Of a DNA stretch of 64,000 nucleotides, positions 1 through 64,000 are shown one piece after another; within the stretch, counting starts at the first letter, position 1; each line of letters begins with the position of its first letter. The notes below the pieces were generated by a model. The model made no database searches, was not told the DNA's origin, and saw nothing but the letters and a program-made list of their open reading frames with translations. Both the position numbers and the translations under genes were made by a program. Source of the stretch: Anaerolineaceae bacterium (GTDB taxonomy: Bacteria > Chloroflexota > Anaerolineae > Anaerolineales > Anaerolineaceae); NCBI GenBank assembly GCA_016841445.1, contig JAENZD010000001.1, positions 1,736,001-1,800,000 on the forward strand. The letters are read 5' to 3'.

Positions 1-393
1 CAGGATTCCCAGATAAAGCCCATCATCCTGGGTGACTTTTAGCCCAATTAACTCATGGAGATAATATTCATCATCAGGTAATACCGGTAAGTCTTCAGAT
101 TTGACATACACAAGGCTATTGGTCAATTCTGATACAGTCTCTCGATCATTAATTTCTTCAAATTTCAATAGAAGCAAATCTTGCTTCCACCGGTTCCCAT
201 CAATCGTGAAAGGCTGGTAGGTTTCTCCAACGTAAACCACGTTTTCCGGTTCCAACAATGCCAGCATGCGTGTATAGACCTCCATAGGGATTTCACCCTG
301 GACGCCATGCGCTCTGCGCAGCTTACCTACTACAAGAAATGCAGGCTCGTTGATCTGTTTTGAGCCTGCATTTTTTCGATTTTTTCGAGGCAT
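1..393 (-). CDS. rimM: Ribosome maturation factor RimM (C-terminus runs off window start)
   Basis: Open frame on minus strand from ATG at 393: MPRKNRKNAGSKQINEPAFLVVGKLRRAHGVQGEIPMEVYTRML...YYLHELIGLKVTQDDGLYLGIL; RimM-type N-terminus and PRC-barrel start; in ffh-rpsP-khpA-rimM order. Missed by the ORF track because it is truncated. Confidence 0.9.
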   Translation of the reverse strand, partial: MPRKNRKNAGSKQINEPAFLVVGKLRRAHGVQGEIPMEVYTRMLALLEPENVVYVGETYQPFTIDGNRWKQDLLLLKFEEINDRETVSELTNSLVYVKSEDLPVLPDDEYYLHELIGLKVTQDDGLYLGIL

Positions 394-410
394 TTCGTCT
401 TTCGGCAATG

Positions 411-662
411 CTAACTTGGCTCAACAATATCCAGGTTGGCACGGCTGCCTTCACGAGCGGCAGCGACCTTTAACAGCGTACGGATTGAATTAGCAACCCG
501 CCCCCCTTTGCCAATAACACGACCCATATCGGATTTTTCAACATGCAGGTCCAATTGGATATTGTTGCCCCGCTGCTGCTTTTCCACCTTTACCTGTGTC
601 GGTTGGTCAACCAATGATTGAGCGACAAATTCAACCAGTTCTTGCAGGTTATCACCTTTCAT
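411..662 (-). CDS. khpA: KH-domain RNA-binding protein (KhpA/YlqC family)
   Basis: 83 aa with GRVIGKGGRVANSIRTLL KH motif; between rpsP and rimM. Confidence 0.93.
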   Translation of the reverse strand: MKGDNLQELVEFVAQSLVDQPTQVKVEKQQRGNNIQLDLHVEKSDMGRVIGKGGRVANSIRTLLKVAAAREGSRANLDIVEPS

Positions 663-692
663 TTTAGCCTCAATTTTCCCATAGTGAATCTT

Positions 693-1034
693 TTATGGAT
701 TCGTTCGTGGATCTGTTACGCGTGTGTTGTAAACTTCATCAGCCTCAGCAACCAGGGCTTTAACATCTTCCCCGGCTTTAAAACGCTCGTAGCGCTCCCA
801 CAGTTTCGTCTGGTTAAATAAACCATCGACGGCCTCTGTTGGTTGAGCGCCAACGCTCAGCCAATAGTAGACGCGGTCATCCTTAAGGACGATCGTGGAG
901 GGTTCTGTCCGTGGGTTATAGTGGCCAACGATTTCAATGAATCGGCCATCCCGTGGGCTTTCTTTATCAGCTACAACAACACGATAACTTGCTTGATTCC
1001 GGGATCCAACCCGGCGTAATCGAATACGTACCAT
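693..1034 (-). CDS. rpsP: 30S ribosomal protein S16
   Basis: MVRIRLRRVGSRNQASYRVVVADKESPRDGRFIEIVGHYNP. Confidence 0.97.
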   Translation of the reverse strand: MVRIRLRRVGSRNQASYRVVVADKESPRDGRFIEIVGHYNPRTEPSTIVLKDDRVYYWLSVGAQPTEAVDGLFNQTKLWERYERFKAGEDVKALVAEADEVYNTRVTDPRTNP

Positions 1035-1142
1035 CGAAATTATGCTCCTCTTACACTAATTTTTTATCTAATTTATTAAGCCTGAGGGTCAAAATGGTTT
1101 GAGAGAGCGTTGAAGGAAACGCTACCTTTTTTCATCCTCTGG

Positions 1143-2465
1143 CTATCCCATCAATCGGCCTAAACCTCGACCGCCTGATTTCTGTATCGTCTTGATCAAC
1201 CGTTGTGTCTCGCGAAACCGTTTCATCACCTGGTTGACCACCTGTACATCCAGCCCCGACCCACTTGCAATCCTGCGTCTACGGCTGGCATTTAATAATT
1301 TTGGGTTGCGGCGTTCTTCAATGGTCATTGAGTTGATCACCGCTTCAATTTGTTTCAATTGATCTTCAGCGTCCCGTGGATCAACCTGTCGTGCAACCTG
1401 CCCCATTTGACCGGGCAGCATTTCCATGATTTTACCCATGGGTCCCAATTTTCGCATTTGCTTCAATTGTTTAGCGAAATCCTCCAAGGAGAATTCACCG
1501 CGCATGAGCTTTTCAGCTTGCTTTTCTGCTTCTACTTCATCAAAAGTTGCTTCCGCTTTCTGGATCAAGCCAAGCATGTCACCCATGCCCAGGATGCGGG
1601 AGGCTAACCTATCAGGATTATACTCCTCAATGGCGTCCAGTGCCTCACCCACACCGAGGAATTTTATCGGTACTCCCGTGACATCACGTATTGAGATCGC
1701 AGCCCCACCACGAGCATCGCCATCAATTTTGGTCATGAACAGCCCCGTAATTGGCAGCTCATTCCTGAATCCCTGTGCAACATTCAAGGCTTCCTGACCA
1801 ATCATTGCATCCACAACTAAGAGGGTCTCATTGATCTTGACTTTCCTGGCAATCGCACCCAACTCATCCATCAGCTCAGAATCCATCTGCGAACGCCCTG
1901 CTGTATCCAGGATCACGATGGTCACGCCGCCTTTTCGTGCATTTTGATAGGCATCAGCAGCTAGTTTTGGTGGGCTGACTTTGTCCTGGTAAAAAACCGG
2001 AACATCAATTTGCGAACCCAGCGTCTGTAATTGTTTCACTGCTGCGGGTCGATAGGGATCACCTGCAACCAGCATCACCCGTTCACCCTGGCTTCGCAAG
2101 CGCTTAGCGAGCTTCGCAGCAGCAGTCGTCTTGCCGGAACCCTGTAGGCCAACCAGCATGATCACATAGGGACGTTCTCCCTTCAGGTTCAGGCTGCTGG
2201 GCTCACCGAGAATAGAAATCAATTCCTGGTTAACGATCTTAATGACCTGCTGTGCCGGGTTGAGTGCTTTTGAAACCTCATGCCCCACAGCCCGGTCTTT
2301 GACATGCTGAGTGAATCGCTTAACCACGCTGTAATGAACATCTGCTTCAAGCAAGGCCATACGAACTTCACGCATCGCCTCGTCAACATCCCCTTCGGAA
2401 AGCCGACCGTGGCGGCGTAATTTGTCAAAAATATTCGTTAATCGTTCAGTCAGATTTTCAAACAC
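1143..2465 (-). CDS. ffh: Signal recognition particle GTPase Ffh (start uncertain: GTG 2465 or upstream to 2519)
   Basis: FENLTERLTNIFDKLRRHG N-terminus; GLQGSGKTTAAAKLA, DTAGR, TKIDGDARGGAA GTPase motifs; M domain. The track start at 2519 is a TTG. Confidence 0.96.
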   Translation of the reverse strand: MFENLTERLTNIFDKLRRHGRLSEGDVDEAMREVRMALLEADVHYSVVKRFTQHVKDRAVGHEVSKALNPAQQVIKIVNQELISILGEPSSLNLKGERPYVIMLVGLQGSGKTTAAAKLAKRLRSQGERVMLVAGDPYRPAAVKQLQTLGSQIDVPVFYQDKVSPPKLAADAYQNARKGGVTIVILDTAGRSQMDSELMDELGAIARKVKINETLLVVDAMIGQEALNVAQGFRNELPITGLFMTKIDGDARGGAAISIRDVTGVPIKFLGVGEALDAIEEYNPDRLASRILGMGDMLGLIQKAEATFDEVEAEKQAEKLMRGEFSLEDFAKQLKQMRKLGPMGKIMEMLPGQMGQVARQVDPRDAEDQLKQIEAVINSMTIEERRNPKLLNASRRRRIASGSGLDVQVVNQVMKRFRETQRLIKTIQKSGGRGLGRLMG

Positions 2466-2676
2466 AATAAATGTATGTCTTCTATTTGTCAAACTTTCAA
2501 CACGTGATTTTAGCGTCAAAGTGGGCTTCGGTCAAGTAATGAATTGAAATTGCTTCATATTAACCGCAAATTGATACCATTATCACGCTTATTCGCGACG
2601 TTTCCGAGAAAAGTGGGTTAATCAAAGCAGTTATTCGTTGTTATTATGATTTATTATCCACTGAAAGGAATTAATC

Positions 2677-3549
2677 ATGTCCAAAGTTGCAATTGTTACC
2701 GATTCTTCCTCCTATTTGCCTGACGATCTTCTCTCTGCTTATAATATTACCGTCGCTCCGCTGGTCATCATTTGGGGGGAGGAAATACTGCATGATAATG
2801 TCGATATCCATCCAAATGAATTTTATGAACGCTTGCAGAAAGAAAAAGTGATGCCATCAACATCACAAGCGACCATTCAAGCATTTGCGGACGCGTTCAC
2901 TAAACTGCATAATGAGGGTTATGAGATCCTGGCTGTTGTAATCTCAACCGCATTATCAGGTACCTACGGATCAGCAATTCAAGCGAAAAAGATGGTTGCG
3001 GAAGCCAGGATTGAGCTGGTAGATTCAAAAGTTACCTCCCTACCCCTGGCTTACATGGCGCTTGCCGCTGCCCGGGCAGCAAAAGCTGGTGCTTCCCTTG
3101 AAAAATGTAAAGAAATTGTTGAATCGATACGTGAAAAAACTGAGATCTACTTTGCAGTAGACACCTTGGAATTTTTACATCGCGGTGGTCGGATTGGCGG
3201 GGCTTCTCGCTTTTTGGGAACTGCCCTGAACTTGAAACCGATCCTCACTCTCCAGGATGGGAAAATTGAAGCTGTCGAACGGGTGCGAACCTCAAAAAAG
3301 GCTCACCACCGTTTGATCGAATTGCTTGATAAAGGCGTGCACGGTCAAAAAATTATCAATATGATTGGCGTTGTCGCCGCTGCCGCTCCAGAGGCTGCGG
3401 CTGGATTATTGTCAGAAATCAAAGAAAAGTACACACCGGATGAAATTATATTGGCAAACCTCAGCCCGGCGGTTGGCACACATACCGGTCCAGGTACGGT
3501 TGGTGTTGCTTATGTGGCAGGGATCGATCCGGAAGTATTTAATCCATAG
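2677..3549 (+). CDS. DegV family (fatty-acid-binding) protein
   Basis: VAIVTDSSSYLPDDL and STALSGTYGSA DegV motifs. Confidence 0.92.
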   Translation: MSKVAIVTDSSSYLPDDLLSAYNITVAPLVIIWGEEILHDNVDIHPNEFYERLQKEKVMPSTSQATIQAFADAFTKLHNEGYEILAVVISTALSGTYGSAIQAKKMVAEARIELVDSKVTSLPLAYMALAAARAAKAGASLEKCKEIVESIREKTEIYFAVDTLEFLHRGGRIGGASRFLGTALNLKPILTLQDGKIEAVERVRTSKKAHHRLIELLDKGVHGQKIINMIGVVAAAAPEAAAGLLSEIKEKYTPDEIILANLSPAVGTHTGPGTVGVAYVAGIDPEVFNP

Positions 3550-3585
3550 GATCAACCAATATTTATCAATCTTCCTGTGAAACGC

Positions 3586-3620
3586 AGAGCGGACCAGTAT
3601 TTTGGTTCGCTCTTTTTTTT
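3586..3620 (+). terminator. Rho-independent terminator after degV-family gene
   Basis: AGAGCGGACC-AGTATTTT-GGTTCGCTCT (one G.T) followed by T7. Confidence 0.85.
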
Positions 3621-3716
3621 CATCCGCTTACAAAAATTATTCCAATTAATTTCTATCTTTAAGGAAACAAAAATATCAGTTAAAATAAGATCAAAACACT
3701 TCGACAAAAGGATAAA

Positions 3717-5048
3717 ATGATGAAACAATTCAGCGATATCGGTATAAATATCCCCGAAATCCTCCTGCCAAAACCATCCATTGACCCTTCAAAATGGTCT
3801 GTTATTGCTTGCGATCAATTCACATCTGAACCTGAATACTGGCAGCAAGTTGAGGAGATTGTTGGAAATTCACCTTCAACCTACCAGATGATCTTACCGG
3901 AAGTCTATTTAGGAACACCAGAAGAAGAAAAGCAGGTAGCTAAAACACAATCTGCAATGCGGCAATATATTGACTCCAATGTCTTTAGGAAGGTCAATAA
4001 TTTCATTTACGTCCTTCGTTCCATCAACGGGAAAACAAGACGAGGGTTAATGGTCTGCCTGGATCTCGAGCAATATGATTACAACAAGGGTGCACAGACC
4101 CTGATCCGTGCCACAGAAGGCACCATTCTCGACCGCATACCACCCCGCATCAAGATACGGGAACAAGCCCCGCTGGAATGCCCTCACATATTAGTGCTTT
4201 TCGACGATCCCACTGAGTCGGTTTTTGGACCCCTCGATGAAGAACTGATCCGTTTTGAACCCCTCTATGATTTTGATCTGATGCTTGGTAGTGGTCATCT
4301 TGCAGGGTTTGAAATCACAGATGAACAATTGAAACAGAACATTGGCACTGCATTATCTAACCTGATTAATCCCGAGATCTTCGCAGAGAAATACAATTTA
4401 CAGCCGGGCGTTAAACAGCCCCTCCTCTTTGCAATGGGTGATGGCAACCATTCCCTCGCCACCGCAAAAGCCATTTGGAAGCAGATCAAACCCACAGTTG
4501 GACTGGACCATCCTGCCCGATATGCACTGGTTGAAATCGAAAATGTCCATGATAACGCCCTTACTTTTGAACCCATCCACCGCCTGCTGTTCAATCTCAA
4601 AAAGGATATCCTTGAGGAAATGCAAGTTTTTTGGGGCAAGCGGATCACCGTCCGCAATATTGACTCGGAAGAAAAGATGATGTCCATTGTTGATGAAGCT
4701 GCGGAACCCTGGCACCAGTTTGGCATGATTACAGAAGAAGGATTTAAACTGGTTGAAGTCCACCAACCTGTCGATAACCTGCCCGTGGGCACATTGCAAA
4801 AGTTCTTGGATGCGTTCCTCAAGGAAGATGGCTTAGAAAGAATTGATTATGTCCATGGAACTGAGGTCCTCTTTGAGAAAGGTAAACTCACTGGGAATAC
4901 TGGTTTTTACGTGCCAGCAATGGATAAATCGGACTTGTTCAAGACGGTTATCTTAGATGGAGCCCTCCCACGCAAAACCTTTTCCATGGGAGAAGCCAAA
5001 GACAAGCGGTTCTATATGGAATGCAGGCGGATAGAAAAGAATGATTAA
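3717..5048 (+). CDS. DUF1015 family protein
   Basis: ILLPKPSIDPSKWSVIACDQFTSEPEYW...GDGNHSLATAKAIW, typical of DUF1015. Confidence 0.8.
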   Translation: MMKQFSDIGINIPEILLPKPSIDPSKWSVIACDQFTSEPEYWQQVEEIVGNSPSTYQMILPEVYLGTPEEEKQVAKTQSAMRQYIDSNVFRKVNNFIYVLRSINGKTRRGLMVCLDLEQYDYNKGAQTLIRATEGTILDRIPPRIKIREQAPLECPHILVLFDDPTESVFGPLDEELIRFEPLYDFDLMLGSGHLAGFEITDEQLKQNIGTALSNLINPEIFAEKYNLQPGVKQPLLFAMGDGNHSLATAKAIWKQIKPTVGLDHPARYALVEIENVHDNALTFEPIHRLLFNLKKDILEEMQVFWGKRITVRNIDSEEKMMSIVDEAAEPWHQFGMITEEGFKLVEVHQPVDNLPVGTLQKFLDAFLKEDGLERIDYVHGTEVLFEKGKLTGNTGFYVPAMDKSDLFKTVILDGALPRKTFSMGEAKDKRFYMECRRIEKND

Positions 5049-5880
5049 AAAAGGGTTCTTGCTGGTGTGTGCTATCCTGTTAGTAGCGTGTCAACCGGTT
5101 CAGACTAATACAGCAGAACCAACAGCCACACAAACCGCTCAGGAGTCATCAACGCCTATCGTCACCAGCACATCCACAGCTTTGCCGCCAACGGTGACGC
5201 CTCGTCCCACAGAAACTCCAGAAATATTTTCCGTTTGCTGTCCGCTCGAAGATGAAACCTTTGACAGCCTACCATTGATCCTGTCCAAACCTTTGGACAT
5301 CCCCCCCTTTGGTCAGGATGTTGGCCATCACGGTGTGGACTATGCCTATTTCAGCCGGGGAGAACGTGAATCGATCCAGGGTGTTGAGGTCTATGCCATC
5401 TTATCAGGATCGGTCGTTCTCACTTTAGAAAACAATTATCCATACGGATATGCAGTCCTGGTTGAAACACAGTTAGCCAAATTTCCACAGGCCTTGCAGG
5501 ACGCACTCATGACAACCTACCAGCCTGTTCCTGACGACCCGGGCTACCGGCTTTACTGCCCCGAGGTGACACCACCACAGATCACAGGTGATTATTCTGT
5601 TTATCACTTGTATGCTCATTTTGAAAACCAACCGGCTTTTGAGACCGGTGATCCAGTGAACTGCGGTGCACTTTTTGGAACTGTCGGAAATACTGGCTAT
5701 TCCAGCAATCCCCATCTTCATTTGGAAACCAGGGTCGGTCCTTCTGGGGCAGCATTCAGAACAATGGCCCATTATCAAAACACCGCAACAAATGAGCAAA
5801 TGGCGAATTACTGCTTGTGGCGAATGAGCGGTTTTTACCAGCTTTTTGATCCTGAAATTCTTTTTTCGTCGTCCCCTTAA
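5041..5880 (+). CDS. Secreted lipoprotein, M23-like peptidase domain
   Basis: Lipobox LLVAC; Ser/Thr/Pro linker; GHHGVDYAY...GTVGNTGYSSNPHLHLETR metallopeptidase-like motifs; overlaps upstream stop. Confidence 0.75.
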   Translation: MIKKGFLLVCAILLVACQPVQTNTAEPTATQTAQESSTPIVTSTSTALPPTVTPRPTETPEIFSVCCPLEDETFDSLPLILSKPLDIPPFGQDVGHHGVDYAYFSRGERESIQGVEVYAILSGSVVLTLENNYPYGYAVLVETQLAKFPQALQDALMTTYQPVPDDPGYRLYCPEVTPPQITGDYSVYHLYAHFENQPAFETGDPVNCGALFGTVGNTGYSSNPHLHLETRVGPSGAAFRTMAHYQNTATNEQMANYCLWRMSGFYQLFDPEILFSSSP

Positions 5881-5981
5881 AGCTTAGTGCAAAAACATAA
5901 TTGGGGTGTTGGAAATGAACTATAATGATGGGTCGTAGGATAAAGTGAAAATTTGTAATTTGCCGCATCAATGGAGGCGTT

Positions 5982-6848
5982 TTGACATTTCAGAACATTA
6001 AACAAGCGTTCAAATATACAGGACGAAATACCCTTCTGACAATGCAATCCATATTGCGATGGAAGAAATTTGATTTCAGCAGGATACCCGCTGTTTTTGG
6101 CAATGCGATGCCAAAATCCGGCTCGCATCTTGTCTATCAAATCCTGAAAGGGATCACTCAAGTTGCCCCATATCGATATGTGGAGGCACTGCCTGTACGT
6201 ATGATCACTGGCGAAGGAAGGCAGCGCTCAAAGGATGAAATCCTCGATGACCTGACAGGAATAAAGCCGGGGACGATGGGTTGGGGATATCTGCGGTCTT
6301 ACCCCGAATACATCCGGTTCTTCGAGGAACATCCGGATGTGATCTCATTTTTTGTATACCGGGACCCACGGGACCAGTTGATCTCAAGTATCTTTTACGC
6401 TGTCGATATCCATCTGGAGCATGCACAGCATGACTATTACACAGGCATTTCAATGGATGAACGCATCAAAACAGAGATATTGGGACGAGACGAACCTGAT
6501 CTTCTGCATCTTCCCAATGTGCGCCAACATTATGATGAATACCTGGGTTGGCTGGATTGTCCTGAAGTCCTTTGCCTGCGTTTTGAAGATCTTATAAATG
6601 ATAAAGACAGAAGCTTGGCAAAAATTCTTGATCACCTCGAACGCGGCTCATTCCGGATCCCAACTGGCAGGGAAACAGCCCTGGCAATTATTAAAGAAGC
6701 TATTCAACCCAAAAAATCTGCAACCTTCCGGAAAGGGAAATCTGGCGGATGGCGGGAGCATTTCACAAAAGAACATAAACAGCTCTTTAAAGAAACAGCA
6801 GGCGATCTGTTAATTAAATTAGGCTACGAGGAAAACAATGACTGGTAA
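5982..6848 (+). CDS. Sulfotransferase family protein (TTG start)
   Basis: NAMPKSGSHLVYQIL 5'-PSB-like loop, FVYRDPRDQLIS 3'-PB-like motif; GGAGG upstream of TTG. Confidence 0.82.
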   Translation: MTFQNIKQAFKYTGRNTLLTMQSILRWKKFDFSRIPAVFGNAMPKSGSHLVYQILKGITQVAPYRYVEALPVRMITGEGRQRSKDEILDDLTGIKPGTMGWGYLRSYPEYIRFFEEHPDVISFFVYRDPRDQLISSIFYAVDIHLEHAQHDYYTGISMDERIKTEILGRDEPDLLHLPNVRQHYDEYLGWLDCPEVLCLRFEDLINDKDRSLAKILDHLERGSFRIPTGRETALAIIKEAIQPKKSATFRKGKSGGWREHFTKEHKQLFKETAGDLLIKLGYEENNDW

Positions 6849-7587
6849 CCGCAAACACCAAATCTTCCTTTCTGGCGGTATGCCGCGCGCAGGCAGTGCC
6901 TGGTTCTATCATTTAACCAGGGATATCTTCTTAGCTTCTGGTGGAGACGATATCCGCCAAATTCAAAAAGAGTATCACCTGGAAAATGTGCTCACGGAAG
7001 TCAACCAGAATATTACACAATTTACACCGCTAAGAACTCTCAGGATCCTCATCCCCTACTTTGCCGGTAAATCCTTCACGATCAAAATCCATCCTTCGCC
7101 ATCTATATTAGGCCGCGCTTTGATCAAATTTAACTGGATGCGCACCACGTATATTTACCGTGATCCGCGGGATGCACTTCTCTCCGCCTATGAATACGGC
7201 AGGCGGGTCGAAAAAACAGGCAGAGAAAATGCTTTCACTTACCTGGATACAATCGATAAAGCGATTCATTTTATGCATCAATATATGGGCGAATGGGAAG
7301 CCTGGATGAAAATAGCAGATCCCTATATTTTTCGCTATGAAGATTTGCTGAATGACTTTGACCAACAGGTGCTGCGTCTGTCCGAATTCCTGGAAGTAGA
7401 CCCAGAATTACCTCAAATAAAAGAGGCAATTGATGGGAACCGAACGAAAGATGCTGCCAAGAAAGATGGCGGTCACTTTAGCAAAGGGAAAATTGGCCGT
7501 TTCCGCCAGGTGTTTACACCTGAACAGATCAACCTTTGCAGTAAATTATTTTCTCCCTATCTTGAGAAGATGGGTTATGAGATCTAG
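6838..7587 (+). CDS. Sulfotransferase family protein
   Basis: GGMPRAGSAWFYHL and TYIYRDPRDALLSAYEYGR; overlaps previous CDS by 11 bp. Confidence 0.82.
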   Translation: MTGNRKHQIFLSGGMPRAGSAWFYHLTRDIFLASGGDDIRQIQKEYHLENVLTEVNQNITQFTPLRTLRILIPYFAGKSFTIKIHPSPSILGRALIKFNWMRTTYIYRDPRDALLSAYEYGRRVEKTGRENAFTYLDTIDKAIHFMHQYMGEWEAWMKIADPYIFRYEDLLNDFDQQVLRLSEFLEVDPELPQIKEAIDGNRTKDAAKKDGGHFSKGKIGRFRQVFTPEQINLCSKLFSPYLEKMGYEI

Positions 7588-7642
7588 GGATACAAAGCTG
7601 AAATTAGACTGTCATGGTCATTATGGATAAAGATCATCGTAC

Positions 7643-7670
7643 TTGACAGACTGAACATATGTGCTAAAAT
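7643..7670 (+). promoter_or_regulatory. recA promoter with embedded LexA/SOS-like box
   Basis: TTGACA(7643-7648)-N16-TAAAAT(7665-7670); GAACATATGTGC (7653-7664) resembles the GAAC-N4-GTTC LexA box with one mismatch. Confidence 0.75.
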
Positions 7671-7779
7671 CAAAATACGGACGAAAAAATAACTGGATCG
7701 TTTATAATAACGATTGATATAACGTGATTAGGTTTGACCATTCCTCTCAAATGAGGAAACCCAGGAAGAGGATCATAAA

Positions 7780-8841
7780 ATGGATGAGGCAAAAAAGACA
7801 GTTCTGGATAAAGCATTAAAGGATATTATCAAGCGATATGGTGAAGGGTCAATCATGAAACTCGGCCAGGCAAAGCATCTCGCAGTGGAGGTTATTCCAA
7901 CCGGCTCCCTTTCTCTGGATATTGCCCTGGGTGTTGGCGGTATTCCAAAAGCAAGGATCACCGAGATCTACGGCCCTGAAGCCTCAGGGAAAACCACGAT
8001 TTGCCAGCATATTGTTGCAGAAGCTCAAAAAATGGGCGGCACCGCCGCTTTTATTGACATGGAGCACGCATTAGACCCGGTTTATGCTGCCAAGTGTGGT
8101 GTTAATGTGGATGAACTCCTGATTTCTCAGCCTGATACAGGTGAACAGGCTCTTGAAATCGCTGAGACATTGGTGCGCTCTGGTGCAGTTGAGGTAGTTG
8201 TCATAGATTCCGTTGCAGCGCTGGTCCCTCGCTCTGAAATTGAAGGTGATATGGGTGCTCCAACCATGGGCACCCAGGCACGCTTGATGTCCCAGGCTAT
8301 GCGCAAGCTCTCCGGTGCGATCAACCAAACCCGAACGTCCGTCATCTTTACGAACCAGCTCCGGCACAAGATCGGGGTGATGTTTGGTAACCCAGAAACC
8401 ACAACAGGCGGTAACGCCCTGAAATTTTATGCTTCTATTCGCCTGGACGTCCGAAGGATTCAATCCATCAAAGTGGGCTCTGAGATCACCGGCAACCGTG
8501 TGCGGGTGCGTGTGGTCAAGAACAAGGTGGCTGCGCCTTTTAGAACCGCAGAATTCGATATCATGTACAACGAAGGCATATCGAGAGTTGGAGATATCCT
8601 CGACCTGGCAACAGAACTAGACATCGTGGATAAGCACGGTTCATGGTATTCGTATGGTGATATCAGGCTCGGTCAGGGTCGTGAAAATTCCAAAGAATAC
8701 TTGCACCAAAATGAAGAACTCCTGCAGGAAATTGGGAAAGCTGTACGCGAGCAAGCGATGGTCCATAATCCTGCCACGCCCTGGTCTGACACGGATGAAG
8801 ATTATGAGGATGACAACGATCTCCCTGAAGACGAAGAATAA
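7780..8841 (+). CDS. recA: Recombinase RecA
   Basis: [19 protein letters not shown] Walker [31 protein letters not shown]. Confidence 0.98.
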
Positions 8842-8862
8842 AATAATCGCTTAAGAATCAAT

Positions 8863-8893
8863 AATGGGTCGAGAAATTTCTCGACCCATTTTT
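8863..8893 (+). terminator. recA terminator
   Basis: Perfect inverted repeat ATGGGTCGAGAAA/TTTCTCGACCCAT followed by T-run. Confidence 0.88.
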
Positions 8894-9038
8894 CTATCCA
8901 GGTACCTCAAATTTTTTATGGTTCGGATCAGAACAGCGTGTAAACCTAATATTGGTAATCTAATTAATTGAACGTAAAACGATAATCCTCGAACAGTAAT
9001 TCAACATATACCAAATCGCCAATTAAAAATCTAAGGGT

Positions 9039-10346
<1,308 letters not shown>

Positions 10347-10354
10347 CTAATTGC

Positions 10355-11314
10355 TTATAGAAGCGTATCCAAAACACCCTGATCATCAAATTGGGTGCGG
10401 AATCTCGTAATAAAATCATTCATCATATAACACTGGTTTTGGGGACCTTTTTCTTCCAGGCAGTATGTTGCAGCCAGGGCGCCCATTTGGGCACAAATGA
10501 TCAGGTCAAAACCCCTGACATATCCTTTTAGAAAACCTGCTCTGAACGCATCCCCTACACCTGTGGGGTCCACAATTTGGGTAGTTTTGAACACAGGCAC
10601 ATCCCCGAGGAATTGGCCCTTTTCATAAACTTTTGACCCCGCTTCACCCAACGTGATCACTGCAAAGTCCACTGCATTCAGGATCTCTGAACTGCTGAGG
10701 TGGGTGTGTTTCTGCAGAAGCTCAAATTCATATTCATTGGCAAAAAGTGCTTTCGCGCCTTTGATTCCCTTTGTCAGCCCATCTTCATCTAAACGGACGA
10801 TCTGCTGGCTGGGGTCAAAAATATAGGGTATCCCTAATTCCTGGCATTCCATAACATACTTGATCATCGCATCCGGTGCATTGGGTGAAATCACAACCAT
10901 GTCATCTTTTGAGAGATTAAGGTCTTTAATCGATATCAAACTGGCATCTGCCATAGCCCCAGCATAAAAACTCGCAATTTGGGCATTCGAGAGATCGGTA
11001 TTCACGAAAAATGAGGCTGTGAATTTGTTTTCAATGATCTTCACACCAGATGTATCCACGCCTGCATCATCCAGAAGTTCCTGATATTCTCCAAAATCAA
11101 TCCCGGCAGTTCCCACTAATCGTGGCGCTTCACATAATAAACCCAATGTGTAAGCAATATTTGCTGCCACACCGCCAGGCTGACGGACCATGTCATCTAC
11201 CAAAAAGGATAAGCTGATATTTTCAAGATGATCTGGGAGAATATGGTCTTTAAAATAACCTGGGAAGGTCATCAAATAATCAAATGCGATTGATCCAGTG
11301 AGAATAATGCTCAT
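10355..11314 (-). CDS. PfkB-family carbohydrate kinase, probable adenosine kinase
   Basis: GGVAANIAYTLG and DPTGVGDAFRAGF PfkB motifs; adjacent to ahcY. Confidence 0.82.
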   Translation of the reverse strand: MSIILTGSIAFDYLMTFPGYFKDHILPDHLENISLSFLVDDMVRQPGGVAANIAYTLGLLCEAPRLVGTAGIDFGEYQELLDDAGVDTSGVKIIENKFTASFFVNTDLSNAQIASFYAGAMADASLISIKDLNLSKDDMVVISPNAPDAMIKYVMECQELGIPYIFDPSQQIVRLDEDGLTKGIKGAKALFANEYEFELLQKHTHLSSSEILNAVDFAVITLGEAGSKVYEKGQFLGDVPVFKTTQIVDPTGVGDAFRAGFLKGYVRGFDLIICAQMGALAATYCLEEKGPQNQCYMMNDFITRFRTQFDDQGVLDTLL

Positions 11315-11317
11315 TTT

Positions 11318-12361
11318 CTATCCTTCTTTTATCCCTTCCAGGTTTCTTCTGAAAGGCGGCCTGATCACACCTTTTTCAGTCACCCATGCAGAAATCAACC
11401 GGTAAGGGGTGACATCAAATGCCGGGTTTTTCGCTGAAGCATTTTCAGGTGCTGTAGGCTGTCCCAATAATGATAACCCAAGAACCTCATCCTGGCTTCG
11501 TTCTTCAATCGGGATTAAATCCCCTCTTTCTAGCTCAAAATCAATCGTGGAGATTGGCGTGACACAGTATGCCGAGATGCCATTATCATACGCAGCTAAA
11601 GCCAGCATATATGTCCCAATTTTATTGGCAACATCGCCGTTCGCAGCCACCCTGTCAGCTCCAAAGAACACCTTTTGGACCAGGCCCCTGCGCATCAGGT
11701 GACCGGCGGCATTATCCGTGATAATGTCATAGGGAATCCCATATTGTTCCAGCTCCCAGGCAGTTAACCTTGCGCCTTGTAAGCGCGGACGGGTTTCATC
11801 CACGAAAACATGAATATGTTTCCCCTGCTCATGCGCTGTTCGGATCACACCCAATGCAGTCCCCCAATCAACCGTTGCCAGTGCACCGGTATTACAGTGA
11901 TGGATGATATGATCACCATCCTGGATCAATGCTGCGCCAAAAGCTGCCATCTTTTTATTGATTTCAACATCGTCATCAGCAATTTTCTTGGCAAACTCCA
12001 GCAAATGTTGGCGTAATTCCGAAACGGATCCGGGGAATCCTTTGGTTTCATTGATCATCCGCTGAACGGCCCAGGAGAGATTGACCGCCGTTGGGCGGGC
12101 TTGATTGAGAAGAAATCCAGCCTTACTGATATCCTTGTTGAGTTCATTTTTTGTTTCAGCATTGGATTGGAGAGCTGCTAATGCCATGCCAAATGCCGCT
12201 GCTGCGCCAATTGCCGGAGCACCCCTGATAACCATCGATTGTATCGCTACTGCCACATCTTGAAACTGATCATAAGATAAGATCTTAAAATCGCCCGGCA
12301 ATAATCGCTGGTCAATCATTTCAACACATTGTTTGTCGTCATTCCAGGTTATTGTTCTCAT
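11318..12361 (-). CDS. mtnA: S-methyl-5-thioribose-1-phosphate isomerase
   Basis: GAPAIGAAAAFGMALA, HHCNTGALATVDWGTALGVI, FGADRVAANGDVANKIGTY. Confidence 0.94.
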   Translation of the reverse strand: MRTITWNDDKQCVEMIDQRLLPGDFKILSYDQFQDVAVAIQSMVIRGAPAIGAAAAFGMALAALQSNAETKNELNKDISKAGFLLNQARPTAVNLSWAVQRMINETKGFPGSVSELRQHLLEFAKKIADDDVEINKKMAAFGAALIQDGDHIIHHCNTGALATVDWGTALGVIRTAHEQGKHIHVFVDETRPRLQGARLTAWELEQYGIPYDIITDNAAGHLMRRGLVQKVFFGADRVAANGDVANKIGTYMLALAAYDNGISAYCVTPISTIDFELERGDLIPIEERSQDEVLGLSLLGQPTAPENASAKNPAFDVTPYRLISAWVTEKGVIRPPFRRNLEGIKEG

Positions 12362-12378
12362 TTTTACAATCTTTATCC

Positions 12379-12403
12379 AAAAAAATGCGCCCAGATGGGC
12401 GCC
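12379..12403 (-). terminator. Terminator-like hairpin inside the mtnA leader
   Basis: Minus strand GCGCCC-ATCT-GGGCGC-A-T7, about 18 nt upstream of the mtnA ATG. Confidence 0.7.
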
Positions 12404-12418
12404 AATTGCAACCGTTGC

Positions 12419-12447
12419 AGTCTACCATCGGTTGCTGCCTTTGTCAA
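12419..12447 (-). promoter_or_regulatory. Sigma70-type promoter for mtnA operon
   Basis: Minus strand TTGACA-N17-TAGACT. Confidence 0.75.
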
Positions 12448-12605
12448 AAAAACCATCTTCCATTCATACCTGATTATAATCCGAGATAATATTTCCGGTA
12501 AGACTTTTCCCAGAGTTGGATATTTACCATGCGGCGATTTATAATATAACGTAATATTAAAAGCATTATTATGAAAACCGACAAATTATTATCCTTAGTT
12601 TAGCG

Positions 12606-13190
12606 ATGATCATCATGAGCAGAAGCCAGATCAAGGACATACTGGAAGCAGCACAAAACAATAAACCATTGCGAGTTGTTTTATCAGTTGCTCTCATGAT
12701 CATTATCATAGTCATCACCATTAAATTGGATATCAATAATGCTAAAACATTCCTTGAAGAACACCAAAAACAAGCTTTTTCCATTGGTATTATTATTTAT
12801 TTCATTTTCTCTTTTACACTTTTGCCAACCTCGCCTTTAACAATTTTCAATGCCATCTTGCTGGGCCCATTGGAATCTGTTGCCATTTCAGTAACGGGTA
12901 ATTTTTTGTCAGCCGTTCTTGGGTATTTTCTGGGTAAAACGCTGGTCCTGTCCGAAAATTTGGAGAAATTCGAAAATTCCTTACCCGAATGGGCTAGAAA
13001 ATATGATTTAACCTCGCCGGTATTTATCATTCTCGGTCGTATGCTGCCAATCGGCCGGATTCCGCTCAGCTACCTTTGCGGCGCTTCCCGTGTTCCTTTT
13101 ATGCAATACTGCTGGTCATCTTTAGTGGTGTACATCATAATGGCTTCAATGATCTCTTTTGCCAGTTTTGGCTTGGGTCATCTTTTTTAA
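12606..13190 (+). CDS. TVP38/TMEM64 (SNARE-associated/DedA-like) membrane protein
   Basis: Multiple hydrophobic segments; LGRMLPIGRIPLSYLCGASRVPFMQYCWSSL. Confidence 0.75.
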   Translation: MIIMSRSQIKDILEAAQNNKPLRVVLSVALMIIIIVITIKLDINNAKTFLEEHQKQAFSIGIIIYFIFSFTLLPTSPLTIFNAILLGPLESVAISVTGNFLSAVLGYFLGKTLVLSENLEKFENSLPEWARKYDLTSPVFIILGRMLPIGRIPLSYLCGASRVPFMQYCWSSLVVYIIMASMISFASFGLGHLF

Positions 13191-13278
13191 TACATTACCT
13201 AATACCCATCAGCTCACAAGAAGACTTTGCTTTCCCAGTCAGTTATTAGATGGAAACAGTAAATTTCCTTAATCAAAA

Positions 13279-13306
13279 TTGACTAAAATTAATCATTTGG
13301 TAAACT
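13279..13306 (+). promoter_or_regulatory. Putative sigma70 promoter of lytic transglycosylase gene
   Basis: TTGACT-N16-TAAACT about 30 bp upstream of ATG. Confidence 0.5.
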
Positions 13307-13332
13307 ATATTGTCCGTGTTACACTTTAAACC

Positions 13333-15771
13333 ATGAAATATGCAATGAAAATCGTCCTTGGTATGATCATCATGATCATTTTAACAGCTTGCACCAACCC
13401 ACAAGCTCTATCAACCCAATTCCAAACCGGTGATGGTGCATCCTCGACAACCGCCCTCCCAACCCCCACAGCCACCCCCACCCCGATACCCTCCAAACCT
13501 CCTGAAGCTTTGATTGATGATGGTGATTATGCATTATTTGTTGGCGACTACCAGGCCGCTTTTGAAATCTTCCAGGATAGCCTGGCTCGAAGCTCGGATC
13601 CTGTTACCACAGCCAAAGCAAACCTGGGCAGCGGACAGGCTCTTTTAAAGCAGGAGAATTACGGCACCGCTTTGGACTACCTCAGGATAGCCGCCGAATC
13701 AGACGACCCAATCATTGCCGGCCATGCATATTATCTTTTAGGGAAAACATTTACCTATCTTGAAAGATATGAAGAAGCCCTAAGCGCTTACTCGGCTTAC
13801 CTCGAGAACAGGCCAGGGCTTTTAGATTCACATGTCTACAACCTGCAGGGTGACTTGCACCTAAATCTAGGGGCGTATGAGCAGGCCATTGAATTGTATG
13901 AAGCTGCTTATCAAACCGACCCTGACGGCGGGAGTGAAGCGATCACTGAAAAGATAGCTTCTGCATACGAAGAACTTGGAGATTTAGAAACAGCTTTGGT
14001 ACTGTACCAGGAGGTTTATGACAACACCGAAAATGGCTATACGAAAGCCAGAATGGATTTATTGATCGGTCGAATCTATCTTTCGCAAGACAACTTCGAA
14101 GAAGCCGAGCCTTATCTGCAGGATTCTGTTAATAACTATCCCTTTGCTTATGACGCATATACGGCGCTGGTAACCCTTGTCAACTTAGAAATTCCTGTTA
14201 ATGAGTATCAGCGTGGGCTTGTAAATTATTATGTCGAAAATTACAGCTTGTCAATTGAAGCTTTTGACCGTTATCTTTCCCAGGGTATTGAGGAAAATGC
14301 CGATGGGGCTTTATACTATAAAGCCCTTGCTATCCTTGAACAAAGTGAGGAGACCGGCGAATCCAACTACGAGCAATCCATTGCGCTTTGGGAACAAATG
14401 ATCAGGGATTATCCTGCTAGCCCGTTTTATGTTGACGCCTGGCAATATATTGAATTCACCCAATGGTTCTACTTAAGTCAGCCAGAACAATCTGCACGAA
14501 CCTCGCTGGCGTATGTTGCCCAACGACCAGAATCACCTGCTTCAGCAGATTTTCTTTTCCTGGCAGGGCGATCCTTTGAAAGAGCGAACCTGCTGGTTGA
14601 TGCAGCTGAAACCTGGACACGCGTGGCTAATGAATATCCCAATTCAGACCAAACTTTCCGGTCAACTTATTTTGCCGGCATCACGTACGTACGATTGGGC
14701 GATTGGGATACTGCCCAAACCCTTTTTGCTCGGGTATTGGTCCTGACCAGTAAACCCGCAGAGATAGCTGCTGCAAATCTTTGGATAGGCAAATGCCAGG
14801 AAGCAAAGGGAGAGATCAGTGCTGCCCTGGATACATGGAAATTAGCGCAAACCGCAGACCCCTTTGGTCACTACAGCATCCGTGCTGAAGACCTGCTGAT
14901 CGGACGAGGTGTTTTTACAGAACCACAAACCTATGAACTCAGCAGCGACCTGACCCCCTATTTACCTGAAGCGGAAAATTGGCTGAGAACAACCTTCAAC
15001 TTGCCTGCGGATACCAACCTGGAAAGCCCCGGGCTGATCGCGAATGATCCACTGTTCCAGCGAGGTCTTGAATACTGGTCTTTAGGAGAGTATGAGGCTG
15101 CAAAAACCGAATTGGAAGCCCTGCGGACAGCCACTGCGGATGATCCGGCACAAACCTTTCGCCTCATCCCGGCTTTTGTGAACATCGGTCTTTACCGGTC
15201 AGCGTTAATTGCTAGCACCAACCTCCTCCGCCTGGCTGGGTTGGAAGCGGCAAATGCATTGCAAGCACCAGAATTTTTCTCACGTGTTAGGTTTGGGGCA
15301 TACTACCTGGACTGGGTTTTGCCAATCGCCGAATCAGTGCAGATCAGCCCCCTACTTCTCCTTTCGATCATCCGCCAGGAAAGCAGTTATGAAGGATTTA
15401 TCAGATCCGGCGCTGGTGCGCTGGGTTTAATGCAGGTCATCCCAGCGACAGGCGCACAGCTTGCAAATGAGCTTGGCTGGCCTGAAAATTACACTGTCGA
15501 TGACTTATTCAGGCCTTATGTCAGCTTGCGCTTTGGGGCATCTTATTTGCAGAAACAGCGCAACTATTTTGGGGGCGATCTCTTCGCCATGTTAGCCGCT
15601 TATAATGGCGGCCCGGGAAATACCATTGCCTGGAAAGGACTGGCAGCATCAGAAGATCCCGACCTCTTCCTTGAGACCATCCGGATCGAGGAAACTCGCA
15701 ACTATATCCGCCTGATCAACGAAACACACTATATCTACCGATGGTTGTACGGAAGCCCGATGGGGTTTTAA
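13333..15771 (+). CDS. TPR-rich lipoprotein with C-terminal lytic transglycosylase (SLT) domain
   Basis: Lipobox LTAC; serial TPR-like repeats; SIIRQESSYEGFIRSGAGALGLMQVIPATG...AAYNGGPGN. Confidence 0.92.
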   Translation: MKYAMKIVLGMIIMIILTACTNPQALSTQFQTGDGASSTTALPTPTATPTPIPSKPPEALIDDGDYALFVGDYQAAFEIFQDSLARSSDPVTTAKANLGSGQALLKQENYGTALDYLRIAAESDDPIIAGHAYYLLGKTFTYLERYEEALSAYSAYLENRPGLLDSHVYNLQGDLHLNLGAYEQAIELYEAAYQTDPDGGSEAITEKIASAYEELGDLETALVLYQEVYDNTENGYTKARMDLLIGRIYLSQDNFEEAEPYLQDSVNNYPFAYDAYTALVTLVNLEIPVNEYQRGLVNYYVENYSLSIEAFDRYLSQGIEENADGALYYKALAILEQSEETGESNYEQSIALWEQMIRDYPASPFYVDAWQYIEFTQWFYLSQPEQSARTSLAYVAQRPESPASADFLFLAGRSFERANLLVDAAETWTRVANEYPNSDQTFRSTYFAGITYVRLGDWDTAQTLFARVLVLTSKPAEIAAANLWIGKCQEAKGEISAALDTWKLAQTADPFGHYSIRAEDLLIGRGVFTEPQTYELSSDLTPYLPEAENWLRTTFNLPADTNLESPGLIANDPLFQRGLEYWSLGEYEAAKTELEALRTATADDPAQTFRLIPAFVNIGLYRSALIASTNLLRLAGLEAANALQAPEFFSRVRFGAYYLDWVLPIAESVQISPLLLLSIIRQESSYEGFIRSGAGALGLMQVIPATGAQLANELGWPENYTVDDLFRPYVSLRFGASYLQKQRNYFGGDLFAMLAAYNGGPGNTIAWKGLAASEDPDLFLETIRIEETRNYIRLINETHYIYRWLYGSPMGF

Positions 15772-15871
15772 GGATTTTCATCTTCAATCAATTCTAGAAT
15801 TGGTTGTTTGTTGAGGCATATAAAATAACAACAAGAACATAATTCCATTGAATTTTATTCACTTAAACCAA

Positions 15872-15899
15872 GTAGAGACTTTGCATGCAAAGTCTCTAC
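15872..15899. repeat. 28-bp perfect palindrome (REP/MITE-like)
   Basis: GTAGAGACTTTGCATGCAAAGTCTCTAC is its own reverse complement; lies between convergent genes. Confidence 0.85.
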
Positions 15900-15957
15900 G
15901 CTTTATTACGAAAATTCAATAAGAAAAATCGTCTTTCTGGATTAATTTGATGTCAGT

Positions 15958-17268
15958 TCACAACAGCATCCGCATCGGTTCTTCGATATATTTCGCAAGG
16001 ACCTGCATGAATTCCGCCGCTTCAGCACCATCCGTCACCCGGTGATCGGCTGATAAAGTTGCGTTCATCCGTGAGCCAACCTTCAACTCACCATCCTCAA
16101 CAACCGGTACATTTTTCACTGCACTGACAGCTAAAATGCCGGCTTCGGGCGGGTTGATAATCGCTGAAAAATCATCGACACCGAACATCCCGAGGTTGCT
16201 GATTGAGAAGGTAGATCCCTGGATGTCCTCATTTTTAACTTTCCCATCCCGGGCACGGGTTGCCATCTCACGTAATTCCCAGGCAATCAATCGAAGCGGT
16301 TTTTGGTCGGCATTCTCACACACGACGGTCAGTAAACCGCCTTCTACAGCAACGGCCACGCCAATATTAACCTGTCCGTGCCGTTTAATATGCTTCTCGT
16401 CCTCAATTGAGGCATTCAGGTTTGGATATTGACGAAGAGCCAATGCAACCGCTTTGATAATGAAATCATTGACCGACAGTTTCTCATCTTCTGACAAGAA
16501 TTGGTTGAGGTCTTTTCTCAGCTGCATCATCGCAGCCGTTTTGTACGAGCGGGTCACAAAGAAGTGTGGGAAATTCTGGTTAGAATCCTGCATCCTGCGG
16601 CCGATTGCCTGGCGCAGGCGGCTCATTTCAATGACCTGGTCTTCAGGTACTTCACCAACGGTGAATGCAGTCATCGGCTGCAGAGCTTCACCAACAGCCT
16701 TTGCTTCTTCCTCGCGCCCCTCTCCCTTCACCTGCTCAAGGTACTGCTGAATATCCTTTTTGACAACGCGCCCTTGAGGTCCGCTGCCTTCAACTTTCTC
16801 CAGTTTTACATCATGGTCTTCTGCCATACGGCGTGCTAATGGAGAGGAACGGACGCCCCCTGCTGGAGAAACCTCAGGTTCTTCTTCCTCTTCTTCCCCT
16901 ATTGGTTCTGCTTCAGCCTTCGCTTCACCAGGTTTTTCTTCCTTCGGTTCCTTTTTTTCTTTCTTTTCCTTGGTATCCCCGCCAGCACTTTCCACGAGGG
17001 AATCAATCTCTTCTTCTGAAAGCTCCACTCCTTCTTCAGCAATGATTGCAATCGGGGCGTTAACAGGAAGCGCGGTTTCTTCTTCTGCGAGATGCCTGGC
17101 CATTACCCCAGAGAAACTCGATTCAACCTCAACAGTTGCTTTATCGGTTTCAATTTCGGCAATTACCTCACCCTTTTCAACCGCGTCTCCTTCAGCTTTG
17201 ACCCACCGCACCAGTGTGCCCTCCGCCATATCAAAGCCTAATTTCGGCATCGTTACAATTTCAGCCAT
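15958..17268 (-). CDS. pdhC: Dihydrolipoamide acyltransferase E2, pyruvate dehydrogenase-type complex
   Basis: MAEIVTMPKLGFDMAEGTLVRWVKAEGD...IETDKATVEVES lipoyl domain; SSPLARRMAEDHDV E3/E1-binding domain; catalytic ADHRVTDGAEAAEF. Start refined from 17289. Confidence 0.92.
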   Translation of the reverse strand: MAEIVTMPKLGFDMAEGTLVRWVKAEGDAVEKGEVIAEIETDKATVEVESSFSGVMARHLAEEETALPVNAPIAIIAEEGVELSEEEIDSLVESAGGDTKEKKEKKEPKEEKPGEAKAEAEPIGEEEEEEPEVSPAGGVRSSPLARRMAEDHDVKLEKVEGSGPQGRVVKKDIQQYLEQVKGEGREEEAKAVGEALQPMTAFTVGEVPEDQVIEMSRLRQAIGRRMQDSNQNFPHFFVTRSYKTAAMMQLRKDLNQFLSEDEKLSVNDFIIKAVALALRQYPNLNASIEDEKHIKRHGQVNIGVAVAVEGGLLTVVCENADQKPLRLIAWELREMATRARDGKVKNEDIQGSTFSISNLGMFGVDDFSAIINPPEAGILAVSAVKNVPVVEDGELKVGSRMNATLSADHRVTDGAEAAEFMQVLAKYIEEPMRMLL

Positions 17269-18241
17269 AAACAACCTCCTTTGCAGCACGATAGATATCT
17301 TCCGTTTGCGGCAGCGCTAACTGCTCCAGGGCAGCATTATAAGGCAAAGGTACTTCCGCCTGTGCTACCCGCTTGACCGGTGCATCAACATAATCAAAAG
17401 CCAGTTCATAAATTCGTGATGATACTTCTGCCCCCACGCCATAAGACCGCCAGCCCTCTTCTGCGATGACAGCACGGTTGGTTCGCTTAAAGGATTTGAT
17501 GATCGGATCCATGTCCAATGGGCGTAAAGAGCGCAGATCGACAACCTCCGCCTCAATCCCATCTTCCGCCAGCATGTCTGCAGCTTTAAGGGCAGCCTGT
17601 ACCATTTTTGAATAGGCAACGATCGTCACATCATCGCCTTCACGCTGCACTTTAGATTTTCCAAGCGGTTCCAGATAATCTTCGTCATCCGGGACCTCTC
17701 CTTTGGTTTGGTAAAGGGTCGCATTCTCGATGAATAAAACAGGATCATCTGAGCGAATAGCGCTCTTAAGCAAACCTTTGGCGTCTGCGGGGGTTCCGGG
17801 AGAAACCACATTCAATCCCGGAAAATGAGCAAATATCGCATCCGGCGTTTGTGAGTGTGTTGCTCCGAGCTGTCGACCGCCGCCGCTTGTAGCACGGATC
17901 ACCAGGGGCAGCTTGAATTGGCCTCCGAACATGTAATGCAGTTTTGCGGCCTCATTGATGATGTGATCCATGGCCACAAAAGCAAAGTTGATGGTCATCA
18001 ATTCTGCGACCGGCCTGAGACCTGTCATCGCTGCGCCAATCGCACTACCAACAATCGCCGCTTCTGCAATAGGGGTATCCCGAACACGTTTTTCTCCAAA
18101 ATGCTCATAAAATCCCTTCGTTACCGCGTAAGTACCGCCCCAAACCCCCACTTCTTCTCCCTGAATGAAAACTCGTTCATCACGTTCCATTTCTTCCCAA
18201 AGCGCTTTGGATATCGCTTCACGCATGGTCATTTTTGTCAT
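17261..18241 (-). CDS. pdhB: Pyruvate dehydrogenase E1 beta-type subunit
   Basis: MTKMTMREAISKALWEEMERDERVFIQGEEVGVWGGTYAVTKGF; start refined to ATG 18241. Confidence 0.93.
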   Translation of the reverse strand: MTKMTMREAISKALWEEMERDERVFIQGEEVGVWGGTYAVTKGFYEHFGEKRVRDTPIAEAAIVGSAIGAAMTGLRPVAELMTINFAFVAMDHIINEAAKLHYMFGGQFKLPLVIRATSGGGRQLGATHSQTPDAIFAHFPGLNVVSPGTPADAKGLLKSAIRSDDPVLFIENATLYQTKGEVPDDEDYLEPLGKSKVQREGDDVTIVAYSKMVQAALKAADMLAEDGIEAEVVDLRSLRPLDMDPIIKSFKRTNRAVIAEEGWRSYGVGAEVSSRIYELAFDYVDAPVKRVAQAEVPLPYNAALEQLALPQTEDIYRAAKEVVYG

Positions 18242-18242
18242 C

Positions 18243-19256
18243 TTAATTTCCCTCGCTTTCATGTTCCATTGCATAGCCGCGATATTCAACCGGTGTGGGT
18301 TCTACATAAATATCTTCAAATAACGATTCTTTGTCCGGTTCAGGACTCGATTCTGCAAATTCAACGGCTTCTTTTACGATGTTTTCAGCTTCCTCGTCTG
18401 CATCGTCGAGCTCTAGCTCAGTGGCAATTTCTTCTTCAATAATTTGCTTTCGGAAGAAACCGATCGGATCTTCCTCTTCCCATTTCCTGACTTCTTCTTT
18501 TTCTCGATATTTCTCCGGATCACCCATCGAGTGCCCCCGGTAGCGGTAGGTCATGATTTCCAGCAGGTAAGGTCCCCCTTCTTTTCGCATCTTGTCTAAT
18601 ACCCTTGATACCTCTTTTCGAACGGTCATCACATCCATACCCTCGATCCGTTCATTAGGCATCCCGTATCCTTCTGCCTTTTGGCGGATTTCCGAAACAG
18701 CAGACGCACGTTTGACCGCTGTTCCCATACCGTACTGGTTGTTCTCGCAAACCCAAAGGACTGGCAAGTTCCAAACCTTGCTCAGGTTCAAACCCTCATG
18801 AAAAAAACCAATATTGGTTGCACCATCTCCGAACATGCAGATGGTGATGGCATCCTCGTTTCCCTGGTAAACATCCCCTAATGCCAACCCAGCCGCAATC
18901 GGGATATGTGCACCGACAATCGCATGGCCTCCCCAGAAATTCTTCTCAGTGTCAGCCATATGCATTGAACCGCCCTTCCCCTTTGAGCAGCCATCGGCTT
19001 TCCCAAGCAGTTCAGCCATGACATACTTTGGGTCGATCCCTGAACTAATCGCCCAACCATGGTCACGGTACGCTGTGATTAGCCGGTCTTGGGGTTGACG
19101 CACTGACCCAATCCCTGCACAGACAGCTTCCTGTCCAATATAAAGGTGTAAAAATCCGCCAATTTTTCCCTGTTGATAGAGTTCAGCCGCGCGCTCTTCA
19201 ATTCGGCGGATGACAACCATCTCTTTATAGAGATCTAGATATTCCTTTTTTTCCAT
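18243..19256 (-). CDS. pdhA: Pyruvate dehydrogenase E1 alpha-type subunit
   Basis: GGFLHLYIGQEAVCAG, GDGATNIGFFHEGLNLSKVWNLPVLWVCENN TPP motif; start refined by GGAGGG upstream of ATG 19256. Confidence 0.93.
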   Translation of the reverse strand: MEKKEYLDLYKEMVVIRRIEERAAELYQQGKIGGFLHLYIGQEAVCAGIGSVRQPQDRLITAYRDHGWAISSGIDPKYVMAELLGKADGCSKGKGGSMHMADTEKNFWGGHAIVGAHIPIAAGLALGDVYQGNEDAITICMFGDGATNIGFFHEGLNLSKVWNLPVLWVCENNQYGMGTAVKRASAVSEIRQKAEGYGMPNERIEGMDVMTVRKEVSRVLDKMRKEGGPYLLEIMTYRYRGHSMGDPEKYREKEEVRKWEEEDPIGFFRKQIIEEEIATELELDDADEEAENIVKEAVEFAESSPEPDKESLFEDIYVEPTPVEYRGYAMEHESEGN

Positions 19257-19335
19257 AAAACTTCCCTCCGTGGATTGACACGTGAACACTCAGATTAATT
19301 GTGCTATATTTTTCAGTTAATTACAACAATTATAA

Positions 19336-19344
19336 ATTATACCA
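19336..19344 (-). promoter_or_regulatory. Putative extended -10 promoter for pdhABC
   Basis: Minus strand TG-G-TATAAT; no good -35. Confidence 0.4.
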
Positions 19345-19426
19345 GAATTGTCATATTCGTTCTTTAAAAATATTATACAAAACCTGATTTTGATGATAAA
19401 AAAATCATGATTTCTGACGACTCAAT

Positions 19427-19460
19427 AAAAAAAAGAGGCTGTCTTGATGTAGACAGCCTC
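19427..19460 (-). terminator. ppdK terminator
   Basis: Minus strand GAGGCTGTC-TACATCAA-GACAGCCTC followed by T8. Confidence 0.88.
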
Positions 19461-19481
19461 TCGGTCTTGATGTATTGCTTT

Positions 19482-22325
19482 TTAATCGTTATTTATTTTC
19501 GCCTGAGCCGCAGCCAAACGTGCAACTGGGACTCGGAAAGGCGAGCAGCTTACGTAGTTATTACCAACCAGGTGGCAGAACTCAATCGAACTCGGTTCGC
19601 CGCCGTGCTCACCACAGATCCCGACTTCCAAATCGGGGCGGACCTTGCGGCCTTCGCTCACGGCAATTTCCATCAACCGGCCAACACCATTCCGATCCAG
19701 AACCTGGAAGGGGTTCTGTGGGAGAATACCCTCGTCCACATAATTGATCAGGAAGTTGCGTTCAGCATCATCTCGGCTGTAGCCAAAGGTCATCTGGGTC
19801 AGGTCGTTGGTACCAAACGAGAAGAACTCAGCCACACCAGCAATCTCAGCAGCAGTCAAGGCAGCCCTCGGGATTTCAATCATCGTGCCAAACTTATAGG
19901 AGAACTCAACACCTTTTTCTTCCATGACTTTCTTAGCAATCGCTTCAAGTTCAGGTTGAACATGGTGCAGCTCATTAACATGACCTGTAAGGGGGATCAT
20001 GATCTCTGGTTTGACGATGATGCCTTTATTAGCAGCATCACTGGCAGCTTCAAAGATCGCTCGAACCTGCATCCGCATGATATCTGGGAAGACAATCCCT
20101 AAGCGAATGCCGCGCAATCCCATCATGGGGTTGCTCTCATGCAGTTTTTCTACAGCAGCGAGTAAAGTTTCTTTTTCAGCAAGGCCTTCTGTCTCGCCTT
20201 TCGTGCGCATCCTTGTCACGTCAACCAGTAAATCTTCCTGTGATGGGAGGAACTCATGCAGCGGCGGATCTATCAACCGGATGATAACCGGATAGCCGTC
20301 CATGGCCTCAAATAAGCCGTAGAAATCTGAGCGTTGGGAAGGAAGCAGTTTATCCAGAGCATTATAATATTTATCAGCTGCACTGGATTTCTCGAGTTCC
20401 TTCTTGGCTTCAGCCAGTTCTGTTTCGACCTCTTTGCGGCTTTTATCGGTCATCGTTCGACCCTCAACTTTTCCGCTTTTGAGCATGCCTTCCAACCGCT
20501 CAACATTATTGATCAGTTTCTGGGCTTCTTCAGCATTCAGGATCATTTCCTGTACAAAGGGTAACCGTTCTTCTTCAAAGAACATGTGCTCAGTGCGGCA
20601 TAAACCAATGCCCTTGGCCCCGAAGGACCGGGCACGCCTTGCATCTGCCGGGTAATCTGCGTTTGCCCATACCTGTAACCTAGCAATTTCATCTGCCCAA
20701 CTGAGCAGGGTCATCAGCTCTTTTTGTTCTTCGAGATTTGGGGCAGTTAATTCTAACTTTCCTATAAATGCTTCACCGGAAGCGCCATCCAAAGAGATCC
20801 ACTCACCCTCTTTGACGGTTTTGCCATTAGATACCATGACACGCTTATCCATGTCAATCGTCATCATTGAAGCACCGACAACACAGGGAACGCCAAACTG
20901 ACGGGCGACCACTGCTGCGTGGGATGTCGCGCCACCTTCGCTCGTGAGAATACCCTCTGCAGCCAACATACCGTGCACATCATCGGGTTTTGTGAAAGGT
21001 CGAACCATGATCACATTCTGGCCTTCTTCCTTCGCCATCTTTTCAGTCGTATCTGCGTCAAAATAGATCTGACCGACAGCAGCCCCAGGTGATGCATTCA
21101 CACCAGTCGCAAATAACTTCCCACTCTTCCGAGCTTCTTCTGAAGTTTTAGGATCGAATTGGGGATGCAGCATTTGGTCAACCTGTTCAGGTTCAACACG
21201 CATTACGGCTGTTTTTTTATCGATCACGCCTTCATTGGTCATATCAACCGCAATCTTGATAGCCGCTTTCGCAGTTCGCTTACCGGTTCTTGTTTGAAGC
21301 ATCCACAATTTGCCTCTCTCAATTGTGAATTCAACATCCTGCATATCGCTGTAGTGCTTTTCTAATTTTCTGGTGATTTCCATGAATTGCTTAAAAACTT
21401 CTGGTAATTCATCTTTCATTTCCATGATGGGTTTGGTGTTACGAATACCTGCTACAACATCCTCACCCTGGGCATTCATCAGGTAATCCCCATATAGCAT
21501 TTTCTCCCCCGTCCCAGGATCTCTTGTGAATGCAACGCCGGTACCGGAATCATCGCCCATGTTGCCAAACACCATTGTAACGATATTGACTGCGGTACCC
21601 AGATCGTCAGGAATATTGGCGCGCCGGCGGTAATCAATCGCGCGTTTGGCATTCCATGAATCGAATACAGCTTTTGTCGCTAATTCAAGCTGTTTATAAG
21701 GATCCTGTGGAAATTCAAAGCCCATCTGTTCTTGTACAACAGCTTTGAACTTAGCAGTGAGTTCTTTCAGGTTCTCAGCAGTCAGATCCGTGTCTACCTT
21801 GGCACCTTTTTCTTCTTTAAAGCTGTCTAGAACTTCTTCAAATGCCTCATCTGCGATGCCTAAAACAACGGATCCAAACATCTGGATCAAGCGGCGGTAA
21901 GAGTCATAAACAAACCGTTCATTTCCAGTCAGTTCGACCATACCCTTTGCAGTCTCATCATTGAGACCGAGATTAAGCACGGTATCCATCATGCCGGGCA
22001 TCGACATTTTCGCACCCGAACGGCAGGATACTAACAAGGGATTGGAGGGATCACCAAATTTTTTGGAAGCATTCTTTTCTGTCTCTTTCAGAGCCACCAA
22101 CGCCTGGTCCCACATGTTTTCAGGAAAATTCTGACCATCTTGATATGCTATACAGGCTTCAGTTGTAATTGTAAAACCTGGCGGGACAGGAACGCCAATG
22201 CGTGACATTTCTGCAAGGTTTGCACCTTTACCGCCAAGCAGTCCTCGAACCCTATCCCAACTTCCAGCATAAGCCTCGGCTTGCGCAACTTCGCTGAATA
22301 AATATACCCATTTTTTATCTGACAT
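19482..22325 (-). CDS. ppdK: Pyruvate, phosphate dikinase
   Basis: GGKGANLAEMSRIGVPVPPGFTIT, GGATSHAAVVARQFGVPCVVG, SFGTNDLTQMTFGYSRDDAE; GGAGG RBS. Confidence 0.97.
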   Translation of the reverse strand: MSDKKWVYLFSEVAQAEAYAGSWDRVRGLLGGKGANLAEMSRIGVPVPPGFTITTEACIAYQDGQNFPENMWDQALVALKETEKNASKKFGDPSNPLLVSCRSGAKMSMPGMMDTVLNLGLNDETAKGMVELTGNERFVYDSYRRLIQMFGSVVLGIADEAFEEVLDSFKEEKGAKVDTDLTAENLKELTAKFKAVVQEQMGFEFPQDPYKQLELATKAVFDSWNAKRAIDYRRRANIPDDLGTAVNIVTMVFGNMGDDSGTGVAFTRDPGTGEKMLYGDYLMNAQGEDVVAGIRNTKPIMEMKDELPEVFKQFMEITRKLEKHYSDMQDVEFTIERGKLWMLQTRTGKRTAKAAIKIAVDMTNEGVIDKKTAVMRVEPEQVDQMLHPQFDPKTSEEARKSGKLFATGVNASPGAAVGQIYFDADTTEKMAKEEGQNVIMVRPFTKPDDVHGMLAAEGILTSEGGATSHAAVVARQFGVPCVVGASMMTIDMDKRVMVSNGKTVKEGEWISLDGASGEAFIGKLELTAPNLEEQKELMTLLSWADEIARLQVWANADYPADARRARSFGAKGIGLCRTEHMFFEEERLPFVQEMILNAEEAQKLINNVERLEGMLKSGKVEGRTMTDKSRKEVETELAEAKKELEKSSAADKYYNALDKLLPSQRSDFYGLFEAMDGYPVIIRLIDPPLHEFLPSQEDLLVDVTRMRTKGETEGLAEKETLLAAVEKLHESNPMMGLRGIRLGIVFPDIMRMQVRAIFEAASDAANKGIIVKPEIMIPLTGHVNELHHVQPELEAIAKKVMEEKGVEFSYKFGTMIEIPRAALTAAEIAGVAEFFSFGTNDLTQMTFGYSRDDAERNFLINYVDEGILPQNPFQVLDRNGVGRLMEIAVSEGRKVRPDLEVGICGEHGGEPSSIEFCHLVGNNYVSCSPFRVPVARLAAAQAKINND

Positions 22326-22463
22326 ACTGCCTCCTAAATTAAAATAGTTATTGTAAAACGCATCTCGCGTATTTTATCATTCAAACATATAATTTTACCA
22401 CGTCAACAATTGAATCTCAAAAGGAACCTTGGGAAATCGATTAAGGATTGTTTATTACTGCGT

Positions 22464-23237
22464 CTATGCCATGGACTGGTTGATCTGAATGTGATTAATT
22501 TCCAATATTTGTTCAGCATGAGTCTCCAGATATCCCATTGAGAGATGACCACCTGGGTCAAAACGAAAGAACTGATTGTCGATCCATATCACCAACCCAA
22601 GCTTTCCCCTTGGTGCCAGCGTTGTTTCGAAAAATGTAGTTCCATCAATCTCAAATACCACCAGTTCATCTTGCCAAAACAGACTGTACCGATGCCATTC
22701 GCGAAGTGCTATATTGATCTCTGCCATATCCTCTTTAATGACCGACCTCAATAACCTGTGGATGCACCGGGCGGTCGGTCGTACGAATAAGAAAGGCACC
22801 AGGGGTGCGCCTAAAATAGATAAAAAAGATGGAACCAAAGGTGATCTAAATGTCTTTGCATGAAAACAGGTTACAGGCTGTTCATCACGCAAGCTGAGAT
22901 AATTTGGATTTGAGGCATAAAAGAACCAGGCCGCATTCGGCATAACTGGTAAGAACTTAGAAATGCCGGCAGGTCCGATGCCAAAGCTGAATGGGTCATT
23001 CCACAACCCAAATCCAAAGGTTCCTTTGATGTCATGACCAATGATCCGGGCATCCAATTGAATTCTTATATTTGGCCGATGTGGAAATTTTATGCGCGGC
23101 AAGTGCATATAGTTATCCAACTGAGCTAACGCATAGGTTTTATCTGAAGTTCGGGGAAGGACCAGGCGACTGGCATTTTCCCCCGATTTGATCACCTCCC
23201 CACCATGGATCTCCCGCTTTTTAAGGTTATTGATCAT
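22464..23237 (-). CDS. Hypothetical protein, possible LamG/GH16-like beta-sandwich
   Basis: 257 aa; IQLDARIIGHDIKGTFGFGLWNDPFSFG and KLGLVIWIDNQFFRFDPGG look like concanavalin-like strands; overlaps upstream methyltransferase by 11 bp. Confidence 0.45.
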   Translation of the reverse strand: MINNLKKREIHGGEVIKSGENASRLVLPRTSDKTYALAQLDNYMHLPRIKFPHRPNIRIQLDARIIGHDIKGTFGFGLWNDPFSFGIGPAGISKFLPVMPNAAWFFYASNPNYLSLRDEQPVTCFHAKTFRSPLVPSFLSILGAPLVPFLFVRPTARCIHRLLRSVIKEDMAEINIALREWHRYSLFWQDELVVFEIDGTTFFETTLAPRGKLGLVIWIDNQFFRFDPGGHLSMGYLETHAEQILEINHIQINQSMA

Positions 23238-23916
23238 TGCCTCGCTCCAAAATCAAAATCGGTAGCCGATAGCGTTTCGTTTCATGCTGGATGACCGAAA
23301 CATTAAAACCTATTTGTTCTGCGCGCAAAGTAAAATCGGTTAGATACGTATCGCCGCCTGCCCCTAAATACCAATGTGTCAACCACTTTAGCAGAGCCGG
23401 TTTGAATATGACGTATAAACCAACCACCACCATCCGTCCATTCACCTTGAGTACCCGAAGTACTTCTTTTAGTGTTTCTTCTTTCAATATATACCCCGAA
23501 GGGAATGTCGAAATCACATTATCAAAAACCTGTCCTGAGAAAGGTATCGCCTCCACGCAGCTTTGAACCCGTTTGTTTTGATATCCTTTCCGCCTTACCT
23601 TTCGTTTAACAACATTTTGCATTTGTGTCGATCTATCCAACCCAATCACATTGATTCCCAGTTCTGCCATTGTCAGCAGCAATTCACCTGTTCCAAAACC
23701 AACTTCCAGGGTGTGACCAGGCTTAATATGATCCAGTCCATGATGACGCCATTCTTGCCAATGGCCAAAACTCACCATCCAGGCGACAGCATCGTAAGAC
23801 CATGCAAGTTGGTGATACAACAGGTTTGTCGCCCATATAAGTGCATTATTGATCCACCGTTTTAGATTACAGCGTCTGTTTTTCATTTCATTTTCAAAAG
23901 TATTTCTAAAATTCAC
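23227..23916 (-). CDS. Class I SAM-dependent methyltransferase
   Basis: HTLEVGFGTGELLLTMAELGINVIGLDRS motif I; start may be ATG 23886. Confidence 0.85.
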   Translation of the reverse strand: MNFRNTFENEMKNRRCNLKRWINNALIWATNLLYHQLAWSYDAVAWMVSFGHWQEWRHHGLDHIKPGHTLEVGFGTGELLLTMAELGINVIGLDRSTQMQNVVKRKVRRKGYQNKRVQSCVEAIPFSGQVFDNVISTFPSGYILKEETLKEVLRVLKVNGRMVVVGLYVIFKPALLKWLTHWYLGAGGDTYLTDFTLRAEQIGFNVSVIQHETKRYRLPILILERGNDQ

Positions 23917-23947
23917 TGTGTTAATTATAATGAAGAAGAGGTGAATA

Positions 23948-24439
23948 ATGAAATTCTCAATCGAGGATATCCAGTTTTCAGATCAAAAAGCGATCCGTAA
24001 TATCCTCTTTCAATTTTGGGGAAGTGATAATGTTGTTATCCAGGGGAGGATTTTTTATCCTGTAGAAATGGATGGAATAAAAGCAGTCCAAAATAATAGA
24101 GTTTTCGGGATTCTTCATTATCTGATGACGGATCAATCTTGTGAGATCATAACTTTAGCCAGCCTTAGGGAAAACAAGGGGGTTGGTACGTCTTTAATCG
24201 ACGCGGTAGAAAAGATAGCCGGAGAAAATGGTTGCAAAGAATTGAGATTAACAACAACAAATGACAACCTTCGTGCGCTTGGATTTTACCAACGACGTGG
24301 GTTTTTACTATCAAAGCTGCTGCCTGACCAGGTTTTGCATGATCGCCGGTTGAAGCCGTCCATATCCGAAATCGGGTCTGACAATATACCGATTCGTGAC
24401 GAGATCATTCTGGTTAAACCGCTTGATGCCTACCACTAA
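23948..24439 (+). CDS. GNAT-family N-acetyltransferase
   Basis: LASLRENKGVGTSLIDAVEKIAGENGCKELRLTTTNDNLRALGFYQRRGF. Confidence 0.87.
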   Translation: MKFSIEDIQFSDQKAIRNILFQFWGSDNVVIQGRIFYPVEMDGIKAVQNNRVFGILHYLMTDQSCEIITLASLRENKGVGTSLIDAVEKIAGENGCKELRLTTTNDNLRALGFYQRRGFLLSKLLPDQVLHDRRLKPSISEIGSDNIPIRDEIILVKPLDAYH

Positions 24440-25955
24440 GGGTAAAAGGATCAACAAAATTTTGAAAAGATTATTCAACGAAATCAAACAGATTTTCATA
24501 TTACTCCTTTTCGGGATACTTTCATCTTCCTGCTCTCCAGGAGTGATGACCCAGGAATCAATAGACAACCAGGCCACAGCCACGCAAGTAAAAATCTCGA
24601 CGCCAACAGTCTTGACTCTCATCGACCAACTTTCCACACCTACCGCAACACCAGGCGCCAGGACATTGACTGCATTAGATGGCTCCCTGATGCTTCTACA
24701 AACGGGCGTGGATTCCTTTCATATTTTAGATCTAGCAACCTACGCATTATTTCCGTACGATCTGCCGGGAATAAACGCGGGGATTAATTTATCATCCAAC
24801 CTTTCTCCTGATGGCAAACAGCTGCTCATTTTTACGAGCGATCATTCTTTTAAAATCGTCAATATTCTTTCGAAAGAATCCACATTTTCCTATGATTTTA
24901 GTCAAGATGCCATCAGTTTCGATTTGGATCGGGCGGTTGAAGCTGCCCTCCAGATATTTCAAGGGTATACGAAGGATTTCATGCAAGATCTGATTGAACA
25001 AACAATTCAACAAAGTCAGCAAGATATCCAGTGGTTTCAAAATAGTCAGAAGCTTCTGATCATAAAAGGAGGCTCGGGATTCAACTCGAACCTCTCCCTG
25101 TTGGATCTATCAACAGGTGAAACAAAGCTTCTGGAACAAAACCCTCGGTTAGTGGAAAATTATTGGGTAGGGCCAGGTGATGACAAAATCCTCATCAGGA
25201 AAGGCTTCAGCAGTGCAGCCAATGACTGGCAAGATGATCAATACTTCCTTGTAGACCTCGTCAACGGCAACTCACTTGAAATTCCACTGCCGGCAAACAC
25301 TGAAAACCCGTCCGTTTACTGGTTTTCTGACGATCTGCTTGGCGTAATTCATCAATCAGGAATCGTTGGCGGCACTGATTTTTCCCTGATAAGTATCCCC
25401 GATATGGATTCAAAACTTGTCGTGTCAGGTTCATTTTCAAGCCTCAATACCTATGGAACTGATATCCTCACGCTTAGTCAGGATCGGGTAAGCCAAAAGA
25501 CAAACCTGACCCTTCAATCTTATAATGAAGATCTCATTACCACACAAGAGTTCACAGGAATCTGCTCTGTAAAAAGGAAAATAACTGGTTCGAGCCTTGT
25601 GTTGAATTGTGAAACGGAAAGTTACCTTGTTGAGGGACAGGATCTACGTATCACCGATTTCAGTGAACCAATTTTCCTTTTCAGCCGTTCTCCTGATCGC
25701 CAATATTTTGTTTTAATCACAAAAGATAAAGATGCACGTTTAATCACAAGCGATTTTCAGGAACAAATACCTATCCAACTGCAAAGTGATCCCCTCGAGA
25801 TCCTTTGGTTACCAGATTCCTCCGGTTTTCTTTATCGCACAGCCAGGGAATTGATGCTTTACAATCTCACCGAGGGTACCAATAATTTCATCATTGCATC
25901 TGATTTTTTTGGGGATTATCGCAATTTGAATGCAGTATGGATAACACATCATTAA
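24396..25955 (+). CDS. Secreted lipoprotein, beta-propeller/TolB-like (start may be 24429)
   Basis: Lipobox LSSSC; repeated LSPDGKQLLIFTSD / SRSPDRQYFVLIT / WLPDSSGFLYRT blades. Confidence 0.65.
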   Translation: MTRSFWLNRLMPTTKGKRINKILKRLFNEIKQIFILLLFGILSSSCSPGVMTQESIDNQATATQVKISTPTVLTLIDQLSTPTATPGARTLTALDGSLMLLQTGVDSFHILDLATYALFPYDLPGINAGINLSSNLSPDGKQLLIFTSDHSFKIVNILSKESTFSYDFSQDAISFDLDRAVEAALQIFQGYTKDFMQDLIEQTIQQSQQDIQWFQNSQKLLIIKGGSGFNSNLSLLDLSTGETKLLEQNPRLVENYWVGPGDDKILIRKGFSSAANDWQDDQYFLVDLVNGNSLEIPLPANTENPSVYWFSDDLLGVIHQSGIVGGTDFSLISIPDMDSKLVVSGSFSSLNTYGTDILTLSQDRVSQKTNLTLQSYNEDLITTQEFTGICSVKRKITGSSLVLNCETESYLVEGQDLRITDFSEPIFLFSRSPDRQYFVLITKDKDARLITSDFQEQIPIQLQSDPLEILWLPDSSGFLYRTARELMLYNLTEGTNNFIIASDFFGDYRNLNAVWITHH

Positions 25956-26121
25956 ACCCTTCATGCAGTCAAATCCCGTTTTTAACATTTTTTCTATACT
26001 TTCTTGAAATTTCCACTGAAATTTAGCTTAGCCATCATGTATAATTAATCATAGTAATTTTCATCTGATGAAGTCTTATTCGAATTTATTCATCTGACAA
26101 AATCACCCTAGAAAGGACATT

Positions 26122-27327
26122 ATGCAATTCGATTTTCCAGAAGGGCTTCCAGGCATTCACCCCCCTACTTCAGTTCTGGAAAAAATCCTGCGATTTACAG
26201 GTGTGATCAATCCTGTCACAGAGCAACCGTATACCGAAGCGCTGCTAATGGGAATTGGCGGTGGTCTGGATGCCGGTTATATTCTTTTTCAGTTTGAACA
26301 TCTACCCCACCCAATATTGACCCTGGGATTCCGGTATCAGTGGAATAACAACCAATCCTTTCTTAATAACTTAAATGATAGACTTCTATTGGCTGCAGAA
26401 TTCAGGGAATTTGATAACGAGCAAGAAGCTGAAACAGATCTTCAAGAAATCCTTAAACAAGGAAAGCTAGCCATTGTGTGGGTGGACAAAGCATCACTTC
26501 CTCATCATCATCTACCGGAAAGCCTCAAAGGCTTTCACACCCACCAGGTTGGAGTATATGCTCGGGATGGCCGATTGTGGCGATTATACCTGGATGACTT
26601 AAGTTCAAAGCCAGTTGAAATTCGTGAAAAAACCTTTAGCGCTGCCAGGGCAAACCTGGTGCAAAACAACTTTTTAATGATGGTCTACAACCAGGCGGAC
26701 CAGATCAATGCTCAGGAGTTGCGCGAAGCGATCATCCAGGGGATAGCCGACTGCGCTGCCCAACTGACCCATCCGAATAGGAATTTTGGGGTCAGCAATT
26801 GGGCCACTTGGGCTGAAAGGTTAAACTGTCACCAGGATAAGCTGGGATGGCCAAATGTTTTTCGGGATCAGGAGGGTCTATTCCAAACCCTTTTATCCTG
26901 TTACGAATCGATCAAGTTAAGTGGCACTGGTGGTTTTGCACTGCGGAAGACCTATGCTGACTTTTTACATGAAGCGGCCGTTACCCTCAAAAACCCATCC
27001 TTGAATGCAATTTCCGGTCAATACCTTCAGCTAGCAAATCACTGGTCAAGGCTGGCTGAAAATGCCCTACCCTCAAACATCGCTGTTTTTGACAAAGTGA
27101 AAAGCCTAATAAACAAAAAATATCATTCTTTCCGGCAAAATGACATGAAGGCTTATAAGAATGCTATAAAAGATCTCCAATCGTTAACAGTACAAATCAT
27201 CCATCGTTTCCCAATGGATTTAAGTGAAACCAACCGATTATTTGAAAAACTTGCCAGCCAGGTGAATTTGATATCAGAATTAGAAGCAAGTGCTGCCCAC
27301 AGGCTGCGTGATATTGCCCACCGGTAA
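26122..27327 (+). CDS. BtrH N-terminal-like / DUF4872 protein
   Basis: EALLMGIGGGLDAGYILFQFEHLPHPILTLGFRYQW; SLKGFHTHQVGVYARDGRLWRLYLDDL resembles BtrH N-terminal family; recognised by eye. Confidence 0.6.
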   Translation: MQFDFPEGLPGIHPPTSVLEKILRFTGVINPVTEQPYTEALLMGIGGGLDAGYILFQFEHLPHPILTLGFRYQWNNNQSFLNNLNDRLLLAAEFREFDNEQEAETDLQEILKQGKLAIVWVDKASLPHHHLPESLKGFHTHQVGVYARDGRLWRLYLDDLSSKPVEIREKTFSAARANLVQNNFLMMVYNQADQINAQELREAIIQGIADCAAQLTHPNRNFGVSNWATWAERLNCHQDKLGWPNVFRDQEGLFQTLLSCYESIKLSGTGGFALRKTYADFLHEAAVTLKNPSLNAISGQYLQLANHWSRLAENALPSNIAVFDKVKSLINKKYHSFRQNDMKAYKNAIKDLQSLTVQIIHRFPMDLSETNRLFEKLASQVNLISELEASAAHRLRDIAHR

Positions 27328-27364
27328 ATTATTAAAATTATGATCGCTGAAATAAAGAGGTGAT

Positions 27365-28369
27365 ATGAAAATATTAATCTTAGGCGGAAAAAGGTTCTTA
27401 GGCTTAGCACTCACGCAAGCAATTTTGAATGCCGGCCATACACCCACCTTATTCAATCGAGGGCGCACAAATCCAGACCTCTTCCCAAAAGTTACTAATT
27501 TAATCGGGGAAAGAGATGGCGATTTGAGTGCGCTCAAGCGCAGAAAATGGGATGCTGTCATAGACACCAGTGGGTTTGTGCCAAGAATCGTTAAAAAGTC
27601 CGCATCTTTCCTTTCCGGGAAAAGTGGAACCTATGTTTTTATTTCCTCCGTTTCTGTTTATCGGGATTTCCGGTCACCGGATATTGCGGAGGATTACCCT
27701 ATTGCACCGCTTGAGGATTCATTAGATGAAGATTACACTGGTGATTCCTACGGTCCATTGAAGGCTCTCTGCGAGTATGAGATTCAACAAAATTTCGATG
27801 GAAACGTATTGGCTATTCGTCCAGGATTGATCACCGGACCTAATGATCCAACGGACCGATTTACCTATTGGCCTTATCGGGTAGCCCTTGGCGGCAAGGT
27901 CCTGGCGCCTGCGCCGCCGAGTTCAAACCTGCAGTTCATTGATGTCAGAGACCTGGCCGAATTTATCATCCGGATGATCGAAAAGGAGCAGAAAGGCGCA
28001 TATAATGTAACTGGCCCCAAAAAACCCGCCACATTTGGCTCATTGTTAGTCGCTTGCCGGGAAGCTGCAATGTCGGAAGCAAGTTTCGTGTGGGTTGAAG
28101 AGCCTTTCCTCCTGCGAGAAGGCGTCACGCCCTGGAAGGATCTTCCGCTGTGGATCCCTTCATCAGACCCTGCTTTCACCGGGTTTTACAACATCAATAT
28201 CAATAAAGCACTTAAAGCGGGATTGGTATTCAGACCGCTGTCCAAGACCGTGAGCGAGACACTCGAATGGCTGAAGAATCGTCCTGATTCCCAAAAGATG
28301 AAAGTAGGGATGGATATTGCCCGGGAAACCGAGTTATTGATCAAATATCAAAATGAGTACCATCTGTAA
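27365..28369 (+). CDS. NAD-dependent epimerase/dehydratase (extended SDR)
   Basis: KILILGGKRFLGLALTQAIL Rossmann motif; YVFISSVSVYRDF. Confidence 0.85.
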   Translation: MKILILGGKRFLGLALTQAILNAGHTPTLFNRGRTNPDLFPKVTNLIGERDGDLSALKRRKWDAVIDTSGFVPRIVKKSASFLSGKSGTYVFISSVSVYRDFRSPDIAEDYPIAPLEDSLDEDYTGDSYGPLKALCEYEIQQNFDGNVLAIRPGLITGPNDPTDRFTYWPYRVALGGKVLAPAPPSSNLQFIDVRDLAEFIIRMIEKEQKGAYNVTGPKKPATFGSLLVACREAAMSEASFVWVEEPFLLREGVTPWKDLPLWIPSSDPAFTGFYNININKALKAGLVFRPLSKTVSETLEWLKNRPDSQKMKVGMDIARETELLIKYQNEYHL

Positions 28370-28396
28370 TTAATAACCAGCAGTAAAAAAACAAAA

Positions 28397-28921
28397 TTAG
28401 TACTGATCCCAATGCACCCGATCTGGGTTGTACTGGGTTCGCGCTTCCTTTTCCTCAGCGGGATATCCCACATAAATAACATTCAACGGTTTGACGTGAT
28501 CAGGTAAGCCAATCACCTTCGAGATTCGCTTTGAAAAGTTATGAATGGGGTGTACGCCGCACCAAACTGTTCCCAACCCAAGGGAGACAGCACATAATAA
28601 AATATTCTCAGTCGCGGCACTGCAATCCTGCACCCAAAACTGGGACGCCACTGGATGTTTGAAGAATGAAGTATTACCACAGACGATGATCGCAGCCGGT
28701 GCATTGATCTTCCCAAACATCATTTTGGATCTTATTTCTTCTAATTGTTCAGGATCTGTCACCACTACAAATTCCCATGGTTTAATATTCATCGCTGATG
28801 GTGCGGCCATGGCCGCTTCGAGTAAACCTGTCAGCTTTTCCTTTTCAACCGCCCTCTCCTGGTATTGGCGAATACTTCTTCGTGCATAGATTGCTTCTAA
28901 TATAGCCATGTTATTTTCCAA
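28397..28921 (-). CDS. Nitroreductase family protein
   Basis: AIYARRSIRQYQERAVEKEKLTGLLEAAMAAPSAMNIKPWEFVVVTD. Confidence 0.9.
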   Translation of the reverse strand: MENNMAILEAIYARRSIRQYQERAVEKEKLTGLLEAAMAAPSAMNIKPWEFVVVTDPEQLEEIRSKMMFGKINAPAAIIVCGNTSFFKHPVASQFWVQDCSAATENILLCAVSLGLGTVWCGVHPIHNFSKRISKVIGLPDHVKPLNVIYVGYPAEEKEARTQYNPDRVHWDQY

Positions 28922-28969
28922 ATGTTCATATCCTCTGCAATAATAAATGAAATTTTTAATTCGCTTGTT

Positions 28970-29758
28970 CTAAGCTAAAGACGCTGCTGCCCGTTCGCTG
29001 AGATTCAATAACGCTTTGGCAAGGACCCCTGGTGTTTCCATCATCGGCATATGACATGCATGAGGTATGGACAAATATACTGCCTTCTCTAGCCGCCCTG
29101 CCATATTCCTGGCATCCGACGAAGGGATAATTTGGTCCTCCTGTCCAGCAACAATAAGCGCTGGCTTTTTGAACGAATCCAGAACGTGTAATCGGGATTG
29201 CCTTTCAGCCATACCTTTCGAAGCCCCAATAATACCTTTTGGAGATGTTTTTTCTATAAGCTTATAGGTAGTTTCAATCACTCTTTTACGATTGGAGATT
29301 TGTGGTGCAAGTGATTCAGCTAAAACAACAGACCCGTTCTGTGCCACATTTTCCGCAAACGCATACCGGTCTCTTTTTTTGTCAGGACTATCTGTTTCAG
29401 CACGTGATGTGATCAAACCTATGCCAGCAAGCCGCCCTGGATGATTTTCTGTAAAAGCGAGGGTGACATAGCCTCCCATCGAATGTCCACATAGGACCGC
29501 TTTCTTGATCTCAAGTTCATCCAGCAACCCTAGAATATCCTTCGCCAGCAAGGACATCGGATATATGCCATCCGGCGCATCACTTTCACCGTGCCCGCGC
29601 AAATCCGGCAGGATCACAAGCTGATCCTCCATAAAATGGTTGACCATATCCTTCCAGATTGTCCTGTTCAACCCGAAACCATGGATCAAAACCAAAGGCA
29701 GCCCATTTTTCCCCAGAATTTCATAACCCAATTGGATCCCATTTACCAAAGCCCTCAT
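28970..29758 (-). CDS. Alpha/beta hydrolase
   Basis: LVLIHGFGLNRTIWKDM, LCGHSMGGYVTLAF, HACHMPMMETP. Confidence 0.9.
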   Translation of the reverse strand: MRALVNGIQLGYEILGKNGLPLVLIHGFGLNRTIWKDMVNHFMEDQLVILPDLRGHGESDAPDGIYPMSLLAKDILGLLDELEIKKAVLCGHSMGGYVTLAFTENHPGRLAGIGLITSRAETDSPDKKRDRYAFAENVAQNGSVVLAESLAPQISNRKRVIETTYKLIEKTSPKGIIGASKGMAERQSRLHVLDSFKKPALIVAGQEDQIIPSSDARNMAGRLEKAVYLSIPHACHMPMMETPGVLAKALLNLSERAAASLA

Positions 29759-29773
29759 TTTAACTTTCTCTTT

Positions 29774-31267
29774 CTATTCGCTGTCAATCTTGTTTCTGAT
29801 AAACGCATATGCTTCTTTGATCGTTGTGACTTCACCGCTCGCCTGGGCTTCAACCAGATCCGACAACAACCCACCGATCATTTTCCCTGGTTTTAATCCA
29901 AATTCCTTTTGAAGATCATGACCACCCAAGAACGGCTTTGGTGATACAACAACATCTTGGTTTTCCCACCAGGCCGAAAAAAGGATGGCACTGATCTGCA
30001 AATGCTTTTCCCATTTTTCTGCCGGGATATTATCGCCATAGGTTGCCAGTGAATCCGCTAATGAAAAAAGGGATATGGCAATACCTACCTCACCAGTCCG
30101 TTTGAAGAACCTGTAAATACTCTTCCGTGTAGGTGGTTCATCTGAATGCGTCCATCCCTGTAAACTCATATGGCCTTCAACAAATTTTTTCACCCAATCA
30201 GATTCAGCATTGCTCAGTTGGATCCGCTTTGCTGCTTCCCAGGCTAACTCGGCACCAACTTTTTCATGACCAAAATAATGGGAACGCCCATCTTCTCCCA
30301 TTTCAATCGTCAAGGGTTTGCCAATATCATGCAGCAGAGCTCCTAATAAGGCTAAACCAAATTTGTGACGGCCAGGTGTGATTTCTGCCCAGAAATATTC
30401 TTGCAGGCGCGATGAGAAAGTGCCTAGGATAGCCCATAAGCTTGAACACCACGCTCGATTAAAATCTTGCGGCATTCTATTAAACTGAATTAATCTAATG
30501 ATCTCATGATAATAATGGATAGATTCAAGTGTGTGTCTGAACAATGGATAAAGATGAGGTGGTGATGCAGGAATATCCTTTTGTGCCTCAAGATTTGGAA
30601 AAATCGACCTGATCACCTGAAATCGCTCACAGTCATCCATTCCCCTGTGCGGTTCAGACCCCTCTAAAATTTTAAAGAACTCATCCCGCTGTCTTTCATA
30701 CGAAGTTGACGCCAGGTGATGTGCGGCTTCCGACATTGCCTCACCCAGCCCTTCAGCATAAGTGAAATTAAATTGGTGTGCCAGCCGTATGCCGCGCAGG
30801 ACGCGGATTGGATCGTCCGTCAATGCACGAGGACTGCAAGGGCGGATAACCTGGCTTTCAAGGTCCGATTGCCCATCCAATGGGTCAATCACCCCAGCTA
30901 AATCAGAAAGCGAAACAGCCATGGCGTTGATCGTAAAATCACGATTCGACAAATCTTCCATTAAGCTGTTTCCTGTAAATTGAACAAAATCAAGGGGAAA
31001 TTCTGTACCAGAATCCGTTTTGTAAAGAACCCGTGCAGTATGTCTTTCATCATCCAGGACGTAAAAACCTGCATTAAGGTGTTTTGCCAACCGTTTCGCA
31101 AGCGAGGTTGGGTTAATGGACAGCGCAAAATCCAGGTCGTGATTTTCAGCGCCAAGCAGGGCATCTCGAACGGCACCACCAACTAAGAATATCGCCTGAT
31201 CGGACGGAAGTTCAGCGCGAATCAGGTTTAATAGTAATATCTGTTCAGGACTAAATTTCAGCCTCAT
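29774..31267 (-). CDS. tRNA nucleotidyltransferase/poly(A) polymerase family with HD domain
   Basis: AIFLVGGAVRDALLGAENHDLDFAL; LLHDIGKPLTIEM HD motif; start refined to MRLKFSPEQ at 31267. Confidence 0.87.
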   Translation of the reverse strand: MRLKFSPEQILLLNLIRAELPSDQAIFLVGGAVRDALLGAENHDLDFALSINPTSLAKRLAKHLNAGFYVLDDERHTARVLYKTDSGTEFPLDFVQFTGNSLMEDLSNRDFTINAMAVSLSDLAGVIDPLDGQSDLESQVIRPCSPRALTDDPIRVLRGIRLAHQFNFTYAEGLGEAMSEAAHHLASTSYERQRDEFFKILEGSEPHRGMDDCERFQVIRSIFPNLEAQKDIPASPPHLYPLFRHTLESIHYYHEIIRLIQFNRMPQDFNRAWCSSLWAILGTFSSRLQEYFWAEITPGRHKFGLALLGALLHDIGKPLTIEMGEDGRSHYFGHEKVGAELAWEAAKRIQLSNAESDWVKKFVEGHMSLQGWTHSDEPPTRKSIYRFFKRTGEVGIAISLFSLADSLATYGDNIPAEKWEKHLQISAILFSAWWENQDVVVSPKPFLGGHDLQKEFGLKPGKMIGGLLSDLVEAQASGEVTTIKEAYAFIRNKIDSE

Positions 31268-31808
31268 ATTTTTCCAGATCAACAACACCAATGAAGGGGA
31301 GATTTCGGTAATATTCATCCATATCCAGCCCATAGCCGAATACAAATTTATCAGGAATGTCAAATCCGCAATATTTAATTGGAACATCGACCTCCCGCCG
31401 AGAATATTTATTAAGCAGGGTCACGATGTTCAGGCTGGCCGGGTTCCGGGTTAGGAGCAATTCAACAACTGAGTTTAATGTATTGCCGCTGTCGATAATA
31501 TCCTCCACAATCAAAACATGTTTGTTGGCTATGCTGGTTGTCAGGTCCAGGGTCAGTCTCACCTGGCCTTCAGAGACACGTGAGCCCACACCGTAAGAGG
31601 AAACCCCCATAAAATCAATTGCAACCGGGACGGATATTTCGCGGATCAGATCAGTCAGGAACATCACCCCTCCCCTTAAGATGCAAATTGCCAGGATATT
31701 GTTTCCTGCATAATCCCGGCTGATCTCCTCACCGAGTTCCCGGACACGTTCCTTCAGTGTCTCTTCCGGAATGAGTACCTCAGCTAAAAAAGAATCGTAA
31801 TTTTGCAT
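31251..31808 (-). CDS. hpt: Hypoxanthine phosphoribosyltransferase
   Basis: ILAICILRGGVMFLTDLIR; VLIVEDIIDSGNTLNSV PRPP motif. Confidence 0.92.
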   Translation of the reverse strand: MQNYDSFLAEVLIPEETLKERVRELGEEISRDYAGNNILAICILRGGVMFLTDLIREISVPVAIDFMGVSSYGVGSRVSEGQVRLTLDLTTSIANKHVLIVEDIIDSGNTLNSVVELLLTRNPASLNIVTLLNKYSRREVDVPIKYCGFDIPDKFVFGYGLDMDEYYRNLPFIGVVDLEKYEAEI

Positions 31809-31822
31809 TGACATCCTTTCTG

Positions 31823-32395
31823 CTAGTCTCTCGGTACAATGTGGTGGTCTCGGCAGCGCGCTTCATATAATTCCTGAGCACCGACAACAACGATAGGTTC
31901 ATTATAGTGAGCTGGATTTCCATTGACCAATCGCTGTGTCCGGCTGGCAGCACCACCGCAAACCATGCAAATCGCCTGCAATTTATCAACACGCTCAGCT
32001 TTGGCCATCAATTGCGGCATACATCCAAACGGTTCGCCGCGAAAATCCATATCGAGTCCGGTAATAACGACCCTAATACCTTGTTCTGCCAGCGTTTCAA
32101 CGATGTCGACGATACCATCATCGAAGAACTGCACCTCATCGATTCCCACAACAGTAACACCAGGATCTAATGAATCGAGGATCTCTTGTGAGCCGGAAAC
32201 GGGCAAAGCATCTAAATCAACACCGGAGTGAGATGTTACTTTATTATGTTCAAAACGGTCGTCAATGACCGGTTTAAAAACCTGAACATGCTGTTTCGCT
32301 ATTCTTGCCCGTCTAAGGCGGCGGATCAATTCTTCTGTTTTCCCACAGAACATCGAACCGCAGATGACCTCAACAGATCCTACATCGTGTTTCAT
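31823..32395 (-). CDS. tdk: Thymidine kinase
   Basis: [71 protein letters not shown]. Confidence 0.96.
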
Positions 32396-32427
32396 AAATC
32401 ACTCCTGGATGTTAAATAGAATATATA

Positions 32428-32461
32428 AAAGAACAGGCAGACGATTGCTCATCTGCCTGTT
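32428..32461 (-). terminator. Terminator downstream of rpmE fusion gene
   Basis: Minus strand AACAGGCAGA-N10-TCTGCCTGTT then CTTTTATAT. Confidence 0.7.
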
Positions 32462-32494
32462 AAGTTTACCGGATTTTTCGTTTTATTTCCTAAA

Positions 32495-32974
32495 TTAAAC
32501 CGTGATCTCTTCAGCTGCTTCAGGGATCTTATAACCCAGCTGGCGCAGTGTTTTCTTAAGGTCGATCAATGATTTTCGACCAAAGCCGCTAACGTCCAGC
32601 ATCGCCTGCTCGCCACCCTCAAGTCGCTCGAGAACATCGCCGACGGTATTGATACCGGCTTCTTGAAGCACGTTGTCCACACGTGTACCCAGTCCAAGCT
32701 CTTCGATTGGGCGTTGAGGTGAAACTTTTTCTTCCTCTTTAGTCTGCTGATCTTCAAGGAATTCTTGTCGAGCCTGCAGACGTTTGTAGAAGCGGTCAAC
32801 CTGTCCTTCACGGTCAAGAATACGTGCCTGCTGACCTGTATAGAAGGGATGGCAATTTGAACAAACCTCGGTATGGATCTCTTTCTTTGTGGAACCTGTT
32901 TTCCAGGTGTTCCCACAAGATCCGCAGATCACCGTTGCCTCTGGATAATATTCTGGATGAATTTCTTTTCTCAT
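32495..32974 (-). CDS. rpmE: Ribosomal protein L31 fused to RNA polymerase alpha-CTD-like helix-hairpin-helix domain
   Basis: MRKEIHPEYYPEATVICGSCGNTWKTGSTKKEIHTEVCSNCHPFYTGQQ (L31 with C..C/C..C) then IEELGLGTRVDNVLQEAGINTVGDVLERLEGGEQAMLDVSGFGRKSLIDLKKTLRQLGY (alpha-CTD-like), one 159-aa frame. Confidence 0.9.
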   Translation of the reverse strand: MRKEIHPEYYPEATVICGSCGNTWKTGSTKKEIHTEVCSNCHPFYTGQQARILDREGQVDRFYKRLQARQEFLEDQQTKEEEKVSPQRPIEELGLGTRVDNVLQEAGINTVGDVLERLEGGEQAMLDVSGFGRKSLIDLKKTLRQLGYKIPEAAEEITV

Positions 32975-33009
32975 AATTTCGTCACAATCCTTTCAAAAAG
33001 TGAATCCGT

Positions 33010-33276
33010 TTATTCTTCCTCGGGGATGGTAACGACATGCACCTTCTTACGTCCACCAGGAAGAGTCTCATAATGAACAAGACCCTCAGTGGTTGCAAAA
33101 AGGGTGTGATCTTTTCCCATTCCAACATTCCAACCGGGATGCACTTTGGTCCCACGCTGCCGGACCAGGATGTTCCCGCTGATGACGTATTCACCACCAA
33201 ATTTCTTTACACCAAGTCGTTGCGATTGGCTGTCACGACCGTTACGCGATGCGCCGCCGCCTTTTTTATGTGCCAT
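33010..33276 (-). CDS. rpmA: 50S ribosomal protein L27
   Basis: [29 protein letters not shown]. Confidence 0.97.
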
Positions 33277-33281
33277 GATAC

Positions 33282-33599
33282 TTACTCCAATTCAATCGAT
33301 TCAACCAGCAAGCGAGTGTACTGCTGGCGATGTCCGGATTTTACACGATAACGCTGCTTGGGACGATACTTGAAAACCAAAATCTTTCTGCCTTTGAAAT
33401 GATCAAGTACTTTCGCCTGAACCTTTACACCTTTGATGACCGGGGTTCCGATGGTGACGTTCTCGTCATCAACAGAAAGAAGGACATCTTCCAGGGTCAG
33501 GCTCTCACCCACCTCGTTTGGCAGACGATCTACTTCAATCGTTCCACCTTCGACGGCTCGATACTGCTTGCCGCCTTGTTCGACAATTACAAATTTCAT
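33282..33599 (-). CDS. rplU: 50S ribosomal protein L21
   Basis: [32 protein letters not shown]. Confidence 0.97.
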
Positions 33600-33662
33600 T
33601 TTTTACTCCAATCTTCACTTAACCAATCTCGCTCGCGTGATACCGCCAGGGACCGGGAAAGT

Positions 33663-33706
33663 TGGGGTTACATTATTTTACCCCAGCAAATACGACCTGC
33701 CGGGGC
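33663..33706 (-). promoter_or_regulatory. Putative structured leader of rplU operon with competing hairpins
   Basis: Minus strand CCCCGGCA-GGTCGTATT-TGCTGGGG (8 bp, one wobble) competes with GGGGT-N11-ACCCC for the shared GGGG. Confidence 0.5.
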
Positions 33707-33716
33707 AAGGATAAGT

Positions 33717-33745
33717 ATTATATTCTTACCTGACACGAATGTCAA
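33717..33745 (-). promoter_or_regulatory. Consensus sigma70 promoter of rplU-rpmA-rpmE
   Basis: Minus strand TTGACA-N17-TATAAT, exact consensus. Confidence 0.85.
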
Positions 33746-34031
33746 CAGATATCCTGGGCTTTTACGATAAGGCTTATCTTCGCCTTCATTATATACTGTC
33801 CGTCAAGCCCTTGGAACAAATTTGGTAAAAGGTGGGAGGAAAAGCATCTCCAATGGGTGATCTTAAACTAACCAACATTAATAAGTTGAAATATAATCTC
33901 TGATCAATAAAAGTGAGGCCTTCTTCTACAATTTTCTATTTTTTTATATCAACTCAGATCGGGATTCTTGATTTATATATTCCAAAAGTTAGCCGCCAAC
34001 ACAAAATAAGACACGAATTGCTTCGCTCCCC

Positions 34032-34060
34032 TTGATTTTAGTAAATGTATCGTTTATACT
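34032..34060 (+). promoter_or_regulatory. Sigma70-type promoter of mraZ/dcw cluster
   Basis: TTGATT-N17-TATACT. Confidence 0.7.
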
Positions 34061-34069
34061 GATATTACT

Positions 34070-34104
34070 AGTGGTTAAAAGTGGAGATAAGTGGGACGAA
34101 GTGG
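34070..34104 (+). promoter_or_regulatory. MraZ-box array: four AGTGG repeats at exact 10-bp spacing
   Basis: AGTGGTTAAA AGTGGAGATA AGTGGGACGA AGTGG starting at 34070, 34080, 34090, 34100. Confidence 0.85.
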
Positions 34105-34152
34105 AGCGCCGGAAAACCCGGCGCGCTGTTGGTAATAGGAGAAGTAGAACAA

Positions 34153-34596
34153 ATGTTCCTCGGTCAGTACGAGCATTCAATCGATGAGAAAGGTCGCTTA
34201 ACGATCCCCTCCCGATATCGGGAGGAGTTGACCAATGATTGGCTTGTTCTAACAACTGGCTTTGAAGACAGCTTGATCGCCCTGACACCGGAATTATTCA
34301 CAATTGTTTCAAACCAGGTCAGGTCAAAACCTATTACGAACGCCACCAGTCGCCAGTTTCGGAGGTTCTTTTTCTCCAACGCCCAGGAATTGGAAATCGA
34401 CAAAACAGGTCGCATTCTTTTACCGGCATTTCTTAGAGAGACTGCAAATCTCAATGACAATGCCATCCTGGTGGGCAATGGAGAATACTTTGAGCTCTGG
34501 TCCCCGGAAAATTGGGATAAGCAGCTTCTAATCCTGAACAACTCCGATGCGAATGAACAGCGATTTAGCGCCCTGGATTTAACAACCCTACCATGA
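34153..34596 (+). CDS. mraZ: Transcriptional regulator MraZ
   Basis: MFLGQYEHSIDEKGRLTIPSRYREEL; KTGRILLPAFLRE; start refined to ATG 34153. Confidence 0.95.
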   Translation: MFLGQYEHSIDEKGRLTIPSRYREELTNDWLVLTTGFEDSLIALTPELFTIVSNQVRSKPITNATSRQFRRFFFSNAQELEIDKTGRILLPAFLRETANLNDNAILVGNGEYFELWSPENWDKQLLILNNSDANEQRFSALDLTTLP

Positions 34597-35561
34597 ACGA
34601 CAATCATATCGGTGCGGGGGATGACGTTGGGAACCCCAGCGAAAATTTTCCACACCAACCAGTACTTTACCAAGAAGTCCTGGATGCACTTAAACCCGAG
34701 CCTGGGCGCGATTTTCTCGATGGCACCCTGGGCGCTGGCGGGCATGCAGAAGGCATCCTGAAAGCATCTTCACCTGATGGAAGGCTGTTGGGGCTGGATA
34801 TCGATCAGCAAGCCATTGCAATTGCCCAGCAGCGATTGAAGCCATTTTCAGATCGGGTTGTCATCCGTCAGGCATCTTACAAGGATGCACCCGCTGTTCT
34901 CGAGGAACTCGGTTGGCAGAAGGTACAGGGGATCCTCCTTGATTTAGGTGTTTCATCCATGCAAATAGATTGGTCTGACCGTGGGTTTTCATTCATGGCA
35001 GAGGGTCCGTTGGATATGCGCTTCAACCGGGAAACGGGACCTTCCGCTGCTGACCTCGTGAACAGTTTGGAGGAGAAAGAACTGGCTGATATCCTGTGGA
35101 AGTTCGGTGAAGAACGGTACTCCCGACGGATTGCAAGAGCAATTGTCAATGAACGACCCATTCATCATACGCACGATTTGGTCAGGGTTATCAAAACAGC
35201 GGTCCCAGGGTACGAGTCGCACATCCATCCAGCGACCCGCACCTTCCAGGCACTCCGGATCGCAACCAACAAGGAGCTTGAGACGATCTCATCTTCCTTA
35301 CCTGGATTGGTTGATTGCTTAAATCCTGGAGGACGCATAGCTGTGATCAGCTTCCATTCTTTGGAAGATCGCATCGTCAAGCAGTTCTTTAAACAAGAAA
35401 GCAAGGACTGCATTTGCCCACCGGAGCAGCCGATTTGCACTTGTGGTCATATTGCATCCATCGATATTATCACAAAGAAGCCAATCCGGGCTTCAGAGGA
35501 CGAAATTAATAAAAACCCAAGAGCTCGCAGTGCCAGGTTACGTGTAGCTCAAAAAAAATAA
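34593..35561 (+). CDS. rsmH: 16S rRNA (cytosine1402-N4)-methyltransferase
   Basis: HQPVLYQEVLDALKPEPGRDFLDGTLGAGGHAEGIL; GILLDLGVSSMQID. Confidence 0.97.
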   Translation: MNDNHIGAGDDVGNPSENFPHQPVLYQEVLDALKPEPGRDFLDGTLGAGGHAEGILKASSPDGRLLGLDIDQQAIAIAQQRLKPFSDRVVIRQASYKDAPAVLEELGWQKVQGILLDLGVSSMQIDWSDRGFSFMAEGPLDMRFNRETGPSAADLVNSLEEKELADILWKFGEERYSRRIARAIVNERPIHHTHDLVRVIKTAVPGYESHIHPATRTFQALRIATNKELETISSSLPGLVDCLNPGGRIAVISFHSLEDRIVKQFFKQESKDCICPPEQPICTCGHIASIDIITKKPIRASEDEINKNPRARSARLRVAQKK

Positions 35562-35598
35562 AACAGGCATAACAATTGCACGAATTAATTAAGGTTTT

Positions 35599-36087
35599 AT
35601 GATGAAAAACCGTATTATACAAGCTTACAAACAAGCACCATGGCGAATCCAGCTTCAGTGGATTGGCTTGTTTTTGCTTGGGTTGGTTCTTATAGCATCC
35701 CTCACCGGGATTTATCTTAGTATCAATGCGCAAGCTGCCAGCGCAGGCCGAAATATCCAGGGGTTGGAATCAGATATTGACAATATCAACAATGAAATTG
35801 CATCACTGACCACTGATTTAGCGATTGCCAGGTCGACCGAGAGGATGCTCTCAAGGGCAAAGGAATTGGGTTTCACATTGAGGCAACCCGGTCAGGCACT
35901 CTACCTTGAAATCCCGGCGTACGATCCCAACACAGCTTTACTCCTGGCACCGCCCCGAGTCAACACGATTATTGAAGCACCAACGGTCAGGCAGTCATAT
36001 AAGCTTTCATTGTGGGATTGGTTAACCGATACCATCTGGAACACCTCCTCCACCACCATTGAAATTGAAGGAGGTCAAATTCCATGA
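35599..36087 (+). CDS. FtsL-like small division protein
   Basis: One TM segment followed by coiled coil (IQGLESDIDNINNEIASLTTDLAIARS); between rsmH and PBP gene. Confidence 0.65.
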   Translation: MMKNRIIQAYKQAPWRIQLQWIGLFLLGLVLIASLTGIYLSINAQAASAGRNIQGLESDIDNINNEIASLTTDLAIARSTERMLSRAKELGFTLRQPGQALYLEIPAYDPNTALLLAPPRVNTIIEAPTVRQSYKLSLWDWLTDTIWNTSSTTIEIEGGQIP

Positions 36088-37871
36088 AGCCTCCATTTTA
36101 TACGCGTTACATTATCGTTGCACTCGTCTGCGGTATCCTCGGGATCGGGATCGTTGTTCAAATGGTGCGTATCAATTACACGTCCTTCACAGAGGATCTG
36201 ATCATTAAGTCAGAAAATTACCAGGGCATTAACGAACTCATCTACCCGGCCCGAGGCACAATCTATGATCGATCCGGTAACATTCTCGCCACAAACCAGA
36301 TCAGCTATGAAGTCGGTATCGACCTGAAATTCGTCAATGATCCTGAATCCATTGCATTTGCAGCCGCTTCTTTGATCGAAGATCTTGATTATCTCGAGGT
36401 CTTTGAACTCGCCGATACCGAGCAGATGGGCGAAACTGAGAACCGGTATTTTGTCCTTTCAAGCTATGTCAGCAAGGAAAAGATCGGCGAGCTGGAAAGG
36501 TTGGAAGATTCCTATGCTGCTCGTCGTGAACAAACCAATGCCGGCAAGCCCAACCTCTCCGGGTTAGTCTGGACGCCCATGCAGCAGCGAGCATATCCGG
36601 AAGGCGATCTCGCCTCAAATGTACTGGGATTTTACAATTATTTTTCACGGGAAACAGCGCAGGGCGTTTATGGCGTTGAAGAGTCCTATAACACCCTTCT
36701 GACAGGCCGCCCCGAATACATATTCATGCCCAACAATCCATATTTGATCGAAACCTTACCGGATATTGATCCAGGAGCAAGCCTGGTGCTGACAATTGAT
36801 CGTGAAATTCAGATGATGCTTCAGAATGAGCTTGCAGAAGCGATCGAATGGTCCGGTGCCGAAGGTGGCACAATCATTGTAGCGGATCCAAAAACCGGTG
36901 AGATCCTCGGGATGGCAAGCTCACCCTTTTTCAATTCAAATGAATACTGGACCTATGAAGAAACTTTCCCGGGTATCACCCCATTCAACCGGGCTATTGG
37001 GAAAGCCTATGAACCCGGATCTGTGTTCAAAGTCATTACGATGGCGGCAGCATTAGATAGCGGCGTTGCCACACCGGACTCGACTTATAATGACGCGACC
37101 GGTGTGTATTGGGTAGCTAATTCCTGGCCAATCTATAACTGGAACATGGGTGCCTGGGGAGAGCAGACCATGACTGGCTGCATGCGCCATTCATTAAATG
37201 TGTGCCTGGCATATGTAGCAGATGAATTATTACAGGAAGACCTTTTCTACCAGTACGTTCAGGCCTTTGGTTTTGGCCGAGGTACAGGCATTGACCTGGC
37301 AGCGGAAGCCAATTTCCCCTTGCGTCTGCCTGATAATAACCAATGGGTTGAATTGGACTTAGCGACGAATTCTTTTGGCCAGGGTATTGCTGTTACGCCT
37401 ATCCAAATGGTAGCTGCAATATCAGCCATTGCGAATAACGGTCAAATGATGACACCGCATGTGGTCAAAAGCGTGATCGACGGCGGCCAGCAATATGATG
37501 TCGCTCCTCAAATGACCAATGCGCCCATATCGGCAGAGACCGCACAAGCACTGACAGAAATGTTATCGCTCAGCCTGGAAGAGGAGGCTTCTCTGGCATT
37601 AGTCGATGGCTACCGGTTGGCTGGCAAGACGGGTACAGGTGAAATCCCGACAGAAACTGGTTATACCAGCACACTTACAAACACATCCTTTGTTGGGTGG
37701 GGACCTTCAGACGATCCCCATTTCCTGGTATATGTTTGGCTTGAAAAACCAACAATATCAAAATGGGGATCCGAGGTCGCTGCTCCTGTATTTCATGATG
37801 TGGTTGAGCAGCTGGTTGTCATGCTGAATATTCCTCCGGATGACATCCGGTTAAAAGTAGCAGACGAGTAG
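36084..37871 (+). CDS. ftsI: Penicillin-binding protein 2 / FtsI-like transpeptidase
   Basis: PARGTIYDRSGNILA; EPGSVFKVITMAAAL (SxxK); KTGTGEIP (KTG). Confidence 0.93.
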   Translation: MKPPFYTRYIIVALVCGILGIGIVVQMVRINYTSFTEDLIIKSENYQGINELIYPARGTIYDRSGNILATNQISYEVGIDLKFVNDPESIAFAAASLIEDLDYLEVFELADTEQMGETENRYFVLSSYVSKEKIGELERLEDSYAARREQTNAGKPNLSGLVWTPMQQRAYPEGDLASNVLGFYNYFSRETAQGVYGVEESYNTLLTGRPEYIFMPNNPYLIETLPDIDPGASLVLTIDREIQMMLQNELAEAIEWSGAEGGTIIVADPKTGEILGMASSPFFNSNEYWTYEETFPGITPFNRAIGKAYEPGSVFKVITMAAALDSGVATPDSTYNDATGVYWVANSWPIYNWNMGAWGEQTMTGCMRHSLNVCLAYVADELLQEDLFYQYVQAFGFGRGTGIDLAAEANFPLRLPDNNQWVELDLATNSFGQGIAVTPIQMVAAISAIANNGQMMTPHVVKSVIDGGQQYDVAPQMTNAPISAETAQALTEMLSLSLEEEASLALVDGYRLAGKTGTGEIPTETGYTSTLTNTSFVGWGPSDDPHFLVYVWLEKPTISKWGSEVAAPVFHDVVEQLVVMLNIPPDDIRLKVADE

Positions 37872-37879
37872 AAAGAATA

Positions 37880-39304
37880 ATGTTGTTGAACCTGAGAGAT
37901 GTTATCAAAGCTCTGACGAATATCGAAATAGCACCCCTGGATGCAAATTTCAGCGGTGCTGTCATCGACTCACGCCAGGCTGTTGAAAACAGCTTGTTCA
38001 TCGCTCTGCCCGGTGAAAATGTCGACGGACATCATTATGTTGGCGCGGCGTTCAAGAATGGCGCTATCGCTGCTTTGGTTGATCAGGATATGGGTCGCGA
38101 TTTCCAAACGCTTGATTTACGCCAGCCAAATTTTGAATCAACAGAAATTCATTTGACCTACCCCATTTGTTTGCGGGTTCAAGATTCACTTACTGCATTG
38201 CATGAAATTGCAGGGTACTGGCGGAAAAAACATCCAGTCCGGACCATTGGCATTACTGGAAGCGTTGGAAAGACATCCACAAAAGAGTTGACGGCATCTC
38301 TGCTTTCGCAGAAATTCAAAGTGCTTAGGAACCCCGGCAACCGCAACAACGAAATTGGACTCCCCCTGACCTTGCTTGAATTGGATGAGTCACATGAGGT
38401 TGCAGTGCTTGAAATGGGTTTTTATGTACCTGGTGAGATCCAATTATTGTGTGAAATCGCCCAACCCCAGATTGGCGTTGTCACGAATATCGGGACAGTC
38501 CATGCGGAACGTGCAGGTTCAATCGAGACAATTGCCCAGGGAAAATCAGAACTGGTGCAATCTCTCCCCAGCGCTCCTGTTGGGGTTGCTGTACTCAATG
38601 CGGACGATCCCAGAGTGCGAAAAATGGCATCCTTAACAGATGCCCGGGTGTTAACCTATGGCATATCTGAACCAGCAGATCTCTCTGCTAGAAACATAGA
38701 AATTCATGGACTGGAAGGTTTATCCTGTTCATTAACCTACGAGGGAAAGAGTCACAAGGTACATTCCCCACTATTAGGTGAGTTCTCGGTCAATACCATC
38801 CTTGCTTCTACGGCCGTAGCGCTCGCAGAAGGCCTCGATTGGGAGATGATTGAGAAAGGTCTATCCACCAGCCAGGTTAACATCCGCATGAACCACTATG
38901 AACTCCCCAACGGTGTCCTGGTGCTTGATGACACCTACAACGCCTCACCAGCCTCGACCATTGCTGCCTTAAGACTGCTGTCCAAATTAAAAGGACGGCG
39001 GGTGGCAGTCCTGGGTGATATGCTCGAATTGGGTCAATATGAGGACTCAGGTCACACACAAGTTGGCAAGGTTGCAGCTCAAGCTGCAGATATGCTGATT
39101 TTAGTTGGTCAGCGATCTGGGATCATTAAAAAATCAGCAATAGAATCTGGATTCCCTGAAGAAGAAATCCATTGGTATGAAAACGCAGACCAGGCTGCCC
39201 TGGCAGCGGTCAATCTTGTGCATAAGGGAGATGTGATGCTCGTCAAAGGCTCCAACAGCATGCGGATGGATCGCATCATCCAACACCTCAAGGAGCATGC
39301 ATAA
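37880..39304 (+). CDS. murF: UDP-MurNAc-tripeptide--D-Ala-D-Ala ligase
   Basis: GITGSVGKTSTKELTASLL; DDTYNASPASTIAAL. Confidence 0.93.
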   Translation: MLLNLRDVIKALTNIEIAPLDANFSGAVIDSRQAVENSLFIALPGENVDGHHYVGAAFKNGAIAALVDQDMGRDFQTLDLRQPNFESTEIHLTYPICLRVQDSLTALHEIAGYWRKKHPVRTIGITGSVGKTSTKELTASLLSQKFKVLRNPGNRNNEIGLPLTLLELDESHEVAVLEMGFYVPGEIQLLCEIAQPQIGVVTNIGTVHAERAGSIETIAQGKSELVQSLPSAPVGVAVLNADDPRVRKMASLTDARVLTYGISEPADLSARNIEIHGLEGLSCSLTYEGKSHKVHSPLLGEFSVNTILASTAVALAEGLDWEMIEKGLSTSQVNIRMNHYELPNGVLVLDDTYNASPASTIAALRLLSKLKGRRVAVLGDMLELGQYEDSGHTQVGKVAAQAADMLILVGQRSGIIKKSAIESGFPEEEIHWYENADQAALAAVNLVHKGDVMLVKGSNSMRMDRIIQHLKEHA

Positions 39305-40299
39305 TGGGCAACACTTCCGTAGCCATTGCGCTCACCGGTCTCAGTTTTATGATGACCATCATCTGGGGTGAACCGCTGATCCGCTTGCTCAAGACCTGGC
39401 GGATTGGGAAGATCGTCCGGGAAGACGGGCCTGATCAGCACACAGCTAAGATGGGCACCCCAACCATGGGTGGGTTCATGATCTTAATCCCGGTCACCCT
39501 GATAACTGTGCTGTTCAATGCAGTCTCCATTTTCGGCTTTGACCTTCTTGGCCGCTCTGTTCTGCTGCCGCTGCTTGCAATGTGGGCATATGCAATCCTA
39601 GGAATGCTTGATGATTGGGAAGGTATTCGTGGAAAGCGGCGCGGCCTGGGGATGCGCGCCAGGACAAAATTCGCCATCCAGGTACTCTTCGCTATCGCCA
39701 TCGCTTTTGCACTGCGCGATCTCCTGCAGGTTCCCCAGTTACTATGGTTCACCGCTGAAGAAACCATCGTTTTGGGTCCCTGGTACATTCCAATTGCTGT
39801 TTTTATCATCGTTGGAATGTCAAATGCTGTGAATTTTACAGATGGACTGGATGGTTTAGCCGGATTGATCTCTGCAACGGCTTTCGCTGCAGTTGGTTTC
39901 GTCGCTGTGGTCCAGGGGCAGACCTTCCTGGCTCGTTTCTGTTTTTCTTTGGTAGGTGCTTTATTCGGGTTCCTCTGGTTCAATGTTCACCCAGCACGTC
40001 TTTTTATGGGTGATACAGGTTCTCTTGCCCTCGGGTCAACGTTGGGTGTGGTTGCATTGATGACCGGTCAGTGGTTGATCATCCCCTTGATCGCAGTTAT
40101 CCCGGTCAGCGAAGCATTAAGTGTCATTATTCAGGTCGTTTATTTTCGAGCAACAAAAGGAAAACGGTTCTTCAAAATGGCCCCGCTTCATCATCATTTT
40201 GAACTTTCTGGTTGGAGTGAAACGCAGGTTGTCCAGCGTTTTTGGTTGGTTTCCCTGGTTTTCACAATGCTTGGTGTTGCATTGGTTTTAGTGGAGTAA
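39304..40299 (+). CDS. mraY: Phospho-MurNAc-pentapeptide transferase
   Basis: HTAKMGTPTMGGFMIL; NFTDGLDGLAGL; MAPLHHHFELSGWSETQVV. Confidence 0.97.
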   Translation: MGNTSVAIALTGLSFMMTIIWGEPLIRLLKTWRIGKIVREDGPDQHTAKMGTPTMGGFMILIPVTLITVLFNAVSIFGFDLLGRSVLLPLLAMWAYAILGMLDDWEGIRGKRRGLGMRARTKFAIQVLFAIAIAFALRDLLQVPQLLWFTAEETIVLGPWYIPIAVFIIVGMSNAVNFTDGLDGLAGLISATAFAAVGFVAVVQGQTFLARFCFSLVGALFGFLWFNVHPARLFMGDTGSLALGSTLGVVALMTGQWLIIPLIAVIPVSEALSVIIQVVYFRATKGKRFFKMAPLHHHFELSGWSETQVVQRFWLVSLVFTMLGVALVLVE

Positions 40300-41694
40300 A
40301 TGATGTCACGTTGGAATGGTAAAAAAGTGGTTATGATCGGCGCTGCCCGGCAAGGGGTTGCGCTCTCGCGCTTCCTGGCACAGAAGGGGGCTTCTGTGAT
40401 TCTCAATGACCGCCGCCCTATTGAAGCGCTAACAGATGCCCAGGAATCATTATCCGGCACAGGTGTTGAACTCGTCGCAGGATCGCATCCCATTGAAATC
40501 CTGGAAGGCGCAGATCTCGTTTGCCTGTCTGGTGGGATTCCCCAAAACCTTTCGCTGGTCCAGGAAGCTTCCAGGCTGAACATCCCGTTTTCTAACGATT
40601 CCCAAATTTTTCTTGAAGAAGCGCCCTGCACGGTCATCGGGATCACGGGTTCCTCAGGGAAGACGACGACAACAGCGCTGGTTGGTGAAATCGCCCGAAA
40701 ACATTATGAAATCAGGAAGCCTGGTTTCAATGTTTGGGTTGGCGGGAATATTGGCAATCCGCTAATCCAGGATATTGACCAAATGCAAGCGGATGACATA
40801 GCCGTTGTTGAACTCTCCAGCTTCCAGCTGGAAATCATGACACGGTCACCGCAAATTGCAGCCGTCCTCAACCTGACTCCAAACCACCTTGACCGCCATA
40901 AAACGATGTCAAAGTATATAGCGGCAAAAGCCAATATCCTGACTCACCAATCCCCAGGAGATGTTGCCATCTTAAACAGGGACGATATTCTGGTTCGTGA
41001 GCTTTATCCCGAAGTAGTTGGAAGAAGGATCACATTTGGGATCAACCCACCTCATGACAAACAGGATTCCACTTACTACAAACGAGGAAAGCTCTACCTA
41101 CAAGCCAGTGGACAGATCGCAAAGATTCTCAAATCAGAACTGATCAACTTGCGCGGAACCCACAACCTCTATAACGTTCTTGCTGCGGTGGCAATCTCTG
41201 CAGCAGCAAGGTTTTCTTTGCAGGCAATTTATGACGGCATTGTCTCTTTTGAGGGTGTTCCCCACCGGTTAGAGTTCATACGGCAATGGGGCGGTGCGGA
41301 TTGGTACGATGACTCGATCGCCACCTCACCAGAGCGCGCCATGGCAGGGATTGATTCTTTTGAAGAGCCAATTGTTCTGCTCGCAGGTGGCCAGGATAAA
41401 GACCTCCCCTGGGAAGAATTCGGGAAGAAAGTACGCCAAAGGGTGGACCACCTGATTTTATTTGGAGAAGCCGGGGACCTGATTCGAGCTGTTGTTGGTG
41501 AGGTTGGAACAGAGCAGCGTCCATTCACCATAGACCAATCTGAAACGCTTGAGGAAGCAGTAAAAAAAGCCTCAGAACGTGTTGAGCCGGGTGATGTTGT
41601 TCTGTTGTCCCCAGGCGGTACCAGTTTTGACGAGTTTATTGATTTTGAAGAACGTGGAAAGCGATTTAAACAATGGGTCAAGGAACTTTCGTAA
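40300..41694 (+). CDS. murD: UDP-MurNAc-L-alanine--D-glutamate ligase
   Basis: ITGSSGKTTTTALVGEI; ELSSFQLE; LNLTPNHLDRH. Confidence 0.95.
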   Translation: MMSRWNGKKVVMIGAARQGVALSRFLAQKGASVILNDRRPIEALTDAQESLSGTGVELVAGSHPIEILEGADLVCLSGGIPQNLSLVQEASRLNIPFSNDSQIFLEEAPCTVIGITGSSGKTTTTALVGEIARKHYEIRKPGFNVWVGGNIGNPLIQDIDQMQADDIAVVELSSFQLEIMTRSPQIAAVLNLTPNHLDRHKTMSKYIAAKANILTHQSPGDVAILNRDDILVRELYPEVVGRRITFGINPPHDKQDSTYYKRGKLYLQASGQIAKILKSELINLRGTHNLYNVLAAVAISAAARFSLQAIYDGIVSFEGVPHRLEFIRQWGGADWYDDSIATSPERAMAGIDSFEEPIVLLAGGQDKDLPWEEFGKKVRQRVDHLILFGEAGDLIRAVVGEVGTEQRPFTIDQSETLEEAVKKASERVEPGDVVLLSPGGTSFDEFIDFEERGKRFKQWVKELS

Positions 41695-42902
41695 CGAAAT
41701 CAAATACCAGCGGCCGCAAGAGTACGACCTTGCGCCTGCCGTTTGATGTGCCAATGCTGTTGGTTGTGATCATCCTGCTGGTGATCGGTCTTTTGATGGT
41801 TTTCTCAGCCAGCTGGGATCTCTCCATTTTGATGGGAAAGTCGCCGACCTATATTTTCAGCCGCCAGATTTTATGGGTCTTACTTGGCGTCGTGGTCGCA
41901 GTCATAGCCAGTTTCGTTGATTATCATATTTATCAAAAAATTCTTGTCCCAATGTGGCTGGGAACCCTCGGACTTCTTTTCGCAGTCCTGATCGTGAATC
42001 AGACCAGCGGCAGTGATGTCGCCCGGATGCTGGTCGGGAACTCCATTCAGCCTTCAGAACTCGCGAAAGCTGTCATTATTATTTATCTTTCATTCTGGCT
42101 GCACCGCCGAATGGACTCCCTGAATGATGTTCAGATCGCTTACATTCCCCTGGTCATCATCCTGGGCGTGACATTTGGCCTGATCATGCTCCAGCGCGAC
42201 CTCAGTGCAGCACTTACGGTACTGCTGATCGGTGGAATTTTGTTTTTCCTGGCTGGCGGGAACTGGAAAATCATCATGCTGGTGATCGTCTTTGCTATTA
42301 TCGTTGGTTTACCTTTGATCTATATCTACCCTAAAGGCAGAGTCCGCATTGATTCTTACATCACCAGTCTGAACAACCCGCTGGAAAGCAGCTATCATAT
42401 CCAGCGCAGCCTTGAAGCTGTAATTAAGGGCGGCTGGTTCGGTGTTGGTATTGGGCAAGCAGATACCAAATCGACCGGATTACCCCTTGCGCCAACGGAT
42501 ACGATTTTTGCTGTCCTGGCAGAAGAAACGGGTATTTTAGGTGGTGCAGTGATGGTCATTTTATTCTCACTCTTCATCTGGCGCGGATTGGTCATCGCAC
42601 GAAGAGCACCTGACCAGCTTGGTTCACTGCTGGCGTTTGGGTTAACAGCCTGGATCGGTATTGAAGCAATGATGAATATGGCCGTTGTTGTTGGACTGCT
42701 GCCCTTCACAGGTAACGCCTTGCCTTTTATCAGTGCAGGTGGGTCCAGCATGGTTGTAACGTTAACTTCAATTGGCATTATTATGAACATTTCTCGGATG
42801 TCGAATAAAGGAAAATCCACAGAAAGGAGTCCAAATCGTGCGGTTGTTGATCTGCGCGGGCGGAACGGGCGGGGGAGTGTATCCCGCTTTAACCGTTCTT
42901 AA
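41673..42902 (+). CDS. ftsW: FtsW-like SEDS glycosyltransferase
   Basis: Polytopic; VGNSIQPSELAKAVIIIYLS; LPLAPTDTIFAVLAEETGILGG; PFISAGGSSMVVTL. Confidence 0.94.
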   Translation: MGQGTFVTKSNTSGRKSTTLRLPFDVPMLLVVIILLVIGLLMVFSASWDLSILMGKSPTYIFSRQILWVLLGVVVAVIASFVDYHIYQKILVPMWLGTLGLLFAVLIVNQTSGSDVARMLVGNSIQPSELAKAVIIIYLSFWLHRRMDSLNDVQIAYIPLVIILGVTFGLIMLQRDLSAALTVLLIGGILFFLAGGNWKIIMLVIVFAIIVGLPLIYIYPKGRVRIDSYITSLNNPLESSYHIQRSLEAVIKGGWFGVGIGQADTKSTGLPLAPTDTIFAVLAEETGILGGAVMVILFSLFIWRGLVIARRAPDQLGSLLAFGLTAWIGIEAMMNMAVVVGLLPFTGNALPFISAGGSSMVVTLTSIGIIMNISRMSNKGKSTERSPNRAVVDLRGRNGRGSVSRFNRS

Positions 42903-43941
42903 CGCTCTTGATATCGATCGAGATTCCGTGTTATGGGTCGGCGGCCGTGGTGGAATGGAGGAAACATTGGTAACCAGGCTTGAGATTCCATACACTTCTA
43001 TCCCCGCAGCGGGTGTGCACGGCGTGGGTTTGCGAAGCTTGCCTGGCAATATCTGGAAGCTTATCAAGGGATTCTTTGCTTCAAGCAAGATCATAAGGCA
43101 GTTTAGCCCCGATGTGCTGCTGTTCACAGGTGGCTATGTGGCTTTCCCAATGGCGTTGGCTGCAGTTCGAAAACCTTCGGTGCTGTATGTGCCGGATATC
43201 GAACCCGGATTAGCCCTAAAAGCCCTGGCTCGTTTTGCAGATCAAATTGCATTAACAACGCAGACTTCAAAGGAATACTTCCCTAACCCATCGAAACTGA
43301 GCGTGACGGGTTATCCTGTGCGCCCTGAACTCCGAGGATGGTCTCATCAAGAAGCATTGAAGTATTTCAATTTCAACCCTGATTTACCCACTCTGACTGT
43401 GGCTGGCGGCAGTAAAGGGGCACGCTCAATTAATTATGCATTAATCGAAATTCTTCCGAGATTATTGGAAGAGATGCAGGTCATTCACCTGACAGGGCAT
43501 TTGGATTGGGACGTGATCGATGCGAAAACGAAAAACCTTCCAGCAGAAAAAGCCAAACGCTACCAGGCTTTTCCTTATTTGCATAAAATGGGGGCTGCCC
43601 TTGCAGCAGCCGATCTGATCGTTTCGCGTGCGGGAGCATCTGTTTTGGGTGAGTACCCCTTATTTGGGATACCGGCTATCCTCGTGCCGTATCCGCATGC
43701 CTGGCGCTATCAGAAAGTGAATGCAGCTTACCTGGCTTACCATGGTGCTGCAATCATCTTACAGGATGAAGATTTACAGCTGGGTTTATATGATCAAATT
43801 CACAACCTCATTTCTGACCAGGAAAAATTAACCCAAATGAGCCAGGCGATGTCATCCTTGGCTGAACCGGAGGCATCACAAAAAATCGCAAGGTTGATCA
43901 GGGAAGTCGCTGGGGAGCAGGATGGAGGATTACCAGCATGA
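42838..43941 (+). CDS. murG: MurG UDP-GlcNAc transferase (GTG start)
   Basis: MRLLICAGGTGGGVYPALTVLNAL; TVAGGSKGARSINYAL; ADLIVSRAGASVLGEYPLFGIPAILVPYPHAWRYQ; GAAAGGAG RBS. Confidence 0.94.
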   Translation: MRLLICAGGTGGGVYPALTVLNALDIDRDSVLWVGGRGGMEETLVTRLEIPYTSIPAAGVHGVGLRSLPGNIWKLIKGFFASSKIIRQFSPDVLLFTGGYVAFPMALAAVRKPSVLYVPDIEPGLALKALARFADQIALTTQTSKEYFPNPSKLSVTGYPVRPELRGWSHQEALKYFNFNPDLPTLTVAGGSKGARSINYALIEILPRLLEEMQVIHLTGHLDWDVIDAKTKNLPAEKAKRYQAFPYLHKMGAALAAADLIVSRAGASVLGEYPLFGIPAILVPYPHAWRYQKVNAAYLAYHGAAIILQDEDLQLGLYDQIHNLISDQEKLTQMSQAMSSLAEPEASQKIARLIREVAGEQDGGLPA

Positions 43942-44459
43942 TCAGTTTATCTGTTCTCTTCTGGATTTTTGTTCTCATGTTCGCTCTGATTGGCGCGATG
44001 CGCGGCTGGGCAAAAGAACTTTTGGTCACCTCAGGCGTCCTGGTCGCCTTATTCCTGTTAGCCGTTATGGAAACCTTCATTCCATTTTTTAAAGACAGCA
44101 TCCCCGTGCAAACATCTTACTGGGTACGAACTTCCGTGGTGATTGCATTGGCTTTCTTTGGTTACCAAACCCCAAATATTCCCCGCATCATGGAAAGCGG
44201 AAAGTTCATTCGGGAGCGCTTTCAGGATATCCTTTTGGGATTATTTCTCGGCGGTATTAATGGATATATGATCTTTGGCTCGCTCTGGTTTTACCTCATC
44301 GATGCTGATTACCCATTCACTTGGATATCAGCACCGGCAAACCTCAGTGAAAATGTGATGAGCTTGATCAAGATTTTGCCTCCCCAGTATCTCCAGCCGC
44401 CTGTCGTCTATGTGGCAGTCGCGGTCGCATTCGTCTTTATATTGGTGGTGTTCATCTGA
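43938..44459 (+). CDS. Small polytopic membrane protein, CvpA-like, inside dcw cluster
   Basis: Hydrophobic segments; ALIGAMRGWAKELLVTSGVLVALFLL resembles CvpA N-terminus; overlaps murG and abuts murC. Confidence 0.5.
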   Translation: MISLSVLFWIFVLMFALIGAMRGWAKELLVTSGVLVALFLLAVMETFIPFFKDSIPVQTSYWVRTSVVIALAFFGYQTPNIPRIMESGKFIRERFQDILLGLFLGGINGYMIFGSLWFYLIDADYPFTWISAPANLSENVMSLIKILPPQYLQPPVVYVAVAVAFVFILVVFI

Positions 44460-45850
44460 TGAAACATGTTCACTTGATTGGGATTGGCGGTACAGGATTA
44501 TCCGCAATTGCCCGCGTGCTGCTCGAAAGAGGGTACGCCGTCAGCGGCTCTGACCGTGTGGCTTCGCCCTTATTTCTAGCCATCACAGCAGCTGGTGCCC
44601 GCACGTTTCTTGGCCATGCAGCAGAGCAAATCGCTGGTGCGGATATCGTGATCCAATCATCCGCTATCCCGGATGATAATCCTGAAGTGATCGCTGCAAA
44701 AGACCAGGGCATTCCAGTTTTGAAACGATCCGAATTCCTGGAAGAGCTAACGCAAGGTAAGGATACACTGGCGGTGGCTGGCAGTCATGGAAAGACCACA
44801 ACAACCGCGATGCTGGTCTGGATCCTGGAGCAGTTGGGGGTTGAACCCAGCTTCATCGTGGGCAGCGTGGTCAATCAACTCGGATGCAACGCCCGCTCAG
44901 GAACAGGCCCATATTTCGCAATTGAAGCCGATGAATACGACAACATGTTCCTTGGGCTTTCTCCAAAGATCGCTGTAGTCACCAATATCGAGCACGATCA
45001 CCCGGACTGCTTCCCGACCAAGGAAATGTATCGGGAAGCCTTCAAAAAATTTGTCGAACATGTTCGCCCTGATGGTTGTGCTTTATTATGCCATGACGAT
45101 CCTGGCGCGAAGTCACTTGCTGAAGAGTTGAGCAGATCATCTATTCAATTGGTCACCTATGGCGTAACCAAGGGGTCAGACTACCGGGCTGTCATCATCA
45201 ACTTAGAAACAGGTTCGCCTCGCTTCAATTTGCTGTACCGCCAGGATGAAAACAAGAGCATCAACCTTGGCGAGGTCACGCTGAGCCTGGCTGGACGTCA
45301 TAATGTTCTGAACGCGACGGCAGCATTGGCAGTAATCCAGCAATTGGGCTTACCAGTGGACGTTGCGATAGATGCGATCGCCGGTTTCAGTGGGACGGAA
45401 AGGCGTTTCCAGGTCTTGGGTGTGGAAAATGAAATCACGATCATTGACGACTATGGACACCATCCAACTGAGATTGAAGCAACGCTGGAGGCTGCTCGCA
45501 CTGCCTATCCTGATCAAAAAATTTGGGCAGTCTGGCAGCCGCACACTTATTCACGTACGCAAACCTTGGAAAAAGCTTTCATCCAGGCACTGACATTGGC
45601 AGACCAGGTTGTGGTACTGAAGATTTATGCGGCCAGGGAAAAAGACCCTGGCTATTCAGCCAAAACCATCGCTGATGCACTTCCAGAAGGCAAAGCTTTT
45701 TATATGGATAATTTTAATGATGCAGAACAATTCCTGTCTGGAGAACTTTCTGCTGGTGATGTGGCGATATTCTTCTCCGCTGGAGATGCAACCGTTGTCA
45801 GCCATGCCGTTCTCGATTCGCTGGAACTGCAGAAATTGAGGAATGGATAA
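44459..45850 (+). CDS. murC: UDP-MurNAc--L-alanine ligase
   Basis: HLIGIGGTGLSAIARVLLERGYAVSGSD; AGSHGKTTTTAMLVWIL; DDYGHHPTEIEATL. Confidence 0.97.
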   Translation: MKHVHLIGIGGTGLSAIARVLLERGYAVSGSDRVASPLFLAITAAGARTFLGHAAEQIAGADIVIQSSAIPDDNPEVIAAKDQGIPVLKRSEFLEELTQGKDTLAVAGSHGKTTTTAMLVWILEQLGVEPSFIVGSVVNQLGCNARSGTGPYFAIEADEYDNMFLGLSPKIAVVTNIEHDHPDCFPTKEMYREAFKKFVEHVRPDGCALLCHDDPGAKSLAEELSRSSIQLVTYGVTKGSDYRAVIINLETGSPRFNLLYRQDENKSINLGEVTLSLAGRHNVLNATAALAVIQQLGLPVDVAIDAIAGFSGTERRFQVLGVENEITIIDDYGHHPTEIEATLEAARTAYPDQKIWAVWQPHTYSRTQTLEKAFIQALTLADQVVVLKIYAAREKDPGYSAKTIADALPEGKAFYMDNFNDAEQFLSGELSAGDVAIFFSAGDATVVSHAVLDSLELQKLRNG

Positions 45851-46775
45851 ACCCATGACTCAAATTCCGATGGATGATCTCAGGCAAGAATTCGGTTCCC
45901 GGCTGCAGGAAAACATCTGCATGGCAAACTATACAACCGCCCGTGTTGGCGGCAATGCTGCGGGATTGGTTTCAATTCACACAGTTGAAGATTTGGCTGA
46001 TGCCGCAAAAATCCTTTGGGATCTTTCTGTGCCTTTTATCGTTTTAGGGAGCGGTTCAAACATACTGGTCGGTGATAAAGGGCTTGACAAAATTGTGCTC
46101 CATAACCGGGCACATAACCTGAAGATTGATACCAAATCAGACACGCCACAGGTCTTTGCTGAATCAGGTGCAATCCTGGGCACGGTTGCCCGTCAGTCGG
46201 CACTTCGTGGATTGACCGGCTTGGAGTGGGCAGCACCGGTCCCCGGGACTGTAGGTGGTGCAGTTTATGGCAATGCCGGCGCTCATGGCAGTGATATGCA
46301 TGAAAGCCTGAAAATGGCAAAAATCTTGCACAAAACAAGAGGAATCGAAGAATGGCCGGTTGAAAAATTGGCTTATCAATACCGCAGCAGCGTGTTGAAA
46401 CGCGAGAAGATGCCAGTTGTCATCCTCACTGCTGTATTTAATGCCTTAAAATCCACCCGTGAAGATGCCTGGGAGAAGATCAGTGTTAACCAGGCATACC
46501 GCAAGGGCACCCAACCTCCTGGCGCTTCAATGGGCTCCATGTTCAAGAACCCTGTTGGCGATTATGCTGGCAGGTTAATTGAAGCATCAGGACTCAAAGG
46601 CCGTCGGTCTGGAAAAGCGATGATCAGCCCAATCCATGCTAATTTCATCATCAATTTGGGCGGTGCTTCTGCCCAGGATATTTGGACCTTGATGAAAACT
46701 GCTCAGGATTTGGTTAGTGAAAAATTTGGGATCCTGCTGGAACCTGAGATTGAATTGATAGGTGATTTTGATTAA
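45843..46775 (+). CDS. murB: UDP-N-acetylenolpyruvoylglucosamine reductase
   Basis: NYTTARVGGNAAGLV; LGSGSNILVGDKGLD; GAHGSDMHESL; GASMGSMFKNP. Confidence 0.94.
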   Translation: MDKPMTQIPMDDLRQEFGSRLQENICMANYTTARVGGNAAGLVSIHTVEDLADAAKILWDLSVPFIVLGSGSNILVGDKGLDKIVLHNRAHNLKIDTKSDTPQVFAESGAILGTVARQSALRGLTGLEWAAPVPGTVGGAVYGNAGAHGSDMHESLKMAKILHKTRGIEEWPVEKLAYQYRSSVLKREKMPVVILTAVFNALKSTREDAWEKISVNQAYRKGTQPPGASMGSMFKNPVGDYAGRLIEASGLKGRRSGKAMISPIHANFIINLGGASAQDIWTLMKTAQDLVSEKFGILLEPEIELIGDFD

Positions 46776-47878
46776 TGGATAAAAGAATAAAGCTCGGGAT
46801 AATCTATGGCGGACGCTCAGGTGAACATGAGGTTTCATTGATGTCTGCGCGCTCAGTCCTTTCCGTGATTGACCGGACAAAATTTGATGTGGTTGAAATT
46901 GGGATCACACGGCAGGGTGAATGGCTGGTAGGTGAAAACCTTTGGAATATGTTGAAAGAAGAAAAATACCAGGATTTGACAAAAGCAATCCTGATCCCAG
47001 TCCCCCATTCTGCAGGTATTTTTGCTCTGAATGAGGACCAATTAGAACTTTATTCGCCGCTCGATGTCGTTTTCCCTGTCATGCACGGTACTTTCAGCGA
47101 AGATGGCACATTACAGGGTTTATTGGAATTGGCAGATATTGCATATGTCGGGTCAGGTGTTTTAGGTTCTGCAGCCTGCATGGATAAGGGCCTTTTCAAG
47201 CATGTCATGACCGCAAATGACATTCCGACCCTGCCTTATATCGTTCTCAATCGCACTGAGATCGAAGCAGATATCCAAGCATGTCTGGATAAATCTGAAG
47301 CAATAGCCCCCTACCCCCTCTTCACGAAACCCGCCAACCTGGGTTCCTCAGTGGGTATCAGCAAATGCACAAACCGTAGCGACCTATTGGAAGGGTTGAT
47401 GCAGGCAGTACGGTACGACCGGCGTCTGATCGTAGAGCAAGGTATCGATCATGCCCGGGAAATCGAGGTCAGCGTTTTAGGGAATGAAGAACCAATTGCG
47501 TCAGTCCCCGGTGAAGTTGTGCCGAAAGATCTTTTCTACACCTATGAAGAAAAATACATCCACGACACAGCTGAGTTGTTAATCCCGGCTGAATTACCGG
47601 AAAAAACCATCGCTCGCATCCAGGAACTGGCCATCAGGGCTTACAAAAGCACAGATTGTGCTGGTATGGCCAGGGTCGATTTCTTGATCGATAAGGATAC
47701 AGGCGCTTTGTATCTGAATGAAATTAATACCATCCCTGGTTTCACATCGATCAGTATGTATCCCAAACTCTGGGAAGCAAGCGGATTGCCTTATCCGGAA
47801 CTGGTAGAAAAATTAATTGAACTTGCATTAAATAGAAAAATACAGCGTGATAGAACGGAAAGAGAGTTTAGAAGCTAG
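46775..47878 (+). CDS. ddl: D-alanine--D-alanine ligase
   Basis: GIIYGGRSGEHEVSLMSARSV; VMHGTFSEDGTLQGLLELADIAYVGSGVLGSAACMDK; LNEINTIPGFTSISMYP. Confidence 0.97.
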   Translation: MDKRIKLGIIYGGRSGEHEVSLMSARSVLSVIDRTKFDVVEIGITRQGEWLVGENLWNMLKEEKYQDLTKAILIPVPHSAGIFALNEDQLELYSPLDVVFPVMHGTFSEDGTLQGLLELADIAYVGSGVLGSAACMDKGLFKHVMTANDIPTLPYIVLNRTEIEADIQACLDKSEAIAPYPLFTKPANLGSSVGISKCTNRSDLLEGLMQAVRYDRRLIVEQGIDHAREIEVSVLGNEEPIASVPGEVVPKDLFYTYEEKYIHDTAELLIPAELPEKTIARIQELAIRAYKSTDCAGMARVDFLIDKDTGALYLNEINTIPGFTSISMYPKLWEASGLPYPELVEKLIELALNRKIQRDRTEREFRS

Positions 47879-47879
47879 G

Positions 47880-48911
47880 ATGGCAGATCGCCGAACAGAA
47901 TCATTGAACCGGGCAGATAAAGTTAGAGCCCGGAGGCAGCAAAGCCAAAAACAAGTCCCGTCCAGGCCGACAGGAACCAATACGACGCGCAAGCAGCCTA
48001 CCCACCGTGTACCGGTGACCCGCCGCACCTCTCCAACACCCAGGATGGTCAACCGGCAGCAGCGAAAAGTCAATGTTCCGCTCAAGTCAAAGGGTGCTGA
48101 ACTGCAGCTGTCCGCTTTCCCCCGGTTAAAGTTTGGATGGCGCTTGATCTCTGGTGCTCTCTGCTTACTTTCCTTTGCAGTCATTATAAGTTTCATTGGG
48201 TTCAGTGCTTTCGAAGTGAACACGATCGACCTTGAAGGAGCACAAAGGTATTCAGGGACTGTCATTCTCTCACAGACGGATTTACTTGGGAAAGCGATCA
48301 TTGCATTGAAACCGAATGAGATCGAAGAACAGGTTTTGGAGCGCTTTCCAGGATTAGCAAGTGCAGATGTCTCGGTCGGCTTACCTGCATCTGTCACCAT
48401 TAAAGTTGTTGAACGCCAGCCTGTGATCTTATGGCAGCAAGAAGGTAATCCATTGTGGATTGATGAAGAAGGTGTCATGTTCCCAATTATCGGCGAAGCA
48501 GAAGTACAGGCTGAGGTTATCGCCAACAATGACCCGCCAGCTGCTCCTGTATCAGAAGATATAACAGATGAAGAACCTGGTGAATCAAATCCTGAAGAAG
48601 AGAATGAAGCCTTGTTGGCATTATTTAATGAACCTGTTTTTCGACGGACGACACCTGAATTTGTTCAGGGTATGCTCGCCATGATCAATTATGTCCCGGG
48701 GGGCAGTGCCCTCGCTTATGACACGGAATTTGGTTTGGGCTGGCAGGACCCCCAGGGTTGGTTGGTCTATTTTGGCATGGACAGTAATAATATCGAAACA
48801 AAACTACTGGAATACCAGACAATTGTTGCAGCGCTGCAGGAAGATGGCATCATACCTGCATTAATTAGTTTGGAATTTCTGGATGCACCCTTTTATCGAC
48901 TGGAGCAGTGA
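47880..48911 (+). CDS. ftsQ: FtsQ/DivIB-like division protein (POTRA)
   Basis: Basic N-terminus, single TM, VNTIDLEGAQRYSGTVILSQTDLLGKAIIALKPNEIEEQVLERFPGLASADVSVGLPASVTIKVVERQPVILW; start refined to ATG 47880. Confidence 0.85.
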   Translation: MADRRTESLNRADKVRARRQQSQKQVPSRPTGTNTTRKQPTHRVPVTRRTSPTPRMVNRQQRKVNVPLKSKGAELQLSAFPRLKFGWRLISGALCLLSFAVIISFIGFSAFEVNTIDLEGAQRYSGTVILSQTDLLGKAIIALKPNEIEEQVLERFPGLASADVSVGLPASVTIKVVERQPVILWQQEGNPLWIDEEGVMFPIIGEAEVQAEVIANNDPPAAPVSEDITDEEPGESNPEEENEALLALFNEPVFRRTTPEFVQGMLAMINYVPGGSALAYDTEFGLGWQDPQGWLVYFGMDSNNIETKLLEYQTIVAALQEDGIIPALISLEFLDAPFYRLEQ

Positions 48912-48912
48912 T

Positions 48913-50142
48913 ATGGACGAACCCATAATTGTCGGCATTGATATCGGAACCAGCAAGATTTGCACGCTGGTTGCAAGAGTTGAGGACGAAAGCAACTTAC
49001 GCATCCTCGGGGTTGGGATTGAACCTTCCCAGGGGTTGCGCAAAGGTGCTGTTGTTGACATCAATGCGGCAGCTTTAGCTGTCTCACGTTCTGTTGAAAA
49101 AGCAGAACGTACATCAGGCTTTGAAATTAATGCCGCTTTGGTAAGTCTTGCCGGTTCACACGTTTCTTCCATCAACAGCCGAGGGGTTGTTGGTATCACA
49201 GGCGGGATTGTCGATCTCGATGACGTAGACCGTGCCCTGGATGCCGCCCAGGCAGTTGCCATTCCGCATAACCGTGAAATCATTCATGTTATCCAACGAG
49301 GTTTCATTGTTGATGGACAGGACGGGATTCGAACACCCATCGGGATGCATGGGTACCGTCTGGAAGTCGAAGCCCATATCATCACAGCATCCTCGTCCAC
49401 CATTGAGAACTTGCGCCAATGCGTTGGTGCTTCCGGGATTGAGGTCTCTCAGTTTGTGTTGAACCCGCTGGCCTCCGGGGAAATCGTCCTTTCGGAAACT
49501 GAACGCCAGATGGGAGTTGCCGTCGTTGACATCGGTGGTGGCACGACTGATATGGCAATATATATCGATGGTGATGTCTGGCATACCATGGTTTTGGCCG
49601 TGGGCGGGAACCATGTAACATCGGATATTGCCCATGGGTTGCGAATGCCGATTTCACAAGCGGAGGAAATTAAGATCAAATTTGGCCACGCTCTGCAATC
49701 GGCTGTCAATCCGGAAGAGCAATTCACTGTTCGAAGTTTCGGTGGTGATGCACCTAGCCGCATCAGCAGGGTTGACCTGGCAAATATCATTGAAGCTCGT
49801 ATGGAAGAGATTTTCTATCTTGTTCTTCAGGAGATCCGTCGTTCGGGTTATGACGGGCTACTGCCGGCTGGTGTGGTGATCACTGGCGGCTCCAGCCTAC
49901 TCCAGGGCACCAAGGAGCTGGCCTCACAGGTGATGGGTTTGCCAGCGCGTATTGCCAAACCCCAAAACCTGATCGGTTTGATCGACCAGCTTGATTCTCC
50001 CTCCTATTCCACCAGTGTTGGATTGCTGGAATGGGCAATGTTGATGAGTGATACCGGTCAATACATCGACCGGCATGGACCAAAGAAAGCTAAGAATTGG
50101 ACGGAACAACTTAAGGATCTACTCAGGCGTTTATTACCCTGA
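48913..50142 (+). CDS. ftsA: Cell division protein FtsA
   Basis: IIVGIDIGTSKICTLVARVE; VVDIGGGTTDMAIYIDG; start refined to ATG 48913. Confidence 0.95.
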   Translation: MDEPIIVGIDIGTSKICTLVARVEDESNLRILGVGIEPSQGLRKGAVVDINAAALAVSRSVEKAERTSGFEINAALVSLAGSHVSSINSRGVVGITGGIVDLDDVDRALDAAQAVAIPHNREIIHVIQRGFIVDGQDGIRTPIGMHGYRLEVEAHIITASSSTIENLRQCVGASGIEVSQFVLNPLASGEIVLSETERQMGVAVVDIGGGTTDMAIYIDGDVWHTMVLAVGGNHVTSDIAHGLRMPISQAEEIKIKFGHALQSAVNPEEQFTVRSFGGDAPSRISRVDLANIIEARMEEIFYLVLQEIRRSGYDGLLPAGVVITGGSSLLQGTKELASQVMGLPARIAKPQNLIGLIDQLDSPSYSTSVGLLEWAMLMSDTGQYIDRHGPKKAKNWTEQLKDLLRRLLP

Positions 50143-50189
50143 GATGTATGCATCAAAAATAATTGTCAAATAAAGTAGAGGAGTTTGAA

Positions 50190-51338
50190 ATGGAAAGAAA
50201 CTTACCACCCGAGTCGTTTGCAAGAATTAAAGTTGTTGGTGTTGGTGGCGGCGGATGTAATGCCGTCAACAGGATGATCGAGGAAGGGCTGACCGGAATC
50301 GAATTCATCGCAGTAAATACCGATGCCCAGGCACTGCAGTTTTCTAAAGCCAAAACCCGAGTCAGGATTGGCGAAAAATCTACACGCGGACTGGGTTCCG
50401 GTGGCGACCCCCGCATCGGACGGGCTGCAGCAGAGGAATCCGCCGAAGAACTATACGAAGTGCTGAAAGGCAGCGATATGGTCTTCGTGACAGCCGGCTT
50501 AGGCGGTGGCACTGGAACAGGCGGCGCACCCATTGTAGCTCAAATTGCAAAAGAAATTGGAGCCCTGACGATTGGCGTCGTGACCCGACCCTTCACATTC
50601 GAAGGAACCCACCGGGCAAAATCAGCGGAAGAAGGCACAACCGCCCTCAAACAGCATGCGGATACGCTCATCATTATTCCGAACGACCGTTTGCTGCAGA
50701 TCGTTGATAAACGGTCCGGATTGATGGATGCCTTCAAAGTTGCCGATGATGTTCTCAGGCAAGGCATCCAGGGCATCTCAGAGCTGATCACCGTCCCTGG
50801 TTTGATCAACCTGGACTTTGCTGATGTAAAGACTATCATGTCTGAAGGCGGCGCAGCGTTGATGGCCGTCGGCCAGGCTTCTGGCGAGGACCGTGCAAGC
50901 AAGGCTGCCGAGATGGCAATTTCAAATCAACTCCTGGATGTCACGATTGATGGTGCACGAGGTATTTTATTCAATGTGACCGGTGGTACAGACCTGAAAT
51001 TGTTCGAGGTCAACCAGGCAGCAGCCATCATCAAAGAAACAGCACACCCAGACGTAAACCTGATCTTTGGTGCTGTGATTGACGAGAACATGGGTGAGAA
51101 CCTGAGAATCACTGTCATCGCAACAGGCTTTGAAGGGAACAGCATCAGCACCACAATGAAGAGAGCTGAGATCTCTCGGAGCTCACAACCCACACAGGGA
51201 AAGCTCCCCAGCCTCGACCTGGAGGATGAAAAAGCATCAAATCACGCCAAGAATGCGGACAACTATGAATTCCCCACACGGATCAATACTGATGATCTGG
51301 ATGTGCCCGCCTTCTTGCGAAAACGAAACCAAAATTAA
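50190..51338 (+). CDS. ftsZ: Cell division protein FtsZ
   Basis: [34 protein letters not shown]-terminal [17 protein letters not shown] before ATG 50190. Confidence 0.98.
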
Positions 51339-51389
51339 ATACTGGCATATGAGAATTAACCCTCATCATGCTCCTCCTACTTTGATGCT

Positions 51390-51499
51390 CAACTTTAACG
51401 GTTGAAAAAGTGCCGCAGGTTACTGGTATGCCTGCGACACGCTCATGGAGACCCAAATCAGAGGTAACCTGACTCCTTACCTGTTGGGATGGGTAAATC
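51390..51499 (+). ncRNA. Putative structured RNA / 3'-UTR element of unknown class downstream of ftsZ
   Basis: Hairpin CGCAGG..CCTGCG (51414-51436); nested stem CCCAA-AGGTAA..TTACCT-TTGGG; alternative 8-bp pairing CAGGTTAC/GTAACCTG; terminator follows. Confidence 0.4.
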
Positions 51500-51502
51500 C
51501 GG

Positions 51503-51535
51503 AAAAACGCAGTGGATTATTCCCTGCGTTTTTCT
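51503..51535. terminator. Bidirectional-type terminator downstream of ftsZ
   Basis: AAAAACGCAG-TGGATTATTCC-CTGCGTTTTT followed by CTGTTT. Confidence 0.8.
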
Positions 51536-51707
51536 GTTTAACGCCCCTTCCGAAGTGATTCCGATTGAAAGCCACCCAGGGATGTCTGAAATGCCCGAAG
51601 TCTATCTCCAGGACTTTCAAAATATTGTAATTTTTATTGGTCAGTACATTTATTCTTAAAATATCACCGCCAATGGAATATTTTAAGGAAAAACAAGTTG
51701 TTTCCTG

Positions 51708-51736
51708 TTGATACAACACATGACCTATGCTACAAT
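51708..51736 (+). promoter_or_regulatory. Sigma70-type promoter of nrdR-nrdJ
   Basis: TTGATA-N17-TACAAT. Confidence 0.7.
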
Positions 51737-51774
51737 AAAATACATCCTTAATTGTAGGGGGCTTATTGCTTCCG

Positions 51775-51792
51775 ACCCCTATATATGGGGGT
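51775..51792 (+). promoter_or_regulatory. NrdR-box-like operator
   Basis: ACCCCTATATATGGGGGT near-palindrome; core CTATATATGG is close to the NrdR core CwATATATwG. Confidence 0.6.
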
Positions 51793-51833
51793 TCGTTTTA
51801 CGTCAATTTTACATTTTCCAGAAGGGATTCTTC

Positions 51834-52289
51834 ATGCTTTGTCCATTTTGTCAGCACGAAAAATCAAAAGTCGTTGACACCACCAAAGATGCCCCTGGAG
51901 GTATCCGCAGACGACGGGAATGTCTGAAGTGCGGCGAAAGGTTCAGCACATTAGAACGTGCAATTTTAGCTACACCGTTGATTATTAAACAGGATGGAAC
52001 AAGGGAAGAATTCAATCGGGAGAAATTAACCCAGGGGATCCGCATTGCATGTACCAAGCGCCCTGTTTCTGCTGCAGATATTGAAAGGCTGGTTGGTGAG
52101 ATCGAAGCTGTCCTCCAGCGTATGGGGAAAGCTGAAGTTTCATCCAGGATCATGGGCGATATGGCGATGGAAGGTTTGCGAGAGTTAGATTACGTTGCCT
52201 ATATCCGGTATGCCAGTGTTTACCTGGGGATGGATGATCTGCATGCCGTTCGAACAGAAATTGACCATTTATTATCTGAAGAATCTTAG
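51834..52289 (+). CDS. nrdR: Transcriptional repressor NrdR
   Basis: MLCPFCQHEKSKVVDTTKDAPGGIRRRRECLKCGERFSTLE zinc ribbon and ATP-cone; start refined to 51834. Confidence 0.97.
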   Translation: MLCPFCQHEKSKVVDTTKDAPGGIRRRRECLKCGERFSTLERAILATPLIIKQDGTREEFNREKLTQGIRIACTKRPVSAADIERLVGEIEAVLQRMGKAEVSSRIMGDMAMEGLRELDYVAYIRYASVYLGMDDLHAVRTEIDHLLSEES

Positions 52290-52308
52290 AAGTAGTTGAG
52301 GAGTTAAT

Positions 52309-54912
52309 ATGAGCACAAGCCCTGAACATAAAGATGTGGAAATACTCCCTTTACCCCCCATCCCTGAAGGCCTTTCTAAAATTGATCTAAGTGAAAATTC
52401 GCGAAAGGTTCTTGAGCGCCGCTACATTCGCAATGGAAAAGACGGCCAGTATCTGGAAACAGTAGAGGAAATGTTCTGGCGTGTGGCTTACAACATCGCA
52501 AAGCAAGAGGAGCAGTGGGAAGGCGATATTGAAGCAAGATCTCGTGAATTCTATGAGATGCTCAGCGCCAAGCGCTTCTTCCCGAACTCTCCAACGTTCA
52601 CAGGCGCAGGGACTCCCCTGGGACAACTGGCAGCATGTTTCGTTTTACCGATATCGGATGACATGGGCCGAAAAACCGACGGCATTTTCAGTACCCTTCG
52701 AAATGCCGCATTGATCCAGCAGACTGGTGGTGGGAACGGCTTTAGCTTCTCAAGACTGCGTCCTTGCGGTGCAAGGGTAAAAACCTCTGCTGGACAAGCT
52801 ACAGGCCCCATTGGCTTCCTAAGGGTCTACGACCAGGCATTTGGCGAAATTGCCCAGGGTGGAACGCGCAGGGGTGCAAATATGGGCGTTTTACGAGTGG
52901 ATCACCCGGACATTGAAGCATTTGTCACCTGTAAGACGGATGAAAACGCAATAACAAACTTCAACATTTCTGTTGGCATCACAGATGATTTTATGAATGC
53001 TGTCCAGGCTGACGAAAATTGGGATCTGCGCTATCCGGATGTCAATGCCCCTGAATTCTGCGGCTTTGACGGCGATTTGGATGATGCTATTCAAGCTGGT
53101 CTGCCCATCAAGACCTATAAAACCATCCGGGCAAGAGATCTATTCGATACGATCGTCACCCAGGCTCACCACAACGGTGAACCCGGCATGCTCTTTCTGG
53201 ATACTGCCAATCGAGACAACCCTGTTCCGCATCTCTATCGTTTAGAATCAACCAACCCCTGTGGTGAACAATGGTTAGGTCCATATGAAAACTGCTGCCT
53301 TGGCTCCATCAACTTATCACAGCACTTCGGTCCGAACCATACCGTTGATTGGGAATCATTGAGGGAAACAGTAGAAACCGCAACGATATTCTTGGATAAT
53401 GTCGTCGATGCTAATGCATACGTCCCGGCTGTTCCCCAATTGGAAGAAGCGGCTAAAAATGCTCGCAGGATCGGCTTGGGGATCATGGGACTGGCTGACC
53501 TGCTTTACCACTTACAAATCCGGTACGGCAGCGTTGAGGGTCAGGAATTTGCATCCCAGATGATTGAATTTATACGCTATCATACCATGCTGACCAGTAT
53601 TAAATTGTCTGAACAAAGAGGCAGCTTCCCAGCCATTAAAGGCAGTCTGTACGACCCCGATAACTTGCGCTGGAAAGCCCCTGAACCTCTCAGACCATAT
53701 TCACAGGATTACCAGCGGCCTGAAATCGATTGGAGAATCATTGAGAAAGGTATCAAAACCTCAGGCATCCGAAACGCTGCACAAACTACCATTGCCCCTA
53801 CTGGTACCATAGCCACGGTTGCGGGTTGTGAAGGGTATGGCTGTGAGCCGGTATTTGCCCTGGCATATGTCCGGCATGTCAATGACAACGGTAAGGACCT
53901 GCAGTTAAATTACACCAGCCCGCTTTTCCAGTCAATGTTGGAAAGTTCAGATATCCGTCCTGAAGAACAGGAGAAAATCGTCCAGAAAATTATTGAAACC
54001 GGCACATGCCAGGGTATTGATGAGCTGCCCAAATCTATCCGGGACACCTTTGTTGTATCCGCTGATATCACAGCGGAAGAACATGTCCGGATGCAAGCAG
54101 CTATGCAAACTTTCGTGGATAACAGCTTGAGCAAAACCATAAACTTCCCGGCTGCAGCTACCCCAGAAGACATTGCCGCCGCATATATATTAGCATGGGA
54201 ACTGGGCTGTAAAGGGATCACCGTTTATGTCACTGGCTCAAGGGAACAGGTTGTTCTTGAGACTCAGAAAACCGCTAAAGGAAAATCAGGCGTCACCGGT
54301 GAGGTGGAGGAAGCCTCACTCCAGCCGACGTTATCAACACCAGGACAGCAGCTTCCCTTCTGGCATGAAACCAAGAAGCCGCGTCCCCGCATCCTCAAGG
54401 GATACACCTATTCAATTGAAACCCCTCTTGGAAAAACCTTTGTGACCGTCAATGAGAATGGCAACAACCAGCCCTTTGAGATTTTCATTAATACCGCGAA
54501 AGCAGGTTCCGAGACAGCGGCTCATTCCGAAGCAATTGGACGGCTAATTTCATATTTGCTTCGAATTTCATCTCCCATTGAACCCAGGAAGCGATTAAGA
54601 ACGATCATGGACCAGCTGGGCGGTATTGGTGGTGAGCGCTCATTTGGCTTTGGTCCAAACCGGATCAGGTCGCTGCCAGACGGGATCGCAAAAGCATTGG
54701 ACGAATATTTATTCATTCGGGGCGGTGAGTCTGACCCAGAAAATAAAAAAGTGGATGAGTTCGTTCCTGCTCTTCCGCTCTCAGGGATTCAGGCCTCGCA
54801 GCAATTTGATCAACCAGCTTTTGGGCAGCTATGCCCGGAATGCGGCCAGGCATCACTTGTCAATGAAGAAGGCTGTCGAAAATGCTATAGCTGTGGTTAC
54901 AGCGAGTGCTGA
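52309..54912 (+). CDS. nrdJ: Class II (adenosylcobalamin-dependent) ribonucleoside-diphosphate reductase
   Basis: [55 protein letters not shown]-terminal [26 protein letters not shown]. Confidence 0.94.
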
Positions 54913-55049
54913 TGATCCTCTCCTAAGCACGAATCAAACCATTTGACTGGAAGAGAATACCTGCTAGCGAATATGCCGAGACAAATTATGCACCCCCATA
55001 TATCTTATGTATAATTATTACTGGTAGGCTAATAGTCATGGAGGTATGA

Positions 55050-55871
55050 ATGCAAAAGGATTGGAAACAGGACAAAATCACGGTCGATGATGGTATTGAA
55101 CTTTTCTATACTCGCACTGGCGGAGATAAACCCAAGCTTGTCCTTGCGCACGGTCTCACAGACAGCGGCATTTGCTGGCATCAATTCGCCAGCGATCTGG
55201 AAGCGGATTATGACCTGATCATGTATGATGCTTATGGTCATGGTAAATCTTCCCGTGTTGATCCTGAAAAGCGATTTGACATGGTTGAGGATTTACATGA
55301 TCTGATTGAAGCCCTCGAATTGGACAAACCGGGAATCATCGGCCATTCAATGGGCGGTATGACCGCTGCAGGATATGCTACCAAATACCCCGATAAGCTT
55401 TCTGCTTTAGTTCTTGAAGACCCACCAATCTCTGACCTGCCCTTTGATGAAGTATCTGTAAAATCGACCATGGAACAATGGAAGCATTTCAACCTTTCTA
55501 TCAAAGAAAAACCGATCAAAGAAATCATCAACCATCAGAAGAAAAGTGCTCCGAATTGGGAGGAAGCGATTCTGCAAGAGTGGGCGATAGCAAAACATAA
55601 CCTCGACCCCGTACTTTATGACCACTTTCCAATCCGGGAAGTGGACTGGCGAGAGTTGGTAAAAGCCATCGAAGTACCCACATTGATCGTAACCGGTGAT
55701 AATGAATTAGGTGCGATCGTAACCCCCAAAATAGGCATTGAAGCTGTCGAATTGATGGAAAAAGGCGAATTTGGCCATATCAGCGCCGCCGGGCATTGTG
55801 TCCGCTATGAACAATATCAACCCTATCTGACAATGGTCAAACTCTTTCTGAAAAGAAACCTTCCTGTTTAG
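55050..55871 (+). CDS. Alpha/beta hydrolase
   Basis: LVLAHGLTDSGICWHQFASDLEADYDLIMYDAYGHGKS; IGHSMGGMTAAGYA. Confidence 0.9.
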   Translation: MQKDWKQDKITVDDGIELFYTRTGGDKPKLVLAHGLTDSGICWHQFASDLEADYDLIMYDAYGHGKSSRVDPEKRFDMVEDLHDLIEALELDKPGIIGHSMGGMTAAGYATKYPDKLSALVLEDPPISDLPFDEVSVKSTMEQWKHFNLSIKEKPIKEIINHQKKSAPNWEEAILQEWAIAKHNLDPVLYDHFPIREVDWRELVKAIEVPTLIVTGDNELGAIVTPKIGIEAVELMEKGEFGHISAAGHCVRYEQYQPYLTMVKLFLKRNLPV

Positions 55872-55921
55872 AAAATGCACCACATTATTTATCATTAATG
55901 TTCAGATAAAGGCAATTTGAA

Positions 55922-56557
55922 ATGACAAAACGTCTTATTTTAATGGCAGGCAATATCGGTTCAGGCAAAACATCGCTGACAGAACGTATCGGAGAGAAAC
56001 TAGGCTGGCATACCGCCTTTGAATCGGTTGTCGATAACCCCTATCTCCCTGATTTCTACGCCAATATGAAGGAATGGTCATTTCATCTTCAAATTTATTT
56101 TTTGGGGCATCGTGCAGAACAGCACATACACCTTGCAGAAATGCCGGATTCTGCCATTATTGACCGGAGTATCTATGAAGATGCTTATATCTTCGCCAGG
56201 GCGCTGAACCATCTGGGTAATCTTCGAGACCGGGATTACAATGCTTATTTGCGCCTTTATCATTTGGTCATCAAAGGACTCCCCAAACCAGATCTTCTGA
56301 TCCATCTGGATGCACCCGTGCCGGTTTTAATGGAGCGCATTCGATTGCGCGCCAGGAATATTGAAACCAGCATTGATGAGTCTTACCTTGGCCTGTTAGA
56401 ACGCTTTTATCATGAATGGATCCAGGGATTTGATCTCTGTCCTGTTCTGACCATCCGCAGCGATGACCTTGACTTCGTTCATAAATCGCACCATCTCGAT
56501 ATCGTCGTATCAAGGATAAAAGAAAAACTCAGCGGTCGAGAAGAAATGGTGTTTTAA
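55922..56557 (+). CDS. Deoxynucleoside kinase family protein
   Basis: LILMAGNIGSGKTSLTERIGEKLGW P-loop; IIDRSIYEDAYIFA DRS motif; RIRLRARNIE lid. Confidence 0.92.
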   Translation: MTKRLILMAGNIGSGKTSLTERIGEKLGWHTAFESVVDNPYLPDFYANMKEWSFHLQIYFLGHRAEQHIHLAEMPDSAIIDRSIYEDAYIFARALNHLGNLRDRDYNAYLRLYHLVIKGLPKPDLLIHLDAPVPVLMERIRLRARNIETSIDESYLGLLERFYHEWIQGFDLCPVLTIRSDDLDFVHKSHHLDIVVSRIKEKLSGREEMVF

Positions 56558-56626
56558 TGATCTGATTGAGACTTTCGATAGTAGCAGGGGGAAAGACGTC
56601 AAAGCCACAATGCCATATAATTTTTT

Positions 56627-56652
56627 GATGATAATTTTTACTATCATCTTTT
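56627..56652 (+). terminator. Putative terminator after deoxynucleoside kinase
   Basis: GATGATA-N8-TATCATC-TTTT. Confidence 0.5.
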
Positions 56653-56698
56653 CATACCACCGCTCTTAGAAACCTGGTTTTCTGAAAATATTAATTTC

Positions 56699-56726
56699 TG
56701 CAACTTAACTAATATTTTCACGTATA
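56699..56726 (+). promoter_or_regulatory. ECF-type (SigW-like) promoter upstream of ECF sigma gene
   Basis: TGCAAC(56699-56704)-N16-CGTATA(56721-56726). Confidence 0.65.
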
Positions 56727-56755
56727 GATTTATAGAAGAGCATTAAGGAGATAAC

Positions 56756-57352
56756 GTGACTGGCGCTGAAGCCCAATGGATCGAACAGGCTTTACAAGGT
56801 GATGACAATGCATTTGGATTTCTGGTTGAGTCATACCAGAAACCTGTCTATAGTCTATGCAATCGGATGCTTGGGAACGCTAACGACGCAGAAGATGCTG
56901 CCCAGGAGAGTTTTATCCGGGCTTATCAGCACCTTAAAAAATATAACCAGGATCGTTCTTTCACAACCTGGCTGCTTTCAATCGCTTCACATTACTGCAT
57001 CGACCAAATTAGAAAGCGACGTTTGCCAGTGGTTCCAATGGATGAATTACCGGTGGAGATCATCTCAGATAATCGGTCTCCACAACCTGAAAATCACCTC
57101 CGGCAGCGTGAGAAAGATGCCCTAATTCAAAAAATGTTGAATGGTCTCAAACCAACAGACCGGGCAGCCATCGTTCTCAGGTACTGGTATGAATTTTCAG
57201 AAGTTGAAATATCTGAAACCTTAAAGATCTCGGTTAGCGCTGTAAAAAGTCGCTTATTTCGAGCCCGAAGGTCACTTGCGGATGCCTGGATTACCAATAG
57301 TTCCAAATCCGCAATTAAAGAAAGGAAACCTAATGAGTCACCAGCCTTTTGA
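56756..57352 (+). CDS. ECF RNA polymerase sigma factor (GTG start)
   Basis: LGNANDAEDAAQESFIRAYQHL (sigma2); KISVSAVKSRLFRARRSLAD (sigma4); AAGGAG RBS. Confidence 0.93.
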   Translation: MTGAEAQWIEQALQGDDNAFGFLVESYQKPVYSLCNRMLGNANDAEDAAQESFIRAYQHLKKYNQDRSFTTWLLSIASHYCIDQIRKRRLPVVPMDELPVEIISDNRSPQPENHLRQREKDALIQKMLNGLKPTDRAAIVLRYWYEFSEVEISETLKISVSAVKSRLFRARRSLADAWITNSSKSAIKERKPNESPAF

Positions 57353-57863
57353 AATATGGATTTTTTCGGATGATTCACTGGATGAAGCACAGCAGCACAT
57401 ATTAGAAGAACATCTGGAAAGTTGTCAAACCTGCACTACCCTTTCAAACGCCGTGACGATGGCTACCAGCGTCCTATCAACCAGTGAGTCTCCTTCACCT
57501 CAACCTGGTTTCACGCAGCGCTGGCACAACAAGCTGGCACTGCACCGGCAGTATCAAAAATCACGCAGGACCTGGCTCCTGACACTGGCAGGTTTCATCC
57601 TGGCAAATATCATCTTGTTGAGCGTTGTCTTTTTTGACCTGACCACTATCAACTGGCCTTATGAGCTTGGACAAATCGTTGTGAAAATAAGTTTGATCGC
57701 GACCCATTCCAGGCAATATTGGCGGGCGATATCTAACCTCGCTAATGCCTTTCCTGTCATCATCCCCACGTTTTTCGTTTTGGTTGCTGCGCTGATTGCA
57801 GCCGGCATCTTCCTGACAATTACCTGGATAAGATCGATAAAAAAATTAATAAAAACATATTAA
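57333..57863 (+). CDS. Zinc-binding anti-sigma factor (ZAS), membrane-anchored
   Basis: HLESCQTC (HxxxCxxC) near N-terminus; TM segments; overlaps sigma gene; start refined to ATG 57333. Confidence 0.8.
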   Translation: MSHQPFEIWIFSDDSLDEAQQHILEEHLESCQTCTTLSNAVTMATSVLSTSESPSPQPGFTQRWHNKLALHRQYQKSRRTWLLTLAGFILANIILLSVVFFDLTTINWPYELGQIVVKISLIATHSRQYWRAISNLANAFPVIIPTFFVLVAALIAAGIFLTITWIRSIKKLIKTY

Positions 57864-57875
57864 AGGAGTAAAGAA

Positions 57876-58940
57876 ATGAAAAAAATAGTTAAATTCTTGA
57901 TTGTCGTAAATGTTTTGCTGATGTTCGTGTTCGCCTTTCCATCAAGCGTGTCCGCTGAAGCACTGACAGATGGTCAAACCATCTTTGGTGATGACTACAC
58001 TCTTGAAAGCGGCCGCATCCTCAATGGTGACCTAACCGTCATCGGCGGTGTGGTTGTTATCAAAAATGAGGCCACGGTCAAAGGAGATGTCTTCGTTGTT
58101 GGCGGTGTTGTAAAAGTTAACGGCACGATTGAAGGCAGTCTTTCAGCGATAGGCAGCACCGTCACGTTGGATGAGAACGCCCTGATTGAGGGTGACCTGA
58201 ATGTGCCCGGCAGCCACGTAACACGTTCATCGGGTGCTGAGGTCGAAGGTGATCAAATTACCAACTGGGTCAGTCCTCTGGAGGATTTTGATTTCCCCAT
58301 GGTAACCACACCCACGATTGTCCGGCGGGACCGGTTTGTCATGCCAGTCATCAACAGTATTGGCCGCTTCTTAGGAATGACATTGCTTGTATCTGCCCTT
58401 GGTGCGTTACTTCTCCTGATCATGCCAAAATCAGCTGAACGAATGGCGCAAGCTTTGACCGCCAAACCATGGGAGCTTTTAGGTTACGGCGCATTGACGG
58501 GTCTGGCTTTCGTTGTAGCAGTTTTGATCCTGACGATAACCATATGCTTGATACCTGTGGCTGCTCTGCTCGGGCTTGCCTTTGGTTTAGCGATGCTTCT
58601 TGGTTGGGTGACCCTGGGTTATGAGTTCGGGAAACTGATCGTTGAGGGAATCTTCAAATCCCATTGGACAGCTATTCCAACCGCTGTGATAGGTAACTTA
58701 TCCCTTTATGTCCTCTCACGCACAATCAGGCTCATCCCATGCATCGGTGGTTTCCTGGTCATGGTCATATCACTCTTTGGATTGGGGATGGTCGTGGTCA
58801 CCCTGTTCGGGAAGAAATCCTACCCTCGAAAAAATGGGGAAAATATCATTGAACCTATCGTATTAAATGCTGAAAATGTGTATAGTGAGGATGGTCAGGA
58901 AGATCAAGAAAATCTGCCTGATGAAGAAAAAGAATCCTAA
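57876..58940 (+). CDS. Polymer-forming/bactofilin-like domain with polytopic C-terminus
   Basis: Signal peptide; ILNGDLTVIGGVVVIKNEATVKGDVFVVGGVVKVNGTIEGSLSAIGSTVTLDENALIEGDL repeats; several TM helices. Confidence 0.75.
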   Translation: MKKIVKFLIVVNVLLMFVFAFPSSVSAEALTDGQTIFGDDYTLESGRILNGDLTVIGGVVVIKNEATVKGDVFVVGGVVKVNGTIEGSLSAIGSTVTLDENALIEGDLNVPGSHVTRSSGAEVEGDQITNWVSPLEDFDFPMVTTPTIVRRDRFVMPVINSIGRFLGMTLLVSALGALLLLIMPKSAERMAQALTAKPWELLGYGALTGLAFVVAVLILTITICLIPVAALLGLAFGLAMLLGWVTLGYEFGKLIVEGIFKSHWTAIPTAVIGNLSLYVLSRTIRLIPCIGGFLVMVISLFGLGMVVVTLFGKKSYPRKNGENIIEPIVLNAENVYSEDGQEDQENLPDEEKES

Positions 58941-58960
58941 CTGGTCATCCGATCTACAAA

Positions 58961-58992
58961 GCAGCCATCCTTCCGATAAGAAGGATGGCTGC
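58961..58992. repeat. Strong inverted repeat between bactofilin-like and lipoprotein genes
   Basis: GCAGCCATCCTTC-CGATAA-GAAGGATGGCTGC, 13-bp perfect stem, no T-tract. Confidence 0.8.
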
Positions 58993-59054
58993 ACAATCAA
59001 AGGTTACCTGGCATCATTCCTGCAGTAATGTTGATGTATAACTAGGAGATAATT

Positions 59055-59906
59055 ATGAAAAAACAACTTATAGCCGCTGTCGCTGTCCTTCTCTTTGCAG
59101 GATTTGCATGTTCAATCCAAAATTTACAGATGGAAACATCTGAGACGCGCACAGTGGAAATCAATGCGCCGTTACCTGAGAACCTTGAGGATACTGAGAT
59201 CCTTTTTCGGATGAGCGGCGGTGAATTCACCCTACGACCTGGCGCAACCGACCTTGTCAATGGATTGATCACTTATAATGTTGAACAATGGGAACCCGAA
59301 TTCACCCACCGTGAAAACCTGTACCAGATCAAACAGTCCGATCAACTAACGATCTCAGGTATTCCAACCGATGATGTCATCAACACCTGGGACCTCGCTC
59401 TCTCAACTGGCGTGCCAATTGACCTGACGATTGAAGGCGGCGCCAGCGATAACACGTTTGACCTGTCTGGGCTCCAACTGACCAACCTGAACATCCTCCA
59501 GGGGGCAAGTGAGACCATATTGACGTTTGACCAGCCAAATCCCATAGAAATGGACTTGCTCGCATTTACAACTGGGGCATCCTCTGCAAAGATTTTTGGC
59601 CTTGCGAATGCCAACTTTAATACCATGACATTTTCTGGCGGTGCTGGAAATTACACCCTGGATTTCAGCGGCAGCTTGTCGCATGATGCTTCCGTCGAAT
59701 TAAAAGCCGGTGCCAGCAATCTCAAGATCATCGTTCCATCAAGTATGCGAGTTCAGGTTAATAACTTAAGTTCCGTCAGCGTTATCAATACAGAAGGCAC
59801 CTGGTTATTAACGGATGATACCTACACCACGTTGGAAGAAGGATTCCTCTTAACGATCAATCTTAATTTAACCGTAGGCAACGTCACGTTGATCCATGAA
59901 GATTGA
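59055..59906 (+). CDS. Lipoprotein with toast_rack/DUF4097-like adhesin domain
   Basis: Lipobox FAGFAC; MSGGEFTLRPGATDLVNGLITYNVEQWEP resembles toast_rack; repetitive beta-rich GGASDNTFDLSGLQL / GGAGNYTLDFSG. Confidence 0.65.
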   Translation: MKKQLIAAVAVLLFAGFACSIQNLQMETSETRTVEINAPLPENLEDTEILFRMSGGEFTLRPGATDLVNGLITYNVEQWEPEFTHRENLYQIKQSDQLTISGIPTDDVINTWDLALSTGVPIDLTIEGGASDNTFDLSGLQLTNLNILQGASETILTFDQPNPIEMDLLAFTTGASSAKIFGLANANFNTMTFSGGAGNYTLDFSGSLSHDASVELKAGASNLKIIVPSSMRVQVNNLSSVSVINTEGTWLLTDDTYTTLEEGFLLTINLNLTVGNVTLIHED

Positions 59907-59943
59907 AAACTTTTATCTTAAGTTTTATCAGATTAAAAATCTG

Positions 59944-59972
59944 TTGACAAATTAGATAGATTATGGTTTAAT
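59944..59972 (+). promoter_or_regulatory. Apparently orphan sigma70 promoter
   Basis: TTGACA-N17-TTTAAT; no plus-strand CDS follows before convergent nadD. Confidence 0.65.
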
Positions 59973-59978
59973 ATCTTT

Positions 59979-60140
59979 ACTCACTGTCCGGGTGCCCCCC
60001 TCACCCGGGCAGTGAGCATTTAAATGGGGATAATCAAATAAAACCTTCGCCTTTTTTCAAAAAAAGATCCTAAGAGTATCATCAAAGATAAGCAAAAACA
60101 AAAAGTAAAACCCTCTCCCTTTTTGAAAGGGAGAGGGTTT
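59979..60140 (+). ncRNA. Candidate small RNA (about 160 nt)
   Basis: Predicted start just before 15-bp hairpin CTCACTGTCCGGGTG-CCCCCCT-CACCCGGGCAGTGAG (59980-60016); ends at hairpin 60108-60140; no ORF. Confidence 0.45.
60108..60140. terminator. Terminator hairpin between convergent units (best T-tract on minus strand, for nadD)
   Basis: AAACCCTCTCCCTTT-TTG-AAAGGGAGAGGGTTT. Confidence 0.75.
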
Positions 60141-60203
60141 CATTCACATCCACACTCATAAATGGCTTCCAGGTGAATTTCAAAATTAATTTTGGATTTA
60201 TGA

Positions 60204-60812
60204 CTACGATTGATAAATCATCTTTTCAGAAATATAACGGTAAATTCGTGGGAGCAGATAATAACGGTAGGCGTGGCCTGTGCTAGCCCGCCGACGAATC
60301 TGCTCTGCAGAAATTTCCAATAAAGGCGCTGTAACAAAATTCAATTTATCTTCCAGCTGGGGTAATTGATTGAATAATGCTGTCTGGTCAATTTCATCAC
60401 CAGGCCGGCGCATAGCACCAATACCATCCAGGATATTCAGGAATTCGGATACCCGGTACCAATGGGGTAAATCCTGGAGTGAATCGCCACCCATCAAATA
60501 AAATAATTCCTGGTCAGGGTATTGCTGCTTTAAAATCGAGACGGTATCAACAGAATAGTGAGGACCGGGACGGTCGATATCAACATACGACAGTGAAAAA
60601 TCTTCATCATCCTGGATAGCCAGCTCAACCATCGCCAGCCGGTCCTCAATGGAAGAAATTTCTTTTCCCTGTTTATGCGGTGGGTTGGGTGTCAGCACCC
60701 AGATTGTACAATCAAGACCCAATTGATCCCTCGCCTCGGCAGCTAGGATCAGGTGGCCAACATGAGGGGGATCGAAAGTACCGCCGAAAATACCCAAACG
60801 TTTCTTTGCCAT
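60204..60812 (-). CDS. nadD: Nicotinate-nucleotide adenylyltransferase
   Basis: LGIFGGTFDPPHVGHLILAAEARDQLGLD; YLMGGDSLQDLPHWYR. Confidence 0.95.
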   Translation of the reverse strand: MAKKRLGIFGGTFDPPHVGHLILAAEARDQLGLDCTIWVLTPNPPHKQGKEISSIEDRLAMVELAIQDDEDFSLSYVDIDRPGPHYSVDTVSILKQQYPDQELFYLMGGDSLQDLPHWYRVSEFLNILDGIGAMRRPGDEIDQTALFNQLPQLEDKLNFVTAPLLEISAEQIRRRASTGHAYRYYLLPRIYRYISEKMIYQS

Positions 60813-60813
60813 G

Positions 60814-62073
60814 CTAATCCTGCCACTCTAAGGCATATTCACCGACAAAGACTGTCTCGCCTTCTTCAATGCCCGCATCCCGCAGCGCCTTGTCAACACC
60901 GATATTCTCCATTAACCGTTGGAACCGGCGCACAGATTCTCGATGTTCCCAGTAGGTCATCGCTGCTGCCCGTTCAATAGCCTCGCCATTAACTTGCCAG
61001 CCTTCATCAGTTTGTTCGATAGTGAAAGCTTTCGGGTCTTCTGACGCCCTGTAAACCGGCATTACTTCCACCGGTTCAGGTTCAGGTGCGTCCTCAAGCA
61101 GCGCCGCCGCCCGCCAAAGCAATTTCTGAACATTTTCATGGGTCACAGCAGAAATCGGCATGACCTCATATCCTAATGCTTCCAGTTCATTTTTGACATC
61201 TGGCCATTGTTCGCTGGCGGTTGGCAAATCCATCTTGTTGAATGCCACGATCTGCGGCTTTTCCCGTATTTTTTCATCAAATAACGCCATCTCGCTGTTG
61301 GTTTGTGAGAAATCAGAGAGGGGATCTTCAGCTGAGCCATCCAGGACGTGGATCAAGACTTTCGTCCGCTGGATATGGCGCAGGAACGAAAAACCCAGGC
61401 CAACGCCCTCATGAGCGCCTTCAATCAAACCCGGGATATCTGCCAGGACCAGGATCGTCTCAACATCCAATTTAGCAACACCCAGGTTGGGTGAAAGGGT
61501 TGTAAATGGATAATTCGCAATTTTAGGTTTTGCGTTAGTCACCACTGAAAGCAGACTTGATTTCCCAGCATTTGGTACGCCCACAATCCCGACATCTGCA
61601 ACCATTTTCAATTCCAACCGCAGCGTTTTTGATTCCTCGGGCTCACCTTTCTCAGCCATTCGAGGGGTTTGGTTTCGGCTGGTTGCATAATGCTGGTTAC
61701 CCCGTCCACCGCGCCCGCCCTTGGCAACCACCAGCTGCTGAAAATCTTCCACGAGGTCACCTAAAAGATCGCCGCTTTTTGCATCAAACACCAGGGTACC
61801 CGGGGGTACTGACACGATCAGGTCAGAAGCGGATTTCCCGCTCATGTTGTTCGGTCCGCCATTTTTCCCGGTGTCAGCAACATATTGTGATTTGTGGCGA
61901 AAATCAAACAGGGTGTTTTTCTTGGGGTCAACTTCAAGGATCACATCACCACCGCGTCCGCCATCTCCCCCATCCGGTCCGCCGCGCGGCTTATATTTCT
62001 CACGGTGAAAATGGACCACACCATCCCCACCCTGTCCTGATTCAACATAGATCTCTGCTTCGTCAAAGTACAT
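60814..62073 (-). CDS. obgE: GTPase Obg/CgtA
   Basis: MYFDEAEIYVESGQGGDGVVHFHREKYKPRGGPDGGDGGRGGDVIL; GVPNAGKSSLLSVVTNAKPKIANYPFTTLSPNLG. Confidence 0.97.
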   Translation of the reverse strand: MYFDEAEIYVESGQGGDGVVHFHREKYKPRGGPDGGDGGRGGDVILEVDPKKNTLFDFRHKSQYVADTGKNGGPNNMSGKSASDLIVSVPPGTLVFDAKSGDLLGDLVEDFQQLVVAKGGRGGRGNQHYATSRNQTPRMAEKGEPEESKTLRLELKMVADVGIVGVPNAGKSSLLSVVTNAKPKIANYPFTTLSPNLGVAKLDVETILVLADIPGLIEGAHEGVGLGFSFLRHIQRTKVLIHVLDGSAEDPLSDFSQTNSEMALFDEKIREKPQIVAFNKMDLPTASEQWPDVKNELEALGYEVMPISAVTHENVQKLLWRAAALLEDAPEPEPVEVMPVYRASEDPKAFTIEQTDEGWQVNGEAIERAAAMTYWEHRESVRRFQRLMENIGVDKALRDAGIEEGETVFVGEYALEWQD

Positions 62074-62143
62074 ATTTTTGCTTCTCTTTTTTAATTTATC
62101 TAATTATTTCTACGCGGGTTAATCTTACCCAATAAAATAAAAA

Positions 62144-62170
62144 TCGGGATTGCCTTTCCGACAATCCCGA
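62144..62170 (-). terminator. Terminator downstream of cDPG-synthetase-like gene
   Basis: Minus strand TCGGGATTG-N9-CAATCCCGA then TTTTTATTTTATT. Confidence 0.7.
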
Positions 62171-62190
62171 GTAATTAACTTTTTACTGAA

Positions 62191-63510
62191 TTATTTCCCA
62201 AATTTTGAACTCAAAATCGTTTCAAGGGTTGGCTCACCAATTTCCTGCAGCTCATAGCGCACGCGCTGGATGGGTTTATTGATTTTGATGATCCGGGTCA
62301 GGTCAATCGGCGTAGCGCTGATCACCAGGTCAACATCAGCCTTATTGATGGTTTCCTCCAGATCATGCATCATCGCTTCACCATATCCCATTGCGGGCAG
62401 GATCGTTCCGGTGCCCGGGTATTTCTCATAGGTCGCCTTGATGGATCCCACAGCGTAAGGTCGGGGATCAACAATCTCACCCGCACCAAAGCGTCGGGCT
62501 GCTACAAACCCCGCCCCATAGGCCATTTCACCATGGGTCAGTGTTGGGCCATCTTCAACAACCAGCACGCGTTTTCCACGGATTGCTTCCGAATCATCCA
62601 CGAACAGCGGAGATGCGCCTTCAATAACCATGGCGTCTGGATTAAGCTTATGGAGATTATCACGTACTGCGATCACCTTCTCGGGGTCAGCCGTATCAAC
62701 CTTATTGATCACAAAGACATCCGCCAGCCTGACGTTCGTTTCACCGGGATAGTAGCGGGTTTCATGGCCAGCTCGATGCGGATCAGCAACAACGATCAAC
62801 AGGTCAGGGTCATAGAATGAGAAGTCATTATTGCCGCCATCCCAAAGGACAATATCCACTTCTTTCTCAGCCTCACGCAGGATCGCTTCATAATCCACGC
62901 CTGCATAAACGATGATCCCGTTATCCAGATGGGGTTCGTATTCCTCACGTTCCTCGATCGTGCATTCGTGCTTATCAAGATCGGCATAATCAGCAAACCG
63001 CTGCACTTTTTGCTTGACCAGATCGCCATAAGGCATGGGATGCCGTATCGCAGCCACTTTGTAGCCCATATCCCTGAGAATTAATGAGACACGGCGTGTG
63101 GTTTGGCTTTTCCCTGATCCGGTTCGCACAGCGCAAACTGCAACAACGGGTTTGGTGGACTTGATCATGGTTTTGTTGGTGCCCATCAATCGAAAATCTG
63201 CACCAGCAGCGTTCACAATGGACGCCTTATGCATGACATATTCATGGGGGACATCACTGTAAGCGAAAACCACCTGGTCAATTTTCTCTTCTTGGATCAA
63301 AGTCTCTAATTCCGATTCCGGGTAGATCGGGATGCCTTCCGGATATAAAGCTCCTGCTAATGCCCCGGGATATTTTCGTCCTTCAATATTCGGTATTTGG
63401 GTAGCCGTAAAAGCTACCACCTCGTAGGCATCATTGTCGCGGTAGAAAGTATTAAAGTTATGAAAATCTCTTCCCGCTGCGCCCATAATGATTGTTCTGA
63501 TTTTTGCCAT
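62191..63510 (-). CDS. Cyclic 2,3-diphosphoglycerate synthetase-like P-loop GTPase
   Basis: IIMGAAGRDFHNFNTFYRDNDAYEVVAFTATQIPNIEGRKYP; CAVRTGSGKSQTTRRV; VINKVDTAD. Confidence 0.72.
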   Translation of the reverse strand: MAKIRTIIMGAAGRDFHNFNTFYRDNDAYEVVAFTATQIPNIEGRKYPGALAGALYPEGIPIYPESELETLIQEEKIDQVVFAYSDVPHEYVMHKASIVNAAGADFRLMGTNKTMIKSTKPVVAVCAVRTGSGKSQTTRRVSLILRDMGYKVAAIRHPMPYGDLVKQKVQRFADYADLDKHECTIEEREEYEPHLDNGIIVYAGVDYEAILREAEKEVDIVLWDGGNNDFSFYDPDLLIVVADPHRAGHETRYYPGETNVRLADVFVINKVDTADPEKVIAVRDNLHKLNPDAMVIEGASPLFVDDSEAIRGKRVLVVEDGPTLTHGEMAYGAGFVAARRFGAGEIVDPRPYAVGSIKATYEKYPGTGTILPAMGYGEAMMHDLEETINKADVDLVISATPIDLTRIIKINKPIQRVRYELQEIGEPTLETILSSKFGK

Positions 63511-63559
63511 TGAAATCTTTACTCCTTTTGGTTAATTTGGTTAACGATAATAATAACTT

Positions 63560-64000
63560 TTACATCGCGCCGGGTGCAGTAATACCCAGCAGGTTCAAGC
63601 AAGTCGCAATCACCTGTTTGGCAGCCGCAACCAGCCGCAGCCGGTAAGCTCGAATTTCAGGCTCTGTATTCAGAACCTGGCAGGTATTATAGAAATCATT
63701 AAAAGTCTTTGCCATTTCAAATGCCAGGTTCGCAATGGCCAAAGGGCGGAATTCAGATGATGCCCTCTGGACTTCATTTGGCAAACGTGTCATTAATTCA
63801 ATTAAATCAACTTCTGACTTCTCAAGCTCATCCGGAAATTCACAGGTTTTGGGTGATTCCTCCCCTGCTTTACGCAAGATGCTGCCTGCCCGAACGTGAG
63901 CATATTGGATATAAGGGGCAGCCTGGCCATTAAAATCAAGTGCGGCATCCCAATCAAATGTGACAACTTTCATATTATCACGTGATAGCATGGTGTATTT
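63560..64000 (-). CDS. argS: Arginyl-tRNA synthetase, C-terminal part (runs off window end)
   Basis: KYTMLSRDNMKVVTFDWDAALDFNGQAAPYIQYAHVRAGSILRKAG...MAKTFNDFYNTCQVL; frame open to 64000. Confidence 0.9.
   Translation of the reverse strand, partial: KYTMLSRDNMKVVTFDWDAALDFNGQAAPYIQYAHVRAGSILRKAGEESPKTCEFPDELEKSEVDLIELMTRLPNEVQRASSEFRPLAIANLAFEMAKTFNDFYNTCQVLNTEPEIRAYRLRLVAAAKQVIATCLNLLGITAPGAM

Follow-up and report, generated by a model that had tools for sequence, protein, structure and literature searches.

A predicted autoregulated ECF sigma factor operon and its PspA-less Psp/Lia-like regulon in the Anaerolineaceae

The operon described here lies within a window of 64,000 nucleotides, the whole stretch of DNA that was analysed, from an uncultured Anaerolineaceae bacterium. 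The names attached to the nearest loci suggest that this host is probably close to Brevefilum. It can best be explained as an autoregulated sigma-W-type envelope-stress system that would run a Psp/Lia-like regulon without PspA, a reading derived from sequence comparison and to which a probability of about 0.8 is assigned. Comparison of related genomes showed that the genes for the sigma factor, its putative inhibitor and an exported beta-helix protein are conserved as a unit, that the presence of the sigma gene tracks the predicted promoter TGCAAC-N16-CGTATA, and that this promoter precedes the operon together with unlinked genes for PspC, for DUF2807/LiaF-TM/toast_rack proteins and for other membrane proteins. 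The control of envelope stress is almost undescribed in the Chloroflexota, and the system offers a first inferred response of this kind for the phylum.

Composition of the operon

The first gene (56756..57352, + strand) has a GTG start, preceded by AAGGAGATAAC, and encodes a SigW-like sigma factor of 198 residues. Sigma70_r2 was matched at 4e-21, and the best sequence match in the PDB was B. subtilis SigW (3e-29). The protein contains sigma2 and sigma4 domains only (PF04542 and PF08281, both above cut-off), which places it among the ECF (group IV) sigma factors. Its best NCBIfam family was PRK09641, the SigW equivalog, yet the score of 145 bits is below the cut-off of 209. The second gene (57333..57863, + strand, ATG start) encodes a membrane anti-sigma factor of 176 residues, the profile of which matches RsiW (3e-6). 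An N-terminal HxxxCxxC motif (HLESCQTC), putatively involved in zinc and sigma binding, and the adjacent ECF gene assign the protein to the zinc anti-sigma factors (ASDI, ZAS), the match to Pfam zf-HC2 being below that model's cut-off (0.0025). The ECF gene, the ZAS-type inhibitor and the overlap between the two reading frames, which amounts to 20 bases, had all been proposed in a preliminary description of this DNA and were borne out.

Anti-sigma factors of the RsiW type have a single membrane helix and an extracytoplasmic domain, and are cut by the proteases PrsW and RasP. The window protein departs from this topology, with two membrane helices predicted by simple hydropathy at about residues 82-100 and 142-160, a loop of ∼40 residues between them and no large outer domain detected by the same means. 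By this measure, the other orthologues have two to four hydrophobic segments. The HxxxCxxC motif is retained in 27/29 anti-sigma orthologues. It has been lost from two, encoded at L069:808-1302 and L070:5185-5727, in which the operon is intact, and zinc would thus appear not to be indispensable.

Retention of this motif in all but two orthologues could also be taken to indicate an ECF system that answers a specific non-envelope cue, such as redox state via the zinc motif, with the Psp/Lia-like genes an incidental or minor part of the regulon; in soluble anti-sigma factors, HxxxCxxC-type motifs often do sense redox (PMC7406223). However, the operon is kept where the motif is lost, membrane-bound zinc anti-sigma factors are common and the zinc of RsiW is structural (PMC7406223), and the predicted targets described below are overwhelmingly membrane or exported proteins. 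Such a cue is therefore considered improbable in comparison with envelope stress.

The third gene (57876..58940, + strand) encodes a bactofilin-like beta-helix protein of 354 residues that is predicted to be exported and to have four or five membrane helices. In the AlphaFold2 model, a signal-peptide helix (residues 2-20) is followed by a beta-helix (about 34-130; pLDDT mostly about 90 or more) and then by the membrane helices. Likeness to the bactofilins (PF04519; PDB 2n3d and 6rib) lies in the short beta-helix and in the match of 16/30 orthologues to the Pfam model (E 0.01 or better), whereas the window protein is fused to membrane helices and falls just under the gathering cut-off (27.2 versus 27.9 bits). 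Foldseek with the full model gave no significant PDB match, 2n3d and 6rib appearing only at E 0.4, and a sequence search of the PDB with the bactofilin-like profile gave no match. Given that the bactofilin-like domain is preceded by a signal peptide, for which 3/30 orthologues have a lipobox instead (strict pattern), its predicted position is external to the membrane, in contrast to that of the cytoplasmic bactofilins. Thus, the earlier suggestion of a polymer-forming-domain protein with several membrane helices held, with the domain itself borderline, and is refined to an exported protein whose domain would be located outside the membrane.

The fourth gene (59055..59906, + strand) encodes a lipoprotein of 283 residues that can be assigned to the Toast_rack family (PF17115; Toast_rack_N 6e-12, above cut-off). 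Its predicted structure (pLDDT 91) resembles the Toastrack structure 4QRK both by fold (3e-15) and by sequence (1e-26), in agreement with the beta-rich, toast_rack-like lipoprotein previously suggested. The lipobox reads LFAGFAC, and given that its cysteine, Cys19, is invariant across 30 orthologues, the protein is predicted to reside outside the membrane, so that the beta-helix domains of both this and the bactofilin-like protein would be external. Such a placement is at variance with the intracellular Toastrack domain argued for by Ravi et al. 2024 (PMC11237479) but is consistent with the extracellular DUF4097 described for LiaG (PMC9239133). Between the third and fourth genes lies a hairpin (58961..58992, + strand; -24.2 kcal/mol) with a perfect 13-bp stem, a 6-base loop and no T run, possibly a partial terminator or processing site that lowers or processes the downstream transcript. 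A second hairpin, terminator-like by sequence, is found 3' of the operon in the direction of the convergent nadD gene (59980..60016, + strand).

Conservation of the operon and of its promoter

Gene-neighbourhood conservation, which had been put forward as a check on the module, was assessed at 40 toast_rack loci of family relatives. In 39 of these, the upstream genes accompany toast_rack as far as the contig reaches, and wherever the contig suffices the order is sigma, anti-sigma, bactofilin-like, toast_rack; in two of the 40 loci BLAST did not recognise the anti-sigma gene because of its divergence. Only L094, a lone toast_rack copy, clearly departs from this pattern. The operon is usually flanked by dNK and nadD in the family, and a profile search of genome contigs recovered the four-gene arrangement at the family loci again. 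The four genes are therefore co-conserved. In most other Anaerolineales, the contig search placed toast_rack apart from sigma; the bactofilin-like gene followed sigma and anti-sigma in 23 of the 24 sampled members of the order outside the family, the contig of the last ending first. A sigma match (E 1e-30 or better) was obtained in 109/151 genomes of the order, a count in which not every match need be orthologous, and the core of sigma, anti-sigma and exported bactofilin-like genes recurs in other Chloroflexota classes. At two loci from other lineages, L368 and L381, toast_rack lies between the anti-sigma and bactofilin-like genes.

The ECF-type promoter predicted upstream of the sigma gene occupies 56699..56726 (+ strand), with TGCAAC at 56699-56704, a gap of 16 bases and CGTATA at 56721-56726. 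Both this SigW-type architecture and its fit to autoregulation had been anticipated, and the footprint supports them: [TC]G[CA]AAC-N16-CGTA was found ∼60 bases (mostly 57-63) 5' of the sigma start in 35/36 family orthologues, and the remaining one has a gap of 17 bases instead of 16. As the matched bases were set by the search pattern, information was judged at the unfixed positions, and these were also conserved (0.6-1.7 bits), with T and G before CGTA and T and A after it. At sigma loci of other families and classes, related sites are mostly present, some with a 17-base gap; no related site was seen upstream of the most diverged of these loci. The AAC/CGT promoter, the adjacent anti-sigma gene and the predicted autoregulation, here judged from conservation of sequence only, agree with traits of ECF sigma factors. 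Given that AAC/CGT promoters and autoregulation are general to ECFs (PMC8103513), another ECF sigma factor could in principle share these sites.

Distribution of the promoter motif and predicted regulon

In the host genome (3.35 Mb), three exact matches to TGCAAC-N16-CGTATA were found, each directly 5' of a gene start, and none to the reversed pattern. Across 61 family genomes, 168 exact sites were found versus 9 for the reversed control. The motif is both enriched in the genome-wide scan that had been advised and conserved at the sigma gene. By contrast, with up to two mismatches the host genome showed no enrichment (137 sites versus 210 for the control), and none of ten relaxed candidates inspected there was clearly 5' of an envelope gene. 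Therefore, only the full motif is informative.

The motif also disappears with the sigma gene. In two close relatives (L220 and L222), dNK, toast_rack and nadD are kept, and the sigma, anti-sigma and bactofilin-like genes are missing between dNK and toast_rack. The best ECF of these genomes has 41-43% identity, versus 63-68% in six sigma holders, and they contain no exact site, compared with one to six in each of the six. Eight genomes of genus g15 have neither a sigma match nor a motif site, and the exact motif was absent from all ten genomes of these two groups, which have lost the sigma gene. Sites were present in 51/56 genomes with sigma versus 0/10 without it (Fisher test, 1e-8), a value that serves only as a guide, given the relatedness of the genomes and the choice of the ten after the data had been seen. 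Among the family genomes, five have sigma but no exact site, although in at least two of these the sigma gene has the variant CGCAAC, and three incomplete genomes were scored sigma-negative yet contain one or two sites.

The lack of enrichment at two mismatches would be expected if base composition or repeats had given rise to the motif matches and the four genes were chance neighbours. The enrichment of the exact motif and the sites at unlinked toast_rack genes (see below) speak against this, and operon conservation and co-loss already refute it; chance was accordingly rejected and retains only a minute likelihood.

The first gene was read after about 110 exact sites, family assignment resting on scanned representatives and some sites inside open reading frames being attributable to chance. 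The genes most often found encoded sigma (14), members of the DUF2807/LiaF/toast_rack group (14), PspC (11) and a small membrane protein (8), followed by a family with the motif FLPFHAINEF (6: L130, L157, L177, L196, L202 and L209), Phage_holin_4_2 (4), LiaF-TM proteins (4), a second family with the start SDLFERVTG (3: L115, L116 and L176) and ABC ATPases (3). Sensor, YccF, DUF4013, Rce1-like, patatin and long bactofilin proteins occurred in ones or twos. The one scanned member of each of the FLPFHAINEF and SDLFERVTG families (L177 and L176, respectively) had no Pfam match. The long bactofilin-like proteins behind the motif and outside the operon (490-498 residues; L197:277-1773 and L200:828-2300) are apparently exported.

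Four transcription units stand out in the host. The three exact sites precede the window operon, the only PspC gene found and a gene for a small membrane protein; a site with a single mismatch, exact at the genus orthologues, precedes a DUF2807 lipoprotein gene followed by a LiaF-TM-like gene. Exact sites lie 5' of the orthologues of the same four units in two genus relatives (G010 and G044). Upstream sequence could be read at 52 toast_rack loci that lie apart from the operon; at 13 of these the motif begins no more than 100 bases from the start of the gene, compared with 0 for the reversed control. No match to PspA (PF04012) was found in the host genome, which is 98.9% complete. The motif thus appears to define a regulon, its sites preceding mainly envelope-protein genes. 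The four-gene sensor/effector cassette of the preliminary description is largely supported, its sensor role being putative, and is refined in that its sigma factor is predicted also to drive genes located elsewhere, namely pspC, DUF2807/LiaF-TM genes and those for small membrane proteins.

Signal reception and relation to known systems

According to the proposed mechanism, the two-helix membrane anti-sigma factor would hold the sigma factor via its HxxxCxxC domain until it is released by membrane or wall damage, for which the exported bactofilin-like and toast_rack proteins may act as sensors. Free sigma factor would then raise expression of its own operon and of the PspC/Lia-like set, the products of which may stabilise the membrane without PspA, and the extra anti-sigma factor produced would reset the switch. 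The exported proteins are candidate sensors because the anti-sigma factor has two helices and no large outer domain, and "stress sensor" is a putative label for the module.

In an account that differs from this mechanism in the sensing step only, the role of the bactofilin-like and toast_rack proteins is simply to reinforce the cell surface as effectors, and signal reception falls wholly to the anti-sigma factor and proteases. Both proteins are under the sigma factor's own promoter and unlinked toast_rack genes are likewise predicted to belong to the regulon, as would be expected of effectors. Against this, the bactofilin-like gene is almost never found apart from sigma and anti-sigma, other classes included, a pattern more usual for a regulatory partner, and the anti-sigma factor has no large outer domain. 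Plain effectors are nevertheless a serious contender, at rather less than even odds. A bolder form of the sensor reading, in which an exported bactofilin-like lattice bearing the toast_rack lipoprotein gates the two-helix anti-sigma factor from the external side of the membrane in a phylum-wide, PspA-independent Psp system, is speculative and on balance unlikely.

The preferred reading, that of a sigma-W-type envelope-stress system, has its closest parallel in B. subtilis SigW-RsiW, the nearest sigma and anti-sigma factors by sequence, with which it shares an AAC/CGTA promoter and predicted autoregulation. The sigma-W regulon includes yvlABCD and pspA (PMC3498285), and YvlC has a PspC domain and YvlB a toast_rack-type DUF4097 (PMC3498285, PMC9239133), so that yvlABCD parallels the PspC and toast_rack targets predicted here. 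The present system differs in a sigma factor that scores under the SigW cut-off (145 versus 209 bits), in the two predicted helices of the anti-sigma factor, in the exported bactofilin-like protein of the operon and in that PspA was not found. With the Psp/Lia responses (Ravi et al. 2024, PMC11237479), it has in common an output of PspC, LiaF-TM and Toastrack domains. However, the predicted driver is an ECF sigma factor rather than LiaRS or PspF, PspA was not detected, and Toastrack occurs as a lipoprotein predicted to be outside the membrane. An operon-linked sigma factor is mentioned in the same work in the context of DUF2089, which is not the present one.

Every part is a member of a known family or similar to one. 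A search of the open-access literature, a scope outside which most subscription journals fall, found no account of the operon, the regulon or a bactofilin-ECF operon, nor any description of how these parts are combined, of how widely they occur in the phylum or of the PspA-less Psp/Lia output. The system would provide a natural setting for studying the function of PspC, LiaF-TM and toast_rack proteins where PspA is absent, and is an example of bactofilin-like and toast_rack domains predicted on the outer side of the membrane. The operon is also present in Longilinea arvoryzae KOME-1 and Leptolinea sp. HRD-7, and the predicted regulon, with its defined promoter, can be tested in such named strains.
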